Positions 1 through 64,000 of a stretch of DNA of 64,000 bases are shown here, piece after piece. The notes below the pieces were generated by a model that saw nothing but the letters and a program-made list of their open reading frames with translations, was not told where the DNA came from and ran no database searches. The position numbers and the translations under genes were made by a program. This DNA is from an uncultured Alphaproteobacteria bacterium (GTDB taxonomy: Bacteria > Pseudomonadota > Alphaproteobacteria > UBA6615): positions 1,174,668 through 1,238,667 of the forward strand of contig CALSNJ010000002.1 of NCBI GenBank assembly GCA_943787745.1. Reading direction: 5' to 3'. How positions within the stretch are numbered: position 1 is the first letter of the stretch; each line of letters opens with the position of its first letter.

Positions 1-1397
1 ATGCCATGCATATGCATGTCACCGAAGAGCGAACGTTTCCAGCCGCCAAAGCTGTGATAGGCCACCGGCACCGGGATCGGCACATTGATCCCGACCATGC
101 CGATCTGGATTCGCTCGGCGAAGTCACGCGCGGCATCACCATCCTTGGTGAAGATCGCAGTGCCGTTGCCGTATTCATTGCGGTTCACCATGTCGACGGC
201 GGTTTCGTAGTCATCGGCACGGACCACAACCAGAACCGGCCCGAAGACCTCTTCCTTGTAGACCGCCATATCCTCAGTGACGTTGTCGAACAGCGAGCCG
301 CCCATGAAATAACCGTTTTCATAGCCCTGAAGCTTGAGCCCGCGCCCGTCGACCACCAGGGTGGCACCTTCATCCACGCCCTTGTCGATCAGATTCAGGA
401 TGCGCTCATGAGCCTGCTTGGTCACAACCGGACCCATTTCGATATCATCGGCATGACCGGGGCCGATCTTCAGTTCTTCGATCTTCGGCTTCAGCCGTGA
501 AACCAGGGCATCCCCGGTCTCGTCGCCAACCGCGACGGCCACGGAAACGGCCATGCAACGCTGCCCGGCCGAGCCGTAACCGGCGCTGATCAAGGCGTCT
601 GTTGCCTGATCCATATCCGCATCGGGCATCACCACCATGTGGTTCTTGGCTCCGCCCAGCGCCTGCACACGCTTGCCGTGTTCGGCGGCGGTTGAGTAGA
701 TGTAGGAGGCCACCGGCGTGGAGCCAACAAAGGACACAGCGTCGACCCCATCATGGGTCAGGATCGCATCAACGGCTTCCTTGTCACCATTGACCAGATT
801 GATAACGCCCTCGGGCACACCGGCTTCATGGGCCAGTTCGACCAGACGAGCCGGACAGGACGGTGCGCGTTCAGACGGCTTCAGGATGAAGGTGTTGCCG
901 CAGGCAATCGACAGCGGGAACATCCACAGCGGGATCATCGCCGGGAAATTGAACGGGGTAATGCCCGCACAAACGCCAACCGGCTGACGGATGGTATAGG
1001 CATCAACACCGGTGCCAACGTCTTCGGTGAAATCACCACGCAGCAAATGCGGGATACCACAGGCGAACTCCACAACTTCACGACCACGCAGGATATCGCC
1101 CTTGGCGTCCTCAATCGTCTTGCCATGCTCGGTGGTAATCATCTCGGCGAGCTGCTCCTCGTTTTTCAGGATCAGCTCGTTGAAGCGGAACATGACCCGC
1201 GCGCGGCGCAGGGGCGGCATTGCCGACCATGCAGGCAGGGCAGCCTGAGCTGCTGCGACGGCGGCATCAACGTCGGCCTTGTTGGCCAGCGCGACTGTTG
1301 CGACCTGTTCGCCGGTTGCCGGATTGAAAACAGGCCCAGTGCGCCCGGAAGTTCCCGCCGTGGCTTCGCCGTTAATTCGATGGTTCAAGGTGTACAT
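1..1397 (-). CDS. mmsA: CoA-acylating methylmalonate-semialdehyde dehydrogenase, 3' end beyond window
   Basis: Oxidises methylmalonate semialdehyde or malonate semialdehyde to propionyl-CoA or acetyl-CoA with NAD and CoA, in valine and myo-inositol catabolism. About 465 of the usual ~500 residues are present; the C-terminus runs off the left edge. The N-terminus (MYTLNHRINGE) is preceded by a GGAGGAG ribosome-binding site. The aldehyde dehydrogenase fold is clear: an NAD-binding FVGSTPVA stretch near residue 225 and the catalytic cysteine in GSAGQRCMAVS near residue 281. This Cys context and the ITPFNFPAMIPLWMFP segment are typical of MmsA rather than other ALDHs. It is the last gene on this strand before the edge, so any operon partner lies outside. 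Family assignment is firm; the physiological substrate is inferred. Confidence 0.95.
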   Translation of the reverse strand, partial: MYTLNHRINGEATAGTSGRTGPVFNPATGEQVATVALANKADVDAAVAAAQAALPAWSAMPPLRRARVMFRFNELILKNEEQLAEMITTEHGKTIEDAKGDILRGREVVEFACGIPHLLRGDFTEDVGTGVDAYTIRQPVGVCAGITPFNFPAMIPLWMFPLSIACGNTFILKPSERAPSCPARLVELAHEAGVPEGVINLVNGDKEAVDAILTHDGVDAVSFVGSTPVASYIYSTAAEHGKRVQALGGAKNHMVVMPDADMDQATDALISAGYGSAGQRCMAVSVAVAVGDETGDALVSRLKPKIEELKIGPGHADDIEMGPVVTKQAHERILNLIDKGVDEGATLVVDGRGLKLQGYENGYFMGGSLFDNVTEDMAVYKEEVFGPVLVVVRADDYETAVDMVNRNEYGNGTAIFTKDGDAARDFAERIQIGMVGINVPIPVPVAYHSFGGWKRSLFGDMHMHG

Positions 1398-1533
1398 ATC
1401 GTCAATTCTCCTCCAAGGGCACAGGCACGGATGCGTGTTCATCCGGGCAATATTTGGCCGGACTATACCTGTCTCAGGGAACTGAACGAAAGGCCCGCAG
1501 GCACTTTCCGGTGAAGAAAAGTGCCCGCCCGGA

Positions 1534-2031
1534 CTATTTTGCTTCCGGCTCTGCAAGCTTCCCAAGCTGACCACGGAAGAAGGTCAGTGGTTCGCCTTCA
1601 TTTGTCTCATAGCGTTCGACTTCGCCAACGATGATCATGTGGTCACCACCTTCATGATGAACGACATTCTTGCACTCAAAACGGGCCAGACATCCATCGA
1701 GTAGCGGCGCACCGCCCAGCCCCTCGGTGTAGTCCACCGAACCGAACTTATCGGTCCCAGACTTCGCGAAGGCCATGCACTCTTCCCCCTGATGTTCATT
1801 GAGGATGTGCACACAGAAATGGCCGGAATCCTCGAGGATTTTCAGGCTGGGAGAGCTCTTGTCGATGCTCCAAAGCACAAGTGGGGGATCAAGGGAGACA
1901 GAATTAAAAGAATTGGCCGTCACTCCGACGAGTTCACCATTGGGGCCTTTGGCGGTGATAATCGTGACCCCTGTGGCAAAATTTCCAAGGGCGTTCCGGA
2001 ATTCGCGTGTGTCGAATGGTGTCTCGGGCAT
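1534..2031 (-). CDS. Flavin reductase family protein (HpaC-like)
   Basis: A 165-residue protein of the flavin_Reduct family, which uses NAD(P)H to reduce FMN or FAD for a partner monooxygenase. The start is placed at MPETPFDTREFRNALG because GGGAGAGG lies just upstream; an open frame continues 57 codons further but that stretch has no family similarity. Recognisable family features are FATGVTIIT near the N-terminus, GVTANSFNSVSLDPPLVLWS, HFCVHILNEHQ and the C-terminal PLTFFRGQLGKL. It stands alone on this strand, divergent from the alpha/beta hydrolase at 2233. No oxygenase component is nearby, so its partner is unknown. Confidence 0.88.
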   Translation of the reverse strand: MPETPFDTREFRNALGNFATGVTIITAKGPNGELVGVTANSFNSVSLDPPLVLWSIDKSSPSLKILEDSGHFCVHILNEHQGEECMAFAKSGTDKFGSVDYTEGLGGAPLLDGCLARFECKNVVHHEGGDHMIIVGEVERYETNEGEPLTFFRGQLGKLAEPEAK

Positions 2032-2232
2032 GTGCTTGACCTCTCTCCCAATTCCACAATCAACCTTGCGGACAAAATAGCCCTTTGATTTACCTTTCCC
2101 GCACCCTGAATTGCAACTGTCGGCGTGGATTAGTACTCGTGCACGGCAGGCAAACCTGTTTTGCAGGGCCCACGCCTTGAAGCCCCCACGTGACTTCGGC
2201 AATGTCGAGGCTCGAAATTACAGGAGCAAAAC

Positions 2233-3033
2233 ATGCCCATGACCGAACCGCGCGATGGTGTCGCGATCAACTACGAAGTCCATGGGGATGGTCCGCCTCT
2301 CATATTGGTGAGCGGCACCGGCCACGATCTTGGTTTTTGGGCAGGGCAGGTCCCGTTTTTCTCCAAGTCATTCCGGACGATCGTCTTTGACAATCGCGGC
2401 GTCGGAAAATCTAGCGTTCCCGAGCCGGGATACAGCCTCGCTGATATGGCCGATGATGCCGCCCATGTTCTCCAACATGCGGGTATCGATCAGGCGCATG
2501 TCATGGGGTTCTCCATGGGGGGTCACATCGCGCAGGAACTGACGCTGAACCACCCGGAACGGGTACGCACGCTTGGCATTCATCATAGCTGGACGCGTAA
2601 CGGCCCACGTCTGAAAAAGTTCCAGGAAACCCGGCGTTATCTCGCTGCACATGACCAGCGCGTGGGCCTGGCCGAAATCAGCATGCTCGCTCTCCATGCC
2701 AGCGCCTATTACGACACCCATGTGGAGGAGATGGAGGCGCACCGCCAGTTTCTACTCCAGAACTCACCTGTGAATGCAGGCTGGGTCGGCCAGTTGGAGG
2801 CCTGCATCATCGGTGACACCTATGACCGGTTGCCTCAGATAACCGTGCCCACGCTCATCACGTGCTCTGACCTCGACCTCATCGCCTCACCACATCTTTC
2901 AGAGGAAATCCACGCACGGATCGCCGGGTCCGAATTCAAACTCCTGAAAGGGACCGGGCATGTGGCGCTTATGGAAGAGCCCGAAATGTTTGCCGAAGTC
3001 TGTCTGGAATTTCTGAACCGCGAGGCTGCCTGA
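2233..3033 (+). CDS. Alpha/beta hydrolase
   Basis: A 266-residue soluble alpha/beta-hydrolase related to 3-oxoadipate enol-lactonases and haloperoxidase-type esterases. The start ATG follows AGGAGC. Visible elements are the oxyanion strand LILVSGTGHD, FDNRGVGKSS, the nucleophile elbow GFSMGG (Ser94), a late Asp in ITCSDLDL and the catalytic His in GTGHVALMEEPE close to the C-terminus. It is the first gene of a plus-strand run that continues with an acyl-CoA ligase and a nitroreductase, so it may free a carboxylic acid that the ligase then activates. Substrate not predictable. Confidence 0.85.
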   Translation: MPMTEPRDGVAINYEVHGDGPPLILVSGTGHDLGFWAGQVPFFSKSFRTIVFDNRGVGKSSVPEPGYSLADMADDAAHVLQHAGIDQAHVMGFSMGGHIAQELTLNHPERVRTLGIHHSWTRNGPRLKKFQETRRYLAAHDQRVGLAEISMLALHASAYYDTHVEEMEAHRQFLLQNSPVNAGWVGQLEACIIGDTYDRLPQITVPTLITCSDLDLIASPHLSEEIHARIAGSEFKLLKGTGHVALMEEPEMFAEVCLEFLNREAA

Positions 3034-3119
3034 ATCTATCGCGCCCTTGAGTGCGGCCGGTCCTGCCCTGATAATCATTCCCGAACCGGAGCCAATCCGG
3101 CACTCAGGGGAGGACACCA

Positions 3120-4742
3120 ATGCGCGGGCTCATCATGGACCAGCCGCAGCTCATTTCGAATTTGCTGCAGCACGCGGATTTCGTCTCGGGCGACCGGGAA
3201 ATCGTGACACGCACGGTCGAAGGACCGATCCACCGTTACACCTATCATGATGCGCATCGCCGCGCGCGGCAGTTGGCAAACGCGCTGATATCGCTGGACG
3301 TGAAACTGGGGGACCGGATTGCGACGCTGGCCTGGAACACCCATCGACATTTTGAGATTTACTACGCCGTCTCGGGCATCGGGGCGATCACGCACACGCT
3401 CAACCCCCGCCTGCACCCCGACCAGATGACCTACATCATGAACCACGCCGAAGACGCTTTCGTCTTTGTGGACTTGAATCTGGTTGGCCTGATCGAAAAC
3501 ATCGCGGGTGAGCTCAGGAACCTGCGCGGGGTGGTCATCATGACCGACCGGGACCACATGCCCGAAACCACGCTGGAAAATGCGCTGTGTTACGAGGAAC
3601 TGGTCAACGGTCATTCCGATGAACTCGAGTGGCCGGTCTTCGACGAGAACACGGCCTCCTCCCTCTGCTACACCTCTGGTACCACCGGGAACCCCAAGGG
3701 CGCGCTCTACAGTCACCGCTCGACCATGCTCCATGCCTATGCGTCCGCCCTGCCCGACGTCCTGCATATGGGCGAGCGCGAAGTTATCCTGCCGGTCGTG
3801 CCGATGTTTCATGTGAACGCCTGGGGTATTCCCTATGGTGCAACGATGGTCGGCGCGAAGCTTGTCTTCCCGGGCGCGAAACTTGATGGCGAGAGCGTCC
3901 ACGAACTGCTCCTCTCAGAAGAAGTCACAATGACAGCAGGCGTTCCCACGGTATGGCTCAACCTGCTCAACCACTGGCGGGAAGCCAAAACCAGGGTGCC
4001 GAGCCTCAAACGCGTCATTATCGGCGGCTCAGCCTGCCCGGAATCCATGATCCGGGCGTTTCAGGACGAGTTTGGCGCAGAAGTCCGCCATGCCTGGGGC
4101 ATGACCGAAATGAGCCCTTTGGGAAGCGTCTCGATCCCCAAACCGCGCATGACCGATGACGCGGAATCCATCCGCAAGCAGATGAAACAGGGCCGGCCTG
4201 TCTTTGGCGTCGAGATGCGGATCGTCGATGACAATGCCAAGGCGCTACCCCATGACGGCAAGGCCTTTGGCGAATTGCAGGTGCGTGGCCCCTGGATCAC
4301 CAGCGGGTATTTCAAGCTCGACCACTCCGAAGCCCACGACAAGGACGGTTGGTTTGCAACCGGTGATGTCGCGACCATCGATGAAGACGGCTATATGGAA
4401 GTCACCGACCGCGCCAAGGATGTGATCAAGTCCGGCGGTGAATGGATCGGCACCATCGAGATCGAGAACCATGCCATGGGCCATCCCGACGTAGCGATGG
4501 CCGCCGTAATCGGCGTCGCACATCCCAAATGGGACGAACGCCCCCTGCTGATTGTCGTCCCAGCCGCCGGAAAGACACCCACCCACGCGGACATGACCAA
4601 GTTTCTGGATGGCAAGATCACCAAATGGTGGATGCCTGACGATACGGTCCTGACCGACGAACTGCCCATCGGCGCGACGGGCAAAGTCCTGAAAGCCAAG
4701 CTCCGCGAACAATTCGGCAATCACAAGCTGCCAACGGCCTGA
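3120..4742 (+). CDS. AMP-dependent fatty-acid/methylmercaptopropionate-type CoA ligase (DmdB-like)
   Basis: An acyl-adenylate-forming ligase of 540 residues, the length usual for the DmdB / medium-long-chain branch. A strong AGGGGAGGA site precedes ATG 3120. The N-terminal block (QLISNLLQHADFVSGDREIVTRT, then TLAWNTHRHFEIYYAVSG) closely resembles 3-methylmercaptopropionyl-CoA ligases. The P-loop YTSGTTGNPKG is at residues 184-194; the GWFATGDVA adenylate-binding motif and the C-terminal catalytic Lys in PIGATGKVLKAKLRE are present. It activates a carboxylate with ATP and CoA. No DmdC or DmdD neighbour is obvious, so the acid may be something other than MMPA. Confidence 0.9.
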   Translation: MRGLIMDQPQLISNLLQHADFVSGDREIVTRTVEGPIHRYTYHDAHRRARQLANALISLDVKLGDRIATLAWNTHRHFEIYYAVSGIGAITHTLNPRLHPDQMTYIMNHAEDAFVFVDLNLVGLIENIAGELRNLRGVVIMTDRDHMPETTLENALCYEELVNGHSDELEWPVFDENTASSLCYTSGTTGNPKGALYSHRSTMLHAYASALPDVLHMGEREVILPVVPMFHVNAWGIPYGATMVGAKLVFPGAKLDGESVHELLLSEEVTMTAGVPTVWLNLLNHWREAKTRVPSLKRVIIGGSACPESMIRAFQDEFGAEVRHAWGMTEMSPLGSVSIPKPRMTDDAESIRKQMKQGRPVFGVEMRIVDDNAKALPHDGKAFGELQVRGPWITSGYFKLDHSEAHDKDGWFATGDVATIDEDGYMEVTDRAKDVIKSGGEWIGTIEIENHAMGHPDVAMAAVIGVAHPKWDERPLLIVVPAAGKTPTHADMTKFLDGKITKWWMPDDTVLTDELPIGATGKVLKAKLREQFGNHKLPTA

Positions 4743-4766
4743 CACGCCACAAGGAAAGAACCAACC

Positions 4767-5603
4767 GTGACAAGCACACCCACCATTGACGAATTGCTAC
4801 AGCTCCGTTTCGACGACGCTCCGCAGAACGTTAACAGCCAAGCCGATACCAGCCATTGGCTGCCCATCGCCAACCATCAGTCATGCCGTCTGTATACGGA
4901 CCAGCCCGTACCAGATGACCTTGTCCGCCAGCTCAGCGCGCTGGCGCTCAGCTCTCCCACCAAGAGCGATCTGCAACAGCGCGACATCATCATCGTCAGT
5001 GACCCGGATAAGCGCGCGACGATCAACGCGCTCTTCCCCGGTAGCCCATGGATCGCGGATGCCCCTGTGTTTCTGGTGTTCTGCGGCAACAACCGGCGTT
5101 TGCGTCAGATGCATGAACGCTCCGACATCCCATTCGAGAACGATCATCTCGACGCGTTCTTCAACGCCGGAGTCGATGCCGGGATCGCGCTTTCCGCCTT
5201 TGCGCTGGCCGCGGATGCGGCGGGACTCGCCACCTGCCCGATCAGCACGGTCCGGGACCATCTGGAGGTGGTAAACGAGCTTCTGGAACTGCCGGACTGG
5301 GTCTTCCCGGTTGCCGGGATGACACTCGGATGGCCGGCACGGCCTCCCCGCATAAATCTGCGCTTGCCGCTTGCCGCCACCGTCCACACCGACACCTACA
5401 ACGAGGCCGCCCAACAGGATGCAATCAAAGCCTATGACCTGCGACGTGCGGAGCTGCGCCCCTATGGGTCACAGCGCGAACCGGAACGTTTCGGAACGCG
5501 CGACCCCTACACATGGTCTGATGACAAGGCGCGCCAATACAACGAACCCCAGCGTACGGATTTCGGGGATTATATTCGCGCCAAAGGCTTCAAGCTGACC
5601 TGA
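4767..5603 (+). CDS. Nitroreductase family protein
   Basis: An FMN-dependent oxidoreductase of the nitroreductase superfamily, 278 residues, starting at GTG 4767 behind AAGGAAAG. Features include RLYTDQPVPDDLVRQLSALALSSPTKSDLQQ (FMN contacts), a long helix with AGVDAGIALSAFALAADAAGLATCPIS, and GMTLGWPARPPRINLRLPL, which resembles the NfsA/Frp branch. It follows the CoA ligase by 24 bases and is probably cotranscribed. The C-terminal ~60 residues form the extended tail seen in this subgroup. The substrate may be a nitroaromatic, quinone or enoate. Confidence 0.85.
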   Translation: MTSTPTIDELLQLRFDDAPQNVNSQADTSHWLPIANHQSCRLYTDQPVPDDLVRQLSALALSSPTKSDLQQRDIIIVSDPDKRATINALFPGSPWIADAPVFLVFCGNNRRLRQMHERSDIPFENDHLDAFFNAGVDAGIALSAFALAADAAGLATCPISTVRDHLEVVNELLELPDWVFPVAGMTLGWPARPPRINLRLPLAATVHTDTYNEAAQQDAIKAYDLRRAELRPYGSQREPERFGTRDPYTWSDDKARQYNEPQRTDFGDYIRAKGFKLT

Positions 5604-5609
5604 GCATTC

Positions 5610-6839
5610 CTACTCGGCCGGCGCGGCGGCGAAACGCAGCACGGGCAGCAGCGATGCCGCGATGAGAATTCCCGATGCGGTGATCGCCAGCAGCACAAAC
5701 AGGGTATCGAAACCCCAACCGCTGTAAATCCAGGCGATCAGCGGCACCGACGACGCGATGATCGAAAAATTGATCATGTAGCGCAGCGCATAGACCCGCG
5801 AGCGCCACGCACTGTGGGTCACGCGCCCGATCAACACATCGTTGATAGGGATTTGCCCGAACACCGCGAACATGAATGCGATCGCCACGACAAGTGCCTG
5901 CCAGCCCGTGAGGCCCGGCATAATCGCAAACAGCGACACCTGCAGCACGGCAACAATCATGAAGATCCGGCGGACCGGGAGCCGGTCGACCAGATATCCC
6001 ACAATGAGCTGACCGACAGCGGCGACAGCCAGCACAAGAAACGCAAACCAGCCCACATCGGATGCCGACACCGCGAGATCGCCGAGTTGCTCATCGAAGA
6101 CTTTCGGCAAGGTGAAGGTCGTGCTCTGGAAGACCAATCCGCCCAGGGATGACGTCGTGAAAACGATCAGCAGCACCCGGATGACCGTGGCGCGGTCGAA
6201 CAGCATTGGCGCAGCCCGGCCTTCGGATTCCGGCCTGGCACTTTCCTGGGCTTCAGCGCTCCGCCCCGCGACGATGAACAGATAGGCAACTCCCATCGCG
6301 ATTGAAAACAGGCCCGGCCAGACAAAGGCGGCGCGCCAATCCGCATGGTCGATGAAGAGCGCGGTGATCAAGGCCGCCGCGGCCACACCCAGATTGCCGA
6401 AAATACCGTTGATCGCGATGGGCACACCGGTGCGCTGACGGCCATGCACCACGAGTGCAATCCCGACTGGATGATAAATCGCCGCGAACATTCCGATGAC
6501 GGAAAGCCCGACGGCCATCTGCACCGGCGTCTCGGCGAGAGCTGTGAAGGCCGATGCGGCCCCAATCCCCAGAAAGAAGACCGCCATCATCCCTTCCCGG
6601 CTCCACCGGTCGGCGAGCCAGCCCGCCGGCAGGGTAAACACCGCATAGGCAATGAAACCCGGCGTCGCAAACGCGATCAGCTCGCCATAGCTCATGCCCC
6701 AATCGCGCGACAGCGTCAGCGCCGCCGCAGTGGCGAAGATCAACATGAACAGGTGGGTCAGAAAATGCCCGATATTCAAAAGCAGAAAATGGACATTCTC
6801 ACGGTCAGCCAAGTCGATTTTCCCTACCAGACGCTCCAC
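5610..6839 (-). CDS. MFS transporter
   Basis: A major facilitator superfamily carrier of about 409 residues with twelve predicted hydrophobic helices. Typical loops include GWLADRWSREGMM between helices 2 and 3 and YLVDRLPVRRIFMI in the second half. The frame opens with a GTG at 6839 that overlaps the last codons of the upstream SDR; a weaker TTG follows nine codons later, so the exact start is uncertain. The overlap implies translational coupling to the SDR gene. The cargo is unknown; the context of acid- and amide-processing genes suggests a small organic acid or amide. Confidence 0.85.
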   Translation of the reverse strand: MERLVGKIDLADRENVHFLLLNIGHFLTHLFMLIFATAAALTLSRDWGMSYGELIAFATPGFIAYAVFTLPAGWLADRWSREGMMAVFFLGIGAASAFTALAETPVQMAVGLSVIGMFAAIYHPVGIALVVHGRQRTGVPIAINGIFGNLGVAAAALITALFIDHADWRAAFVWPGLFSIAMGVAYLFIVAGRSAEAQESARPESEGRAAPMLFDRATVIRVLLIVFTTSSLGGLVFQSTTFTLPKVFDEQLGDLAVSASDVGWFAFLVLAVAAVGQLIVGYLVDRLPVRRIFMIVAVLQVSLFAIMPGLTGWQALVVAIAFMFAVFGQIPINDVLIGRVTHSAWRSRVYALRYMINFSIIASSVPLIAWIYSGWGFDTLFVLLAITASGILIAASLLPVLRFAAAPAE

Positions 6840-7586
6840 CCGGCATCGACGATGATCGTCTCTCCGTGGATCATCCGGGAGTCTTCCGTGGCGAGGAACA
6901 CGGCAGTACCGGTCATGTCATCGGGGTCGATAAAGTCGATACCCGTTGGCGTCATGGTCCGCATCAGCTGCATGTATTCCTCATTGCCCGGCCCCCGCAG
7001 ATGCGCGTTGAGCGGCGTGGCCACATTGCCCGGGGCAATGGAGTTCACGTTGATCTTCTCCTTGCCCAGTTCGGCGGCCAGGGCACGGGTCATGTTGACC
7101 ACGCCACCCTTGGATGCGCAGTAACCCGGACAGTTCGGGAATGCGCCCGGTGCCAGCAATCGAGGAGATGTTCACGACCTTGCCGCCGCCATTTTCACGG
7201 AAATGCGGGACAAGTGTCTTCACCATGAAGAAATAGCCCTTGAGGTTGAGATCGAGCTGCTCGTCCCAGATTTCCTCGGTCGTTTCCATTACGGGAACCG
7301 TTCGGAACACACCGGCATTGTTCACCAGAATATCGACACGGCCGAACTCGGCGATCACATCTGCAATGAGCTTTTCAATGAGTTCGACCTTGGAAACGTC
7401 GGACTTGAAAGCCTTGCCCTTACCCCCGGCGTCCTCAATCTCCTTAATGATACCCGCTGCACCTTCGTCATTGCTCTTGTAGACGGTGGCGACAGTGGCA
7501 CCTTCAGACGCATATCGTTTCGCAATGGCCGCGCCGATACCCACCGAGCCGCCCGTCACGATTGCTACTTTGCCTTCAAGTCTCAT
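6824..7586 (-). pseudogene. SDR-family oxidoreductase, frameshifted
   Basis: A classical short-chain dehydrogenase of about 253 residues split by one frameshift. The first frame (from ATG 7586, behind GGAGAGAGAG) gives the TGGSVGIG cofactor loop, NNAG and VVNISSIAGTG. The catalytic YCASKGG, the SIAPGNVATPL loop and the C-terminal DAGWSVW continue in a second frame. Comparing the reading frames places one extra base in the run around 7134-7140, where ...ISSIAGTG should pass into AFPNCPGYCASK. No other lesion is visible and both halves keep normal codon usage, so this is a recent mutation or a sequencing error. It overlaps the MFS gene. Confidence 0.85.
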
Positions 7587-7610
7587 ACTCTCTCTCCTGT
7601 AATACAGATT

Positions 7611-9365
7611 TTAGTTTCTCAGTTCGGCTGTACGCGCCGCATCGACCGAAAGATCGTCGGCTATTACAACCGCATAAATATTCTCAGCACGTTCGCGCGA
7701 AATCAGGCCTTCGCGCACATCCTTGAGCACACGTTCGGGGTCCCGCGAACGCGGATCACCATACCCACCGCCGCCCTGCGCGATGGAGACCAAGGTCTCG
7801 CCATCCTCAATCCAGGCGATTGTACACTGATCAAGTGTCTCGAGTTCCCCGTTTCGGATTCGCTTGAACTGGTTCGAACGCGCCGAGGCCAATCCGCCGC
7901 GTGCGCCCTGGGGCACGTGGATGTTGCCATCATGCACAAAGCCCGCCTCCATCTGGCAGCCAACCGGCCCATACTCGACTTCGATGCCTGGTGCCCCGCG
8001 AAACCGCCCCGCGCCTTCACTGTCCGTGATCAAACGACGTGTGTGCACATGGATCGGGGTATAGACCTCATCCAATTCCACGGAATCGATAAAGCACATC
8101 CCGCCATTGCCTACATGCAGCATGGTCATCCAGGCATCCTGATGCGGGGCGCCGGCGCCTGCTGTATGGCCGAGAAACAGCTGATTCACATAAGGCTTGC
8201 CACTGCGGGGGTCGTTGCCCGAAACCACGGCTGTGGAAGGCGGACAGAAGCAGCCGACTTCGCCCATGCCGAACCCGTCACCCAATTCCGCCATGGCGCG
8301 CTGGGTCGCAGACGTAATCCGGTCCGCGAGATTTGTGGTCGAAGCCGAACAGCTGATCGGATGACGCGGAATTCCAACAACACCGGCGTCCTTCAACTTC
8401 AGTTCAATGCGTCGCAGAGATCCGGCGTTCTTGGGCACCGTATGATCGATGGAGTTGAACACGCCGATATAGGCCGCCGTCCGGGTGCAGGATTCTGAAA
8501 CATTCAGGCCGCAATTCATCTGGTCGGCGTTGTCGAGGAGATCGACCTCGATCCGCCCGGCCGCCGGATCAACGGACACTCGCGACGTGACCTTGATCCC
8601 CTCATCCGGCGTGCCTGGAATGGCATCATGGGTCGATTGTGCGGAGGCCTTCCCCTCGGGAATGTCCCCGATCGCGTCGGCCATGCGCTTTTCTGAGTAT
8701 TCGAACCACTGCCCGGTAAACGCGTGCAACGTATCCCAGCCAACTTCCTTGCCGAGCGCGAGCAACTCACGTTCTCCGATCAGGGCGGAGCCGAGCATGG
8801 CCAGAAAATCCCCGTGCCACTGCTCGGGAACCCGAATACGCAGCTGGCACATGCGCACAATGTCCTCGACGGTTTCGTAATCCTTCAACACCTGAACAGC
8901 GGGGAAGATCAGCGCACCTTCTTCGTAAACGTCGCGCGCTGTGCCGTGATACGTCGTCGGAATCGAGTTCCCGATATCGGCTTGATGGGCTTTGGCCAAC
9001 ACCGTGAAATGATGCACACCATCATCATCGATCACCGGCATGATGATCGTGTGATCGGCGGGATGCGAACAGCCGTGATAGGGCGAGTTGTGCAGGAAGG
9101 CGTCGCCCTTTTTCAGGTCCGGATGAAACTCCTTCATCGAGCGCGCCATAATATCCGGCCCGGACAACACATGGATCGGCAGGCTTTCGGCCACCGCGAG
9201 CAAATCGCAATCCGCCGTCAGGATGCAGCAGGAGAAATCCTTCGCGCGATTGAGCACGCCCGAGCGTCCCGTCCGCAGCAGTGTGTTCCCCATCTTTGAG
9301 GAAACACCTTCAAACCGGTTCGCAAGAATGGCGAGCTGCGCACCGTCGAGTTGTTTGGCTGTCAT
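7611..9365 (-). CDS. hyuB: Hydantoinase B / oxoprolinase-type subunit
   Basis: The beta-type subunit of the ATP-dependent hydantoinase / 5-oxoprolinase / acetone and acetophenone carboxylase family, 584 residues. ATG 9365 is chosen because AGGGGAG sits eight bases upstream; an in-frame GTG three codons earlier overlaps that site. Family landmarks are RFEGVSSKMGNTLLRTGRSGVLNRAKDFSCCI near the N-terminus, HVLSGPD, DAFLHNSPYHGCSHPADHTIIMPV and the glycine-rich C-terminal AQGGGGYGDPRSRDPERV. It lies 13 bases downstream of hyuA. HyuB needs HyuA for ATP-driven ring opening or carboxylation; since hyuA appears broken here, activity of the pair is doubtful. Confidence 0.9.
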   Translation of the reverse strand: MTAKQLDGAQLAILANRFEGVSSKMGNTLLRTGRSGVLNRAKDFSCCILTADCDLLAVAESLPIHVLSGPDIMARSMKEFHPDLKKGDAFLHNSPYHGCSHPADHTIIMPVIDDDGVHHFTVLAKAHQADIGNSIPTTYHGTARDVYEEGALIFPAVQVLKDYETVEDIVRMCQLRIRVPEQWHGDFLAMLGSALIGERELLALGKEVGWDTLHAFTGQWFEYSEKRMADAIGDIPEGKASAQSTHDAIPGTPDEGIKVTSRVSVDPAAGRIEVDLLDNADQMNCGLNVSESCTRTAAYIGVFNSIDHTVPKNAGSLRRIELKLKDAGVVGIPRHPISCSASTTNLADRITSATQRAMAELGDGFGMGEVGCFCPPSTAVVSGNDPRSGKPYVNQLFLGHTAGAGAPHQDAWMTMLHVGNGGMCFIDSVELDEVYTPIHVHTRRLITDSEGAGRFRGAPGIEVEYGPVGCQMEAGFVHDGNIHVPQGARGGLASARSNQFKRIRNGELETLDQCTIAWIEDGETLVSIAQGGGGYGDPRSRDPERVLKDVREGLISRERAENIYAVVIADDLSVDAARTAELRN

Positions 9366-9378
9366 TGTTCCCACTCCC

Positions 9379-11439
9379 CTATGGCCGCATCAGAAGGCTG
9401 CCCGACGCCGTCCGCTCGAATGTGGTCGCACCATCGGCAATCACGGTTGTAAACGGCGATTCAATGATGGCGGGACCGGAATGCTGCTCGCCGGACTGCA
9501 TCGAATTAAAATCAAGAACCGTCGCCTCAACAGCACCATCACCCGCAAAATAGACCGATCGCATCCCTGCCGCCTCATGGGTTTTCCCTGCCGACGAAGG
9601 CGCCCGGTCCACCATCGCGCAGGCCGCAACGCGCTGTCGCGGTCCACCCCACATACTCGATGACCGAGCCCGGATCACGAACCGCGAAAATACGCTCGTG
9701 CATGGCATGAAAAGCTTCGTTGAGCCGTCCAGCTGAGCTGGCCGTCTCGAAGCGCTCCATCGCCAAGGGCACCTCGATTTCCCAGACCTGCGAGGCGTAT
9801 CGTGCCTCCACCGCAAACTCGATCACAGACGAAACCGCGCTCGAACCCGGCCCCTCAATAAATTCCTGCGCTTCGGCGCGCAGCGCATCGAGTGTCGATT
9901 GACCCCATCCAGATCAAACGCGTCGGATGTTGTGAAGAAGGTCGCCCGGTATTCATTGGACAGGTCCGACATCAGCGCACCGGCTGCGCTCAGGCCTGCA
10001 CCCGTTTCGGGTATCAGCAGTGTCGGACAACCCAGACGCCGGGCGATATAGATCGAATTCAGCCCGGCCGCGCCACCACCGCCAATCAGAACAGCTTCGG
10101 CCGGATCGATACCCTGATCGACCGTGATGTCGGAGATCGCCTGCACCATGTTCTCGGTCGCAACGCTGAGTATTGAGGCGGCAGCTTCCTCCACCGACAA
10201 TCCCAGTGGTTCGGCCACATATTGGGCAACCGCCGCGCGCGCGCCTTCGGCATCGAGCGTCATGGTACCGCCGAGAAAATAGTTCGGGTCGAGATAGCCA
10301 AGGCTCACGCAGGCATCCGTCACCGTCGGTTCAACACCCCCGGCCGCATAACAGACGGGACCAGGGACCGCGCCGGCGCTTTGCGGCCCGACATGGAGCA
10401 AACCACCAGCATCAACCCATGCAATCGAACCACCACCAGCGCCCACACTCTTGATATCGATAGACGGGAAGCCCGTCATGTGGCCGCGGAAGGGTTGTCC
10501 AATCCAGGTTTCCTTGGTCAGGGGAATCCGGCCGTCACGGACAAGGCTGACATCATAGGTCGTTCCGCCGGTGTCCGCGATAATCACATTGGACACACCG
10601 GAATCGATATCCGCATAGTTGCGGCCCGCAATCGGCGCCATCGAGGGGCCCGAATTGATCGCGTGAATCGGCTTTTGGGCGAGATCGCTCGCATCCAGCA
10701 TCCCGCCCTGAGAGGTCAGCACCAGGGTCCGCCCTTCGAAGCCAGCAGCCGTGAGGCGCTCGGTCAGACCACCGAGGTATTTACCCATGAGCGGCTTGAG
10801 CGAGGCATCGATTGCCGTCGCCGACGCACGCCGATATTCCCGCAAGGCCGGGTTGATTTGATGAGAGAGCGTATAGGGAACACCCGGCAAGTGTTCTTCC
10901 AGCAATTCTCCGACCCGCAATTCATGCATCGGATTGGAAATTGACCAGAGGAAGCAGACCGCGACCGCCTCGACTTCGGCATCCTTCAGCTTGGCGATAA
11001 TCTCTATCGTGGCGGCTTCATCCAGCGCTGTATGCGCAGCTCCGGCACTGTTGATGCGCTCTGGCACTTCGAAGGTCAGGGAACGGGGCACATAGGGGTC
11101 CGGATAAGGCGCAACGAAATTGAAGGGCTCAATCCGCCCACCCTCGCGCAACACCAAAATATCAGGATGACCCGCCGTGGTCAGAAATGCCGTGCGCGCC
11201 GTATTGCCTGTGATGATCGCATTGATGGCGTGGGTCGTGCCATGGATCAGCATGTCGCCGCGCGCCAACAAATCGGACAATGCGATTTCGCGCGCCTCAG
11301 CCGCCAATGTCAGGGCATCCAGAACGCCTTTGACCGGATCCGACGGTGTCGTGGACGCCTTGTACATGGTTAGCGCGCCGTCATCGTCCTCAACAATCAG
11401 GTCGGTAAACGTACCCCCGGTATCACAAGCAAAACGCAT
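9379..11439 (-). pseudogene. hyuA: Hydantoinase A / oxoprolinase-type subunit with two frameshifts
   Basis: ATP-binding partner of HyuB, about 686 residues if repaired. The first ~515 residues are intact from ATG 11439 (AAGGGGAAT upstream) and show MRFACDTGGTFTDLIVEDDDG, MLIHGTTHAINAI, SGPSMAPIAG and IADTGGTTYDVSLV, the two phosphate-binding glycine motifs of the ASKHA fold. Near 9895-9903 the frame is lost after FDLDGVN and resumes as TLDALRAEAQEF in another frame. Near 9635-9645 a second shift separates IEYVGWTATAR from VAACAMVDRAPSS, which runs to the stop at 9379. All three pieces join into one collinear protein, so the gene was recently intact. Confidence 0.85.
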
Positions 11440-11533
11440 ACATAATTCCCCTTACGTCTCCGCGCTCAAACGTGAACCAGAGCCAGTTTCAGACGAGGAT
11501 GATTTTGAAGAACCGGATGCCCGACAACAAGGC

Positions 11534-12652
11534 TCAGGCTGACAGAATTTCCTCCGGCGGGACAAAAACCCGGTTCAGGGCTTTCGCAACGGCAGGATGT
11601 ACGATCGCCCCTTTGGCGACATTCAGGCCATTCATCAGATGCGGGTCTTCTTGCAAGGCCTGTGCGAGGCCCAGATCGGCAATTTTCAAACCCGGCGCGA
11701 GGGTCGCGTGGTTCAGTGCCGTGGAGGCTGTCAGCGGTACGGCCCCGGGCATATTGGCAACGCAATAATGGACCACACCATCCACAACAAAGGTGGGATC
11801 CTCATGGGTTGTGGGGTGGCTGGTTTCGAAACACCCGCCCTGATCAATGGCGACATCTACGATGGCCGCACCTGTCTTCATGGTGTCCAGCATCTCCCGG
11901 GTCACCAGCTTTGGTGCCCGTGCGCCTGCTACAAGAACTGCTCCGATAACCGCATCGGCACCGGCCACAGCTTCCTCCAGCGCATTGCGTGTCGAATAGA
12001 GCGTCCGAATCCGACCATCGAACATCTCATCGATCTCCCGCAGGCGGGCAATCGACCGGTCGAGCACCGTGACATCCGCACCAAGGCCGGTGGCCATGCG
12101 GGCTGCATTCAACCCGACAACACCGCCGCCGATTACGACGACCTGTGCGGGCAACACACCGGGAACGCCGCCGAGCAAAATACCCCGACCTTCCGAGGTG
12201 GCCGTCAGAGACTGCGCGGCGGCCTGCACGGCCAGACGCCCCGCGACCTCGCTCATGGGAGCCAGCAGGGGAAGACCGCCGGCACCGTCGGTTACGGTTT
12301 CATAGGCAATCGCAAAGACACCTGCCTCGCAGAGTTCGGTTGCCTGATCCGGGTCCGGGGCCAGATGCAGATAGGTGTAGAGGATTTGCCCGTCGCGCAG
12401 CATGGCGCGCTCACTGGGTTGCGGCTCCTTGACCTTGATGATCATCTCGGCCGCGTCAAAGACACTGGCGGCATCACCAACGATTTCAGCGCCCGCAGCG
12501 ATGTAAACCTCATCCCCCGCGCGGATACCTGCGCCCGCCCCGCTCTGCACCACAACCGAATGCCCGTGGGAAACAAACTCCTGCACGCTTGCCGGGGTTA
12601 ACCCGACCCGAAGCTCCTGGGGCTTGATCTCGGTGGGGACTCCAATACGCAT
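11534..12652 (-). CDS. ald: Alanine dehydrogenase
   Basis: NAD-dependent L-alanine dehydrogenase interconverting alanine with pyruvate and ammonia; 372 residues, the usual family length. [20 protein letters not shown] is the canonical N-terminus and follows GAGGAAGC; a longer frame of 16 codons upstream is not conserved. Other landmarks are [47 protein letters not shown] (Rossmann loop), the family segment [13 protein letters not shown] and the end-helix motif [15 protein letters not shown]. It is followed by hyuA 94 bases downstream on the same strand. No Lrp-type regulator is adjacent. Confidence 0.95.
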
Positions 12653-12840
12653 TTTGCTTCCTCTCATCTGGAGACCGATTGTGCACCAAACCGGCCGCAT
12701 GGGCGTGCAAAAGTTTGCGATGAATTTGCGATGGCCACACCAGAAAGACCTCCGAATACTGTTGACCCCCGCCTGCTGCCAAAGGATGCTTTACTCGTGA
12801 CCGCCAGTCGTCCGAACCAGCGGCACACGGGAAATCGCAC

Positions 12841-13788
12841 ATGACACTACATCCGCAGGCGCAGGCCGTGCTCGACCAGCTCAACGCTGCACCCACGCCC
12901 CTCAAGGACTTGCCGCCAGCCGAGGCGCGCGCGACTTATGATCGCTTTATCGTGCCGCAGAACTTCGACCCCGTTCCCATCGGGACCGTGGAGGACCAGA
13001 TGATTCCGGGGCCGGGCGGTGATCTGCGCATTCGCATCTATCACCCCGAGACAGCCGACACGGCTCTCCCTGTTTTTCTGTTCATTCATGGTGGAGGCTT
13101 CGTGATTGGCAGCATCGAAAGCCGCGACCCCCAGTGCCGCATGATCTGTCGCGATGTTGGGTGCATGGTGGTCTCACTCGACTACAGAATGGGTCCTGAA
13201 CACCCTTTCCCGGCCGCGCCTGAAGATTGCTGGGCCGCTTTAACCTGGATCGCGGAAAACGCTGCAAACATTGGCGTTGACCCCAGTCGCATCGCTGTAG
13301 GCGGAGACAGCGCGGGTGGAAACCTGGCTGCAGGTTTGGCCCTGCGGGCCCGGAACGCCGGCGGACCTGAACTTTGCGCACAAATACTCATCTATCCGGT
13401 GACCGACCTGTTTTTCGAACAGGGCCTGCCATCCTACGCGCTTCTCGATGCCGACTACTTCCTGACTCGTGACCAGATGATTTGGTATTACGACTGCTAT
13501 ACGCCGGGATTGACCAAAACCGACGACATACGGCTTTCCCCCTGCAAGGCCGATGATCTCTCCGGCCTGCCGCCGGCCCAGATCATCACTGCCGAATTCG
13601 ACCCCCTGCGCGATGACGGAAAACGCTATGGCGAACGTCTCGAGGCAGCAGGTGTGGCCGTGGAATACACATGCATGTCGGGTATGATCCACGGCTACTG
13701 GCACTATGGAAAACGGATCGACGCGGCCACAGAAGCGCTGAACCTGAACATAGAAGCCCTGAGGCGCGCTTTTCACGCACAACCATGA
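12841..13788 (+). CDS. Alpha/beta hydrolase of the hormone-sensitive-lipase family (acetylesterase-like)
   Basis: A 315-residue esterase of family IV (HSL-like). Diagnostic motifs are the oxyanion HGGGF at residues 83-87 and the nucleophile elbow GDSAGG at 155-160 (Ser157); the acid and base are visible in TAEFDPLRDDG and SGMIHGYWHYG. The cap region is the N-terminal ~60 residues. It starts at ATG 12841, divergent from ald, and leads a plus-strand operon with the hydratase and alcohol dehydrogenase. Likely hydrolyses short-chain esters; the true substrate is unknown. Confidence 0.9.
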   Translation: MTLHPQAQAVLDQLNAAPTPLKDLPPAEARATYDRFIVPQNFDPVPIGTVEDQMIPGPGGDLRIRIYHPETADTALPVFLFIHGGGFVIGSIESRDPQCRMICRDVGCMVVSLDYRMGPEHPFPAAPEDCWAALTWIAENAANIGVDPSRIAVGGDSAGGNLAAGLALRARNAGGPELCAQILIYPVTDLFFEQGLPSYALLDADYFLTRDQMIWYYDCYTPGLTKTDDIRLSPCKADDLSGLPPAQIITAEFDPLRDDGKRYGERLEAAGVAVEYTCMSGMIHGYWHYGKRIDAATEALNLNIEALRRAFHAQP

Positions 13789-13795
13789 GAACACC

Positions 13796-14590
13796 ATGAC
13801 CCCAGACGCCATTGAGCAGGCCGCCACCATCATCGCCGAGAACCGCCTCAACGGAACTCGTTTGGGTTCCATTGACGAAGCCATTCGGCCTGTGGACTTG
13901 CACGACGCCTACGCCGTGCAGGAGCGCCACAACGAAATTCTGGCAGAACGCGGCATGGGCAAGCTCGTCGGATATAAAATCGGCTGCACGACACCGGTCA
14001 TGCAGGAATATATGAACATCCACGAACCAGCCTTCGGTGAGGTCTTCGACAGCATGGTCTTTCGCGACCATGCCGAACTCAAGCGCGACGATTTCGTAGA
14101 GCCCGGAGTCGAAACGGAGATCGCCGTGACACTTGCGCACGACTTGCCGTCCAGCAACGCGCCTTACACGCGCGAAAGTGTCCGTGATGCGGTCGGGGCC
14201 GTCATGATCTCGATCGAACTGGTCGACGCGCGGTATCGCGACTACCGGGAACTCGACACCCCGACAATGGCCGCGGACAATTTCTTCAACGCCGCAGTGG
14301 TGCTCGGGGCCCCGGTTAAAGACTGGCAGGATTTCGATCTGGCCGGCGCCGAAGCCACCATTGAGCTGAATGGCACCGAACTCGGTCGCGGCTTTGGTTC
14401 CCTGATCATGGGGCATCCGCTCGAAGCACTCGCCTGGCTGGCGAACCGGTTGTCCGAACGGGGCCGCCACCTCAAGGCCGGAGAATTTGTCACGCTCGGT
14501 TCGGTTATTCCGACCCACTGGGTCTCAAGGGGTGACCATATAAACCACGAAATTCCCGGCCTGGGATCGGTTTCGATCAGGCTGGCCTGA
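13796..14590 (+). CDS. 2-keto-4-pentenoate hydratase-like protein (MhpD family)
   Basis: A fumarylacetoacetase-fold hydratase/decarboxylase of 264 residues, beginning 8 bases after the esterase. Family features are GYKIGCTTPVMQEYMNIHEPAFGEV, the metal-site acids in EPGVETEIAVTL, ISIELVDARYRDY, and NTPTMAADNFFNAAVVLG-like sequence in the middle. MhpD-type enzymes add water to 2-hydroxypenta-2,4-dienoate to give 4-hydroxy-2-oxovalerate in meta-cleavage pathways; related members decarboxylate 4-oxalocrotonate. No ring-cleavage dioxygenase is adjacent, so the precise reaction is an inference. Confidence 0.87.
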   Translation: MTPDAIEQAATIIAENRLNGTRLGSIDEAIRPVDLHDAYAVQERHNEILAERGMGKLVGYKIGCTTPVMQEYMNIHEPAFGEVFDSMVFRDHAELKRDDFVEPGVETEIAVTLAHDLPSSNAPYTRESVRDAVGAVMISIELVDARYRDYRELDTPTMAADNFFNAAVVLGAPVKDWQDFDLAGAEATIELNGTELGRGFGSLIMGHPLEALAWLANRLSERGRHLKAGEFVTLGSVIPTHWVSRGDHINHEIPGLGSVSIRLA

Positions 14591-14609
14591 ATTACGAAGA
14601 GGAAACATC

Positions 14610-15674
14610 ATGAAAAGCTATCAACTCGTCGCCGCCAATGCGCCGCTCGAACTTGTCGAGACCGAAACACCAGAACCGCAAGGCACCGAGGTTCTCGTCA
14701 GGGTCACAGCCTGCGGCGTCTGCCATTCGGACCTGCATTTCTGGCACGGTTTTTACGATCTGGGCGACGGCACGAAGATGACTCTGGAAGACCGGAACAT
14801 CGCCCTGCCCTTCACCATGGGGCATGAGCCTGTGGGGGAAGTCGTCGCGTATGGGCCGGATGTGGAGACCGATGTAAAAATCGGTGAGACCCGCCTGGTG
14901 TTCCCGTGGACCGGCTGCGGCGATTGCGCCCGCTGCGATGAGGGCAACGAGCAGGATTGTGCCGATGTTGCGCCGCTGGGCGTCCGCCGTCCGGGCGGTT
15001 ATGCCGACCACATCATTGTGCCGCATCCGCGCTACCTGGTGGATATCGAGGGTGTGGACCCGCACTACGCCTGCACCCTCGCCTGTGCTGGTGTGACCGC
15101 ATTCAGCGCCCTCAAAAAAGCCAAGGCTCTCGCCGCAGACGACAAGCTCGTGATCATCGGTGCCGGAGGTGTCGGGCTCACAGGTGTCGGGATCGCCACG
15201 GAATACATCGCGAACGAGAAAATCGTCGTCGATCTGGACGAGGAAAAACTCGCCGCCGCGCGCGAAGCCGGTGCCGACCACACCATCAACCCCAAACGCG
15301 AGGATGCCAGCGCCCGGGTCGCCGAGCTCACGGTGGCAGGTGCGGGAGCTGTTGTTGATTTCGTAGGCTCGACGGAAACCGTGACCTTCGGCATGGAGGT
15401 CCTGCGCCGCGGAGGGTCTTATATCCTCGTCGGCCTTTATGGTGGCCGGATCGACATTCCAACCCTGGCACTCCCAACCCGTGATATTGCGCTGCGCGGT
15501 TCTTACGTTGGAAATCTTGGGGAAATGCATGAGCTGATGGCTCTGGTAAAGGCCGGAAAGGTCGACCCCATCCCCGTCGCTTCACGTCCCATGTCTCAGG
15601 TGACCGAAACACTCAAAGACCTTGAAGAAGGCCGCATTGTCGGTCGCATGGTTGTGGTGCCCGATGGCGTCTAA
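14610..15674 (+). CDS. Zinc-dependent alcohol dehydrogenase
   Basis: Medium-chain dehydrogenase of 354 residues. Catalytic zinc ligands are visible as Cys38 in ACGVCHSD and His72-Glu73 in GHEPVGEV. The structural zinc lobe is CGDCARC plus a following Cys (residues ~103, 106, 109 and 117). The NAD loop is IIGAGGVGLTGVG, and an acidic residue in VVDLDEEKL favours NAD over NADP. AAGAGGAAAC precedes ATG 14610. It is the third gene of the esterase-hydratase operon and would oxidise an alcohol released by those enzymes. Its stop overlaps the convergent kinase gene by four bases. Confidence 0.92.
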   Translation: MKSYQLVAANAPLELVETETPEPQGTEVLVRVTACGVCHSDLHFWHGFYDLGDGTKMTLEDRNIALPFTMGHEPVGEVVAYGPDVETDVKIGETRLVFPWTGCGDCARCDEGNEQDCADVAPLGVRRPGGYADHIIVPHPRYLVDIEGVDPHYACTLACAGVTAFSALKKAKALAADDKLVIIGAGGVGLTGVGIATEYIANEKIVVDLDEEKLAAAREAGADHTINPKREDASARVAELTVAGAGAVVDFVGSTETVTFGMEVLRRGGSYILVGLYGGRIDIPTLALPTRDIALRGSYVGNLGEMHELMALVKAGKVDPIPVASRPMSQVTETLKDLEEGRIVGRMVVVPDGV

Positions 15675-16672
15675 ACGCTGTTCACCATCTTCAGAATAAC
15701 CTCTGAGAGGCCGGGAACCCTGTTTCCGGCCTCTTCCAGTTCCCAGACGGGATATTCGCCAGCTTCTGCACGTGAGGCCTGCTGCATGGCAATCAGGGAC
15801 CATCGCACATGAGCGAATACCTCCCAGAAGTGGATACGCAATGGGTCCGGCACGTCACCACCAGCCGCAACATAAGCGCGATAGAATTCCTCGCGCGGGC
15901 CCAGTCCCCCGGCCTCCCGGGACGGGTTCTCACCGCGCCAGCACGCAGCACAGAACCATGCGATATCCTCATGGCAATCACCCGCTCCCGCGAACTCCCA
16001 ATCGAGCAACGCCACGAGCTGGTCACCACGGACCATAAAATTTCCGGTGCGAAAGTCGCGATGGACGAGGGTTGATCGACCCGGTTCGGGGACATGACAC
16101 GCCAGCCAGTCGAGGCCTGTTTGTATGCCCGGCGGCAGATGATTGATATCTCCTGCCCAGCTTTGAAGCGTGTCGACCCGCCCAATCGGTGTCTCCGAGG
16201 GAACTCCCGCAGGCACGGTCATCTGATGAACCTGCGCCAAAGACGCGCCGAGTTCGGACAGAAGCTGTTGATTGTCTGCGCGTGTGAAGAGCTTTTGGCG
16301 ATCTGCATCGCCACCGCAAAACGCCGAAATCAGGAAGGCACGGCCAATGATGTTTTCGGAAACTTCCACGAACAAAGGTTCGGCTACCGGGACACCAGCG
16401 GCATGGGCATCCCGCAGAATTGCGAATTCCTGATCCTTGGTCCGGCTTTCGGGCAACGGCATATCCGGCCCAACCCGCAACACCACCACATGGGATTCGC
16501 CGTCAACATCGAGTGTCAGGCGCCAGTTGCGTTGCACCGCACCACCGGGCAACAACTCGGCCTGTCGAACCTTTACCTGCGCAGCTTCAAAACGTTCTGA
16601 AAACCAGCGTTCCAAAGGCGTCAGATCACTTGGCAGGCATGGTGTGCGTCCAGAGACGTGGCCGTCAGGCAT
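15671..16672 (-). CDS. APH-type phosphotransferase (LvaA/ACAD10-kinase-like)
   Basis: Protein of 333 residues with the aminoglycoside-phosphotransferase (kinase) fold. The catalytic loop HRDFRTGN is at 204-211 and the metal-binding DWE at 224-226; an N-terminal glycine-rich LLPGGAVQRNW forms the nucleotide loop. It lies 6 bases after an acyl-CoA dehydrogenase and is surely cotranscribed. APH proteins paired with such dehydrogenases phosphorylate the 4-hydroxyl of 4-hydroxyacyl-CoA (LvaA in Pseudomonas levulinate catabolism; the kinase domain of ACAD10/11). I infer the same role rather than antibiotic resistance. Confidence 0.82.
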   Translation of the reverse strand: MPDGHVSGRTPCLPSDLTPLERWFSERFEAAQVKVRQAELLPGGAVQRNWRLTLDVDGESHVVVLRVGPDMPLPESRTKDQEFAILRDAHAAGVPVAEPLFVEVSENIIGRAFLISAFCGGDADRQKLFTRADNQQLLSELGASLAQVHQMTVPAGVPSETPIGRVDTLQSWAGDINHLPPGIQTGLDWLACHVPEPGRSTLVHRDFRTGNFMVRGDQLVALLDWEFAGAGDCHEDIAWFCAACWRGENPSREAGGLGPREEFYRAYVAAGGDVPDPLRIHFWEVFAHVRWSLIAMQQASRAEAGEYPVWELEEAGNRVPGLSEVILKMVNSV

Positions 16673-16678
16673 TGATGA

Positions 16679-17881
16679 TCAGCTCCAGCTCCAGAAATCC
16701 ATGCCATCGGACAACAGGTTGCGGGCCACGACCATTTTGTGAACTTCCGAAGCGCCATCAACCAGCTTGGCCTGAGGCGCGTAACGGTACATCCACTCCA
16801 ACGGCAGGTCCTTTGAATAGCCACGTGCACCATTGAGCTGAATGGCGGTTGCGATCGTCTTGTGCAGGATTTCCGAGACCCAGATCTTGGCCATGGAGAC
16901 TTCCTTCTGGGCCCGATCGCCAGTGTCGAGCTTCGCTGCCGCTTTCATGGTGAGCAATCGGCCGATTTCGATGTCCATCGCCGCATCGCCGATCATCCAC
17001 TGGACCCCTTCATGGTCGGCCAGTGTCGCGCCGAAATTCTCCCGCGTTTTCACGTAATCCAGACATTCCTCGAGCGCACGCTTGGACATGCCGAGCCACC
17101 GCATGCAATGGGTCAGGCGCGCGACACCCAGACGGATCTGAACCGCCTTCATGCCTTCACCGACTTCCATCAGACGGTTTTCGTCATCAATCTCCAATCC
17201 ATCGAATTCGATCTCGCAATGTCCGCCATGCTCTTCCGGTCCCATGATCGGGATACGCCGGATGATGTTCCAACCCGGCTGATCCTTATGGAACAGGAAG
17301 GTGGTCAGGCTGCGACGTTTGTCATCTGACGTACGCGCCAACAGGATGAAATGCTCAGCGCCCTCCGCGCCTGTGATGAACCACTTGCGTCCGTTGATGA
17401 CCCATTTGTCGTTCCCTTTCCGCTCTGCACGGGTGAGCATCATGGTCGGGTCAGAACCCGAACCTGGCGCAGGTTCGGTCATCACGATCGAAGAACGCAT
17501 TTTCCCATCAATGATCGGCTGCAGCCATTTGTCCTTCTGGTCCTCACGACCCACCCGGTCGAGCAGGATCATGTTGCCGTCATCCGGCGCAGAACAATTG
17601 AATGTCAGCGGACCAAAGCGTGATCTTGCCGCCTCTTCATAAAACACCGCCATCCCGACCGTGTTGAGGCCCAGACCCCCGCGATCGATTGGCATTTGCG
17701 GTGCCCAGAGGCCCTCACCTTTCGCCTTCTCGCGAACCTTCGCCAGAACGGCCTCATCAATCATCTCATGATCGTCGAAATTCGCCGGATCGGCCTCCAG
17801 CGGCATGATCTCGTCGGCCACGAATTTTTTCACCCGCAGGCGCAAATCCTCAAGGTCAGCAGGAAGTGTGAAATCCACCAT
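16679..17881 (-). CDS. Acyl-CoA dehydrogenase family protein (ACAD10/11 or LvaC-like)
   Basis: An FAD-dependent acyl-CoA dehydrogenase of 400 residues. Seen are FYEEAARSRFGPLTFNCSAPDDGNM, the flavin-binding VMTEPAPGSGSDPTMM, the WVINGRKWFITGA strand and a C-terminal GARGYSKDLPLEWMYRYAPQAKLVDGASEVHKMVVAR. This ending and FNCSAPDDGNM are typical of the branch that partners with an APH kinase and eliminates phosphate from 4-phosphoacyl-CoA instead of performing ordinary dehydrogenation. Middle gene of the SDR-ACAD-APH operon. Ordinary beta-oxidation is the alternative role. Confidence 0.9.
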   Translation of the reverse strand: MVDFTLPADLEDLRLRVKKFVADEIMPLEADPANFDDHEMIDEAVLAKVREKAKGEGLWAPQMPIDRGGLGLNTVGMAVFYEEAARSRFGPLTFNCSAPDDGNMILLDRVGREDQKDKWLQPIIDGKMRSSIVMTEPAPGSGSDPTMMLTRAERKGNDKWVINGRKWFITGAEGAEHFILLARTSDDKRRSLTTFLFHKDQPGWNIIRRIPIMGPEEHGGHCEIEFDGLEIDDENRLMEVGEGMKAVQIRLGVARLTHCMRWLGMSKRALEECLDYVKTRENFGATLADHEGVQWMIGDAAMDIEIGRLLTMKAAAKLDTGDRAQKEVSMAKIWVSEILHKTIATAIQLNGARGYSKDLPLEWMYRYAPQAKLVDGASEVHKMVVARNLLSDGMDFWSWS

Positions 17882-17902
17882 GATATCTCCGCAAATTCAG
17901 AA

Positions 17903-18673
17903 TTAGAGTGTTGAAAGAGTCAGGCCGCCATCCACAGCGATCACAGTCCCGGTGATATAGGCACCGGCCGGTCCCGCCAGCAGCAGCAATGCGCCATCGA
18001 GGTCTTCGGGTTCACCAAAACGGCCCACGGCAACACGCTTCTGGATGCGCTCACCGGGTGCACTTTCCAGAAACTCCGTATTCAACTCGGTCTTGATATA
18101 GCCGGGGCCGATGGCATTCACCAAAATACCGTCGCGGCCCAACTCAAGCGCCAGAGTTTCGGTCAGGCTCACCATGCCCGCCTTTGAGACGGCATAGGAC
18201 TGAACACGCTTGGCCACCGTCCGCCAGCCCAGCACGGAGGCGATGTTGATGATCCGTCCACCATTGCCATGATCAACCATCCGTCGACCGACCTCTCGTC
18301 CCATCAGCCAGGCGCCCTTCAAGTTGGTGTCCATGACGCTGTCCCACTCGGCCTCATCCATCTCCAAAGAGAGCGCACGGGGTGGAATGCCGGCATTGTT
18401 GACCAGAATGGAGATCGGTCCCGCCTCGTCCTCTGCACGGGCAACGGCCTGAGCAACAGAATTTGCATCCGTGACGTCCAGATCAACGGCCAGTGCCGTC
18501 CCGCCGGATGCTGTGATCCGTTCCGACAGATCCTTCAGCCGATCCGCGCGGCGCGCGCCGACAACCACCTTCGCACCTGCTTCGGAAAGAGTTTGCGCAA
18601 AATGCGCACCCAAACCACTCGAAGCACCGGTAACGAACGCCACCTGCCCTGTGAGATCAAACGAAGTCCTCAT
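17903..18673 (-). CDS. SDR-family oxidoreductase
   Basis: Classical short-chain dehydrogenase of 256 residues with TGASSGLG, NNAG, a Ser/Tyr/Lys triad in SVLGWRTVAKRVQSYAVSKAG and a C-terminal TVIAVDGGLTLSTL. MRTSFDLTGQ is taken as the start with a GGGGGGAAG stretch immediately upstream; an in-frame ATG ten codons earlier is the alternative. It heads the operon with the acyl-CoA dehydrogenase (22 bases downstream) and the APH kinase, which suggests reduction of a 4-oxoacyl or oxidation of a hydroxyacyl intermediate. It is divergent from the enoyl-CoA hydratase. Confidence 0.9.
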   Translation of the reverse strand: MRTSFDLTGQVAFVTGASSGLGAHFAQTLSEAGAKVVVGARRADRLKDLSERITASGGTALAVDLDVTDANSVAQAVARAEDEAGPISILVNNAGIPPRALSLEMDEAEWDSVMDTNLKGAWLMGREVGRRMVDHGNGGRIINIASVLGWRTVAKRVQSYAVSKAGMVSLTETLALELGRDGILVNAIGPGYIKTELNTEFLESAPGERIQKRVAVGRFGEPEDLDGALLLLAGPAGAYITGTVIAVDGGLTLSTL

Positions 18674-18766
18674 ACTTCCCCCCAAATCTTGCCCGCCTGA
18701 CATTTGCCGAGGCCATTCCACGCCTCTAGACTTGCGTCTTTACTGACCAAACCGGGGCCAATTCCG

Positions 18767-19552
18767 ATGGATACCATCATACTCGACAAGCAGGGCGCCG
18801 TCGCCACCCTGACACTCAATCGCCCAGACGTTCTGAACGCGCTCGACCGGCAAATGGCTCTGGATCTGGACGAAGCCGTAACAGACCTCTCAAACGACGA
18901 CAGCATTCGCGCGGTCGTGATGCGTGGTGCCGGACGCGGGTTTATGGCCGGTGGCGATGTTGCGACCATGCACCAGAACATCGACACAATTGATGATGTC
19001 ATCAGAGATCTGATCGGCATCTTCCACAAGAGCGTCGAGGGCATTGCCGCCATGCCGAAACCGGTGATCGCCGCCGTTCACGGTCCTGTTGCTGGCGCCG
19101 GTGTCAGCATGTCTCTGAATGCCGATTATACGATCGCTGCCGACGATGCGAAGTTCACGATGGCCTATATCTGGCTGGGCACGAACCCGGATGGGGGTTC
19201 CACCTATCTGCTTCCCCGCCTGATTGGCCGCCGGAAAGCACTCGAACTCGCGATGTTGAGCGAAACTCTGGATGCCGAGAAGGCACTGGATTACGGGATT
19301 ATCAATCGCGTGGTCGGTGCCGATGAACTGGAGGCCGAAGCGATGAAACTTGCCACCCGTCTGGCGGCAGGACCGACCAAGGCGTTTGCGCAAACCAAGG
19401 CGCTCATCAACCAAAGCTTTGAAGCCGCCAGTTTCGCGGATCAGCTCGCGGCCGAACGAGATGCGTTTCTGAGTTCTGCAGGCACAGAGGACTTTGCTGA
19501 AGGCGTTGCGGCATTTGTCGAAAAGCGAAAGCCGGAGTTCAAAGGCTCCTGA
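18767..19552 (+). CDS. Enoyl-CoA hydratase/isomerase family protein
   Basis: Crotonase-fold protein of 261 residues starting at MDTIILDKQGAVATLTLNRP. The oxyanion-hole segments are GAGRGFMAGGDVATM and KPVIAAVHGPVAGAGVSMSLNADYTIAAD. The loop following (MAYIWLGTNPDGGSTYLLPRLIGRRKALEL) has Asp/Gly where classical hydratases hold their second Glu, so it could be an isomerase-type member. It faces the SDR-ACAD-APH operon and may hydrate the enoyl-CoA made there. The upstream SD is weak. Confidence 0.88.
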   Translation: MDTIILDKQGAVATLTLNRPDVLNALDRQMALDLDEAVTDLSNDDSIRAVVMRGAGRGFMAGGDVATMHQNIDTIDDVIRDLIGIFHKSVEGIAAMPKPVIAAVHGPVAGAGVSMSLNADYTIAADDAKFTMAYIWLGTNPDGGSTYLLPRLIGRRKALELAMLSETLDAEKALDYGIINRVVGADELEAEAMKLATRLAAGPTKAFAQTKALINQSFEAASFADQLAAERDAFLSSAGTEDFAEGVAAFVEKRKPEFKGS

Positions 19553-19555
19553 CGT

Positions 19556-20272
19556 CTAGAGCAGGAACAAGAGCAACGGGACAAGCAGCGCGGTGATCAG
19601 GCCATTCAGGCCCATGCCGATCCCGGCAAATGTGCCTGCAATCTGATTAACCTGAAACGCCCGCGCCGTTCCGATTCCGTGGGCTGCAATCCCGATCGCA
19701 AAGCCCCGCGCACGGTAATCCCGGATCCGAAGCATGTTGAAAAGCGGGGTTCCGGACATGGCCCCGATGATACCCGTCAGGATCACCAGAACGGCAGTCA
19801 ACGATGGTAGTCCGCCGACCCGTTCGGAAATGCCCATGGCTATTGGTGTCGTGACTGACCGAGGTGCCAAAGACAGTAACGTCTCCGGGCTTCCACCAAG
19901 CAGAGATGCGATCACGACAACCGAACCCACCGCTGTCGCTGAACCAACCAAAAGCGCCAGCAGCATCGGGATTGCCGCACGGCGCACGATCTTGATATTC
20001 GCGTAAAGCGGGACCGCAAGCGCAACCGTTGCCGGCCCGAGCAGGAAATGCACGAATTGTGCGCCGTCAAAATACGTCCCGTACTCCACGTCGGTGGCAT
20101 AGAGCAGAAGCACGAGCAGGGTCACCGAGACAGCGACAGGGTTAACCAGTGGGTTCATGCCAGAGCGTTCATAGGCGTAATAGGCAACCACATAGGCCGC
20201 CAGCGTCAGCGTCAGCCAAAGCAGAGGTCCCGCACTCAGGTAGACCCAGATATCATCAATCAAAGGCGTCAT
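19556..20272 (-). CDS. lrgB: LrgB family membrane protein
   Basis: An integral membrane protein of 238 residues, the antiholin-like LrgB / plastidial-glycolate-transporter half. Six to seven hydrophobic segments and the motif RSVTTPIAMGISERVGGLPSLTAVLVILTGIIGAM identify the family. Its start overlaps the end of lrgA by four bases, so the two are translationally coupled. In bacteria and plants LrgAB-type pairs move small organic acids (pyruvate, glycolate) or affect murein hydrolase export. In this metabolic context export or uptake of an acid is the likelier role. Confidence 0.92.
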   Translation of the reverse strand: MTPLIDDIWVYLSAGPLLWLTLTLAAYVVAYYAYERSGMNPLVNPVAVSVTLLVLLLYATDVEYGTYFDGAQFVHFLLGPATVALAVPLYANIKIVRRAAIPMLLALLVGSATAVGSVVVIASLLGGSPETLLSLAPRSVTTPIAMGISERVGGLPSLTAVLVILTGIIGAMSGTPLFNMLRIRDYRARGFAIGIAAHGIGTARAFQVNQIAGTFAGIGMGLNGLITALLVPLLLFLL

Positions 20273-20700
20273 CGCTCTCCATCCGACTGAGGTTCATCAA
20301 GCCCCATCATCCGCGACGCAATGCGCATGGTCGCTGCCGTGACGATCAGGGTCAGCCAGGTGCTGGCAACCAGCGACACCACAATCGCAGGCCACTCCGC
20401 CTGAATTCGTGAGAAATGCAGAAGAACGCCCACGCCCGCGGGCACAAAGAGCAGTGAGAGATGCGAAAGAATCCCGTTGGCAACATTGGCCATCGGTTCG
20501 GGAATGCCGCGATAGATCGCGAGTCCGACAAGCAGAATGACCATCCCCAGCACCGGCCCTGGCACCGGAAGCCCAAACGCGGCCTGAATCCCCTCTCCCA
20601 ACAATTGGCAGGCAAACAGAACAAGCAATGGAACGATCAGGCTCAATCGGGACTCCTGACTTGAGGTCGGACCCCGTGACGATACAATGGTGTCTCGCAT
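20269..20700 (-). CDS. lrgA: CidA/LrgA family membrane protein
   Basis: Holin-like partner of LrgB, 143 residues and four transmembrane helices. CQLLGEGIQAAFGLPVPGPVLGMVILLV and LSLLFVPAGVGVLLHFSRIQAEWPAIVVSLVASTWL are the conserved family segments. ATG 20700 (MRDTIVSSRG) is preferred; an in-frame ATG 21 codons upstream would overlap the divergent thioesterase. The gene leads a two-gene operon with lrgB. Confidence 0.88.
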   Translation of the reverse strand: MRDTIVSSRGPTSSQESRLSLIVPLLVLFACQLLGEGIQAAFGLPVPGPVLGMVILLVGLAIYRGIPEPMANVANGILSHLSLLFVPAGVGVLLHFSRIQAEWPAIVVSLVASTWLTLIVTAATMRIASRMMGLDEPQSDGER

Positions 20701-20730
20701 CCACACAAAGTCCTGATTGATGGCCCCCAG

Positions 20731-21147
20731 ATGACTGATTTCTCCCGCAGCGATGCACAGCACGTCCTCGACACCGTGATGACACCCTGGCTCGATGAAC
20801 TCGGTATGATCGTCGAGGAGATCAGCGATACCGGCGCTGTGGTCCGCTTACCCTGGGATGCGCGGATCGCGCGTGACGGCGGCCTGATCACCGGACAGGC
20901 GCTGATGTCCTTTGCCGACGCGGCCATGGTCGTGGTGATTTCATCCGCACTCGGCGGATTTCAGAAAATGGCCACCATCGACATGACAACGAGCTTCTTG
21001 GCCCCCGCTTTCAACACGGATGTTATTGCCCGGGGCCAGGTCATCAAGCGCGGCAAGCGCATGATATACGGACGAGTTGATCTGGAGACCGGGGATACAG
21101 GTGAGTCCGTTGCACTCATTCAGACCACATGGACTTTGCTGGGCTAG
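20731..21147 (+). CDS. PaaI-type hotdog thioesterase
   Basis: A hotdog-fold thioesterase of 138 residues. The family core reads GLITGQALMSFADAAMVVVISSALGG followed by TIDMTTSFLAPAFNTDVIARGQVIKRGKRMIYGRVDL. It would hydrolyse acyl-CoA, releasing CoA trapped by dead-end intermediates, which suits the surrounding CoA pathways. It is divergent from lrgA with only 30 bases between starts and overlaps the convergent rhodanese gene by four bases. The ribosome-binding site is weak. Confidence 0.85.
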   Translation: MTDFSRSDAQHVLDTVMTPWLDELGMIVEEISDTGAVVRLPWDARIARDGGLITGQALMSFADAAMVVVISSALGGFQKMATIDMTTSFLAPAFNTDVIARGQVIKRGKRMIYGRVDLETGDTGESVALIQTTWTLLG

Positions 21148-21533
21148 CTTCCAGTAGAGGTCGGCCCGCCCGCTTCTTCCCATGCGGCCATGCCGCCAGC
21201 AACATGACAGACATCCGGAAACCCCATATCGACAAGGGTCTTGGCCGCAAGCGCGGAACGACCGCCCGATGCGCAAAACAGTACCAGTCGATCACCCGCG
21301 GAGAATGCGGGATTGTGCATCGGACTATCAGGGTCCGCGTGAAATTCCAAAAAACCACGCGGCACATGTACCGATCCCTGAATCGTACTTGCAGCACGCT
21401 CGTTACCTTCGCGAATGTCGATAAAGCAGTATCCGGATTCCCCATCTATCTGGATCGCATCCGATACCGAAACGGTTTCAATTGCCGCGTTTGCTTCGGC
21501 GAGCATCTTCTTAAAACCGAGTTTGAGTTCCAT
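21144..21533 (-). CDS. Rhodanese-like domain protein
   Basis: A single rhodanese domain of 129 residues. The active-site loop is CASGGRSA with the sulfur-carrying Cys87; CFIDIREGNERAASTIQGSVHVPRG and the C-terminal MGFPDVCHVAGGMAAWEEAGG are standard for the fold. It follows the amidohydrolase by 16 bases on the same strand. Likely a sulfurtransferase or persulfide carrier in the cytoplasm; the specific acceptor cannot be predicted. Confidence 0.9.
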   Translation of the reverse strand: MELKLGFKKMLAEANAAIETVSVSDAIQIDGESGYCFIDIREGNERAASTIQGSVHVPRGFLEFHADPDSPMHNPAFSAGDRLVLFCASGGRSALAAKTLVDMGFPDVCHVAGGMAAWEEAGGPTSTGS

Positions 21534-21549
21534 TGAAATCGTCCTCCAG

Positions 21550-22575
21550 TTAGCCGATACGCATCAGTTGAGCCGCGGTCCCACCGAGAATTTTCTTTCG
21601 CTCAGCCGCGCCGAGTTTCGTCGCACTTTCAACGAAGGTCACCGGCTCGAACTCCTGCATATCAAACGGATAGTCCGTTCCCATCATAACGCGGTCCACA
21701 CCCACGATGTCGACAAGGTATTCCAGCTGATCAGGCCGGAAGACAACGGTGTCGTAGTAGAGATCGCGTAAATATTCACTTGGAGGTTTGCTGATCGTCT
21801 CTCGCAGCTCGGGGCGATACTCCCAACTGTGGTCCATACGCCCGGCATAGTACGGGAAGTACCCGCCCCCATGAGCGATGCAAATCTTGATGCCCGGGTG
21901 TCGATCAAGCACACCACCGAAAATCAGATGTGATACCGCTATCTGCTCCTCAAGTGGTTGTCCCACGCAATTGTGCATGAAAAACGGTCGCAGACGTGCG
22001 CCATCGGTAAACCCAAATGGATGGAGAAACAGCGGAACATCAAGCGCAACCGCTTCGGCATAAATCGGATCGAAGCGCCGGTCCGAGAGTTCCACACCAT
22101 CAATGTTGGATGAGATGATGAACGCGCGAATATCGAGTTCCTTCACCGCGCGCCGCATTTCCACAACCGAGGCTGCTGCGTCCTGCATCGGCAGGGTTCC
22201 CATGGCCACAAAACGGTCGGGGTCGCCTTTGACCAGTTCGGAGACATCGTTGTTCTGCGCGCGTGCCAGTTCGTTTCCGAGTTCCGGGTCCGTCCAATAG
22301 AAGAACTGGATCGGCACCGGGCTAACCACTTGAATATCGACCCGGGTCTTGTCCATATCAGCCGCCCGGGGTTCCAGATTAATCATCTTCGGAACCAGGC
22401 TGGGTATCGCCTCATTGTCGACTGCCAGCGAAGACGGATGGGCGAAGAACATGTAGGGATCGCGGTCCGGTGTCAGAATTTCGCTCGGCTGATAGTGCTG
22501 ATCCATCAACGCCTTCGCGCTGGGCGAGAAGACATGCGCGTGCATGTCGATAGCGATCGTGCCGTTGCTGGCCAT
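21550..22575 (-). CDS. Amidohydrolase-2 family protein (ACMSD / resorcylate-decarboxylase-like)
   Basis: A TIM-barrel metal enzyme of 341 residues. Metal ligands are seen as His12 and His14 in IDMHAHVF, a His in LDVPLFLHPFGF, another in CIAHGGGYFPYYAGRMDHSW and the catalytic Asp in MGTDYPFDM. This is the amidohydrolase-2 pattern shared with aminocarboxymuconate-semialdehyde decarboxylase and aromatic acid decarboxylases, so nonoxidative decarboxylation or hydrolysis is expected. AGGGGGAAC precedes the start. It sits beyond the terminator of the TRAP operon, so it is transcribed separately. Confidence 0.87.
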   Translation of the reverse strand: MASNGTIAIDMHAHVFSPSAKALMDQHYQPSEILTPDRDPYMFFAHPSSLAVDNEAIPSLVPKMINLEPRAADMDKTRVDIQVVSPVPIQFFYWTDPELGNELARAQNNDVSELVKGDPDRFVAMGTLPMQDAAASVVEMRRAVKELDIRAFIISSNIDGVELSDRRFDPIYAEAVALDVPLFLHPFGFTDGARLRPFFMHNCVGQPLEEQIAVSHLIFGGVLDRHPGIKICIAHGGGYFPYYAGRMDHSWEYRPELRETISKPPSEYLRDLYYDTVVFRPDQLEYLVDIVGVDRVMMGTDYPFDMQEFEPVTFVESATKLGAAERKKILGGTAAQLMRIG

Positions 22576-22623
22576 GGTGTTCCCCCTTTTTTGTTTTGTC
22601 GTTGGGAAACCCTAACACCAGGG

Positions 22624-22661
22624 AACAAAAAAGGGCGATGGAATGAACCATCGCCCTTTGT
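22624..22661 (-). terminator. Intrinsic terminator of the TRAP operon
   Basis: Read on the minus strand, a 12-bp perfect stem (AAAGGGCGATGG pairing with CCATCGCCCTTT, six-base loop) is followed at once by a T-rich tract. It lies 25 bases beyond the dctM stop codon and before the amidohydrolase, so it ends TRAP transcription. Confidence 0.9.
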
Positions 22662-22685
22662 AAATTGTTATCGCTGGTCCTGAGT

Positions 22686-24023
22686 CTACTTCCACAAATC
22701 CTTGATATCCACCAGGTAGAGCGCAATTCCCGGAAAGAACAGGACAAGGATCAGCACCACCAACATGGTGAGCGCGAAGGGCGCAGCCCCGATGAAGATA
22801 TCTGCCAGCGAGATATCCTTCTGCACCAGCGTGGACTTGATCACATAGACAGCGAGCCCAAGGGGCGGAGTCAGCAGTCCGATTTCGACCGCGATCACTG
22901 TCACGATGCCAAACCACACAAGATCAATATTGAACGGGGCCAGAATCACCAGAAACAGCGGTACCGCGATCAACATGATCGAAACCGAGTCGATGATCGT
23001 TCCCAGGACGATAAGGATGACCACATAGAGGAACAACAACTGCCAAAGCTCGGCATCCATCGCCCCGATGAACCGGCCCAATTCCGTCGGCAGTCCAGAT
23101 ATCCCCAGCATGCGGCTGTACATGCTTGCAGAGATAATCAGGAACAACAGAGTCGCCGTGATGTGGCCGGTCTCAACCAGAATATCCCACATCTTCCGAA
23201 ATGTAAGTTGCTTGCGCATGAGGGCAAAGATAAATGCCACGAGCGCGCCTGCCGCACCGGCTTCGGTTGGCGTATAGAGCCCCATATAGATGCCGCCCAA
23301 CACGACGAGAATGAGGATCGAGATCGGAATGATCTTCTTGATCAGATCACGACCTGCCATTGGTTTCTCATCGACCTTGCGATCGAGTGCACCCGGTTCC
23401 GCGACCATATTCGGGAACCCATAGGCCATGATCGCGATGAGACCACAGAAACTGGCGGTCAGCAGAACACCCGGCCCGATACCCGCGATGAACAGATCAC
23501 CCACGGATTCTTCGGCGATCAACGCAAACACGATCAGCAGGATCGAGGGCGGTATCAGCATCCCGAGCACCGACGAACCTGCGACGGTCCCAACTGCAAA
23601 GCGGCCCTTGTAGCCATAGCGCAGCATCTCGGGCACGGAAATACGTGTGAACACGGTTGCCGAAGCAATCGAGACACCGGTGATCGCGGCAAAAATCATG
23701 TTCGCAATAACCGTCGCCATGCCCAGACCACCGCGCACCCTGCGCAGCATGCTGTTGGCAATGTCGTAAGTATCTTTTCCCATCCCGGCTGTACTGACGA
23801 GCAGCCCCATCAGGACGAAAAGTGGAATAACGCCAAACAGGAAATCCGCGACCGTTTTCGCCGATGATATCCAAAGCAGGCTAATGGCAATTTTGACATT
23901 GCCCTTGATCACCCAGACCCCGACGAACGAGATCAGAGCCAGCACAACAGGCACATGCATGCCGACATAGATCAGCAGCAGCATCGCTATAATTGAAATG
24001 ATTCCGATTTCGAAGCCGCTCAT
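22686..24023 (-). CDS. dctM: TRAP transporter large permease subunit
   Basis: The 12-helix DctM subunit, 445 residues, forming the ion-coupled translocation channel of a tripartite carrier. Landmarks are GVSIASATVFTRISVPEMLRYGYKGRFAVGTVAGSSVLGMLIPPSILLIVFALIAEESVGDLFIAGIGPG in the first half (the typical DctM signature with the PPS turn), and FGIVTVIAVEIGLLTPPLGLAVYV in the second. Its start overlaps the dctQ stop by four bases. It works with the DctQ and DctP proteins encoded upstream. Confidence 0.95.
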   Translation of the reverse strand: MSGFEIGIISIIAMLLLIYVGMHVPVVLALISFVGVWVIKGNVKIAISLLWISSAKTVADFLFGVIPLFVLMGLLVSTAGMGKDTYDIANSMLRRVRGGLGMATVIANMIFAAITGVSIASATVFTRISVPEMLRYGYKGRFAVGTVAGSSVLGMLIPPSILLIVFALIAEESVGDLFIAGIGPGVLLTASFCGLIAIMAYGFPNMVAEPGALDRKVDEKPMAGRDLIKKIIPISILILVVLGGIYMGLYTPTEAGAAGALVAFIFALMRKQLTFRKMWDILVETGHITATLLFLIISASMYSRMLGISGLPTELGRFIGAMDAELWQLLFLYVVILIVLGTIIDSVSIMLIAVPLFLVILAPFNIDLVWFGIVTVIAVEIGLLTPPLGLAVYVIKSTLVQKDISLADIFIGAAPFALTMLVVLILVLFFPGIALYLVDIKDLWK

Positions 24024-24610
24024 TTGATCGACTCCTCAATCACAGCCATTTCAACATCCACTGCCTCTTCATCCTCAAGTGGTGGCAAACCAAACAATCC
24101 GCGAAGATTGTCGACAGCCATCAGCGCGAATTGAATTCCGAGCATGGCGCAACCAATCACGAGAACAAATCTCTGGGGCCATTCCGGGAAGGTGAAAACA
24201 CCAGTGTTTCCAACGAAATGACCACCATGATAGGCCTGAAGCCATTTCGGCCACCCCCCCAGCACAATCGCAACCATGAGACCAACACCCGCAAGATGAA
24301 ACAGAATCCCAAGGGTGTTGCCGATCGGTGGCCACTTCCGAAGAATTCGGCTGTACAACGCATCTGAGCGCGTCACGCGCCCGACTTTCAGCGTATGCGC
24401 CAGTTGGAGATAGAGAATTGTCACGATCGAAATCTCGACAATCTCCGTGGTTCCGCTCAAGGGCGAGTTGAAGATAAATCGCAGCAGAATGTCGACGCTG
24501 ATCAGAATCATCAGGATAAAAATCCACCCCGATGCAACGGCATTGCTGACAAGGACAATCCAGTCGAAACCGCGACGTAGAAGATCGAGAAATCCGGTAA
24601 TTGCGCTCAA
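24020..24610 (-). CDS. dctQ: TRAP transporter small permease subunit
   Basis: Four-helix DctQ subunit, 196 residues, with segments around WIFILMILISVDILLRFIF, EIVEISIVTILYLQLAHTLKVGRVTRSDAL, a middle helix near GVGLMVAIVLGG and a C-terminal one at FVLVIGCAMLGIQFAL. The opening codon is TTG 24610 with no strong ribosome-binding site, so the start is tentative. The stretch between dctP and dctQ contains a hairpin. The acidic C-terminal tail is unremarkable. Confidence 0.9.
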   Translation of the reverse strand: MSAITGFLDLLRRGFDWIVLVSNAVASGWIFILMILISVDILLRFIFNSPLSGTTEIVEISIVTILYLQLAHTLKVGRVTRSDALYSRILRKWPPIGNTLGILFHLAGVGLMVAIVLGGWPKWLQAYHGGHFVGNTGVFTFPEWPQRFVLVIGCAMLGIQFALMAVDNLRGLFGLPPLEDEEAVDVEMAVIEESIK

Positions 24611-24618
24611 TGTAAGTT

Positions 24619-24645
24619 GGGGAGCCGTCTTACGACGGCCCCCCT
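24619..24645 (-). promoter_or_regulatory. Intercistronic stem-loop between dctP and dctQ
   Basis: On the minus strand GGGGGCCGTC pairs with GACGGCTCCCC around a four-base loop, immediately after dctP and before the TTG start of dctQ. No U-tract follows, so it is more likely an RNA-stabilising or attenuating hairpin that lets the binding protein be made in excess of the permease, as is usual for solute-binding proteins. Confidence 0.6.
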
Positions 24646-24684
24646 CCCTATTTTGGAGTTGAGTTCACGAAACGTCGAAATCGA

Positions 24685-25776
24685 CTAGTCGCGATCCCAC
24701 TGACGCGCGATCGGCTGATCGGCCGCACGCATCTCATCCATCCATGCTTTCAGGATTGCCGTACCAGGCTGACCGGCCTTGTTACGGGCTTCGGCCCACT
24801 GCTTGCCCAGCGGCGGCAGTGCAGCGGCCCAAGCGTTGCGCTCTTCAGGACTTGCTGTCGTCACCTTCGTGCCAAACTCGGTCTGACAGCGGTTCAGGCC
24901 CCACTTGGCACCATCATTCACGCGCTTGACGTTTTCCGCGACCCAAGCAGGTGCAGCCGCCGACATGGCGTTCTGGACTTCCTCAGGAAGGCTGTCCCAG
25001 ACATCGCGGTTGAAGTTCAGCGAGAAGCCGTTCACGGCACCCAAGCTGGCATCAAACGCATACGGAGCTGGTTCACAAAGCTTGAACGCACCTGCACCCT
25101 GACGCCACACGATCATGGCCTCATAAATGCCTGTGTTCAGGCTGTTATAGGCATCCGCAAGGTTGGTCTGCACACCGGCAGCGCCAATTGCGAGAACCCA
25201 TGGAAGGTTCGGACCAGCCGCGCCAACCTTGAGACCTTCAACCTGCTTGATGCTGGTAATCGGCTTGGCCGACCAAAGCATGTAATTGTCGACGGCACCT
25301 GTCGGCGCGAGCGGAACCTGATTGAACTCGTTCAACCATGTCTGATTGTACTGCGGGAAGGTGTCGACCATCTTCTGGGTCGTGGCACTGACCAGACCAA
25401 CATCAAGAGTCGAGAACGGTGTCTTGAAAGACACATCATAAAGCGGAACCTTATCAGCGTGGAACGCCGTCACGATGACGCCAAGGTCACCAATGCCAGT
25501 CTCAACGCCTTCGAGTTCACCACGCGGCTTAACGATCTGGCCGCTGATGCCCTTGTTCCAGTTGATCTTGTAGTTGCCGCTCTTGGCCAGGATCGCATCC
25601 ACGGCAGGCATATAAGCGTCAACCAGCGAACCAACCCAAGTGGCGGGCGGCGGATAGCCCGAAATGGCGGTCAGGCTGATGGTTTCCTGAGAACTCGCCG
25701 GCGCAGTCGCAGCGACCGTGGCGGTGGCTGCAGCGGCAATGGCCAACATTGTTGTCTTTGTTACTTTATTGGGCAC
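24685..25776 (-). CDS. dctP: TRAP transporter substrate-binding protein
   Basis: A periplasmic DctP-type binding protein of 363 residues. The N-terminus is a signal peptide (charged MPNKVTK, hydrophobic Ala-rich core, cleavage likely near ATAPASSQ-E). WNKGISGQIVKPRGELEGVETGIGDLGVIVTAFHADKVPLYDVSF matches the family pattern of the first lobe. The ligand is normally a carboxylate bound by a conserved Arg; the surrounding CoA and hydrolase genes agree with a carboxylic acid, but which one cannot be read. First gene of the TRAP operon. Confidence 0.93.
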   Translation of the reverse strand: MPNKVTKTTMLAIAAAATATVAATAPASSQETISLTAISGYPPPATWVGSLVDAYMPAVDAILAKSGNYKINWNKGISGQIVKPRGELEGVETGIGDLGVIVTAFHADKVPLYDVSFKTPFSTLDVGLVSATTQKMVDTFPQYNQTWLNEFNQVPLAPTGAVDNYMLWSAKPITSIKQVEGLKVGAAGPNLPWVLAIGAAGVQTNLADAYNSLNTGIYEAMIVWRQGAGAFKLCEPAPYAFDASLGAVNGFSLNFNRDVWDSLPEEVQNAMSAAAPAWVAENVKRVNDGAKWGLNRCQTEFGTKVTTASPEERNAWAAALPPLGKQWAEARNKAGQPGTAILKAWMDEMRAADQPIARQWDRD

Positions 25777-25806
25777 AAGACCCTCCCTATTTCGTTATTG
25801 GTTTCC

Positions 25807-25829
25807 CCAAGAACTTTTTTAGTTCTGGG
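25807..25829. promoter_or_regulatory. Inverted repeat upstream of dctP (possible operator)
   Basis: AGAACT and AGTTCT flank a short T tract, with CCC/GGG extending the pairing beyond a one-base bulge. It lies ~31 bases ahead of the dctP start in the 280-base gap between dctP and the hydrolase gene at 26057. It could be a regulator site or a 5' UTR hairpin. No recognised regulator gene is nearby. Confidence 0.35.
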
Positions 25830-26056
25830 AACAAGGTTCCAGCAAAGCGGTACCTATGTCCATCGGGAAATTCCCAACCGCAGACGCGATACGAACAGGG
25901 CGTCTGACTTTTCCGAACGTAGGTCCGTCTTGCCTTGTGTTTTGATCGTCTTTCACGATCACGCGACCGGTCGAAAACCTGACCTGCACGATACTCACAT
26001 CAAACTCGCGGCAACGCGCCGATTTGCTCGATCTGAGGTTTCCTCTGCTTCCTTTT

Positions 26057-26995
26057 CTACTCAGCGGCCTGCGCCAGAAGCGCACCGGGAGCAAACAAGA
26101 GATCACGCAGCCAGTTGGCCTGCGCGCTCGAAACTTTCTCAAGATGCTCGTTGTTTGAATACAGGCTCATATGATCGACACCCTCGACAATCGCCAGTTC
26201 CTTATTGGGACATGGGATGGCGTTGAAGACGTCGATCTCCAGATCAGCTGACGTGATGTTGTCACCCTTGGCGATCGCCATCATGTAGGGCGTTTCATAG
26301 ATACGTTTGGCATATGGCATCACATCGTACTGCATAAGCAATTCGATGGATTCGAGCGTGTTCTCGTGAATATGGTTGGGTGCTTCACGTTCCTTGATAT
26401 CATTGAAGATCGTGCAAACATGCGGAAACGGCCACGCACTCACCACATTGTCAGGATCCGTCGTCGACATCGCGACCATCTGGCTGGGTTCGCCCTTCTG
26501 ACGGCGGACCCGATCCTCAAGAATGAGCTTCTGGAGCGCGCCGAATTTCCGTTCACCATGACAACGACGCATGGTTGGGAAGCCATCCACGACCGGGACG
26601 ACCGACAGTGCAAACTTCACCCGGGTATCCAGCGCCGCCACACAAACGGCATGGCCACCTGAGTAGGAAATACCCCATACGCCGATCCGGTCTGTATCGA
26701 CCTCCTCAAGGGTCTCGGCATAGCTGATCGCGTTGCGATAATCTTCAATCTGGTCCCAAGGATTGATGTGCTGGCGCGGTGTGCCTTCGCTATCGCCAAA
26801 CCGACGATAATCGAAGATCAGACAGGCGCAGCCGATCTCCATGAAATCGTCCGCATAATACGGCATGACGATTTCCTTCACGTAACACCACCCACCGGCC
26901 ATGATCACCAGAGGCGGATTCTTGACCCCGTCCGGCACATGCAGAACACCGTGAATGGTGTCACCACAGCTGTTGAATTCGACTTTGCGTTCCAT
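26057..26995 (-). CDS. Alpha/beta hydrolase (acyl-peptidase / S15-like)
   Basis: A 312-residue alpha/beta hydrolase. Features are LVIMAGGWCYVKEI (oxyanion region), FDYRRFGDSEGTPRQHINPWDQIEDYRNAISYAETL (typical of S15-like and DUF1100-like esterases), the nucleophile elbow GISYSGG and a likely His in VEGVDHMSLYSNN. It is the last gene of the run enoyl-CoA hydratase, acyl-CoA dehydrogenase, CoA ligase, hydrolase, though 106 bases separate it from the ligase. It may release the acid used by the ligase. Substrate not known. Confidence 0.85.
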   Translation of the reverse strand: MERKVEFNSCGDTIHGVLHVPDGVKNPPLVIMAGGWCYVKEIVMPYYADDFMEIGCACLIFDYRRFGDSEGTPRQHINPWDQIEDYRNAISYAETLEEVDTDRIGVWGISYSGGHAVCVAALDTRVKFALSVVPVVDGFPTMRRCHGERKFGALQKLILEDRVRRQKGEPSQMVAMSTTDPDNVVSAWPFPHVCTIFNDIKEREAPNHIHENTLESIELLMQYDVMPYAKRIYETPYMMAIAKGDNITSADLEIDVFNAIPCPNKELAIVEGVDHMSLYSNNEHLEKVSSAQANWLRDLLFAPGALLAQAAE

Positions 26996-27101
26996 TGTTC
27001 TCTCCCGATTCCCCTGGTGTTTTCACCTATATGAAACAGGTTTTTCCCTGTTGTAACCGTGTGCGCTGAGACCAATCCTGTCAACTGTTCAGAAGAATCG
27101 T

Positions 27102-28763
27102 CTAGGGCGTTGCGCCTTTGTCAGCAGCCTCCTTAGCGACCTTTCCCGCGATCTCGTCGCGCAACAAATTCTTCCGTATCTTCCCTGCGGCTGTGCGCGG
27201 AAAAGCCTCGATAATTTCAATCCGTTCCGGATATTTCTGCTTTGCCATGCCGGTCTCTCCCAGAAATGCGATGAGATCATCGAATGCCAGCTCTGCGCCC
27301 TCGTTCAGCACCAGGTAAGCGCAGCCTGTTTCGCCCATTCGCGGATGAGGCATCGCCACGACGGCAGCCTCATGAATCGCCGGGTGCTCATGCAGCGCGT
27401 CTTCCACTTCGCGCGGACTGATATTCTCCCCGCCCCGGATAATGAGATCCTTCGCGCGCCCCGTGATGACCATGGCGCCATCCGCTGTGATGGTCGCCAA
27501 ATCACCGGTGTGGAAGAAACCGTCATCTTCGAAGGCTTCCGCATTGTGTTCGTCAGATGCATAGCCCAGACACATCTCGGGCCCGCGGGATAGAATTTCG
27601 CCTTCCTCACCTGCCGCAACATCGCGCCCTTCGGGGTCGACGATCCTGACCTCGTGACCAACGATATAGCCTTCAGTGGTTGCGCCGAGTTGCTCCTCAT
27701 CGCGGCTGTTCACACCCAATGTGACCGTTGGCGCCTCGGTCGACCCGTAAACACGCGAGCACACACATTGCGCAAAAGCCTTGTGGGCGCTGTAAATCAC
27801 TTCCGGTGGCACCGGTGCACCACCGGACGGAAAATAGCGAAGGCTCGGCAAAGACCGGGCGTTGTTCTCGGCAAAGTCCGTGAGTTCCTGTAAAAATACT
27901 GTCGCTGCAATGGTGAAGGTCACGCCATATTCGTCGATTAGATCCGCTGCCCCGACCGCGTTCCATGTCTCCATGAACACAGCCGGCGCGTTCAGCGTGA
28001 ACGGCATCTGGATCCCATAGAGGTATCCGGTGATGTGGGAGACAGGAGAAGGCATCAGGATGACATCGCTGGCGCCGAGTGACAGAAACTTCGAGATTGC
28101 CTGAATTTCGGTGTCGATCGTGTTGTGGCTGTGCAAAACACCTTTGGGACGCCCCGTCGTGCCCGAGGTGTACATGATCAGCTTCACCGCATTCGGGTCC
28201 ACATCCGGAAGCCGCAAGCTTTCCGGGTCACCCTCCGCAAGCAGAGCTTCAAACCCTGTCGCACCTTCGGTCTCTCCACGCACCGTGATGACGTGTTCCA
28301 GATCAGGCAGATTTTCGCGATGGCGGGCGATCATCTCGGCGTAGTCAAAATTTCGAAACGAGGTTGGGATAAAGACCGCTTTGGTGCCCGCATCGCGCAG
28401 GATGTAAGAAACTTCGGCATCCCTGTAGATCGGGATGATCGGATTGCAAACCAGCCCCAGCATGGTACAGGCCAGATCGATCACCACTGTTTCCGGCCAG
28501 TTCGGCAATTCGAAACTGACCACGTCGCCGGTCTCCAGGCCCCGTTTCTGAAGGGCACTCGCGAGGGCGCGGGCCTGTCGGTCAATTTCAGCAGCCGTGA
28601 GTCGGTGCGCATCCTCAACAAACAGGACTTTTTCCGGGTTCTGCGCCAGCACCTCGGCGAGTTGATCAGCCAGTGTCAGATTGCGCCAGATGCCGCTTGC
28701 TGTGTTCTCGGCGATCAACTCATCGGTCAGCCGGGTTTTCCACCCACTCACATCCTGGCGCAT
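27102..28763 (-). CDS. Acyl-CoA synthetase (cyclohexanecarboxylate-CoA-ligase-like)
   Basis: An AMP-forming CoA ligase of 553 residues. The P-loop MYTSGTTGRPKG is at 197-208; SRVYGSTEAPTVTLG, DDGFFHTGDLATI, GRAKDLIIRGGENISPREVED and the catalytic Lys region FPRTAAGKIRKNLLRDE are all present. The N-terminal layout resembles alphaproteobacterial ligases annotated for cyclohexanecarboxylate. It lies 9 bases behind an acyl-CoA dehydrogenase, so they form one operon with the enoyl-CoA hydratase: a short beta-oxidation module for one activated acid. Ring specificity is inferred from overall resemblance only. Confidence 0.9.
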   Translation of the reverse strand: MRQDVSGWKTRLTDELIAENTASGIWRNLTLADQLAEVLAQNPEKVLFVEDAHRLTAAEIDRQARALASALQKRGLETGDVVSFELPNWPETVVIDLACTMLGLVCNPIIPIYRDAEVSYILRDAGTKAVFIPTSFRNFDYAEMIARHRENLPDLEHVITVRGETEGATGFEALLAEGDPESLRLPDVDPNAVKLIMYTSGTTGRPKGVLHSHNTIDTEIQAISKFLSLGASDVILMPSPVSHITGYLYGIQMPFTLNAPAVFMETWNAVGAADLIDEYGVTFTIAATVFLQELTDFAENNARSLPSLRYFPSGGAPVPPEVIYSAHKAFAQCVCSRVYGSTEAPTVTLGVNSRDEEQLGATTEGYIVGHEVRIVDPEGRDVAAGEEGEILSRGPEMCLGYASDEHNAEAFEDDGFFHTGDLATITADGAMVITGRAKDLIIRGGENISPREVEDALHEHPAIHEAAVVAMPHPRMGETGCAYLVLNEGAELAFDDLIAFLGETGMAKQKYPERIEIIEAFPRTAAGKIRKNLLRDEIAGKVAKEAADKGATP

Positions 28764-28772
28764 GCTCTGATC

Positions 28773-29945
28773 CTATTCGCGCGCAAGCCGCAGTCGATTG
28801 GCGATGTTATTCTTCTGGATCGCCGAGGACCCGCCAATGATCGGCATCAGGAGTGCTTCACGAACGTAGCGCTCCATATCAAACTCCTTGATGTAGCCGT
28901 AAGCGCCCATGACCTGCTGGCAGGACAACACAATATCCTTGGCGGTATCGCTGACATAGAGTTTGGCCATGGACGTCTCGACAGAGGCTGGCTTCTTTTC
29001 GTCCAGCAGCCAGGCTGCGTGATAGGTCATCAGACGACAGGCGTGCAGTTTGGTCTTGGCATCCACAAGCATGTGCCGCACCGACTGGTAGGCCGACACA
29101 GGCTTGCCAAATTGCTTGCGCTCCTGGGCATATTCCCATGCGTCATCGACCGCCGCCGCCGCATTGCCCAGCGCGAGTGCGGCGACTTCGATCTTTTCAA
29201 CATCGAGCCCGGGTCCCACAATACGGCTCCAGCCGTCATTCCAGCCGTCTTCGCCACCGACGATGTTCTCGGCAGGAATCTCAACATCCTCAAATGTGAC
29301 ATCGCAGGTCGACGCACCCTTCATGCCCATGGAGTTCTGAAGCTCAATGGTTACGCCCGGTGCATCGGGTGGAATCATCACGATGGAAAGGTTCTTGTAT
29401 CGACCCGCCTCGGGATCACTCTTCACGACGGTGTAGATATAGTCGGCGATATTGGCGCCTGAACAGAACCGTTTCGAACCATTGATTGTGACGGTCGCAC
29501 CATTACCCTTGCGGACCGCGGTCGTACGCACGCTCGCGACGTCCGCGCCAACATCGGGTTCGGATATGCCATAAGCGAACAGCAATTTGCCTTCCGCCAT
29601 TTTCGGCAGCAGCGCAGCTTTTTGTTCTTCACTCCCGACTTCCTCGATGTTCATCGCGCCGTAGCACGAACACATGATGAAGGGCACAGCGACGGCCATC
29701 GACCGCCGGGCAAGCTCCTCAATCACCACCATGGTCGCCGTGATATCGCGACCTGCCCCACCATATTCTTCGGGAACAGTCAGCGCATTGACGCCGAGGG
29801 CGGACAACTGATCGAAAATCTCTCTCGGAAATTCGTTCTCGCGATCCCATTTCTGCGCCAGTTCACGCGGCATCTCCTTCTCCACGAATCGCCGGATCGT
29901 GTCGCGCAGCATGGTGACGTGTTCGGCTTCCTGGAAATGCTCCAT
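28773..29945 (-). CDS. Acyl-CoA dehydrogenase
   Basis: FAD-linked acyl-CoA dehydrogenase of 390 residues. Conserved parts are LTVPEEYGGAGRDITATMVVIEELARRS, FAYGISEPDVGADVASVRTTA (flavin and substrate loop), GNGATVTINGSKRFCSGANIADYIYTVV and the C-terminal QQVMGAYGYIKEFDMERYVREALLMPIIGGSSAIQKNNIANRL. The Gly-Tyr-Gly-Tyr style of VMGAYGY and the 390-residue length are normal for short- or branched-chain and alicyclic substrates. It lies between an enoyl-CoA hydratase and a CoA ligase in one operon. Confidence 0.93.
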   Translation of the reverse strand: MEHFQEAEHVTMLRDTIRRFVEKEMPRELAQKWDRENEFPREIFDQLSALGVNALTVPEEYGGAGRDITATMVVIEELARRSMAVAVPFIMCSCYGAMNIEEVGSEEQKAALLPKMAEGKLLFAYGISEPDVGADVASVRTTAVRKGNGATVTINGSKRFCSGANIADYIYTVVKSDPEAGRYKNLSIVMIPPDAPGVTIELQNSMGMKGASTCDVTFEDVEIPAENIVGGEDGWNDGWSRIVGPGLDVEKIEVAALALGNAAAAVDDAWEYAQERKQFGKPVSAYQSVRHMLVDAKTKLHACRLMTYHAAWLLDEKKPASVETSMAKLYVSDTAKDIVLSCQQVMGAYGYIKEFDMERYVREALLMPIIGGSSAIQKNNIANRLRLARE

Positions 29946-29958
29946 AGCGAATGCGTAC

Positions 29959-30753
29959 CTACTTGCCGGTGAATTTCGGCTTTTCCTTATTCAGGAAGGC
30001 CTGGGTCGCGATCTTGTGGTCATCAGTCATCTGGGACATCGCTTCGAAATTAAAGGCTGTATCCAGAACGGCGTTGGCAGCCTGCTTGAGACCGGCATTG
30101 ACCGATGCCTTGGTCCACTTGATGGCATTTATGGCGCCACCTGCGAGACGCGCGGCCATATTGTTCACAGCATCATCAAGCTCATCGGCCGAAACAACGT
30201 GATTGATCAGACCGATTTCGGCCGCCTTGGCAGCGCTCAGGGTATCCCCGGTCATCAGATATTCTTTGGCCCGGGCATAACCAATCAGCTGCGGCCAGAT
30301 GACGGCCCCGCCATCACCGGCGACGAGACCAACCGCCACATGAGGATCGCCCAGCTTGGCTTCTTCAACGGCATATATGATGTCGCAATAGAGCGCGATG
30401 GTGCAGCCAAGACCAATCGCGTGCCCCGGCAGACGCGCGATGATGGGCTTCTCAAGGTCGAGAAGCCCGTTCACCAGACGCTTGCCTTCCCAGACCGTCA
30501 GCGCAAAAGCCGACGGGTCGCCATGCATGTCGTTGAGCCATTGCAGGTCTCCGCCGGCGCAGAAGGCATTGCCTTCTCCGGTCAGAATAACGACATCCAC
30601 ATCATGGTCGGCGTTGACATCATAGAATATGCGCGAGAGCTCTTCATGGAGAACCGCATCAACGGCGTTCAGGGTTCCCGGACGCGACATCGTCAACGTC
30701 AGGATTCGATCGTTCCGTTCAACTTTGATGGCTTCATAGCTGTCGTAATTCAC
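29959..30753 (-). CDS. Enoyl-CoA hydratase/isomerase family protein
   Basis: Crotonase-family member of 264 residues. The start is taken at GTG 30753 (VNYDSYEAIKVERNDRILTLTMSRP) because AGGGGG lies six bases upstream; the frame extends 18 codons further without similarity. Oxyanion-hole segments are GNAFCAGGDLQWL and KPIIARLPGHAIGLGCTIALYCDIIYA. GDPHVAVGLVAGDGGAVIWPQLIG carries the usual active-site loop. First gene of the four-gene catabolic operon that ends with the hydrolase at 26057. Confidence 0.9.
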   Translation of the reverse strand: MNYDSYEAIKVERNDRILTLTMSRPGTLNAVDAVLHEELSRIFYDVNADHDVDVVILTGEGNAFCAGGDLQWLNDMHGDPSAFALTVWEGKRLVNGLLDLEKPIIARLPGHAIGLGCTIALYCDIIYAVEEAKLGDPHVAVGLVAGDGGAVIWPQLIGYARAKEYLMTGDTLSAAKAAEIGLINHVVSADELDDAVNNMAARLAGGAINAIKWTKASVNAGLKQAANAVLDTAFNFEAMSQMTDDHKIATQAFLNKEKPKFTGK

Positions 30754-30885
30754 CGCATACCCCCTGGTTGCCCCAAGGGGCATTCTTCGTTCAGGCTTGG
30801 TGCCCATTCAGAGGGAGAGTCAACGTGGAAGGCGGCGCGACGTCAATAGGACGTCGTCAACAAACAATCTGTTTGGCTGAGATAA

Positions 30886-31347
30886 TTAGCCGGCAGCGCG
30901 CATTTTAAGCTTCATACCCACCAGCTCATACATACTGAGCCCGGTCATGGAGCTGATTTCTTCGAGCGGCAAAGAGGTTTCTTCGAGCAACACACGTGCG
31001 TGGCTTCTCGGTTCGCGCTTGCGCCCGTTCCGCCGCTGCACACGGTTCGCGGCTGCGGCCGCGCGACGGCGTTCGTCGCCGTCCAGGCCACGCTCGCGCG
31101 CTTCCTCAAGGGCCGCATCACGGCGGATCTTATCCTCGTCGACCCAACCTTCTGTCATCCGCGTTTCCGTATCCGGGTCGCGGGCGCGTCCAGACGGCTT
31201 GCGCTTGCGCGGCGCCTTGGGCAGTTCGGGTACCGGACCACCTGAAGCGGCTTCTTCCAGCGTCATCCCACGGGATTTCGCCATGCGTTCGGCAGCCGCC
31301 AGAGCCGCCGTGCGTTCACCCTCATAGGGGCTCTCATTGGCCAGCAA
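30886..31347 (-). CDS. DUF2786-like protein, start codon unclear
   Basis: A charged hypothetical protein of at least 153 residues. The N-terminal LANESPYEGERTAALAAAERMAKSRGMTLEEAA resembles DUF2786 (a helical domain of unknown role). A long Arg/Lys/Glu-rich middle follows. The last 35 residues, LEETSLPLEEISSMTGLSMYELVGMKLKMR, look like a helix-turn-helix. The coordinates use a TTG at 31347 with no ribosome-binding site. The domain clearly extends ~20 codons further upstream (DARPFDEAERKRFHNLLL), where the frame has no ATG, GTG or TTG before a stop. Either an unusual start (ATA or ATT) is used or the 5' end is mutated. A nucleic-acid-related role is possible. Confidence 0.6.
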   Translation of the reverse strand: MLANESPYEGERTAALAAAERMAKSRGMTLEEAASGGPVPELPKAPRKRKPSGRARDPDTETRMTEGWVDEDKIRRDAALEEARERGLDGDERRRAAAAANRVQRRNGRKREPRSHARVLLEETSLPLEEISSMTGLSMYELVGMKLKMRAAG

Positions 31348-31758
31348 CAGCAGGTTATGGAAGCGTTTTCGTTCCGCTTCGTCGAATGGTCGTGCGTCGT
31401 TAATTGGTACACCTATGGCGTCTTTAAAGAATTGCGGGTGAGTGTATCACGAAGCGAATGCTTTGATGACACTACTGCGACAAGAATTACGAAATGATTA
31501 GGGTAATGTTAGTGCCGGTCATACAGGTCGTGATCGTGCCCGCCAAGTGGACTTTTCGTCCCACTTCAAAGAACCCCGAACTTGGCGCCACTGCCAAAAT
31601 CACAAATCCGGCCAAGATAATGCCCCCTGAGCCCCAATTCGGTGATCAGCCAAGCCCGTAGGCTCAGCACAATCACTCACAACCGGTTGAAAATATTATA
31701 TGATCTCTGACTTTGAGGGATTTCGAAACAACGCTTTATGCCCCCGCAGTTCGCCGCT
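31348..31758. other. Gene-free interval with AT-rich core
   Basis: It holds the uninitiated 5' extension of the neighbouring DUF2786-like gene (about 31348-31440) and an AT-rich part with a perfect TATAAT on the minus strand near 31695-31700, which could be the promoter of that gene although no good -35 element is visible. An imperfect hairpin (AAGTGGAC / GTCCCACTT) lies near 31553-31575. No RNA gene or coding region is recognised. Confidence 0.5.
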
Positions 31759-32073
31759 TCAGGCGTTCGGTTCGGGAACGCGCTGCCAGAGCTGTTCGAT
31801 GATCACCGTTTCAAAGAGGCCTTCGCGGGTATAGGGGTCATTCGCATGGAATGCTGCAACCGTGTCGCGGTCCGGGGCCTCAAAGACCAGAACATTTCCT
31901 GTGACATCGCGAATATCCACATCACCTGATGTGTCTACGCCATCGCGCACCAATCCGCCCCCGAAGGTGATCATCGGCAGGAACGGCGCCTGATAGGCCG
32001 CGTGTTCGGGTTGAAGGCGCGCACGAAGGTCGGCCTGTCCGGGTTTGTCAGTTCGCACCAGAGTAAACAGCAT
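31759..32073 (-). CDS. YciI family protein
   Basis: A 104-residue ferredoxin-like-fold protein of the YciI family. ATG 32073 (MLFTLVRTDKPG) follows GGGGAGGAT at ideal spacing. Characteristic are LVRTDKPGQADLRARLQPEHAAYQ, GGGLVRDG, and the C-terminal AAFHANDPYTREGLFETVIIEQLWQRV, with the conserved His and Asp of the putative active site in FHANDPY. YciI-like proteins act as small lyases or dehydrochlorinases, or accompany signalling genes; the function here is unknown. It stands alone between the DUF2786-like gene and the IS element. Confidence 0.88.
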   Translation of the reverse strand: MLFTLVRTDKPGQADLRARLQPEHAAYQAPFLPMITFGGGLVRDGVDTSGDVDIRDVTGNVLVFEAPDRDTVAAFHANDPYTREGLFETVIIEQLWQRVPEPNA

Positions 32074-32319
32074 ATGATCCTCCCCAAACATGGTCCGGTT
32101 TTACAAGACTGCTCGAAACCTACGACGCAAATATTACAGCGCCTTCCGGATCTTTTGCATCCATGTTTGCGGCACAAGCCCGGCTCCCCGGGAACTGAAC
32201 CTTTACGCGGGTCCCGATGCCCAGCTTGCTGGTGATCATAAAGTCTGTCCGTCGTCATATAAATTGGAACAACTGGCGGGCTGATCCAAGGGAGGATCTG
32301 GCTCATCTGGTTTAAGATG

Positions 32320-33300
32320 TTAGGCGGCGTATTTGCGGTATTGCAAGCGCCGGGCCTTCATCGTTTTCCGTTTGATCCTTTCCCGTTGTTGTAAAATGGC
32401 TTGGCCCCGCCCGAAGTAGACGTCTGCAGGGGTAAGGTTGTTGATGCTCTCGTGGTAGCGTTGATGGTTGTAATGATCGACGAACGCCTCGATCTGCGCC
32501 TCAAGATCTGCCGGGAAGAAGTAGTTTTCCAGCAGGATGCGGTTCTTCAGCGTCTGATGCCATCGTTCGATCTTACCCTGAGTTTGCGGATGATACGGTG
32601 CACCCCTGACGTGCTTCATCTTCTTTTCATCCAGCCATTCCGCCAGCTCACCAGAGACGTAGCTGGAGCCATTGTCCGATAACAGTCTCGGCTTGTGCAC
32701 AACATGGGCCTGATCACAGTCCGATGCCTGCAAGGCGAGGTTCAGCGTCTCGGTCACATCGCTGGTCTTCATGGTCGTGCACAGCTTCCAGGCAATGATA
32801 TAGCGAGAGTAATCATCAAGGATCGTCGATAAGTACATCCAGCCCCAGCCGATGACCTTCAGATAGGTGAAGTCGGTCTGCCACAGTTGATTGATCGCGG
32901 TCGTCTTTTCCTTGAACTCATCAGCAGCCTTGATGACGATGAATGCACGGCTGGTAATCAGATCAAGGGATTTAAGCAGGCGATAGACGGAAGCCTCTGA
33001 GACAAAGTAGCTTTCTGTATCAGTGAAGCGTACTGCCAGTTCGCGAGGAGACAGTTCCGGCACATCCAGGGCCAGGGCAATGATCCGCCGGCGAACGTCA
33101 TCAGGAATGCGGTTCCAGACCCGCGATGGCCTGGGCGATTGATCTTCCAGGGCCTCCGAACCACCAAGCTGATAGCGGTCATACCAGCGATAAAACGTGG
33201 TGCGGGGGATACCTAGCTTGTCCAGCGTCTGCTTGATGGGCAGGTGAGACTGCTCGACAAGGCGGATGATCTCAAGTTTCTCAGATGCGGGGTATCTCAT
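32320..33300 (-). CDS. IS3-family transposase OrfB (DDE catalytic part)
   Basis: Integrase-core transposase subunit of 326 residues. The catalytic triad is Asp143 (QTDFTY), Asp209 (LLSDNGSSY) and Glu245 (GKIERWHQT) with exactly 35 residues between the last two, the DD(35)E signature. An N-terminal helix-turn-helix (IKQTLDKLGIPRTTFYRWYDRY) precedes it. Its ATG overlaps the orfA stop by four bases, and its frame is open upstream across a run of seven A residues in orfA, so a fused OrfAB can be produced by -1 frameshifting. Confidence 0.95.
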   Translation of the reverse strand: MRYPASEKLEIIRLVEQSHLPIKQTLDKLGIPRTTFYRWYDRYQLGGSEALEDQSPRPSRVWNRIPDDVRRRIIALALDVPELSPRELAVRFTDTESYFVSEASVYRLLKSLDLITSRAFIVIKAADEFKEKTTAINQLWQTDFTYLKVIGWGWMYLSTILDDYSRYIIAWKLCTTMKTSDVTETLNLALQASDCDQAHVVHKPRLLSDNGSSYVSGELAEWLDEKKMKHVRGAPYHPQTQGKIERWHQTLKNRILLENYFFPADLEAQIEAFVDHYNHQRYHESINNLTPADVYFGRGQAILQQRERIKRKTMKARRLQYRKYAA

Positions 33301-33671
33301 TCGTCGTCTCCCCCATCCGCGGTCATGCTTTTTTTAAGCAACCTGAGCTCCAGGGTCTGCTCAGCAACAACCTCCTTCAAATCACGTGCTTCACGGCGAA
33401 GGGCTTGAACCTCGCCCGTAGAAGCCGCACGAGCCGTATCACCCGCAAGTCGACGCTTGCCAGCTTCAAGAAACTCTTTCGACCACTTGTAATAAATGCT
33501 CTGCGCAATGCCTTCCCGGCGGCATAACTCCGCGATCGTTTCTTCACCACGCAATCCGTCCAGCACAATGCGGATCTTCTCTTCAGCAGAATATTGCTTG
33601 CGCGTTGCCCGGCGGATGTCCTTGATCGCCTTGGCGGCACCCGTCTGGCGGGTCTGCGATTTCTGTCTCAT
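33297..33671 (-). CDS. IS3-family transposase OrfA (DNA-binding part)
   Basis: Protein of 124 residues with the IS3/IS911 helix-turn-helix (KQYSAEEKIRIVLDGLRGEETIAELCRREGIAQSIYYKWSKEFLEAGKRRL) and a C-terminal leucine-zipper-like coiled coil (VQALRREARDLKEVVAEQTLELRLLKKS). It binds the terminal repeats. A slippery A7 tract near 33326-33332 precedes its stop and would allow ribosomes to slip into orfB. Confidence 0.93.
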   Translation of the reverse strand: MRQKSQTRQTGAAKAIKDIRRATRKQYSAEEKIRIVLDGLRGEETIAELCRREGIAQSIYYKWSKEFLEAGKRRLAGDTARAASTGEVQALRREARDLKEVVAEQTLELRLLKKSMTADGGDDE

Positions 33672-33782
33672 CTTCGTTCCCTTCGGTCACTACGATGAGC
33701 CAGAAATCCTCCCTTATGAAATCCGGCTAGTTTGTTCCATAGGCGCTGACGTCAGACACACAGGCATCCGATTGCATTGCTC

Positions 33783-33810
33783 TTGTAACTGTTTCATTTG
33801 CAACTAATAT
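33783..33810 (+). promoter_or_regulatory. Putative hmgA promoter with direct repeats
   Basis: TTGTAA (33783-33788) and TAATAT (33805-33810) are separated by 16 bases, a good sigma-70-type promoter 28 bases ahead of the hmgA start. TTGTAACT and TTGCAACT (33783-33790 and 33798-33805) form a 15-base-spaced direct repeat over the same elements, a candidate binding site for a regulator. The IS element ends only 44 bases upstream. Confidence 0.6.
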
Positions 33811-33837
33811 TGTTCAGACTTTAATGGAGAATGGACA

Positions 33838-35154
33838 ATGGCAATCGCTCCGCCAGCCACAAAACCGGGATACCAAAGTGGCCTGGGCAACTATTTCTCG
33901 ACCGAGGCACTCCCGGGTGCACTTCCGCAGGGACAAAATTCACCACAAAAGGTCGCTTTTGGTCTTTATGCCGAAGGACTAAGCGGGTCGGCTTTTACCG
34001 TCCCGCGCGAGGAATCCCGGCAAACCTGGTGTTACCGCATACGTCCAACGGCCAAACACCCGCCCTATTATGCCGTCAAGAATGGCAAGTGGCTCACCCG
34101 GTCAACGGACAATATCCCCACAACACCGAACCAGCTCCGCTGGGACCCGCTGTCGATACCCGATGCGCCCACGGACCTGATTAATGGGATCGTGACCTAC
34201 GGCATTTGCGGTGATGCAGGAACTCAAGCCGGCATCGGCATCCATCTCTATGCCGCCAATGCCTCCATGACAGATCGCTTCTTCCACAATGCCGATGGGG
34301 AAATGTTGTTCGTCCCGCAGCAGGGTCGTCTCGTCCTGCACACCGAAATGGGTGTGATGGATGCAGCCCCGGGAGAAATCGCGGTCATCCCGCGCGGCAT
34401 CAAGTTCCGCGCCGAACTGCCCGATGGCCCAACACGAGGCTACATCTGTGAAAACTATGGCGCGCCCCTGCGGCTGCCCGAACTTGGCCCCATTGGCAGT
34501 CAGGGGCTGGCCAACCGCCGGGATTTCCTGACACCTGTGGCCAGCTTCGAAGACCGCACCGGCGCATTCGAACTGGTTTTCAAGTTCGACGGTCATCTAT
34601 GGGCGTGCGAGACCGACCGGTCGCCGCTGGATGTGGTCGCGTGGCATGGCACGCACGTGCCCTACAAATACGATCTGGCAAATTTCATGACCATCGGGAC
34701 CGTCAGCGTCGACCATCCCGACCCGTCTATTTTCACAGTCCTGACCTCACCGACCGCCGATCCCGGCATCGCAAACGTAGACTTCGCGATCTTCCCGCCC
34801 CGGTGGATGGTCGCCGAACACTCATTTCGTCCGCCGTGGTTCCACCGGAACTTCATGAACGAGTTTATGGGTCTGGTGACCGGTGAATATGATGCCAAGG
34901 CCGAGGGCTTCGCGCCCGGCGGGGCCAGCCTGCACAACTGCATGTCCGGCCACGGGCCAGATGCCGAGACCTACGAGAAAGCCAGCAACGCCACCCTCAC
35001 GCCCGAAAAGATCGAAGACACACTGGCCTTCATGTTCGAGACCCGATACGTGGTCCGGCCCACGAAGTTTGCGATGGAGTCACCGCTCCGGCAGGAGAGT
35101 TACCAGGACTGCTGGGCTGGCCTCGAAGACAGGTTCGACGCCAGCCGCAGATAG
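33838..35154 (+). CDS. hmgA: Homogentisate 1,2-dioxygenase
   Basis: Ring-cleaving non-heme Fe(II) dioxygenase that turns homogentisate into maleylacetoacetate in phenylalanine/tyrosine breakdown. It has 438 residues, the standard length. Iron ligands can be placed as His336 and Glu342 in [10 protein letters not shown] and His372 in the GHGPD motif, matching positions 335, 341 and 371 of the human enzyme. The N-terminal [41 protein letters not shown] is diagnostic. GGAGAATGG lies ahead of ATG 33838. The usual partners fahA and maiA are not adjacent; the genes downstream are convergent CocE-type hydrolases. Confidence 0.97.
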
Positions 35155-35160
35155 GCCCGC

Positions 35161-36930
35161 CTACTTCTCTGGAATAATGGGCAGGAGCACGTGGGACGGA
35201 TGATCCGGCCCGGTGTGCAACGTCACCTTGCCGCCATAGACATCCAGCGGACGATTGCCTTTCATCTCATGCTTGAAAGGCCCCACGCCATACTGGACGC
35301 GGCCCGCGATTTCCGGTGAACCCGGCTCGTATCCTGACCAGACATAGTCTCGACCACGCACAGCAAGACCAAGACGGTATCCCTCAGGCAACACGATGGA
35401 TGTCACCCAAACTTCGATATCAAGCTCGTAGACTTCACCGGGCGTGAGTGGCTGGACCTCATCATGGGTGTGATAGGGGCGGTAAGGCAGCGTCTGTTCC
35501 GCATCCAGCTTGCGATGGGATGCGCGCAGCCAACCGATGGCGACAGGCGTGTGAGGATCGTTGGCTCCCTTGAACACGATCTCCTTCATATCGGGCGTAA
35601 ACACACGCAACACCAGAAACAGGTCAGCGTCTTCTGTCTCTGAAGAGACAAACAATTTTGCAGCGACCGGACCTGTGATTTCGGTTTCTTTCTCGAGCGG
35701 CGGTGTAAGAAATACCAGACCATCGCCCATCGGGTCATAGGTCACGCTGGTCGCGTCAGACAACGGCGCGTCGGACAGGGAATTGTCCGACGGGTCGAGA
35801 TACATCTCGGTCCATTCTGTCCGCGGAATCGGCCAGGCGTCTTCAGCGCGCTGGACATACTCTTCACCGGGATGACGCACCAGCAGCTGAACCGGCGGCT
35901 GCTCGCCCCAGCCGGTATCCTCGCCCTTCAGGAAATGCCCGAAGAAACGCTTCTGCAGATCGATGCCGTAATCGGTGTAGTAGTGGGTGAAATGCTCCAG
36001 CCCATGCATTTCGAGCCATTTCTGGTCGCTCGCAGAATTCACAAAGCCTTCGGTGTTGCCACGCGGGTGCAGACCCACGCCGCCCCAATTGCCTGATGAC
36101 AGCAACGGCACATTGATCTTGGAAAAGTCCGGCATGCGGGCCTTCCAGTAGTCATCGACCAGCGGATGATCAAGGATATCCCTGCCAAAGTCGCGACGGT
36201 TCTCCGCCAGTTCTTCTTCGGTCATGGTTTCCGGGCCGGAGATCCATTCGCCGTTCATCCGGCTCTTGATGCCGTTCTCACCCTTGCCGTGCTGACGCGG
36301 AACGACGGCGCTGTTGTACCAGACAGATGGGAAACGACAGGCAATGCCGCCATGGTGACCAAGGTCGCGGTAGTAGTCAGCCGCACCTTCCCAAACGCAC
36401 ATCGCGGCCAGGTGTTTGGGCTGCAGCGAAGCCACCTGCCACTGGTTCATGCCGTAATAGGAAATGCCAGTGGTCCCGACTTTGCCATTCGACCATGGCT
36501 GGGTTCCGGCCCAATTGATGCAGTCGTGAAAGTCTTTTGCTTCACGCGCCGACCACACATCCAGAACGCCCTGCGAGCGCCCCGCCCCACGGGAATCCAC
36601 GCGTATACAAATATAACCGTCCGGCACCCACTTCTCCGGATCAACCAATTCCCAGTTCTGGTACCGGTTTGATGAACCAGCAAGGCAGTCGGGATAATCC
36701 TCGATCATCTGTTTCCACTGAAACGGATACCCGTCCTTCCAGTGCAACCATTTGCAATAGGGGCCGTAGCTGATCAGGACCGGGTATTGCCCGTCATCGT
36801 CGGGACGAAAGACATCGCAACGCAGGACAACACCATCATCCATCTCAAGCGGCACATCCCAGTCGATCCGGATACCAGCAACGACCTTGTCGTAGTTCTG
36901 CCCGATATCTGTGTAGTTTTCGCCGTCCAT
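35161..36930 (-). CDS. CocE/NonD family (S15-like) hydrolase, tandem paralogue 1
   Basis: A 589-residue X-Pro dipeptidyl-peptidase / cocaine-esterase type hydrolase: an alpha/beta core then a C-terminal jelly-roll (from about residue 400, including PLTPGEVYELDIEVWVTSIVLPEGYRLGLAVRGRDYV). The nucleophile elbow is GISYYGMNQW with Ser157. GGGAGAGAG precedes the start. The position where CocE has its acid (GWYD) reads GNWGGVGLHPRGN, lacking Asp. A likely catalytic His is in MHGLEHFTHYY. No signal peptide. Last gene of four tandem copies, 13 bases behind copy 2. Substrate unknown; esters or amides are typical. Confidence 0.88.
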   Translation of the reverse strand: MDGENYTDIGQNYDKVVAGIRIDWDVPLEMDDGVVLRCDVFRPDDDGQYPVLISYGPYCKWLHWKDGYPFQWKQMIEDYPDCLAGSSNRYQNWELVDPEKWVPDGYICIRVDSRGAGRSQGVLDVWSAREAKDFHDCINWAGTQPWSNGKVGTTGISYYGMNQWQVASLQPKHLAAMCVWEGAADYYRDLGHHGGIACRFPSVWYNSAVVPRQHGKGENGIKSRMNGEWISGPETMTEEELAENRRDFGRDILDHPLVDDYWKARMPDFSKINVPLLSSGNWGGVGLHPRGNTEGFVNSASDQKWLEMHGLEHFTHYYTDYGIDLQKRFFGHFLKGEDTGWGEQPPVQLLVRHPGEEYVQRAEDAWPIPRTEWTEMYLDPSDNSLSDAPLSDATSVTYDPMGDGLVFLTPPLEKETEITGPVAAKLFVSSETEDADLFLVLRVFTPDMKEIVFKGANDPHTPVAIGWLRASHRKLDAEQTLPYRPYHTHDEVQPLTPGEVYELDIEVWVTSIVLPEGYRLGLAVRGRDYVWSGYEPGSPEIAGRVQYGVGPFKHEMKGNRPLDVYGGKVTLHTGPDHPSHVLLPIIPEK

Positions 36931-36943
36931 GATCTCTCTCCCC

Positions 36944-38689
36944 TTAACGTGCCGGTATCACCGGCAACAACAGATGCGACGGATGCTTCGGCCCACAATG
37001 GATCGTGACATTTCCGCCATAAACACGCGCATTGCGCCCATCGTGAATGAAGGGTCCAACGCCAGTAAATTCGTTCTTCATATTCGAAAGCTTGCCACCC
37101 GAGCCGCCCGGATAAACATAGTCCGTTCCACGAACAGTCAGGCCAAGGCGATAGCCCGGCGGCACGACAATTGAGGTCGGCCAGACTTCGACATCCAATT
37201 CATAGACCTGACCCGGTTTGAGCGGCTGCTCCTCATCATGGGTATGATGGGGCTTGTGACGACGTGATTTTTTCGCATCAAGCTTCCGATGTGAGGCCCG
37301 CAGCCAACCTTGCGCAATCGGCGTGTGTGGATCGAGCGCGCCCCTGAAGGTGACTTCCTTTAAGTCTGGTGCAAACAGACGCACCACAAGAAACAGGTCG
37401 GCATCCTTGGTCGCGGAAGACACAAACAATTTCGCCGCGAGCGGTCCGGTCACTTCCATGGCCGTTTCAGAAGCCGGCATCAGAAAAGTGACCCCGTCCC
37501 CGAGCCCGGCATATGTGCTCTTCTGTTTTTTGGCAGGCACCTTTGCCGCCAACGCACCGGTGGCGGGCTCCAGATAGGCTTTGGTCCATTTCGTGCGCTT
37601 GAGTGGCCATTCCTTCTCGGCGCGCGGCACAAAGACCTCACCGGGGTGCCGGATATTCAACTGCACCTTCGGCTGCTTCGTCCAGCCCGTGTTTTCACCT
37701 TTCAGGAAATGCCCGAAGAACCGCTTCTGAAGATCGAGGCCGTAATCGGTGTAGAACTCGGTCCAGTGTTCACGACCATGCATCTCAAGCCATTTGTCCT
37801 GAGTTGCCGCATTCACAAATCCGTCGATATTTCCGCGCGGATGCAAGCCCTGCCCACCCCAATTGCCAGCCGACAGAAACGGCACATCGACCTTCGACCA
37901 ATCAGCGGACCGCCCGCGATACCAATCGTCATCCAGCGTGCGTGTGCGCAATTCCTTCGGCAAATCTTCGCGGTTCTTCTTGAGCTGTGCCCGCGTGTAA
38001 GTCGGTGGGCCGCATACGAGATCGCCATGCACGACCGAACGCGGACCATTCTTGCCCAGCCCGTGCTGCACGGATTCTACCTGCTTGTCGTACCAGTTGG
38101 TCACAAAGGTCGACAGGATGCCGCCGTGATAATTGGAATCCCGGTAGTAATCTCCCGCTCCTTCCCAGACGCACATCGCAGCGAGATGGGGTGGCTGCAG
38201 GCGCGCCACATGCCATTGATTTATGGCGTAGTAGGAAATCCCGTTCAGACCGACTTTCCCCGTCGACCACGGCTGGACGCCAGCCCACTCGATGCAATTG
38301 TAGAAGTCCTGCGTCTCACGCGGCGAACGCACATCGACGACGCCCGGTGAGCGCCCCGATCCACGTGAATCCACCCGGATCACAACATAACCATCGGGCA
38401 CCCATTTCTCCGGGTCGACCACCTCCCAGTTGGCGTATTTGTTGGTCGTGCCTTCGGCCACTTCGGGAAAGTTGTCGATCATGATGTTCCAGGCGGTTTC
38501 GTAACCCTCCTGAAACGACAACCCCTTCGCATAAGGGCCATGGCTCATGATGACCGGATACCGGCCCTTTCCCTTCGGGCGAAAAACATCAGCCCGCAGA
38601 ACGTTGCCATCGTCCATTTCGATCGGCACATCCCACTCGATCCGCATGCCATCGCGAATTTCACTTCGATACTGTTTGTCCTTCGCCAT
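36944..38689 (-). CDS. CocE/NonD family (S15-like) hydrolase, tandem paralogue 2
   Basis: A 581-residue paralogue sharing the architecture of its neighbours: RDGMRIEWDVPIEMDDGNVLRADVFRP at the N-terminus, VDSRGSGRSPGVVDV, nucleophile elbow GISYYAINQW (Ser152; Ala in place of the usual Gly), GNWGGQGLHPRGN at the acid position, MHGREHWTEFYTDYG and a C-terminal beta domain. A Lys/Ala-rich insert (ALAAKVPAKKQKSTYAG) distinguishes it. ATG follows AGGGGC, six bases after the stop of copy 3, indicating translational coupling. Confidence 0.88.
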   Translation of the reverse strand: MAKDKQYRSEIRDGMRIEWDVPIEMDDGNVLRADVFRPKGKGRYPVIMSHGPYAKGLSFQEGYETAWNIMIDNFPEVAEGTTNKYANWEVVDPEKWVPDGYVVIRVDSRGSGRSPGVVDVRSPRETQDFYNCIEWAGVQPWSTGKVGLNGISYYAINQWHVARLQPPHLAAMCVWEGAGDYYRDSNYHGGILSTFVTNWYDKQVESVQHGLGKNGPRSVVHGDLVCGPPTYTRAQLKKNREDLPKELRTRTLDDDWYRGRSADWSKVDVPFLSAGNWGGQGLHPRGNIDGFVNAATQDKWLEMHGREHWTEFYTDYGLDLQKRFFGHFLKGENTGWTKQPKVQLNIRHPGEVFVPRAEKEWPLKRTKWTKAYLEPATGALAAKVPAKKQKSTYAGLGDGVTFLMPASETAMEVTGPLAAKLFVSSATKDADLFLVVRLFAPDLKEVTFRGALDPHTPIAQGWLRASHRKLDAKKSRRHKPHHTHDEEQPLKPGQVYELDVEVWPTSIVVPPGYRLGLTVRGTDYVYPGGSGGKLSNMKNEFTGVGPFIHDGRNARVYGGNVTIHCGPKHPSHLLLPVIPAR

Positions 38690-38695
38690 GAGCCC

Positions 38696-40465
38696 CTACT
38701 TTGCTGGAATGATCGGCAGCAGGAGATAGCCCGCGTGATCGCCACCCAAATGCACGGTCACATTGTTGTCGAACACTTCAGGCGGACGATCCGTCTCGTC
38801 GTCATGGAGAAACGGTCCCACGCCGGTGAATGTGTTCTTCATGTTCGACAGCCCGGAATTGGGTTCACCGGGATAGACGTAGTCACAACCCCGGATCGAC
38901 AACCCGAACCGATAGCCTTTGGGCACCACGATTCCGGTTCCATGAATCTCGATATCGAGCTCGTAGATTTCACCCGGCGTGAGCGGCTGCACCTCGTCAT
39001 GGGTGTGCTGGGGCGCATATTCCTCGGACTTGGCCGCATCAAGTTTGCGATGGGAAGCCCGCAGCCAGCCCGACCCGACCGGTGTGTGAGGATCGAGCGC
39101 CCCCCGGAAGGTGACTTCCTTCATGTCTGACTGGAACACCCGCAGGACCACGAACATGTCCGCATCCTTTGTATCTGAAGAAATGTTCAGCTTCACCGCC
39201 ATCGGGCCGCAGATTTCAGTGTCTTCGGCGGCCGGGTTCGACAGGAAGGTCAGACCATCACCCATCGCCTTATAGGAGATTGCGGCTATTTCACTGGCCG
39301 GCGCGTCTGAAAGGACTTGGCCGACAGGCTCAAAATGGAACTTGGTCCACTGGGTGCGCGGCAGGGGCCAGTCTCCTTCGGCACGCGGGATAAACTTTTC
39401 ACCCGGGTGACGCACATTCAGGGATACCCGCGGCTGGTCCTTCCAGCCGGAATCATCGCCCTTCAGAAAGCAGTCGAAGAAGCGCCACTGCAAATCATTG
39501 CCATAGTCGGTGTAGTAGAGCGACCAGTGCTCCAACCCATGGACCTCAAGCCATTTCTCTTTCGAGCTGGAATGCATGAAACCGTTGAAATTGCCACGCG
39601 GATGTAGCGGTGCACCGCCCCAGTTGGCGCAACTCAGGATCGGCACCTCGATCTTCGAATAATCCACCGCCCGATCGGCAAAGAACTCATCGTCAAGCGG
39701 GTGAGCGCGCAACGAACCGTGGAGATCGAAGCGCGTGGCAGCCAATTCCTCATCTGACAAGGTTTCCGGCCCTGCGGCCCATTCACCATTGGCACGGGAG
39801 CGGAAGCCTCGATCACCATAGCCGTGCTGCAGCTTCATGATCTGCATGTCGTACCAGTTGCGTGCGAAAGAGGAATAAATTCCGCCGTGATAGGATCCCT
39901 CACGGTAGTAGTCGGTTGAGCCTTCCCACGGACAAATCGCAGCCAAGTGCGGCGGTTGCAGCGCGGCGACCTGCCACTGATTGATCGCGTAGTAGGAAAT
40001 GCCGCTCAGACCGACCTTGCCGTTCGACCAGGGTTGGACACCACCCCACTCGATGCAATCATAGAAGTCACGGGCTTCGCGCGAATTGAAGTGCTCCAGA
40101 TAGCCGGGAGAGCGGCCGGCACCACGGGAATCGACACGCACCAAGGCATAGCCGCGCGGCACCCATTTCTCCGGATCCGCAACCTCCCAGGCCTGATGGA
40201 TGTTCGTAGAACCTTCCGGTACATCGGGATGATTCTGACACATCAGATCCCAGCAGGTTTTGTAGAGTTCTTCGAAATGAAGGTCTTTGCCATAAGGCCC
40301 ATAGGACATAATGACCGGATACTGACCATCATCATCAGGACGATAGACATTGGCGCGCAGCACAAGCCCATCATCCATTTCGATGGGCACGTCCCAGTCC
40401 ACGCGCATGCCTTCGCGCACTTCGCTCTTGAACAGCGGATCGCCGGTGTACTTGATATCGTCCAT
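38696..40465 (-). CDS. CocE/NonD family (S15-like) hydrolase, tandem paralogue 3
   Basis: A 589-residue paralogue with VREGMRVDWDVPIEMDDGLVLRANVYRP, elbow GISYYAINQW (Ser157), CANWGGAPLHPRGN at the acid position and VHGLEHWSLYYTDYGNDLQWRFFDCFLKGDDSGW. GGAGGAG precedes the ATG. It is separated from upstream copy 4 by 96 bases that contain a strong 11-bp hairpin, whereas copies 3-2-1 are packed within 6-13 bases. Divergence between copies is spread over the whole length, so the duplications are old. Confidence 0.88.
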   Translation of the reverse strand: MDDIKYTGDPLFKSEVREGMRVDWDVPIEMDDGLVLRANVYRPDDDGQYPVIMSYGPYGKDLHFEELYKTCWDLMCQNHPDVPEGSTNIHQAWEVADPEKWVPRGYALVRVDSRGAGRSPGYLEHFNSREARDFYDCIEWGGVQPWSNGKVGLSGISYYAINQWQVAALQPPHLAAICPWEGSTDYYREGSYHGGIYSSFARNWYDMQIMKLQHGYGDRGFRSRANGEWAAGPETLSDEELAATRFDLHGSLRAHPLDDEFFADRAVDYSKIEVPILSCANWGGAPLHPRGNFNGFMHSSSKEKWLEVHGLEHWSLYYTDYGNDLQWRFFDCFLKGDDSGWKDQPRVSLNVRHPGEKFIPRAEGDWPLPRTQWTKFHFEPVGQVLSDAPASEIAAISYKAMGDGLTFLSNPAAEDTEICGPMAVKLNISSDTKDADMFVVLRVFQSDMKEVTFRGALDPHTPVGSGWLRASHRKLDAAKSEEYAPQHTHDEVQPLTPGEIYELDIEIHGTGIVVPKGYRFGLSIRGCDYVYPGEPNSGLSNMKNTFTGVGPFLHDDETDRPPEVFDNNVTVHLGGDHAGYLLLPIIPAK

Positions 40466-40522
40466 GGTGCTCTCCTCCCGGATAGGGCTTTTGTATTATT
40501 CGTTGCGCCCTTTCGAACAATT

Positions 40523-40550
40523 CGGGCGGCTCGTATCTCCGAGCCGCCCG
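40523..40550 (-). promoter_or_regulatory. Strong hairpin between paralogues 4 and 3
   Basis: CGGGCGGCTCG and CGAGCCGCCCG form a perfect 11-bp stem around a six-base loop, in the only sizeable gap of the hydrolase run. On the minus (coding) strand no clear U-tract follows, so it may stabilise the upstream message, or act as a weak terminator that reduces expression of copies 3-2-1 relative to copy 4. Confidence 0.65.
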
Positions 40551-40561
40551 CATTCATTTTC

Positions 40562-42355
40562 TTACTTTTTGCCGCGTCCCTTTTTCTCAGGGATCACCGG
40601 CAACATCACATAGGCCTGTTCTTTGGGCCCGGTATGCAGCTTCACGCCGCCTCCGAAGATATGAGCCGGCCGGTCGCGCGGATCATTATGGGTAAACAGC
40701 CCGCAACCATTCCAGTTTGCATATTCGCCCACCTGGACACTTGAATCCCCGGGATACACGTAATCGTTTCCGCGAACCGAAAGCGCAACGCGATATCCCT
40801 TGGGAATATTGATGCAGGTCGGCCAGACTTCGACGTCAACCTCATAAACCTTCCCGGGTACGAGCGGCTGTTCCTCATCATGGGTGTGGTATGGCCGATA
40901 TGACAGGCTTTTCTTTTCGTCGAGCTTGCGATGCGACACACGTAACCAGCCCTGCGCGAGCGGCGTGTGCGGATCGAGCGCACCCTGAAAGGTCAACTCT
41001 TTCATATCCGGCGCGAAGGCGCGCACGACCAGGAACAGGTCAGCATCCTCCGTATCAGAGGACACCCAGAGCTTCGAAGCGATGGGCCCTGTGATCTCCA
41101 TGTCTTCTTCAAGCGGCGGAGTCATGAAGGTGACACCCTCGGAGAAGCCCTCATAGGCTGCCTCGCCCTTCCTTTTCTGGGCCGTTGTCGACATGCTCAT
41201 GTCATGGGGATCGAGATAGAACTTCGTCCACTCCGTACGCTTGAGCGGCCATTCATTTTCGTGGCGCTCAACAAAGACTTCACCGGGGTGACGAATCTGA
41301 AGCTGAACCTTGGGCTGCTTGTTCCAGCCATTCTTCTCACCCTTCAGGTAATAGCCGAAGAAGCGCTTCTGCAGGTCCATGCCGTAATCGGTATAGAAAT
41401 GCGTCCAATGCTCAATACCGTGCACTTCAAGCCATTTGTCCTTCGACTTGGACTGCGTGAAGCCTTCAAAGTTCCCGCGCGGATGCAGGCCCTGGCCGCC
41501 CCAGTTGGCCGTCGAGAGCATCGGCACCTTGACCTTGTTCCAGTCGGGCATGCGTGACTGCCAGTACTCGTCCGTGTCGAGTTTGCGAGCGAGGCAGTCT
41601 TCGTAGAAGTTGTTCCGGTTGGCGCCAAGTTCTTCCTCGGTCATTGTGACCGGACCCGCCACCCATTCGGCGTTCATCCGTGAGCGCGGGCCATTCGAGC
41701 CTTTGCCATGCTGCACATTGTAAACCTGCGCTTCGGACCAGTTCTTGACGAACCCGTTGCAAAGAATTCCGCCGTGATGCGCCATATCGCGATAGAAATC
41801 GGCAGCGCCTTCCCACGGGCAGATCGCCGCGAGATGCTTGGGCTGCAGAGCTGCTGCCTGCCACTGGTTCTCGGCGTAGTAGGAAATGCCGTTGAGGCCG
41901 ACCTTGCCATTGGACCAGGACTGGACACCGGCCCAGTCGATGCAAAGCGCAAGGTCCTGCGCTTCACGAAGCGACCAGATATCGATGACACCCGGTGAAC
42001 GACCGGTGCCCCGTGAATCCACGCGGATACACACATAGTCATCGGGAACCCAGCGCTCGGGATCAACAACTTCCCAGTTCTGATATTTCTCACTTGTGCC
42101 GGCAGCGATCTCGGGAAAATCCTCCAGCATGCGCTCATACTGGTCGGCATAGGCATCCTCGAAATGAAGCAGCTTGCCATACGGACCGTAGGTCATGATC
42201 ACGCCGTACTTGCCATTCTTGATGGGCCGATAGACGTCACAGCGCAGGACGACACCGTCATCCATCTCGATGGGAACGTCCCAATCGATCCGCATGCCAT
42301 CACGAACATCGCTGCGTGACTGATCATCCATGTATGCTCGCTTTTTCGTCGCCAT
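40562..42355 (-). CDS. CocE/NonD family (S15-like) hydrolase, tandem paralogue 4
   Basis: First transcribed of the four copies, 597 residues from MATKKRAYMDD behind GGGAGAG; the open frame runs 24 codons further without similarity. It has VRDGMRIDWDVPIEMDDGVVLRCDVYRP, elbow GISYYAENQW (Ser158), ANWGGQGLHPRGN, VHGIEHWTHFYTDYG and the C-terminal beta domain, ending with a basic GRGKK tail. Closest in style to copy 2. The promoter for the run probably lies just upstream at 42450-42455. No export signal: cytoplasmic. Confidence 0.88.
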   Translation of the reverse strand: MATKKRAYMDDQSRSDVRDGMRIDWDVPIEMDDGVVLRCDVYRPIKNGKYGVIMTYGPYGKLLHFEDAYADQYERMLEDFPEIAAGTSEKYQNWEVVDPERWVPDDYVCIRVDSRGTGRSPGVIDIWSLREAQDLALCIDWAGVQSWSNGKVGLNGISYYAENQWQAAALQPKHLAAICPWEGAADFYRDMAHHGGILCNGFVKNWSEAQVYNVQHGKGSNGPRSRMNAEWVAGPVTMTEEELGANRNNFYEDCLARKLDTDEYWQSRMPDWNKVKVPMLSTANWGGQGLHPRGNFEGFTQSKSKDKWLEVHGIEHWTHFYTDYGMDLQKRFFGYYLKGEKNGWNKQPKVQLQIRHPGEVFVERHENEWPLKRTEWTKFYLDPHDMSMSTTAQKRKGEAAYEGFSEGVTFMTPPLEEDMEITGPIASKLWVSSDTEDADLFLVVRAFAPDMKELTFQGALDPHTPLAQGWLRVSHRKLDEKKSLSYRPYHTHDEEQPLVPGKVYEVDVEVWPTCINIPKGYRVALSVRGNDYVYPGDSSVQVGEYANWNGCGLFTHNDPRDRPAHIFGGGVKLHTGPKEQAYVMLPVIPEKKGRGKK

Positions 42356-42449
42356 TCGTACTCTCCCAAACACAAGTTTATCCGCACCGCCAAAACGGTC
42401 GGTTTTCATAAAGACCCGTCGCTTCATGCGGACGGTGCCAAATTTCAGA

Positions 42450-42455
42450 ATTATA
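42450..42455 (-). promoter_or_regulatory. Candidate -10 element for the hydrolase run
   Basis: A perfect TATAAT on the minus strand, about 95 bases before the start of paralogue 4, in the 176-base gap after the small secreted-protein gene. The -35 region 17 bases further up is poor (TAAACG-like), so an activator may be needed. Confidence 0.4.
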
Positions 42456-42531
42456 GAATAGTGGAAAAAAGTCGTTTAGTGAAAGGCCCACGAAGCACTT
42501 TCATGCCCGCAATGCACTATCTGCAGCCTGT

Positions 42532-43083
42532 TCACTCGGCGCTGATGTAAAACACTGCCCACGGCCACCGGGATTCGTCCTCCGCTGAGGCGGTTCCGCC
42601 CGCAACCTCATAGACCAGCCAAGCCGGGCCATGACCGCCAACACCCAGATAGGCCCCATCCGCCTTGAGCGCCAATATCCAGTCATGGGTGGCAATATCC
42701 GCAGCCGAAATCTCGACCGCGAAACCGTCAAGCGCAACCGTGGTGATGGTTTTGCCGGTCCAGCCTGCGGCCGCGAGAACATCCCGCAGCCGCGGTCCTT
42801 CGAAGGTAACAGCGCGCGGCCATGGTGCAGCCTTGATCTTGGTTGTCACCGTTCCGAGATTTTCCAGCATGGCGATGTCGAACGCCGCCGCATTGGCAAA
42901 GCTGTACTCATGCGAAGACAGGAACGCGTCATCGAACGTGTTGGAAGGCGCCCGATTACTTTCGGACACCGCGCCGCCGATGGTCAGAATGACAGTTCCA
43001 GAAGGCTTGGCCAGATCCGCACTCGCAGCAGTCGCCAAAAGGATGACCGCCACAGTCGACACAAACGTGCTGATGATGTTCAT
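42532..43083 (-). CDS. Secreted SUOX-fold-like protein
   Basis: A 183-residue protein with a signal peptide (MNIISTFVSTVAVILLATAASA). The mature part, LTIGGAVSE, TFEGPRLRDVLAAAGWTGKTITTVALDGFAVEISAADIATHDWILALKADGAYL, resembles the molybdopterin-binding (sulfite-oxidase) fold found in many small periplasmic proteins. It contains no cysteine at all, so the normal Mo-ligand Cys is missing and catalysis by molybdenum is unlikely. GAGAGG precedes the start. It follows the Hyi-like gene on the same strand and may be cotranscribed with it. Function unknown. Confidence 0.75.
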   Translation of the reverse strand: MNIISTFVSTVAVILLATAASADLAKPSGTVILTIGGAVSESNRAPSNTFDDAFLSSHEYSFANAAAFDIAMLENLGTVTTKIKAAPWPRAVTFEGPRLRDVLAAAGWTGKTITTVALDGFAVEISAADIATHDWILALKADGAYLGVGGHGPAWLVYEVAGGTASAEDESRWPWAVFYISAE

Positions 43084-43113
43084 GATCGGCCTCTCGTTCT
43101 TATGGGGAATTCT

Positions 43114-43917
43114 TCAGCGTCGGTCTTCCGGATCGACAGTATAACCGAGTTCGTTCATCCAGAGCAGGCTCGTCCAGCTGTCGACTGATGGGTCAAGCTC
43201 CATGCCGATGGCCCCGCCATAGCCCTTTTCGATGGCCCGCCGGGCGATCCAGAGAAGGTCCAGCTCCCCCACACCCGGTTCGTGCCGGTCTGGCGGATTG
43301 CCAATTTGCACATAGCCAATCAGCGGCCAGTATTCGTCCATGATGTCCGACAGGGTGCCGGTTTCCTCGTAGCGCATGTGGAAGGTGTCATAGACCAGCC
43401 CCACATTGGGGCGATCCACGGCCTCCACGATGTCGCGCGCCTGCGCCATGGTTTGCATCGCCCAATCGGGAATGCGTCGGGATGTCACCGGCTCCAGCAA
43501 AAACTTGCAACGGTGGTCACCAGCTGCATCAGCAATATAGGTCAGGTTTTCAACATAGGTCGCAACGCACCGTTCCCGGCTCTCACCCTCGGGCACCGGT
43601 CCGGCCCCGACATTGATCGAGTAGAAGTCGCAATGGGTGATGTAGTCCAGCGCCTGATCAGCAGCGCGACGAAATTCATCCTGTTTGCCGGGCTGAGCGC
43701 CGAGCCCCCGCACGCCTGCGTCCCAGTCCGCGGGGATCACGCAATAAGTGAACTCCAGCCCGTGTTCGTCGAGAATGGATTTCAGCTCATCTTTCGGCAG
43801 CTCATAAGGGAAGTGCCATTCGACGGCTGTGCAGCCAATCTTCGCGATGGCCGCAAACCGCTCCCGGATCGGGAGCTCAAGGAACAGATGATACAGGTTG
43901 GGTGCGAAGCGGATCAT
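43114..43917 (-). CDS. Hydroxypyruvate-isomerase-like TIM-barrel protein
   Basis: A 267-residue protein of the xylose-isomerase-like (AP endonuclease 2) superfamily, closest in style to Hyi. Landmarks are MIRFAPNLYHLFLELPIRERFAAIAKIGCTAVEWHFPYE, FLLEPVTSR, the metal-site pair LVYDTFHMRYEETG and VQIGNPPDRHEPGVGELD, and a final Glu in GMELDPS. Hyi interconverts hydroxypyruvate and tartronate semialdehyde. The metal ligands (Glu, Asp-His, His, Glu) are all in place, so it is likely active on some short keto-acid or sugar. Confidence 0.86.
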   Translation of the reverse strand: MIRFAPNLYHLFLELPIRERFAAIAKIGCTAVEWHFPYELPKDELKSILDEHGLEFTYCVIPADWDAGVRGLGAQPGKQDEFRRAADQALDYITHCDFYSINVGAGPVPEGESRERCVATYVENLTYIADAAGDHRCKFLLEPVTSRRIPDWAMQTMAQARDIVEAVDRPNVGLVYDTFHMRYEETGTLSDIMDEYWPLIGYVQIGNPPDRHEPGVGELDLLWIARRAIEKGYGGAIGMELDPSVDSWTSLLWMNELGYTVDPEDRR

Positions 43918-44009
43918 GACGCATAATCAATTGCCAATGGAGCTGTATCGTAGGACGCACCGGCACCAGAAACAAAGACCTGAATGATCCTCTCAAAGGA
44001 CACGACATC

Positions 44010-44603
44010 ATGACCGAAGCCCACATCTGTTCGCGTTGCCTTGACGTGATCGAACATGACGTCATCCCCATGACCCGCTCTGGCGTGGCAGCAGGGAACA
44101 AAGTTTTCGGGGCGGCGATCCTGCGCAAGTCAGACCTCTCACTGGTCATCGCGGGCACGAATGGCGAAATCGAGAACCCGCTCTATCATGGTGAAATCTC
44201 AACCCTGAACGCGTTCTATGCGATGCCCGACACGGACCGCCCCGCGACACGCGACTGCATATTTGTCTCAACTCACGAGCCTTGCTCGCTTTGCCTATCC
44301 GCCATCACCTGGGCAGGCTTCGACAATTTCTATTATTTCTTCGGCTACGAAGACACCCGCGACGCGTTCAACATTCCCCACGACCTGAAAATTCTGCAGG
44401 AAGTCTTCAAGGTCGAGGATGGTGACTATGCTCGCCAGAACACTTTTTGGGTCTGCAAGGACCTGATCGCGCTGTCATCCGAGATCGAAGATCACGACAG
44501 CCCCTCACGCGCGGCGCAGATCACACGCATACGCGCAGCCTATGACGAATTGTCCGCAACCTATCAGTCCTCAAAGACCGACAACGACATCCCGTTGAGT
44601 TAA
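44010..44603 (+). CDS. Cytidine/deoxycytidylate-deaminase-superfamily protein
   Basis: Zinc deaminase of 197 residues. The catalytic motifs are HGE (His60, Glu62) and PCSLC (Cys92, Cys95). An extra Cys pair at the N-terminus (ICSRC) may bind another metal. ATG 44010 follows AAAGGA. The region between motifs (FYAMPDTDRPATRDCIFVSTHE) and the aromatic FDNFYYFFGYED stretch differ from tRNA-adenosine and guanine deaminases, so the base is not predictable. It is divergent from the Hyi gene and lies 208 bases before the ArcS-like gene on the same strand. Confidence 0.85.
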   Translation: MTEAHICSRCLDVIEHDVIPMTRSGVAAGNKVFGAAILRKSDLSLVIAGTNGEIENPLYHGEISTLNAFYAMPDTDRPATRDCIFVSTHEPCSLCLSAITWAGFDNFYYFFGYEDTRDAFNIPHDLKILQEVFKVEDGDYARQNTFWVCKDLIALSSEIEDHDSPSRAAQITRIRAAYDELSATYQSSKTDNDIPLS

Positions 44604-44650
44604 CCACATCAAGGCAACCTGCCCGGAAACACCTGATTTATCCTGTTCAA

Positions 44651-44715
44651 GGCTTGGGCAAAGCTGCACATGGCTTGGGCAGGATCAGTAACCTCGTCCC
44701 GCACAATCGCCCAAG
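44651..44715 (+). promoter_or_regulatory. Three CTTGGGC boxes upstream of a sigma-54 promoter
   Basis: GGCTTGGGCA occurs at 44651-44660 and again at 44672-44681 (21 bases apart, two helix turns); a third CTTGGGC lies inverted at 44709-44715. They lie 19-84 bases upstream of the -24 element, the place where enhancer-binding activators of sigma-54 bind. No activator gene is in the window. Confidence 0.55.
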
Positions 44716-44732
44716 ACCCCGGGTTCGGTCTT

Positions 44733-44748
44733 TGGCACAGTTATTGCG
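44733..44748 (+). promoter_or_regulatory. Sigma-54 (-24/-12) promoter
   Basis: TTGGCACAGTTATTGCG matches the RpoN consensus: GG at 44734-44735 and GC at 44746-44747 are separated by exactly 10 bases, within TGGCAC-N5-TTGC. It lies about 65 bases before the start of the ArcS-like gene and is oriented toward it. Confidence 0.75.
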
Positions 44749-44811
44749 ACTTCTTTCGCAGATCGTCGATCAAGACAAACCGTCTGATCCACGCTCCATG
44801 TGAGGGAACTG

Positions 44812-45846
44812 ATGATACCGATTGAAGATCGCGCCGCGCGCGTTCTGGATTCCGCCAAAAAGATTGAGAGCCCCTTCGCAGTGGATCCCAGCCTGTGCCT
44901 CTATAGCCCGCAGGACAATGTGGACTCGCTCCAACATCCCCGCATTCTCGAATGGCTGAAATTCGTGCGCGAGGACTACACGCCAAAACTTCCGGAATCC
45001 CAGCGGCGAATTCTACTCTTCATGCCCTGCACCCGAACCAAGCCATACCCCTTTTCAACCGAGCACCAGGCCATCAACCAACGGCTGCTCGACAGCGGTT
45101 TTCAACCAACCAACCGGCTCTATCTGCCGCAAGAGTTGCAGGCTCGATTGGCCGACGGATTTTCCCCGGAAACATTAAATCTCTCACCCCTGATCAACAA
45201 CAAGGGAACCGTGATCCATCGGATGGTGATCTCAGAACCCATGGCCGTGGTGCCCTATGAACACATCGCCGAATTCAACGGCAAGCCCTCGCCGGCTGTG
45301 GCCTATGACGATCCCGGATTGTTCGAAAACCGTGGCAATGCTGTCTCGCCCTGGCGCGCTGATTCAACAGCGCAACAGCAATCTGCCAACCGTTGGAAAT
45401 GGGGTGACGAAGAACTCCAAAGCTATGTGGAAATGCACAATGTGATGGCCCAGACGCTGGCCCATGTCGTCAACCGTATTGGCGATCAATACACGGATAT
45501 CGTTTCTTGGGTGGCACCCGGCCTGACTCATCGCAGCTTCGTCATCGCCAATGACGAACGCGCCGCCAACAAGGTCACCAGCAAACGGAAGATTGCGGGA
45601 GAATGGCAATCCCTGACAGGGGCGAATGACCTGCTCCCCGCCAGTTTCCGAATTTCCTGCCTGCCCACACTCGATCAGTGCCGTGAATCCGTCGCCCGCC
45701 TCGCAGACCGGCTCGGAACCGACCTGTCACACGCCAATGCAATCTATGCACGTGGCGGGGCCAAGGCGACACCGCTGGCGCTTCCCGAACTATTGGATGT
45801 ATTGATGAGTTATCTGACGGAACAAAACCAAACGGCCGCAGCCTGA
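44812..45846 (+). CDS. ArcS (DUF5591)-like protein, possible 7-deazaguanine-modifying enzyme
   Basis: A 344-residue cytoplasmic protein. The start is ATG 44812 with GAGGGAA four bases before it; an in-frame GTG 12 bases upstream overlaps that site. Residues 68-85 read ILLFMPCTRTKPYPFSTEH, the exact PC-X3-KPY-X2-S-X2-H signature of archaeal archaeosine synthase ArcS (Pro72, Cys73, Lys77, Pro78, Tyr79, Ser82, His85). Further on, VISEPMAVVPYEH and PAVAYDDPG correspond to the SPLGVVP and YD motifs of that domain. ArcS joins lysine to the preQ0 base of tRNA. The N-terminal TGT and C-terminal PUA domains of ArcS are absent here. The bacterial function is unknown; a nucleic-acid or nucleotide 7-deazaguanine reaction is an inference. 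Likely RpoN-controlled. Confidence 0.7.
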   Translation: MIPIEDRAARVLDSAKKIESPFAVDPSLCLYSPQDNVDSLQHPRILEWLKFVREDYTPKLPESQRRILLFMPCTRTKPYPFSTEHQAINQRLLDSGFQPTNRLYLPQELQARLADGFSPETLNLSPLINNKGTVIHRMVISEPMAVVPYEHIAEFNGKPSPAVAYDDPGLFENRGNAVSPWRADSTAQQQSANRWKWGDEELQSYVEMHNVMAQTLAHVVNRIGDQYTDIVSWVAPGLTHRSFVIANDERAANKVTSKRKIAGEWQSLTGANDLLPASFRISCLPTLDQCRESVARLADRLGTDLSHANAIYARGGAKATPLALPELLDVLMSYLTEQNQTAAA

Positions 45847-45962
45847 AAATAACGACATTCTAAACCAAGCCCGTCAAAAGCCTTGTTCTTGTAACTCCCT
45901 AACAAGAGCCCCCTCCCGGTGCTAAGACCTGTGCGCAATACACATCTAAATGGGAGAAGACG

Positions 45963-46754
45963 TTGGATCTCAACCTCAAGGGCAAGACAGCAATCGTGTC
46001 CGGCGGCAACAAGGGGCTTGGTGCAGCTTCAGCCATGGCTCTTGCTGCAGAAGGTGCCGATCTTTTCCTGACGGTGCGCAATGCCGAGGATTTGCAGCGC
46101 ACCGCAGATGAGATCACCAGCGCCCATGGCGTAAAGGTTGGCCTGCTGGCGCTCGACATCACCGAAGAGAAATCCGGAGATCAGATCGTGGCCGCCGCGC
46201 TCGAAGAGTTTGACCGGATCGACATTCTCGTTAACGCCGCCGGCGCGGCCCGTGGCGGGGTCTTCCACGACATTGATGACCAAGTCTAGCGTGACGCCTT
46301 CGAACTAAAATTTCTGGGTGCCGTCAAACTCAGTCGCGCTGTCATCCCCCACATGCAGGCCCAGAAATATGGCCGCATCGTCAACCTGATCGGTATGTTC
46401 GGACGTGAACCTGCCAAGCAGGCCTTGCCAGCATCTGCGGTGAATGCCGCCTTCATGGCCATCAATAAAGGCATGTCCCAGATTTACGGCGGGGACGGAA
46501 TCTTCGTGAACGCGGTTGATCCAGGCCCGACCCGCAGCCAGCGCATCCTTAACCTGTTCGAGAATATGGCCAAGGTGAACAACACGACACCCGAGGAACT
46601 GGAGAACGGATTCCGCCAGCAGATCCCCATCGGCCGACTGGGCGAAATGGACGAGGTCGCGCGCGTGGTGACCTTCCTCGCCTCCGACGCATCGGGCAAC
46701 GTTAACGGGACGGTACTTGCGGTTGATGGCGGAATGTCGAAAGGGCTGTTCTAG
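45963..46754 (+). pseudogene. SDR-family oxidoreductase interrupted by an amber codon
   Basis: A short-chain dehydrogenase of 263 codons in one continuous frame except for TAG at 46287-46289 (codon 109), in a place where relatives have Trp (DDQV-stop-RDAFELKFLGAV). The start is TTG 45963 behind GGGAGAAG. VSGGNKGLGAASAMA (cofactor loop), VNAAGAARGG and VDPGPTRSQ are seen; the usual YxxxK is not in standard form (ALPASAVNAA). A single G-to-A change explains the lesion. No other damage is visible, so it is recent or a sequencing error. Confidence 0.85.
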
Positions 46755-46757
46755 GCG

Positions 46758-47480
46758 CTAGATCGACCGCTGATTGACGCGTCTGGATAGCTCTTCGGCG
46801 CTTTCCTTGCGCTCGCTGTAGCGATCGACCAGATAGTCGGCGCGGTCACGTGTCAAAAGCGTGAACTTCACGAGCTCTTCCATCACGTCGACGATACGGT
46901 CGTAATAGGCGGATGGCTTCATGCGGTCGTCATCATCAAATTCGAGAAAGGCTTTCGCCACCGAAGACTGGTTGGGAATGGTGATCAGCCGCATCCAGCG
47001 GCCCAGAAGGCGCAACTGATTGACCGCGTTGAAACTCTGGGAGCCGCCGCTGACCTGCATCACGGCCAATGTCTTGCCCTGTGTCGGACGGACTGCGCCC
47101 AGCGCCAAGGGTATCCAGTCGATCTGCGCTTTCATAATTCCGGTCATCGACCCATGGCGTTCAGGCGAACACCAGACCATGCCTTCGCTCCAGATCACCA
47201 GGTTGCGCAATTCCTGCACCTTGGCATGATCTTCATCGGCATCATCGGGCAACGGCAGTCCGGTGGGATCGAAGGTCCGCGTCTCTGCGCCCAAATGTTC
47301 AAGGATCAGAGCGGCTTCCTGATTGACGAGACGACTAAAAGAGCGTGCCCGCAGTGAGCCATGCAGCAGAAGGATGCGCGGACGGTGAGTCGTCACAGGG
47401 GAATTCAAAAGCTGGCCGACATCAGCCTGCCCACTGAGCGTCTTGTCCAGATTTGGGGTTGTATCCGTCAGATCAGCCAA
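46758..47480 (-). CDS. arsH: NADPH-dependent FMN reductase, ArsH family
   Basis: A flavodoxin-fold ArsH protein of 240 residues. [86 protein letters not shown] is near-invariant in the family, as are [37 protein letters not shown] and the KPSAYYDR end. ArsH oxidises methylarsenite or reduces quinones and azo-dyes. No arsR, arsB or arsC neighbour is present, so an arsenic role is not shown by context. Confidence 0.92.
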
Positions 47481-47574
47481 TCAACCTGCTCCCGGAGGCT
47501 CATGACACTTGTGTGACATATGCGAGTCCTGAAACGAGAAAGGGTCAGCGATATCTCGCCAACCCCGGAATGAT

Positions 47575-47650
<76 letters not shown>

Positions 47651-47726
47651 ACCGTGCTTTAGAAGCGGCGCGGATATAACACCCGCACGGGGGCTTGTCG
47701 ATACATAGACCGGTGAATTCCCGGCG

Positions 47727-48863
47727 TCAGGCCAATCCACCCCGGCGGTTGATATGCATATCGCGGTGCAGCCAGCAGCTCATGATCAGGCCAAAGCCGA
47801 TCAGCACCGTCAGCATGGCCGTACCGCCATAGGAAATCAGCGGCAACGGGACGCCGACCACCGGTAGAATGCCCATAACCATTGCGATATTGATGAAGAC
47901 ATAGAGAAAGAAATTCACCGACAGGCCCATCGCCAGCAACCGCGCAAACTGGCTGCGGCAGCGAAACGCGATAAAGATGCCATAGGCAATCAACAGCCCG
48001 TAAAGCGCGATCAGGCCGACACCGCCGATCAGGCCAAATTCTTCAGCCAGCATGGTGAAGATGAAGTCGGTCTGTTTCTCGGGCAGGAAATTCAAATGGC
48101 TCTGGGTGCCCTCGAGAAAGCCCTTCCCAAACATACCGCCCGATCCCAGAGCGATCTTGGACTGCAAAATGTGATAGCCCGAACCCAAAGGATCATTCTC
48201 GGGGTTGAGAAAGGTGAAAATGCGCTGCTTCTGATAGGCATGCAGAAACTGCCATGCCACCGGCACAGCGGCCGCAACACCAGCAGCCACGACGCCGAAT
48301 TGCCAGAGCCGCGCGCCGCCGAGCCAGAACATGGAACCCCCGACCATGGCGACGACCATAGCGGTACCCAGATCGGGCTGACGCAGAACCAGTGCGATCG
48401 GCGCAACGACAATCAACACCGGAATCCAGAGATTTCTTAACCGACCCGCTTCATCAACATCAAAGCCATGAAAATAGCGGGCGAGTGCCAGGATCACCGC
48501 GATCTTCATCACTTCAGATGGCTGCAGCTGGAAAAATCCGAGATCAAGCCAACGCTGTGCACCCATTCCAATGGAGCCCATGATCTCCACCGCGGCCAGC
48601 AATGCCAAACACAACCCATAGATCGGGTAAGACGCACGCAACCAGAAACGAATATCGATGAGGGCCACCACAAGCATCATCGCCAGCCCGACCGAAAAGC
48701 GTGAAATCTGGCGAGAGGCCCACGGATCAAAATTGCCGTTCGCCGCTGAGTAGAGCATCGCAAAACCGATCGAAGCGGTCAGAACGATCAGAAGCACCAG
48801 CTCCCAGTTCAGGCGAAGCAATTTCTGTCGAATTGTGGGCTGGGCGTCGCCGAAACTTGCCAT
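47727..48863 (-). CDS. rodA: Rod-shape-determining protein RodA (SEDS glycosyltransferase)
   Basis: A 378-residue polytopic SEDS protein that polymerises lipid II during side-wall elongation with PBP2. About ten hydrophobic helices are visible; conserved are GSIGMGAQRWLDLGFFQLQPSEVMKIAVILALARYF (with the catalytic-site Asp), VLRQPDLGTAMVVAMVGGSMFWLGG, QSHLNFLPEKQTDFIFTMLAEEFGLIGG and GVPLPLISYGGTAMLTVLIGFGLIMS. It follows mrdA by 8 bases, last gene of the mre-mrd run. Confidence 0.96.
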   Translation of the reverse strand: MASFGDAQPTIRQKLLRLNWELVLLIVLTASIGFAMLYSAANGNFDPWASRQISRFSVGLAMMLVVALIDIRFWLRASYPIYGLCLALLAAVEIMGSIGMGAQRWLDLGFFQLQPSEVMKIAVILALARYFHGFDVDEAGRLRNLWIPVLIVVAPIALVLRQPDLGTAMVVAMVGGSMFWLGGARLWQFGVVAAGVAAAVPVAWQFLHAYQKQRIFTFLNPENDPLGSGYHILQSKIALGSGGMFGKGFLEGTQSHLNFLPEKQTDFIFTMLAEEFGLIGGVGLIALYGLLIAYGIFIAFRCRSQFARLLAMGLSVNFFLYVFINIAMVMGILPVVGVPLPLISYGGTAMLTVLIGFGLIMSCWLHRDMHINRRGGLA

Positions 48864-48871
48864 TGTGCGAC

Positions 48872-50761
48872 CTATGTCCCCTGTCGGGCGGGGCCGTGCA
48901 GACCGGCCACATCGGCGCCCGGCGCCAGGCGGGCCGGGTCGCGCTCAAGGGTTTCGGTCATGACGTCTCGTGCGATCGGAGCGGCCACGGATGACCCCCC
49001 GCCGCCATGTTCAACGACAACCGAAATCGCATAGCGCGGCTTTTCAATCGGGCCGTAGCCGACAAACAATGCGTGGTCGCGGAACTTCCACGGAAGGTCC
49101 TGGTTCTTGATCACCCCACCGTCGCGTTCGCGCAGACTGATACGTCGCACCTGTGCCGTACCGGTCTTACCAGCCATCGAAAACCCCGGCACCTTAATGC
49201 GCGCGGCATGAGCGGTTCCGCGGGGATCCTCCATCACCTCAGCCATTGCCTTCATCATGACATCCAGATGACGCGGATTGACCCCGATCGACTTGGGTTC
49301 AACCGGCGCACGCTCGGCCAGCTCTCCGCGCTGCACAACGTCCCGTGCCAGATGTGGGAGCACTTCCTTGCCACCGTTGACCATGCGCGCCGTCATGATG
49401 GCGAGCTGCAACGGTGTTGTGAGAACAAAGCCTTGCCCAATGCCCGCGACCAGTGTCTCACCCACAACCCATGGCGAACCGATCACGGCGCGCTTCCACG
49501 CCTTGGTGGGCACCAGACCTGATCGCTCGCCAGGCACATCTAGTGCAAGATCTGTCCCGAGGCCAAACCGAGTTGCCATCTTGGCGATCTTGTCGATCCC
49601 AACCTTGCGGGCAATTTCGTAATAGTAGACATCACAGGATTCTGCGATCGAGCGCGCCAGATCAACATGACCATGACCATGCCGGCGCCAGCAGTGGAAT
49701 TTGCCGTCGCCCAGCTCCAGATAACCGGGACAAAAGAAACTGGTGTCGGCCGTGATCACACCTTCCTCGAGCGCGGCCAGTGCCACGATCATCTTGAAGG
49801 TCGACCCCGGTGCATATTCACCGGCAATTGCCTTGTTACGAAGCGGCGCGCGTTCATTATCGGCCAGCGCCCGCCATTGGGAATTGCTCAGCCCTTCCGT
49901 AAAGGCATTGGGATCAAAACTGGGGGTCGACGCCTGAACGATCAGCCCTCCTGTTTCCACGTCCATCACCACGACGGAACCAGACTCATCTCCCAGATGC
50001 CGCATCGCAGAGCGCTGAAGCGCCAGATCCATGGTCAGGACGACATCGCGGCCGGCATCCCCGTTCTGACGATCAAGCTCACGAATCACGCGGCCAACGG
50101 CATTCACTTCGAGTTGGCTGGCACCCGCCTTGCCGCGCAGGGGCTTGTCAAAGGCGCGTTCGACGCCGCTACGCCCGATGCGGAAACCAGGAAGCTCGAG
50201 CAGCGGGTCCCCCGTCAGGTCTTCACGTCGCGGTGCGCCGACATAGCCCAGAACATGCGCCGCTGCGATACCGTTGGGATAATAACGCCGCTCACCGACA
50301 TCGATCGTTACACCCGGTAAGTCAGGCGCGTTGACCTCCAGCCGTGCAACATCTTCCCATTCGAGAAATTCACGCACCGTGACTGGAACGAATTTCTTCT
50401 TGCGCCGAATTTCCTTCAAGATGCGCGCTTTCTCGTCCGCATCAATCGGAATGATCATGGCAAGACGATCGAGCACAGCCGAAACATCAGGTGTGTTCTC
50501 AGATTTGATCAGCACCCGATAGTTCTGCTGGTTGACGGCCACGGGCACACCAAAGCGATCCAGAATCCGTCCACGCGAAGGAGGCAACAACCGCATATTG
50601 ATGCGGTTCTCTTCCGCGAGCATGTGGTAGCGCTCGGATTCCACGACCTGCAGATAATACATCCGTCCCACAAGCGCTGTCAGAAGACCCAGTTGTCCTC
50701 CGGCAAGCAGCGCCGCGCGACGGGTGAAAAACCGTTGGCGATCATTGTCCCGGCTGTTCAT
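48872..50761 (-). CDS. mrdA: Penicillin-binding protein 2
   Basis: Elongasome DD-transpeptidase of 629 residues. The start MNSRDNDRQR overlaps the mreD stop by four bases. A single membrane anchor lies at about residues 15-33. Catalytic motifs are STFK with Ser320 in YAPGSTFKM, SCD (SESCDVYYYEIARKVG) and KTG (AGKTGTAQV). The dimerisation domain contains LLPPSRGRILDRFGVPVAVN and the loop VLGYVGAPRREDL. It acts with RodA in the cell membrane. Confidence 0.97.
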   Translation of the reverse strand: MNSRDNDRQRFFTRRAALLAGGQLGLLTALVGRMYYLQVVESERYHMLAEENRINMRLLPPSRGRILDRFGVPVAVNQQNYRVLIKSENTPDVSAVLDRLAMIIPIDADEKARILKEIRRKKKFVPVTVREFLEWEDVARLEVNAPDLPGVTIDVGERRYYPNGIAAAHVLGYVGAPRREDLTGDPLLELPGFRIGRSGVERAFDKPLRGKAGASQLEVNAVGRVIRELDRQNGDAGRDVVLTMDLALQRSAMRHLGDESGSVVVMDVETGGLIVQASTPSFDPNAFTEGLSNSQWRALADNERAPLRNKAIAGEYAPGSTFKMIVALAALEEGVITADTSFFCPGYLELGDGKFHCWRRHGHGHVDLARSIAESCDVYYYEIARKVGIDKIAKMATRFGLGTDLALDVPGERSGLVPTKAWKRAVIGSPWVVGETLVAGIGQGFVLTTPLQLAIMTARMVNGGKEVLPHLARDVVQRGELAERAPVEPKSIGVNPRHLDVMMKAMAEVMEDPRGTAHAARIKVPGFSMAGKTGTAQVRRISLRERDGGVIKNQDLPWKFRDHALFVGYGPIEKPRYAISVVVEHGGGGSSVAAPIARDVMTETLERDPARLAPGADVAGLHGPARQGT

Positions 50762-51282
50762 GAGGGCTCCGCTTCGCCGACCAGCCAGCGCTGGCTGTAA
50801 AGCAGGCACCACGCCACAACGGGAAAGACCACGACAGTCAATCCTATGCTGGCAAGGACAATGTCACTGGGCAGAAATGCACCGCGGACAACCGACGCGA
50901 TGATCCAGGTGAGTGCCCCCGCAACCGGCGCAACAATTGCAAAACCACTCCAGAAAATCCAGAACGGCTTGCCGACCAGAAACTGCCGCTGGCTGAGCAC
51001 AAAGGCATGGGTCAGAAGATAGATCATCGCTGACAGGCCGAAAGGGGCACCGATCAATGCGTCCTGGAACAGTCCGATTGCGAACACCAGAATGCGTGGC
51101 ATCAGGTCAGGACGAAAGACCACCCAGTAATAAACAGCCATCAAAGGAAGCGCGGGCGAAATGTCGGCATAAAACGGCAATGGCAGATGCAGATGCGACA
51201 GGAAAACCAACAACATCGTCGTCACACCGGGCACAACACGGCGAGCAAAATCACCAATTGTGCCGATGCCGGTCTGGTTCAC
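50758..51282 (-). CDS. mreD: Rod-shape-determining protein MreD
   Basis: A small integral membrane subunit (174 residues, about five helices) of the elongation machinery. RPDLMPRILVFAIGLFQDALIGAPFGLSAMIYLLTHAFVLSQRQFLVGKPFWIFWSGFAIVA is typical of alphaproteobacterial MreD. It overlaps both mreC and mrdA by four bases, so the three are translationally coupled. Confidence 0.93.
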   Translation of the reverse strand: MNQTGIGTIGDFARRVVPGVTTMLLVFLSHLHLPLPFYADISPALPLMAVYYWVVFRPDLMPRILVFAIGLFQDALIGAPFGLSAMIYLLTHAFVLSQRQFLVGKPFWIFWSGFAIVAPVAGALTWIIASVVRGAFLPSDIVLASIGLTVVVFPVVAWCLLYSQRWLVGEAEPS

Positions 51283-52187
51283 TTTGCGGGCCCGGCCTGT
51301 GGTGCAGTCTTTTCAACTGCCGGAACTTTCTCGGGCGGCGGCAAAATCCCCTCGACGCCATAATCGAGAATTCGCGCTTCGCTCAGACGAGCAATATCAA
51401 CAACGGGCTGCAGGACAGTTCTTGTTTCACTGGCCTCCGAGACAGTGCCAATAGGCAATCCGGGCGGAAACACCCCTCCATGTCCCGACGTGACAACCCG
51501 GTCGCCGACAGAAACCGGAGAATTCGAAGCCAGATAGGTCACGCCCGGCCAGCGGGTGTTGTTTCCAGTCACAATCACCCTGTCACCGGTCGATTCAACG
51601 ATCGCCGGAATACGTGAGTTCAAATCCGTCAGAAGCAAGACACGTGCGGATCGATCTCCGACTTCGGCAATGCGACCGACCACGCCGGCGCGAGAGACGA
51701 CAGCCTGACCGCGTTGCACGAAATGGCGCGCGCCCGCATTGATCAAAAGACTATGGAAAAAGCCACCACCGGTATCGGCAATCACGCGCGCCGTAACGGC
51801 GCGGGGAGACAGTTCGGGAACATATTCGAGCTGGGCGCGAAGGGTCGCATTCTCGACTTCAAGCTGACGGGCGGTCTGCATCCAGCGAATTAGGCGTTCA
51901 TTTTCCTGACGCAGACGGTCATTTTCGGCGTGCACCAAGAAATAAGTCTTCACCGAGCTGGAAACCTCCTGACCGGCCTCAACCGGTCGCGACATCACCG
52001 AAAGGATCGGCGCCACACTGTCGACGATAACAATTCTTGCATTCTGCAGGGCACCGGTTTCGGCCTTGCTCAACAGCATGAGCGCAAAGGCAAACGCCAA
52101 CAGAGCCAAAAACGCAAAGCGTTGTGCCCAGATCCTGACCGGAACGGCCAGACCTGCAACCGACATGCTCGCGTTTCGTTTTGCCAC
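51279..52187 (-). CDS. mreC: Rod-shape-determining protein MreC
   Basis: A 302-residue bitopic protein linking MreB with periplasmic enzymes. An N-terminal membrane segment (FAFLALLAFAFALMLLSKAE) is followed by a coiled coil (VHAENDRLRQENERLIRWMQTARQLEVENATLRAQL) and the beta-barrel region GQAVVSRAGVVGRIAEVGDRSARVLLLTDLNSRIPAIVE and GHGGVFPPGLPIGTV. The C-terminus is a Pro-rich tail. It begins 45 bases after mreB. Confidence 0.95.
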   Translation of the reverse strand: MAKRNASMSVAGLAVPVRIWAQRFAFLALLAFAFALMLLSKAETGALQNARIVIVDSVAPILSVMSRPVEAGQEVSSSVKTYFLVHAENDRLRQENERLIRWMQTARQLEVENATLRAQLEYVPELSPRAVTARVIADTGGGFFHSLLINAGARHFVQRGQAVVSRAGVVGRIAEVGDRSARVLLLTDLNSRIPAIVESTGDRVIVTGNNTRWPGVTYLASNSPVSVGDRVVTSGHGGVFPPGLPIGTVSEASETRTVLQPVVDIARLSEARILDYGVEGILPPPEKVPAVEKTAPQAGPAK

Positions 52188-52232
52188 CAGACTATCCTGT
52201 CTTCCGAGTGCTCGCCGTTACCCGGTTACGGG

Positions 52233-54945
<2,713 letters not shown>

Positions 54946-55029
54946 TGGTCCTGCCTCAAAATCGTATTGGTTGACTTAGGTTCGGTTTCGTTCCCCTGAA
55001 CAATGCAGGCCATGTGGCACAGTCTTTGT

Positions 55030-55167
55030 TCAGAGGCACCTAAGTCGCAGGGCTGCGCCGCCAAGAAGAAGCGCGTCGAGATCAATCAGGTTCGGGCACA
55101 GATCACCAGCGGTCGCCTCGATCACGAAGCGGCGCATTGTGCCTTCAACTGTCCGGACGATAGTCAC
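55030..55167 (-). CDS. Possible Leu-rich leader peptide upstream of leuA
   Basis: A 45-residue ORF from GTG 55167 (or ATG 55137, 35 residues) with GGGGAG nine bases upstream. It encodes nine leucines, including a run of three CTT codons in DLDALLLGG. It lies 84 bases before leuA on the same strand. It may be a leader peptide or a chance ORF; no terminator hairpin is visible between it and leuA, which argues against classical attenuation. Confidence 0.3.
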   Translation of the reverse strand: MTIVRTVEGTMRRFVIEATAGDLCPNLIDLDALLLGGAALRLRCL

Positions 55168-55199
55168 GTCCTAGATCTCCCCAACGGCTCCAGCCGCAT

Positions 55200-55224
55200 C
55201 AAAAATTCTTCACACACGAAGAAT
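55200..55224 (-). terminator. Intrinsic terminator / attenuator-like hairpin before leuA
   Basis: On the minus strand ATTCTTC and GAAGAAT pair around GTGTGT and are followed immediately by TTTTT. It lies 255 bases ahead of the leuA start and 130 beyond the ilvC hairpin. It may end read-through from ilvC or act as a leuA attenuator. Confidence 0.6.
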
Positions 55225-55309
55225 CGGCGCAAGAGCGTTAAAAAATGGTGAACAACGCGTACACCAATATGAAAAGAAAGTACTGATACGCCCTTGTTTT
55301 AGAGCGATA

Positions 55310-55325
55310 TTGCAGTGCACTGCAA
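55310..55325. promoter_or_regulatory. Perfect 16-bp palindrome (possible operator)
   Basis: TTGCAGTGCACTGCAA reads the same on both strands with no spacer, in the ilvC-leuA gap ahead of the terminator-like hairpin. Its symmetry and length are typical of a dimeric repressor site rather than an RNA hairpin, since there is no loop. Confidence 0.5.
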
Positions 55326-55354
55326 CGGTTTTATTAACCTTAAAGTCAGTTTCG

Positions 55355-55384
55355 TCCCGCGGGCGGCGTTTTGCGCCCGCGGGA
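55355..55384 (-). terminator. ilvC 3' hairpin
   Basis: TCCCGCGGGCG and CGCCCGCGGGA form an 11-bp stem with an eight-base loop, starting 19 bases after the ilvC stop. Only a weak T-containing tract follows. Confidence 0.65.
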
Positions 55385-55403
55385 TCGAATCCGGAGGGTC
55401 AGA

Positions 55404-56519
<1,116 letters not shown>

Positions 56520-56569
56520 TTACAGGCCCAAGGCCTGCCGGGCAATGCCACAATCGCCAATTCCTTGTC

Positions 56570-57124
56570 TTACTTCGCGTCTTCGACGACGCCCGCAAGC
56601 AGATTTGGCTTGCCGCTCTTGTCTCCGCGCTGGATCGCTACGATGCCTGAACGGGAAATCTCGGTCTCACCAAGATTGCGCATCAGCTCCAAAAAGCTAT
56701 CAACCTTTTCCGAGGCTCCGGTCAGCGAGAACACAAAGGAATCCACGCCCGTGTCCACGACCCGTGCGCGGAAGATATCCGCAATCCGCAGGGCTTCACG
56801 TCGCGCCGCGCCTTCGTTGGCGATCTTTACCAGCGCGACCTCATGCTCCACATGCGGCCCTTCAGCCGTCAAGTCATGGACTTCACGAATTGGCACCAGA
56901 CGTTCGAGTTGCGCCTTGATCTGCTCGATGATCATCGGCGTGCCTGACGTGACCAGATTGATCCGTGACGAAGTCTCATCCTCACTGATGGCAGCCACAG
57001 TCAGAGTTTCAATATTGTACCCACGCCCCGAAAACAAACCGACCACACGTGCCAGCACGCCGGGTTCATTGTCCACGACGACGGTCAACACATGCCGTTC
57101 GATGGGATCGTTCTTGTTCGCCAT
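56570..57124 (-). CDS. ilvN: Acetolactate synthase small (regulatory) subunit
   Basis: A regulatory subunit of 184 residues with an N-terminal ACT domain (RHVLTVVVDNEPGVLARVVGLFSGRGYNIETLTVA), which binds valine for feedback control, and a C-terminal ALS-ss domain (ALVKIANEGAARREALRIADIFRARVVDTGVDSFVFSLTG). ATG 57124 is preferred to the adjacent GTG. It pairs with IlvB, whose gene ends 69 bases upstream. Confidence 0.97.
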   Translation of the reverse strand: MANKNDPIERHVLTVVVDNEPGVLARVVGLFSGRGYNIETLTVAAISEDETSSRINLVTSGTPMIIEQIKAQLERLVPIREVHDLTAEGPHVEHEVALVKIANEGAARREALRIADIFRARVVDTGVDSFVFSLTGASEKVDSFLELMRNLGETEISRSGIVAIQRGDKSGKPNLLAGVVEDAK

Positions 57125-57193
57125 CACGCGATCACTTTCTCTCAGTCAGTCTTAATGTTGTCGGCCTATGCAGCCAGAACGCGCGCAAAGCCC

Positions 57194-58963
57194 TTAAACG
57201 AGGACCATGCCTTCTTCGGATTGTTTCTGTTCTTGCTGATCACCAATACCGAGCATGATTTCGTTATGTGCAGCACCACCTGGAATCATCGGGAAGCAAT
57301 TCTCTTCCTTGGTCACAACCATATCGACAATCACCGGACCCGGTGTCTCGATCATCTGCTTGATGACATCATCCACGTCATTCGGGTCAGTGGCGCGAAG
57401 GCCTGTAATTCCATAGCTCTCGGCCAACTTGATAAAGTCCGGCAAGCCATCCGAATAGGATTCAGAATAGCGTGAGCCATGCAGAAGCTCCTGCCACTGA
57501 CGAACCATGCCGAGCCAGTAGTTGTTCAGGATGAAAATTTTCACAGGCAGTTTGTACTGGGCAATCGTCCCCAGTTCCTGAATGTTCATCATCGTCGAGG
57601 CTTCGCCCGCAATGTCGATGACCAGCGATTCCGGGTGTGCCACCTGCACGCCCACAGCGGCCGGAAGGCCATAGCCCATCGTGCCCAGACCACCTGACGT
57701 CATCCAGTGGTTGGGCTTGTCGAAGTGATAATACTGCGCAGCCCACATCTGATGCTGACCAACTTCAGTCGTCACATAGGGGTCACGGTCTTTTGTCAAT
57801 TCGTACAAACGCTTGATTGCATATTGCGGCTTGATCTCCGCCTTCGGCGCAAAACTCTGCTCGAACCCGAGGCAATCAACGGCCCGCCATTCTTCTATCT
57901 GCTTCCACCATGCCTCCAGCGCTTTGCCGTCGGGCTGGGCATTTCGTGCCTTCCACTTCTCGAGCATATCTTCGACAACGTTTTCAACGTCCCCGATGAT
58001 CGGCACGTCGACCTGGATATTCTTATTGATGGAGCTGGGATCGATATCGATGTGAATCTTCCTGGAACCCGGCGAGAACGCATCGGTACGCCCGGTGACG
58101 CGATCGTCAAAACGCGCACCGATCGCCACCATGACATCACAATCATACATCGCGAGATTGGACTCATAGGTCCCGTGCATACCCAACATACCCAGCCATT
58201 GCGGTGAGGATGCCGGAAACGCGCCCAGACCCATAATCGTCGTCGTCGCGGGATACCCCGTCAGCTTCACCAGTTCCGTGACCAACTCACAGGCCCGTGG
58301 GCCGGAATTGATGCAACCGCCGCCGATATAGAAAATCGGTTTCTTGGCGTTCGCAATCAGCTCGACGGCTTCTTCAATCGCCAGATCAGCACCCTCGCGG
58401 GTCGGATTGTAATGACGATGAGTTACGTTCTCAGGTGAGAGATACTCGCCCTCAGCAAACTGCACATCTTTTGGCAGGTCGATCACAACCGGGCCCGGAC
58501 GGCCAGCCGCGGCGACATAAAACGCCTCATGCATGGTCCGGCTCAGATCATCAACATCCTTCACCAGATAATTGTGCTTGGTGCAGGGACGCGTGATGCC
58601 AGTGGTATCGGCTTCCTGAAATGCATCATTGCCGATCAGATGAGTCGGCACCTGACCAGTCAGACACACGACCGGAATGCTGTCCATGAGCGCATCGGTC
58701 AAACCGGTCACGGCATTGGTCGCACCCGGGCCAGACGTCACCAGAACCACACCAACTTTGCCAGTTGAACGGGCATAGCCTTCGGCCATATGGACCGCGC
58801 CCTGCTCGTGACGACACAGAATGTGGCGAACAGAATTTTGCTTGAAAATCGCGTCATACATGGGAAGCACGGCACCGCCGGGGTATCCGAATATTATCTC
58901 AACACCCTGATCTGCCAGAGCCTTGATCACCATTTCCGCACCGGTCATTCGGTTTCCGGACAT
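57194..58963 (-). CDS. ilvB: Acetolactate synthase large (catalytic) subunit
   Basis: ThDP-dependent carboligase making acetolactate or acetohydroxybutyrate; 589 residues from [40 protein letters not shown]. The catalytic Glu lies in [20 protein letters not shown], and the ThDP-binding segment [16 protein letters not shown]-like region ([45 protein letters not shown]) is complete. An alternative ATG eight codons upstream (58987) exists with a poor ribosome-binding site. First gene of the ilvB-ilvN-ilvC cluster. Confidence 0.96.
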
Positions 58964-59230
58964 ATCACTCACGCCTTTCTTATCCATTCGATCTGATCAG
59001 GCTCCCCCCAAACCAAATCCAACCCGACAAGTCCTCATCGGGACCGGCGACATAAACGAAACCACCGCCAATTGCCAGAAAACAACCGGATGGCAGCGTC
59101 CACGGCGACAAACTGTCGCCGCCTCGTTTCACATGTCGTGCGTTGCCAGGCACAAACGCAACGCAACCATGCCAAAGCGACACGGATCAACAGATGCGCA
59201 TGAGCAACTTAAGCAAAGATTTATAGACCG

Positions 59231-60178
59231 TCAACTCAGAAATGATAATATTTTGTCTTGGTTATTGTAATTATATTTCAATATTGGAAAATCGCTGGAA
59301 TCTTCCCCGCCCTCAAAGGGCAGCTGATGCCGCAGCCACGTCATCTGCCGCTTGGCATAATTGCGGGTCTGTTGGCGGGATTTCGACTTTGCGTCCTCCA
59401 ATGACATTTCTCCCCGCAAATGTGCTGACAGCGCGGGATAGCCGAGCGCCTTGAATATTGGCAGGTCCGCGCTCAGCTGCTCACGTTCAGCGCGGCTGGC
59501 CAGCGCTCTCACCTCGTCCAGAGCGCCCATCTCCAGCATCTGATCAAACCGGCTTTCGCAGTTGGCATATAGATCGTCACGCGCCGGCATGAGAACGACG
59601 ATCCGAAACGTCAGCCCGGTCGGCGGGACGGGGTCCCGGTGCCAGTCCGACAGCGCGCGCCCCGTCGCTTCAAACACTTCCCAGGCGCGCGACATTCGCT
59701 GACTGTCGGTCGCATGCAGCCGGGCCGCAGATTCAGGATCACGCGCGGCGAGTTCCTGATGGAAAGCTTCCGCCCCAATCTGCTTGCGACGTTCGCGTGC
59801 GGTATCGCGGACCGCCTTGGGAATTTGAGGAATCTCTGCAATTCCCTCCATGAGCGCGCGCAGATAGAGCCCGGTCCCGCCCACAACAATCGGACGCCGA
59901 GCCGCCGCCCGGATATCGGCGATCTCGGCTCGCGCATCACGTGCCCAGTCAGCAGCCGAAGCCATGTCAGAGGCTTGCCGATATCCGTAAAGTCGATGGG
60001 GGACGCGGGCCTCATCTTCGACAGATGGGCGTGCCGTCAAGATGCGCAGATCGTCATACACCTGCATTGAATCTGCATTCACAATTGTGCCCGTCAGGGC
60101 CTCCGCAACTTCAAGCGCAAGCCCGGACTTGCCGCTGGCAGTGGGACCGGCAATGACAACGACGGGCGCGTCACTCAT
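59231..60178 (-). CDS. miaA: tRNA dimethylallyltransferase
   Basis: Adds a dimethylallyl group to A37 of tRNAs reading U-first codons. It has 315 residues with P-loop GPTASGKSG (11-19), NADSMQVYDDLRILTARPSVEDEARVPHRLYGYRQ, VVGGTGLYLRALMEGIA and the C-terminal QQTRNYAKRQMTWLRHQLPF. The last ~20 residues (after SSDFPILKYNYNNQDK) come from AT-rich sequence and exceed the usual family end, as if the original stop had been lost. Its start is 10 bases after the DUF1015 gene. Confidence 0.95.
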   Translation of the reverse strand: MSDAPVVVIAGPTASGKSGLALEVAEALTGTIVNADSMQVYDDLRILTARPSVEDEARVPHRLYGYRQASDMASAADWARDARAEIADIRAAARRPIVVGGTGLYLRALMEGIAEIPQIPKAVRDTARERRKQIGAEAFHQELAARDPESAARLHATDSQRMSRAWEVFEATGRALSDWHRDPVPPTGLTFRIVVLMPARDDLYANCESRFDQMLEMGALDEVRALASRAEREQLSADLPIFKALGYPALSAHLRGEMSLEDAKSKSRQQTRNYAKRQMTWLRHQLPFEGGEDSSDFPILKYNYNNQDKILSFLS

Positions 60179-60188
60179 GGTCCCGGCG

Positions 60189-61430
60189 TCACGTGCTCAA
60201 CGGGTAGGACACCAGACCATCGGCCAGCTTGGGCTCGAACCAGGTGGATTTCGGCGGCATCACTTCGTTGGCGTCTGCAACGGCCATAAGGTCCTGAATG
60301 CTGGTCGGGAAGAGCGCAAAGGCAACCGCCCAGTCGCCACTATCAACCCGCTCCTGCAACGCACCAAGGCCACGAATGCCACCAACAAAATCAATCCGCT
60401 TGTCTGTGCGTGGATCGGCAATGCCGAGCACGGGCTCAAGCAAACGATCCGAGAGCAGCTTCACATCCAGCCTGTCCAGCGGTGCGGCATCTGCTGCGGG
60501 CGGTGATTTCGTATCCAGAGCATACCAGGTGCCATCGAGATACATCCCGAATCCGTGCTGCGCGGCCGGACGGGCCTCCCCATCCACGGCCTCGACGTCA
60601 AAAACCTCGGTGACCTTAGCCAGAAACGCGTCAGCATCCAGACCGTTCAGGTCTTTCACGACGCGATTGTAGTCGAGAATGCGAAGCTCATTGGCAGGAA
60701 AGGCCACGATCAGAAACCGTTCATGCGCCGACCCGGCATCCGCCCTCTCCGCGCGCATTGCAGCAACCCGCGATGCGGCAGCCGAACGATGATGGCCGTC
60801 GGCAATATAGAGCACATCAATCGGCGCATAGGCTTCGGCCACCTGCGCGACGGCTGCCGCGTCAGTGACGGCCCAGATGATGTGCCGTACGCCGTCAGGC
60901 TGGGTTACGTCATAAGTCGGGGCGTTCGCCGTGACGGTCGCCAAAACGGCCTCCACGGAATCACGGTCTTCATGCACAACAAGTACCGGACCGGTTTGGG
61001 CATCGACGGCATCGATTTGCCGAACCCGATCGTCTTCCTTGTCGGGGCGGGTAAACTCATGTTTCCGCACGCGGTTCTCGTCGTATGCGTCAACGGGAGC
61101 TGCGGCCACCAGCCCGGTCTGGGTGTGGTCCCCCATGATAATACGATAGACATAGTAGCAAGGCGCACCATCGCGAATCAGCACGCCGGCTTCCGACATC
61201 GCCACCAGATTATCGGCACCTTTTTGATAAACGGCTTCACTATAGGGATTGGTGCCGTCCGGCAGATCGATTTCCGGCCGTGACACGTGCAAAAAACTCC
61301 AGGGCCGTCCTTCCGCCATGGTCTTCGCTTCGGCGAATGACATCACATCATAGGGCGGCGCTGCGACATCCGCAGCGGATTCGGGTGTGGGGCGCAAACC
61401 TGTAAACGGGTGAAGAAGACTTTCTGACAT
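60189..61430 (-). CDS. DUF1015 family protein
   Basis: A conserved protein of about 413 residues. LHPFTGLRPTPESAADVAAPPYDVMSFAEAK, SFLHVSRPEIDLPDGTNPYSEAVYQKGADNL, YYVYRIIMGDHTQTGLVAAAPVDAYDENRVRKHEFTRPDKEDDRVRQIDAV and the HHRSAAASRVAAMR motif (YIADGHHRSAA) are all family hallmarks. An upstream in-frame ATG at 61469 with better spacing could extend it by 13 residues. The family is often found beside serine biosynthesis genes; its reaction is not established here. Confidence 0.88.
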   Translation of the reverse strand: MSESLLHPFTGLRPTPESAADVAAPPYDVMSFAEAKTMAEGRPWSFLHVSRPEIDLPDGTNPYSEAVYQKGADNLVAMSEAGVLIRDGAPCYYVYRIIMGDHTQTGLVAAAPVDAYDENRVRKHEFTRPDKEDDRVRQIDAVDAQTGPVLVVHEDRDSVEAVLATVTANAPTYDVTQPDGVRHIIWAVTDAAAVAQVAEAYAPIDVLYIADGHHRSAAASRVAAMRAERADAGSAHERFLIVAFPANELRILDYNRVVKDLNGLDADAFLAKVTEVFDVEAVDGEARPAAQHGFGMYLDGTWYALDTKSPPAADAAPLDRLDVKLLSDRLLEPVLGIADPRTDKRIDFVGGIRGLGALQERVDSGDWAVAFALFPTSIQDLMAVADANEVMPPKSTWFEPKLADGLVSYPLST

Positions 61431-61593
61431 ATCGAAGCTCGATCCTGGGTCTGGGAGCGTTACATCCATTCGGATGGCGCCCTCTTCGCACATCCCGGCG
61501 GCCCAGAAAAGTGCCGTCCGCCCAAAGAATAACGGCGGCGCCCGAAGACGCCGCCGTCACGCTGCGAACAGCGTTGCCAAATCCACCCGAAGG

Positions 61594-63096
61594 CTAGGAC
61601 TTGCTGATGCGAACCGCGACGAAACGACGGTCACCATTGCGGTTGATCTTCAGCAGTACCGAGCTGCGATCCGCGTCACGTGCTTCTCGGATCTTCTCGG
61701 CAATCTCACCCGGGCTGCTGACCTCTTCCTGGCTAACTTCAACGATAACGTCACCCGGACGCAGGCTTTTCTCAGCTGCAGCACTGTCGGGCTCAACGCC
61801 CGTAATCACAACACCCCTGAGGTCTTCGGGAAGTGCAAACTGCTTGCGCATGTCGTCGGTAATACTGGTGACCGAGACGCCGAGGTCGTCAATGGTTGCT
61901 TCTTCAGGCTCAACGGCATCACCGCGCGGACCCGTCGATGCCAACACCGGCACTTCTTCATCGAGTTCACCGATCATCACCGAAACCGACTGCTCACGCT
62001 CGTCGCGCCAAACCTTGACCGGAACACTCTTCCCGATATCGGTTTCCGCAACGATCCGCGGCAATTCACGCATGCTGTCGACAGATTTTCCGTCGAAAGA
62101 CAGGACCACATCACCGGCTTTGATGCCGCCCTCTTCAGCCGGACCATCTGCAGTTACAGAAGACACAAGCGCACCACGCGCCTTGTCGAGACCAATGCTT
62201 TCGGCGATCTCGTCGGTCACAGTCTGAATTCGAACACCAAGCCAGCCACGACGCGTCTGGCCGAACTCCTGAAGCTGGGCAATCACGCGTGACACAATCG
62301 TGGATGGCACCGCAAACCCAACGCCAACACTACCGCCGGTCGGCGAGAAAATTGCCGTATTCACACCAATGACCTCGCCATCCATGTTGAACATCGGACC
62401 ACCCGAGTTGCCGCGATTGATTGAGGCATCGGTCTGCAGGAAGCTGTCATAGGGTCCCTGATTGATGTCGCGCTGACGGGCGGAAATAATACCGGCTGTT
62501 ACCGTACCACCCAGTCCGAACGGGTTTCCGATAGCAACAACCCAGTCACCGACACGCGACTTGGTGGAATCACCCCATGGAACAGCGGGGAGGTCCCGGT
62601 CTGCATCAATGCGCAGCAGGGCCAGATCCGTCTTGGGGTCCCGGCCCACAAGCGTGGCAACATGCTGGGAGTCATCAGACAATGTGACGGTGATCTCATC
62701 CGCCCCTTCGATCACATGGTTGTTCGTAACCACGAGCCCGTCAGAGCTGATGATGAAACCCGAACCCAGCGAGGTCGCACGTCGCGGCGCATTCTGGTTT
62801 CGATTGAAAAACTCGCGGAACGAGTCGCCAAATGGCGAACCTTCAGGAAGCTGAGGGGCCTGCGGACCACGATCCTCTCGCACGACTTGCGTGCTTGAGA
62901 TGTTCACGACCGAAGGCAAGAGCTTGTCTGCCAGATCGGCAAAGGAGTCCGGTGCCGACTTGGCTGCAGCTGGCAACGCGCCGAGCACCATGGTGAGCGC
63001 AAACAGCAGACCAAGGAGGAAGGCCGCCGTCGTATTCAGGCGGCTTGCGGTCCAGCCTGTCAGCGCGACTGATTGATTGGTTCGATTTGAATTCAT
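61594..63096 (-). CDS. degP: Do-family periplasmic serine protease (DegP/DegQ-like)
   Basis: A 500-residue envelope protease/chaperone. An N-terminal signal-anchor segment (TAAFLLGLLFALTMVLGALPAAA) precedes the trypsin-like domain with His127 (TNNHVIEG), Asp157 (DPKTDLALLRI) and Ser231 (INRGNSGGPMFN). Two PDZ domains follow (about 285-375 and 400-495; GWLGVRIQTVTDEIAESIGL and GVVITGVEPDSAAAEKSLRPGDVIVEV). GGGAGAG precedes the start. It degrades or refolds misfolded periplasmic proteins and is usually stress-induced. Confidence 0.97.
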   Translation of the reverse strand: MNSNRTNQSVALTGWTASRLNTTAAFLLGLLFALTMVLGALPAAAKSAPDSFADLADKLLPSVVNISSTQVVREDRGPQAPQLPEGSPFGDSFREFFNRNQNAPRRATSLGSGFIISSDGLVVTNNHVIEGADEITVTLSDDSQHVATLVGRDPKTDLALLRIDADRDLPAVPWGDSTKSRVGDWVVAIGNPFGLGGTVTAGIISARQRDINQGPYDSFLQTDASINRGNSGGPMFNMDGEVIGVNTAIFSPTGGSVGVGFAVPSTIVSRVIAQLQEFGQTRRGWLGVRIQTVTDEIAESIGLDKARGALVSSVTADGPAEEGGIKAGDVVLSFDGKSVDSMRELPRIVAETDIGKSVPVKVWRDEREQSVSVMIGELDEEVPVLASTGPRGDAVEPEEATIDDLGVSVTSITDDMRKQFALPEDLRGVVITGVEPDSAAAEKSLRPGDVIVEVSQEEVSSPGEIAEKIREARDADRSSVLLKINRNGDRRFVAVRISKS

Positions 63097-63161
63097 GTTT
63101 TCGTCTCTCCCGTTCCGGGCGTTTGTCCTGCGGAGGTGTTTGCTTTGAAAGCTCTTCCAAA

Positions 63162-63190
63162 AATATGAGAGGTCGAGTTTTTCAGTTCAA
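63162..63190 (-). promoter_or_regulatory. Promoter of the degP gene
   Basis: Minus-strand TTGAAC (63185-63190) and CATATT (63162-63167) are 17 bases apart, a good vegetative promoter in the 255-base gap upstream of degP. No second stress-type promoter was recognised. Confidence 0.6.
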
Positions 63191-63351
63191 GGGAACCTCA
63201 CCAGGCTGTTTGGCGAGATGGGACAATAAATTGCCGCCAACCAGAGATATGGGGGGCAATCATGGTCGCAATGGGGCGCGCGCCCGGCAGCTTTTGGGCA
63301 GCACGCACCCATGCAATGACAATTGTGTGAACGAATGGATGGAAAACACGC

Positions 63352-63564
63352 TCAAAACGTCTTCACCGCCCATAACAGGGCAAAACCAACAACGGCTGCG
63401 ATGAGGCCTCCTGTGCGCAGGGCCGAGGCTGGAACCTCAACCATGCGCAGCAGGAGTTTCTTCATGGCTTCAGGAGCAATCGCATAGACCAGACCCTCAA
63501 CAATCAGGATCAGGCCAAACCCAATCAGCGCAAAACTTAACCAAGGACCAAGTTGAGCGCCCAT
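63352..63564 (-). CDS. DUF2065 domain membrane protein
   Basis: A 70-residue inner-membrane protein with two hydrophobic helices, WLSFALIGFGLILIVEGLVYAIAP and GGLIAAVVGFALLWAVKTF, joined by a basic loop (EAMKKLLLRMVEVPASALR). DUF2065 genes are commonly placed just after hflC in proteobacteria, as here (9 bases). Function unknown. Confidence 0.92.
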   Translation of the reverse strand: MGAQLGPWLSFALIGFGLILIVEGLVYAIAPEAMKKLLLRMVEVPASALRTGGLIAAVVGFALLWAVKTF

Positions 63565-63573
63565 GGATTCTCC

Positions 63574-64000
63574 CTATTGCGTGGGCTGACGATCGGTTAC
63601 CCGATCACGGCCACCTTCGAGATTTCCAAAATACTTGAAGAAATCACTGTCGGGAGAAAGCAACATTGTTGTCCCTTCCCGAGCGAAGGTTTCCTTATAG
63701 GCCTCAAGCGAACGGAAGAACTCAAAGAAGTCCGGATCCTTTCCGTAGGATTCGCCGAGGATATCGTTCCGTGTGGCATCGCCCTCACCTTTAAGAACCT
63801 GTGCCTCACGTTGGGCTTCAGCAACGATCACCACCTGCTGGCGATCAGCCTCGGCCCGAATACGACGGGCATTCTCATCACCTTCAGCACGAAGCAGATT
63901 GGCCTGCCGCTGACGTTCGGTCACCATCCGCTCGTACACGGTCTTGGAGACAGCCTCAGGAAGTTCCGTACGACCGATCCGGATATCGACAACATCAATT
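63574..64000 (-). CDS. hflC: HflC, C-terminal part (5' end beyond window)
   Basis: The last ~142 codons of the SPFH/band-7 protein HflC, a partner of HflK regulating FtsH. The frame is open to the right edge: IDVVDIRIGRTELPEAVSKTVYERMVTERQRQANLLRAEGDENARRIRAEADRQQVVIVAEAQREAQVLKGEGDATRNDIL is the stalk helix and DPDFFEFFRSLEAYKETFAREGTTMLLSPDSDFFKYFG the C-terminal family motif. An internal ATG at 63939 is not the true start. Confidence 0.95.
   Translation of the reverse strand, partial: IDVVDIRIGRTELPEAVSKTVYERMVTERQRQANLLRAEGDENARRIRAEADRQQVVIVAEAQREAQVLKGEGDATRNDILGESYGKDPDFFEFFRSLEAYKETFAREGTTMLLSPDSDFFKYFGNLEGGRDRVTDRQPTQ

Follow-up and report, generated by a model that had tools for sequence, protein, structure and literature searches.

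A very likely sigma-54 promoter with two upstream palindromes ahead of a rare DUF5591 (ArcS-like) gene in an alphaproteobacterium

The window, as the whole stretch of 64,000 nucleotides analysed here is called, corresponds to positions 1174668-1238667 of contig C2 in a 3.27-Mb source genome (G000, completeness 97.9%) which, judged by its gene content and nearest orthologues, is that of an alphaproteobacterium. It contains, on the plus strand at 44812-45846, a gene for a DUF5591 (ArcS-like) protein of 344 amino acids (Pfam PF17884), preceded on the same strand by a cytidine/deoxycytidylate-deaminase-like gene (44010-44603; Pfam PF00383, 39.5 bits). The gap of 208 bp between the end of the latter and the ATG at 44812 harbours the element TGGCACAGTTATTGC (44733-44747, plus strand), which matches all 10 fixed bases of the -24/-12 pattern TGGCAC-N5-TTGC, spaces its GG and GC by exactly 10 bases and is oriented toward the DUF5591 gene. 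The same element also matches TGGCACnnTTnTTGC, the E. coli RpoN motif, which is quoted along with a further E. coli motif, TGCACCAnnnTGGTGCA, in the available part of PMC8743547. Counting 12 bases past the end of the -12 element, transcription would be expected to start at 44759 (plus strand), 53 bp before the ATG, for which GAGGG at 44802-44806 (plus strand) is, to judge from the letters, the likely Shine-Dalgarno sequence. A simple scan of 43900-46000 found no sigma-70-like match, no terminator-like site was found between the deaminase-like gene and the DUF5591 gene, and rpoN itself is encoded in the genome (PF04552, 234 bits). The sigma-54 promoter facing the ArcS-like gene that had been claimed in a preliminary description of this DNA was thus recovered, and to judge from its sequence TGGCACAGTTATTGC is very likely a real one. 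Downstream, a short-chain dehydrogenase gene (45963-46754) contains a single in-frame TAG (46287-46289) that divides it into two halves sharing one frame. Elsewhere in the window the minus strand carries a tandem array of four X-Pro dipeptidyl-peptidase/CocE-type (S15) hydrolase paralogues at 35164-42475, beside a homogentisate 1,2-dioxygenase (Pfam confirms two of the four hydrolases and the dioxygenase), and two overlapping transposase-like ORFs, named by eye, lie near the dioxygenase gene at 32323-33686. A link between the S15/CocE hydrolases and the catabolic cluster described below was rejected, because none of the four matches the fetched cluster loci at E 1e-20.

The match of the protein to PF17884 scores 29.9 bits against a cut-off of 26 and covers 42 of the 150 profile positions, at residues 51-96. 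It is in this DUF5591 match above the Pfam cut-off that the likeness to archaeosine synthase ArcS consists; however, the protein falls far below the NCBIfam equivalog cut-offs for ArcS (29.1 bits against 600, and 23.7 bits against 440), and the orthologues of the window gene, whose products are 69-76% identical, stand in catabolic operons. The gene is rare, being present in 3 of 24 genomes of the order and 2 of 385 sampled in the class, at four loci in genome_contigs (one of which is apparently the contig matched in genome G003) and in a single one of 72,556 plasmid records. An AlphaFold2 model of the protein has a mean pLDDT of 63.5 and gave no fold match in the PDB below E 0.001, whilst no convincing PDB relative was found by sequence, a match to UNC-45 at E 0.0079 being taken as chance; neither comparison pointed to a function. 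A search of the literature found no paper on DUF5591 and none joining archaeosine synthase ArcS to Alphaproteobacteria.

Upstream of the -24/-12 element, two copies of GGCTTGGGCA (44651-44660 and 44672-44681) lie 21 bp apart, exactly as had been noted in the preliminary description, where they were read as direct repeats and, together with a third CTTGGGC, as three phased boxes of an enhancer-binding-protein site. Each copy makes up the right-hand portion of an imperfect palindrome, 17 bp long, of the form TGnnCA-N5-TGnnCA, giving two putative enhancer-binding-protein sites (no strand assigned): site 1, TGTTCAAGGCTTGGGCA, at 44644-44660 (centre ~-107), and site 2, TGCACATGGCTTGGGCA, at 44665-44681 (centre ~-86), two helix turns apart. 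Because related promoters have single palindromes of this form, the direct-repeat reading was replaced by one of two palindromes. The third CTTGGGC is inverted (GCCCAAG, 44709-44715, minus strand), lies 35 bp from the second box, which is not a whole number of helix turns, and belongs to no such palindrome; it was therefore rejected as part of the activator site and is probably incidental. Of the earlier proposal, the phasing of two boxes stands and the enhancer-binding-protein site is supported, in the shape of two palindromic sites, but the third box falls away. A genome search for the repeat near other -24/-12 promoters had been put forward as a route to the regulator; GGCTTGGGCA-N11-GGCTTGGGCA occurs exactly once in G000, and allowing three mismatches yields one extra weak match (two in total, against three in the reversed control), so that the unique CTTGGGC repeat pair was discarded as a genome-wide regulon mark.

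The exact -24/-12 pattern has 19 matches in the 3.27-Mb genome against 6 for a reversed control. Three do not overlap ORFs of at least 100 amino acids, namely TGGCACAGTTATTGC, L013 and L015; L013 is separated from an ATG by only ~13 bases and L015 immediately follows a tRNA-like sequence (recognised by eye), so that of the three TGGCACAGTTATTGC looks most like a promoter. The palindrome form, fixed only after inspection of the window sites, occurs twice in the window, both times at 44644-44681, against a shuffle mean of 1.41; when the 130 bp preceding the -24 element were shuffled, one such palindrome arose in 0.4% of cases and two in 0 of 20,000. A -24/-12 element of at least 8/10 with this palindrome 40-130 bp upstream is found once in the window, at TGGCACAGTTATTGC, the shuffle means being 0.05 (at least 8/10) and 0.00 (10/10). 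These counts bear on the reading that the -24/-12 match is due to chance and that the gene is transcribed by read-through from the deaminase gene or by way of a housekeeping promoter that went unrecognised. Such a reading would suit the 16 of 19 exact matches that overlap ORFs and the same-strand gene upstream with no terminator-like site found in between; it is nevertheless very improbable, given that 43900-46000 lacks a sigma-70-like match, that the -24/-12 element plus two palindromes went unmatched in shuffles, and that in two relatives, genomes G023 and G003, the homologous operon begins behind the same two elements.

In G023 this operon runs in the order alpha/beta-hydrolase, amidohydrolase, Rieske ferredoxin and DUF5591 (the fourth gene, its product 76% identical), and at its head stands TGGCACGGCGTTTGC (10/10 for -24/-12) with the palindrome TGGGCATTGACTGCTCA centred at -96. 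In G003 (DUF5591 protein 74% identical) the start of the hydrolase gene is preceded by TGGCACGATACTTGC (10/10) and the palindrome TGAGCACGCATTGCTCA at -95; the operon is broken over two contigs there, C275 and C139, so its continuity is taken from G023. G000 itself carries the hydrolase-amidohydrolase part on contig C1 (hydrolase 75% identical), with TGGCATGGAAATTGC (9/10) and the palindrome TGAGCATCCGCTGCCCA at -95 upstream. The DUF5591 gene of the window accordingly looks split off from the operon and equipped with a promoter of its own, similar in build. The distances are alike, with palindrome centres from -86 to -107 in all six of six promoters. A lack of conservation upstream of orthologues, which the preliminary description would have held against the promoter, is not seen when whole operons are compared; for the gene taken by itself it is seen in part, the DUF5591 orthologue being, in the relatives examined, an inner gene without a promoter directly in front.

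More distant loci, from a Rhizobium plasmid, Kaistia and Martelella, have the DUF5591 gene behind a flavoprotein gene, with varying neighbours that include an 8-oxoguanine deaminase, an amidase, an aminotransferase and an AraC-type regulator (assigned by annotation, profile or eye). At three of the four loci (two in Martelella, one in Rhizobium) no -24/-12 element of at least 8/10 was found in the stretch scanned before the flavoprotein-DUF5591 genes, and in Kaistia dalseonensis these genes are preceded by TGGTACGGCGATTGC (L025:4360-4374; 9/10) without a palindrome. Since the rhizobial loci are without the layout, this promoter control appears to be a trait of the bacterial family of the window organism and not of the DUF5591 gene everywhere. 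As a separate observation, TGGGCAGCGGAT upstream of TGGTACGGCGATTGC repeats 12 bases of the reverse-complemented site on C1 of G000.

Promoters of the same build extend beyond this operon. A relaxed -24/-12 element combined with TGnnC-N7-GnnCA at a distance of 45-75 bp upstream was matched 7 times in G000, 3 times in G003 and 5 times in G023, with control counts of 1, 2 and 0 respectively. In G000 two of the matches are at the window promoter and one is at the C1 operon; of the remaining four, L078, L081 and L088 lie inside ORFs and L087 is tRNA-linked. A VanA-type Rieske oxygenase, 84% identical between G003 and G023, has promoter sites TGGTCAAGAACTGGGCA and TGCGCAAGAATTGGGCA at ~-88, which have CAAG..YTGGGCA in common with window site 1; a search of G000 at E 1e-60 gave no orthologue of this oxygenase. 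A 39-kb stretch of G023 (C3:738500-777500) contains six promoters in which a -24/-12 element of at least 8/10 is accompanied by TGnnCA-N5-TGnnCA, against a mean of 0.015 and a maximum of 2 in 200 shuffles. Their targets are an NMT1-like ABC binding protein, the VanA-type Rieske oxygenase, the hydrolase-DUF5591 operon, an amidase (by eye) and, around one palindrome, a Rieske oxygenase and a divergent flavodoxin-like/hydrolase operon (the latter two genes by eye). At this last locus (L089:8941-9130) two divergent -24/-12 elements flank the single palindrome TGCTCAAAAATTGAACA, as if one enhancer perhaps served both the Rieske oxygenase and the flavodoxin-like gene. The same 39 kb hold a xanthine permease, ureidoglycolate lyase, allantoicase, HIU hydrolase, an allantoinase PuuE fused to OHCU decarboxylase and a xanthine-dehydrogenase/CODH-type enzyme. 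The arrangement suggests that one sigma-54 regulon may join Rieske oxygenases, the hydrolase-amidohydrolase operon, an amidase and an ABC transporter near ureide genes, and guilt by association makes it about evenly probable that the DUF5591 gene takes part in the breakdown of a nitrogenous, purine-like compound.

The window sites were also compared directly with those of the related promoters. Site 1 is most similar to the Rieske-oxygenase promoter sites of G003 and G023. A weight matrix built solely from five related sites outside the window (three hydrolase, two Rieske) puts the window sites at ranks 1 and 2 among 63,984 positions, as does a matrix from the two Rieske sites alone, although these ranks overstate independence because the form of the palindrome was set after the window had been seen. 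The three hydrolase sites alone rank them only 96 and 132, whilst a matrix from the sites at glnK of G000 places site 2 at rank 2 and site 1 at rank 30. Among the 25 TGnnC-N7-GnnCA positions of the window, sites 1 and 2 tie first in likeness to the Rieske sites with one at 41911.

As to the activator, only four strong matches to Sigma54_activat (PF00158) exist in G000: NtrC (TIGR01818, 706 bits against a cut-off of 558.6), NtrX (703 bits), a DctD-like protein and L035. The GAFTGA motif, the sigma-54 contact according to the available part of PMC10274813, is present only in NtrC and the DctD-like protein, and NtrX and L035 were rejected as activators for want of it; L035 (G000:C2:952586-953059), an NtrC-family regulator of 453 amino acids, is for this reason probably not a sigma-54 activator at all. 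The DctD-like gene lies within a dctB-dctD-TRAP (kinase-regulator-TRAP) operon, and its name rests on this neighbourhood, no model having assigned it. The dctP promoter (L096:8400-8760 in G000) has the -24/-12 element TGGCATCGCCATTGC and, close upstream, the perfect palindrome GATTTTCTA-N8-TAGAAAATC, likely a DctD site by prediction, and TGnnC-N7-GnnCA is absent there. DctD was rejected as the window activator because its own promoter carries this different palindrome. The glnK promoter of G000, by contrast, has TGCACAAATATTGTGCA and TGGCACGAGTCTTGA (TGCACA-N5-TGTGCA and TGGCAC...TTGA) in the arrangement of a -24/-12 element with an upstream palindrome; the 200 bp preceding the -24/-12 element of glnB yielded no TGnnC-N7-GnnCA palindrome. 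With GAFTGA confined to NtrC and the DctD-like protein, and the motif present at glnK and absent at dctP, NtrC is the best candidate by elimination, and the comparison of sites and regulators makes it reasonably probable that NtrC is the activator at the window promoter. The RpoN regulation that had been proposed earlier gains support from the presence of rpoN, the recurrence of the elements at operon heads in relatives and the GAFTGA-bearing NtrC, all at the level of sequence.

Against the NtrC-type form TGCAC-N7-GTGCA, as found at glnK, site 2 matches at 9/10 and site 1 at 7/10, a score of 9/10 being near background genome-wide (89 such matches in G000 against 70 in the control). An alternative reading is that the promoter is of the sigma-54 type and served by some other enhancer-binding protein with TGnnCA half-sites, which would sense a substrate of the catabolic cluster and would either be missing from the assembly or be the DctD-like protein, active in this case beyond the operon to which it belongs. 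Half-site positions 3-4 do differ from the TGCAC of glnK (TGAGC, TGGTC, TGTTC, TGCGC), the grouping of six such promoters within a single catabolic island of G023 would suit a pathway-specific regulator, and at a completeness of 97.9% another activator could be missing from G000. On the other hand, no enhancer-binding-protein gene was recognised by eye among the translated frames, whether in the 39 kb of G023 or in the neighbourhood of the split operon of G000, which has only two GAFTGA regulators and a different palindrome at dctP, and site 2 agrees at 9/10 with the NtrC-type form; a non-NtrC activator is considered unlikely. Palindromes of 17 bp are used by many regulators, and those of the window might be operators of an ordinary sigma-70 repressor or activator, unrelated to the -24/-12 element. 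Some alphaproteobacterial NtrC proteins without GAFTGA do act with sigma-70, as described in the available part of PMC10274813, but the NtrC of G000 keeps GAFTGA and the distance of the palindrome from the -24/-12 element is similar in six of six promoters, so that sigma-70 operators are an extremely improbable explanation.

Control by NtrC and sigma-54 would place the window promoter beside known promoters of the glnA and glnK-amtB type, with which it shares the -24/-12 element and 17-bp palindromes 60-140 bp upstream. It differs from them in half-sites that are degenerate at positions 3-4, with A at 6 and T at 12, and in serving a catabolic gene that does not belong to the core regulon. PMC5343134 describes NtrC regulons that have taken in urease, urea transport, allophanate hydrolase and nitrate/nitrite genes, several of them alphaproteobacterial; these taxon-specific extensions would resemble the present case in comprising genes for the breakdown of nitrogen compounds, although the available part of that paper mentions neither a DUF5591 gene nor a Rieske oxygenase nor a purine/ureide cluster among them. 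No paper tying NtrC/sigma-54 (RpoN) to purine degradation or allantoin was found in the literature searched, and one on NtrC, allantoinase and sigma54 concerns, in its available part, E. coli allF and ArcA/AllS. The kind of promoter is hence already known, whilst the regulon and the gene are new as far as the literature searched shows.

The explanation as a whole, which is judged likely, is that a sigma-54 promoter and an NtrC-type activator, likeliest NtrC, drive the DUF5591 gene. The activator would bind the 17-bp palindromes at ~-107 and ~-86 as two dimers sitting on the same helix face, and would from there drive open-complex formation by sigma-54 polymerase at 44733-44747. As the activator is most likely NtrC, the gene would be switched on under nitrogen limitation. 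The ancestral operon would have been split in G000, its hydrolase-amidohydrolase part coming to lie on another contig with its own -24/-12 element and palindrome, and the separated DUF5591 gene would either have retained control of this kind or have acquired it anew. More tentatively, and with rather less than even probability, an NtrC/sigma-54 regulon in at least two genera of one alphaproteobacterial family may switch on a hitherto undescribed nitrogen-stripping route for a purine-like or other N-heterocyclic compound with the DUF5591 protein as an enzyme; within this reading the regulon would have survived the splitting of the operon, because the separated gene has a promoter of the same kind. 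A rare family lacking an assigned function thereby gains a testable setting, that of nitrogen limitation and the breakdown of nitrogenous compounds, and if the activator is NtrC, the search for the substrate would narrow to nitrogen sources, with a clear reporter.

Follow-up and report, generated by a model that had tools for sequence, protein, structure and literature searches.

The window, by which we mean the whole 64-kb stretch of alphaproteobacterial DNA analysed here, encodes a stand-alone protein built on the core domain of the tRNA-modifying enzyme ArcS (DUF5591), and we put at about 60% the probability that it is a small-molecule enzyme that takes part in breaking down a purine-like N-heterocycle for use as a nitrogen source. 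Its substrate is most likely a free small molecule because the relatives of the protein sit in purine and N-heterocycle catabolic clusters. What holds, judged from sequence comparison, is that the ArcS core has a rare stand-alone branch in alphaproteobacteria whose gene context, the new information here, ties it to N-heterocycle breakdown. If the proposed role is true, a catalytic core known from tRNA modification has been put to a new use, the breakdown of small ring molecules, in a small family with culturable carriers (Martelella, Kaistia and Rhizobium). In the literature searched, DUF5591 was found only with tRNA and phage DNA modification, and nothing joined the names of the cluster's enzymes.

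A stand-alone ArcS core domain

The protein (344 amino acids) is encoded on the forward strand at 44812-45846 by an open frame without stops; the same frame reaches upstream to a GTG at 44800, and the ATG at 44812 is taken as the best start because all relatives align from it. The exact ArcS signature that the sequence-only reading had noticed is borne out by the translation and by a pattern count: motif 1, PCTRTKPYPFSTEH (residues 72-85; 45025-45066, forward strand), fits PC-X3-KPY-X2-S-X2-H at every position, and this pattern occurs once in the six-frame translation of the window against an expectation of 2.5e-5. P72, C73, K77, P78, Y79, S82 and H85 are invariant in seven of the seven aligned sequences (the window protein and its relatives, which are 68-75% identical to it), and all belong to the 175 invariant positions common to the alignment. 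Loss of the cysteine and lysine among close homologues had been named beforehand as a possible refutation, and both are kept throughout. The low expectation, the Pfam match described below and this invariance rule out a chance motif. The dN/dS ratio is low (for example 0.219/2.08 between the window and the locus L008), which points to purifying selection.

The Pfam model DUF5591 (PF17884) matches the window protein with 30 bits against a gathering cut-off of 26 (E = 5.6e-7), over residues 47-92 alone (positions 3-44 of the 150 in the model). In a profile search the window's genome scored above the cut-off, and among 14 control genomes archaea alone matched. We also compared by hhalign a profile of six window-type sequences with one of five viral DUF5591 proteins, namely the contig protein L019, a Synechococcus phage protein (L042, 40.1 bits for DUF5591) and those of the Sulfolobus viruses STSV1, STSV2 (71.6 bits) and STSV4. 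The two profiles align over residues 65-308 (E = 7.8e-6, probability 84) with all three motif blocks paired: PCT..KPY..S..H of the window family with viral PCTSVKPYNRSATH, SEPMAVVPYE with SEPMLLVPRE of STSV2, and AYDDP with viral SYDYP. The later segments, VISEPMAVVPYEH (motif 2, residues 139-151; 45226-45264, forward), which also matches SSP-LVVPRE of AF0587, and PAVAYDDPG (motif 3, residues 161-169; 45292-45318, forward), which matches the YD block of DUF5591, were thus rightly said to stand in DUF5591 order, and the profile check that had been proposed gave a match with both methods, with Pfam over a short stretch and with hhalign over the three blocks.

A profile that includes the window protein retrieves the solved structure 2q07 (AF0587) at E = 6.6e-12 and the viral proteins alone retrieve it at E = 3.5e-10, while the window-family profile by itself does not. 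The three paired blocks and the 2q07 profile matches assign the window protein to the ArcS core domain: it has the same signature, S-x-P-x-x-VVP-x-E block and YD block in the same order as DUF5591 and AF0587, and differs from ArcS in an insertion between blocks 1 and 2 (at about residues 100-133) and in a longer C-terminal part.

Two AlphaFold models of the protein are of middling quality (pTM 0.72 and 0.73, pLDDT 67-68). Foldseek gave no significant match for the first, and VIA-align gave, for both, matches that all lie below its guide value of Z 8, including UDG at Z 5.5 and TDG at Z 5.1; 2q07 is absent from the VIA-align matches listed. Uracil-DNA-glycosylase-type chains recur among the weak matches of both models, so that a fold of this kind is no more than a lead.

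Distribution

The protein has only a few relatives, all of them close. Six were found: in a metagenome-assembled genome of the same genus (L001, a 6002-base contig apparently identical with G005/L009), in a genome of the same family (L008, from G009), in Kaistia dalseonensis (L002), in two Martelella (L003 and L004) and on a plasmid of Rhizobium sp. ACO-34A (L011). The gene was present in 2 of 385 class genomes sampled, the window's own included, and in 1 of 398 phylum genomes, again the window's own; a profile search found DUF5591 in no other genome among 398 of the phylum. This patchy spread over distant alphaproteobacterial hosts and a plasmid suggests horizontal transfer. A phage or prophage origin of the gene was rejected, as no close homologue was found in viral contigs or phage records. 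A degenerate DNA pattern of the signature had five matches in the viral contigs, one of which, L019, probably encodes a DUF5591 protein (22.9 bits, slightly short of the Pfam cut-off).

Gene neighbourhoods

Homologues and their gene neighbours had been suggested as a check, and all six relatives turned out to lie within N-heterocycle breakdown clusters, which are of two types. In type A, represented by L008 and, in part, by the short contig L001, the ArcS-core gene adjoins the genes of a molybdenum hydroxylase with three subunits and of a ring-opening amidohydrolase scoring above the cut-off for cyanuric acid amidohydrolase (548 bits in L008 against 360). The L008 cluster further encodes an allantoicase (424 against 278), an allantoinase PuuE (520 against 425) fused to an OHCU decarboxylase (208 against 96), a xanthine permease (428 against 414), a hydantoinase/dihydroorotase-type enzyme and a biuret-hydrolase/RutB-like enzyme.

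Type B is represented by L011, with similar gene sets in L002-L004, not every gene being present in every locus. Here the ArcS-core gene stands immediately 3' of a flavin monooxygenase gene, and the run comprises an HpaB-type monooxygenase, a flavin reductase, a PuuE-like allantoinase, an 8-oxoguanine-deaminase-type enzyme, an amidase, an arylmalonate-decarboxylase/EutA-like protein, an AraC regulator, a substrate-binding-protein-like gene, an aminotransferase and an aldehyde dehydrogenase. L011 holds two deaminases of one superfamily, one of which is an 8-oxoguanine deaminase above the cut-off (618 bits against 532), with a matching ORF in L003. Ring oxidation, deamination or ring opening, steps that are typical of purine-like compounds, are represented in both types, and apart from the ArcS-core gene the two have few genes in common. 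No close homologue of the type A hydroxylase was found in the type B hosts, so the oxidising partner would differ there.

The relatives are embedded in purine/urate and N-heterocycle clusters of a known kind (allantoicase, PuuE-UraD, AtzD-type hydrolase, xanthine-dehydrogenase-like molybdenum hydroxylase); in the literature searched we found no account of an ArcS-core protein among their components. The window copy, in contrast, stands alone outside such a cluster, and its neighbours are a deaminase-like gene, an isomerase-like gene and peptidases. Directly after it lies a short-chain dehydrogenase gene (45963-46754, forward) with an in-frame stop at 46287-46289 beyond which the frame continues, either a decayed gene or a sequencing error. 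Elsewhere in the window, four similar S15-type (X-Pro dipeptidyl-peptidase-like) hydrolase genes stand in tandem on the reverse strand (35161-42427).

Co-occurrence with a molybdenum hydroxylase

Among the 24 genomes of the family, the large subunit of the hydroxylase (at least 82% identical) occurs in G000 (the window's genome), G005 and G009 alone. Exactly the same three genomes carry the ArcS-core gene, and the other 21 have neither. Such a match has a chance of 1 in 2024 if independent, which is optimistic for related genomes of which two of the three share one locus; the true odds are weaker, owing to shared ancestry and transfer. The ring-opening hydrolase (81-90%) is found also in G017 and G019, both of which lack the ArcS-core gene and the hydroxylase. 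In the window's genome the ArcS-core gene is on contig C2, apart from the hydrolase and the hydroxylase, which are both on C3, so the pairing cannot be put down to linkage alone. On C3 (G000:C3:280976-286066; L034 and L035) the amidohydrolase and hydroxylase genes are divergent, and the ArcS-core gene, their neighbour in G005 and G009, is missing from this locus.

Promoter region

A sigma-54-type promoter is predicted from a pattern match, TGGCACAGTTATTGC (44733-44747, forward), 64 bases upstream of the ATG. The pattern has two matches in the window against 0.34 expected, and the second match, at 50119, overlaps a cell-wall gene that is encoded on the opposite strand. Two 18-nt direct repeats with a spacing of 21 nt (44643-44681, forward) precede the promoter and form a possible activator site. 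RpoN is present in the window's genome (437 bits), and in L008 a strict sigma-54 site is placed 38 bases upstream of the first gene in the same-strand run that ends with the ArcS-core gene. Such a putative promoter suits nitrogen-controlled catabolism.

Proposed function

The nitrile of preQ0 is the group on which ArcS acts. We propose that in the window protein the pocket of the core would hold a free 2-amino-4-oxo-pyrimidine-fused ring of purine, 7-deazapurine or pterin type, as base or nucleoside. Cys73, the likely nucleophile, would attack with Lys77, Tyr79, Ser82 and His85 an electrophilic carbon (a nitrile or a ring C=N), and the adduct would be resolved by water or an amine. The product might go to, or the substrate come from, a ring-oxidising enzyme (molybdenum hydroxylase or flavin monooxygenase) and ring-opening amidohydrolases. 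All of these points are our inference: that the protein is an enzyme, what Cys73 does, that the substrate is free and in which order the steps follow. Ordinary purines, 7-deazaguanines, pterins and other rings are possible substrates, and the neighbouring enzymes fit purines, pterins and other rings equally well; pterin breakdown was considered since pterin deaminases fall in the same superfamily as the deaminases of the clusters. Several points weigh against the proposed role: the window copy is outside a cluster, types A and B share few genes, the type B hosts lack a close homologue of the hydroxylase, the odds given for the co-occurrence are optimistic, the Pfam model covers only a short stretch of the protein, and the characterised ArcS of T. 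kodakarensis is inactive on the free preQ0 base (PMC11298593).

Alternative readings

The sequence-only reading had left open free 7-deazaguanines, DNA or an unrelated substrate. A free small molecule gains from the purine and N-heterocycle clusters of the relatives, and a tie to DNA modification or to archaeosine found no support. The sequence-only reading had rightly described the protein as lacking the TGT and PUA parts: Pfam (E up to 1) finds DUF5591 as the sole domain, and TGT-like, TGT_C2 and PUA domains are absent. The NCBIfam archaeosine synthase models reach 29.1 bits against a cut-off of 600 and 24 against 440, over the same stretch as the DUF5591 match. Searches of the window's genome were made family by family; among the genes that had been suggested for such a search, queC was not found by profile search (best 23.3 bits against 150.3), and a bacterial TGT is present (399.7 bits against 306.75; L047, G000:C2:1479513-1480649). 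By these profiles the host cannot make preQ0 by the QueC route and probably depends on salvage; TGT without QueC suggests that its queuosine, too, comes by salvage only. The missing TGT-like and PUA parts, the scores far under the ArcS cut-offs and the lack of QueC lead us to reject archaeosine synthesis, and a divergent archaeosine synthase serving an archaeosine-type tRNA modification in bacteria, for which the exact signature speaks, is extremely improbable, the more so with the relatives placed in catabolic clusters. A role in DNA modification or anti-phage defence, as in dpd systems or phage ArcS, would accord with the DUF5591 proteins without tRNA parts that occur in phages and archaeal viruses. 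It is nevertheless highly improbable, given that no close homologue was found in viral contigs or phage records and that no DNA-modification genes were recognised beside any relative; dpd-type genes were recognised neither in the window nor in L001-L004, L008 and L011, and tgt-type genes neither beside the ArcS-core gene nor beside its relatives. A RaSEA radical-SAM partner was likewise not noticed in these neighbourhoods.

The remaining alternatives concern which ring is broken down. A shift of the ArcS core to a ring outside the purine-like type, such as a pyridine or a triazine, is doubtful, though several points speak for it: the best plasmid relatives of the hydroxylase (40-46%) include a 6-hydroxypseudooxynicotine dehydrogenase, the ring-opening enzyme lies above the cyanuric acid amidohydrolase cut-off and HpaB relatives are found in varied clusters. 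Allantoicase, PuuE-UraD, the xanthine permease and 8-oxoguanine deaminase nonetheless point to purines, as does a distant relative of the first deaminase that adjoins a nucleoside hydrolase and a BMP-type transporter. As a special case of the preferred reading, the protein might be specific to 7-deazaguanines and convert the nitrile or aminomethyl 7-substituent of salvaged preQ0, preQ1 or queuine for degradation or salvage. To our knowledge, and in the literature searched, there is no description of a natural degradation of 7-deazaguanines such as queuine, for which the ArcS-core gene is a concrete candidate. The signature of an enzyme that acts on the preQ0 nitrile is intact, TGT without QueC means that 7-deazaguanines probably come from outside, and in type B a guanine-type deaminase occurs together with an aminotransferase and an aldehyde dehydrogenase, which could process the aminomethyl group. 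The last two, however, are common in catabolism, the neighbourhoods showed neither a nitrilase nor a preQ-type transporter nor any known 7-deazaguanine gene, and the T. kodakarensis enzyme does not use the free base (PMC11298593), so that this specificity is unlikely. Still less likely is the full version, in which a tRNA-free ArcS core would process the 7-substituent of preQ0, preQ1 or queuine before ring oxidation and opening in the first known degradation route for these bases.

Viral stand-alone DUF5591 proteins

The lack of tRNA parts is not unique to the window protein, since archaeal viruses (STSV1, STSV2 and STSV4) and cyanophages (Synechococcus phages Yong-L2-223 and Ssp-JY38) likewise have DUF5591 cores without them, with about 24-33% identity to the window protein and in a very different context. 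The proteins of STSV2 (L043), STSV1 (L044) and STSV4 (L045) are small and annotated as hypothetical, and a thymidylate synthase gene lies shortly upstream of the one in STSV2. The Synechococcus phage protein (L042:2665-3582) has an extra N-terminal part, annotated as acid phosphatase in a sister phage; its gene adjoins one annotated as acetylornithine aminotransferase.
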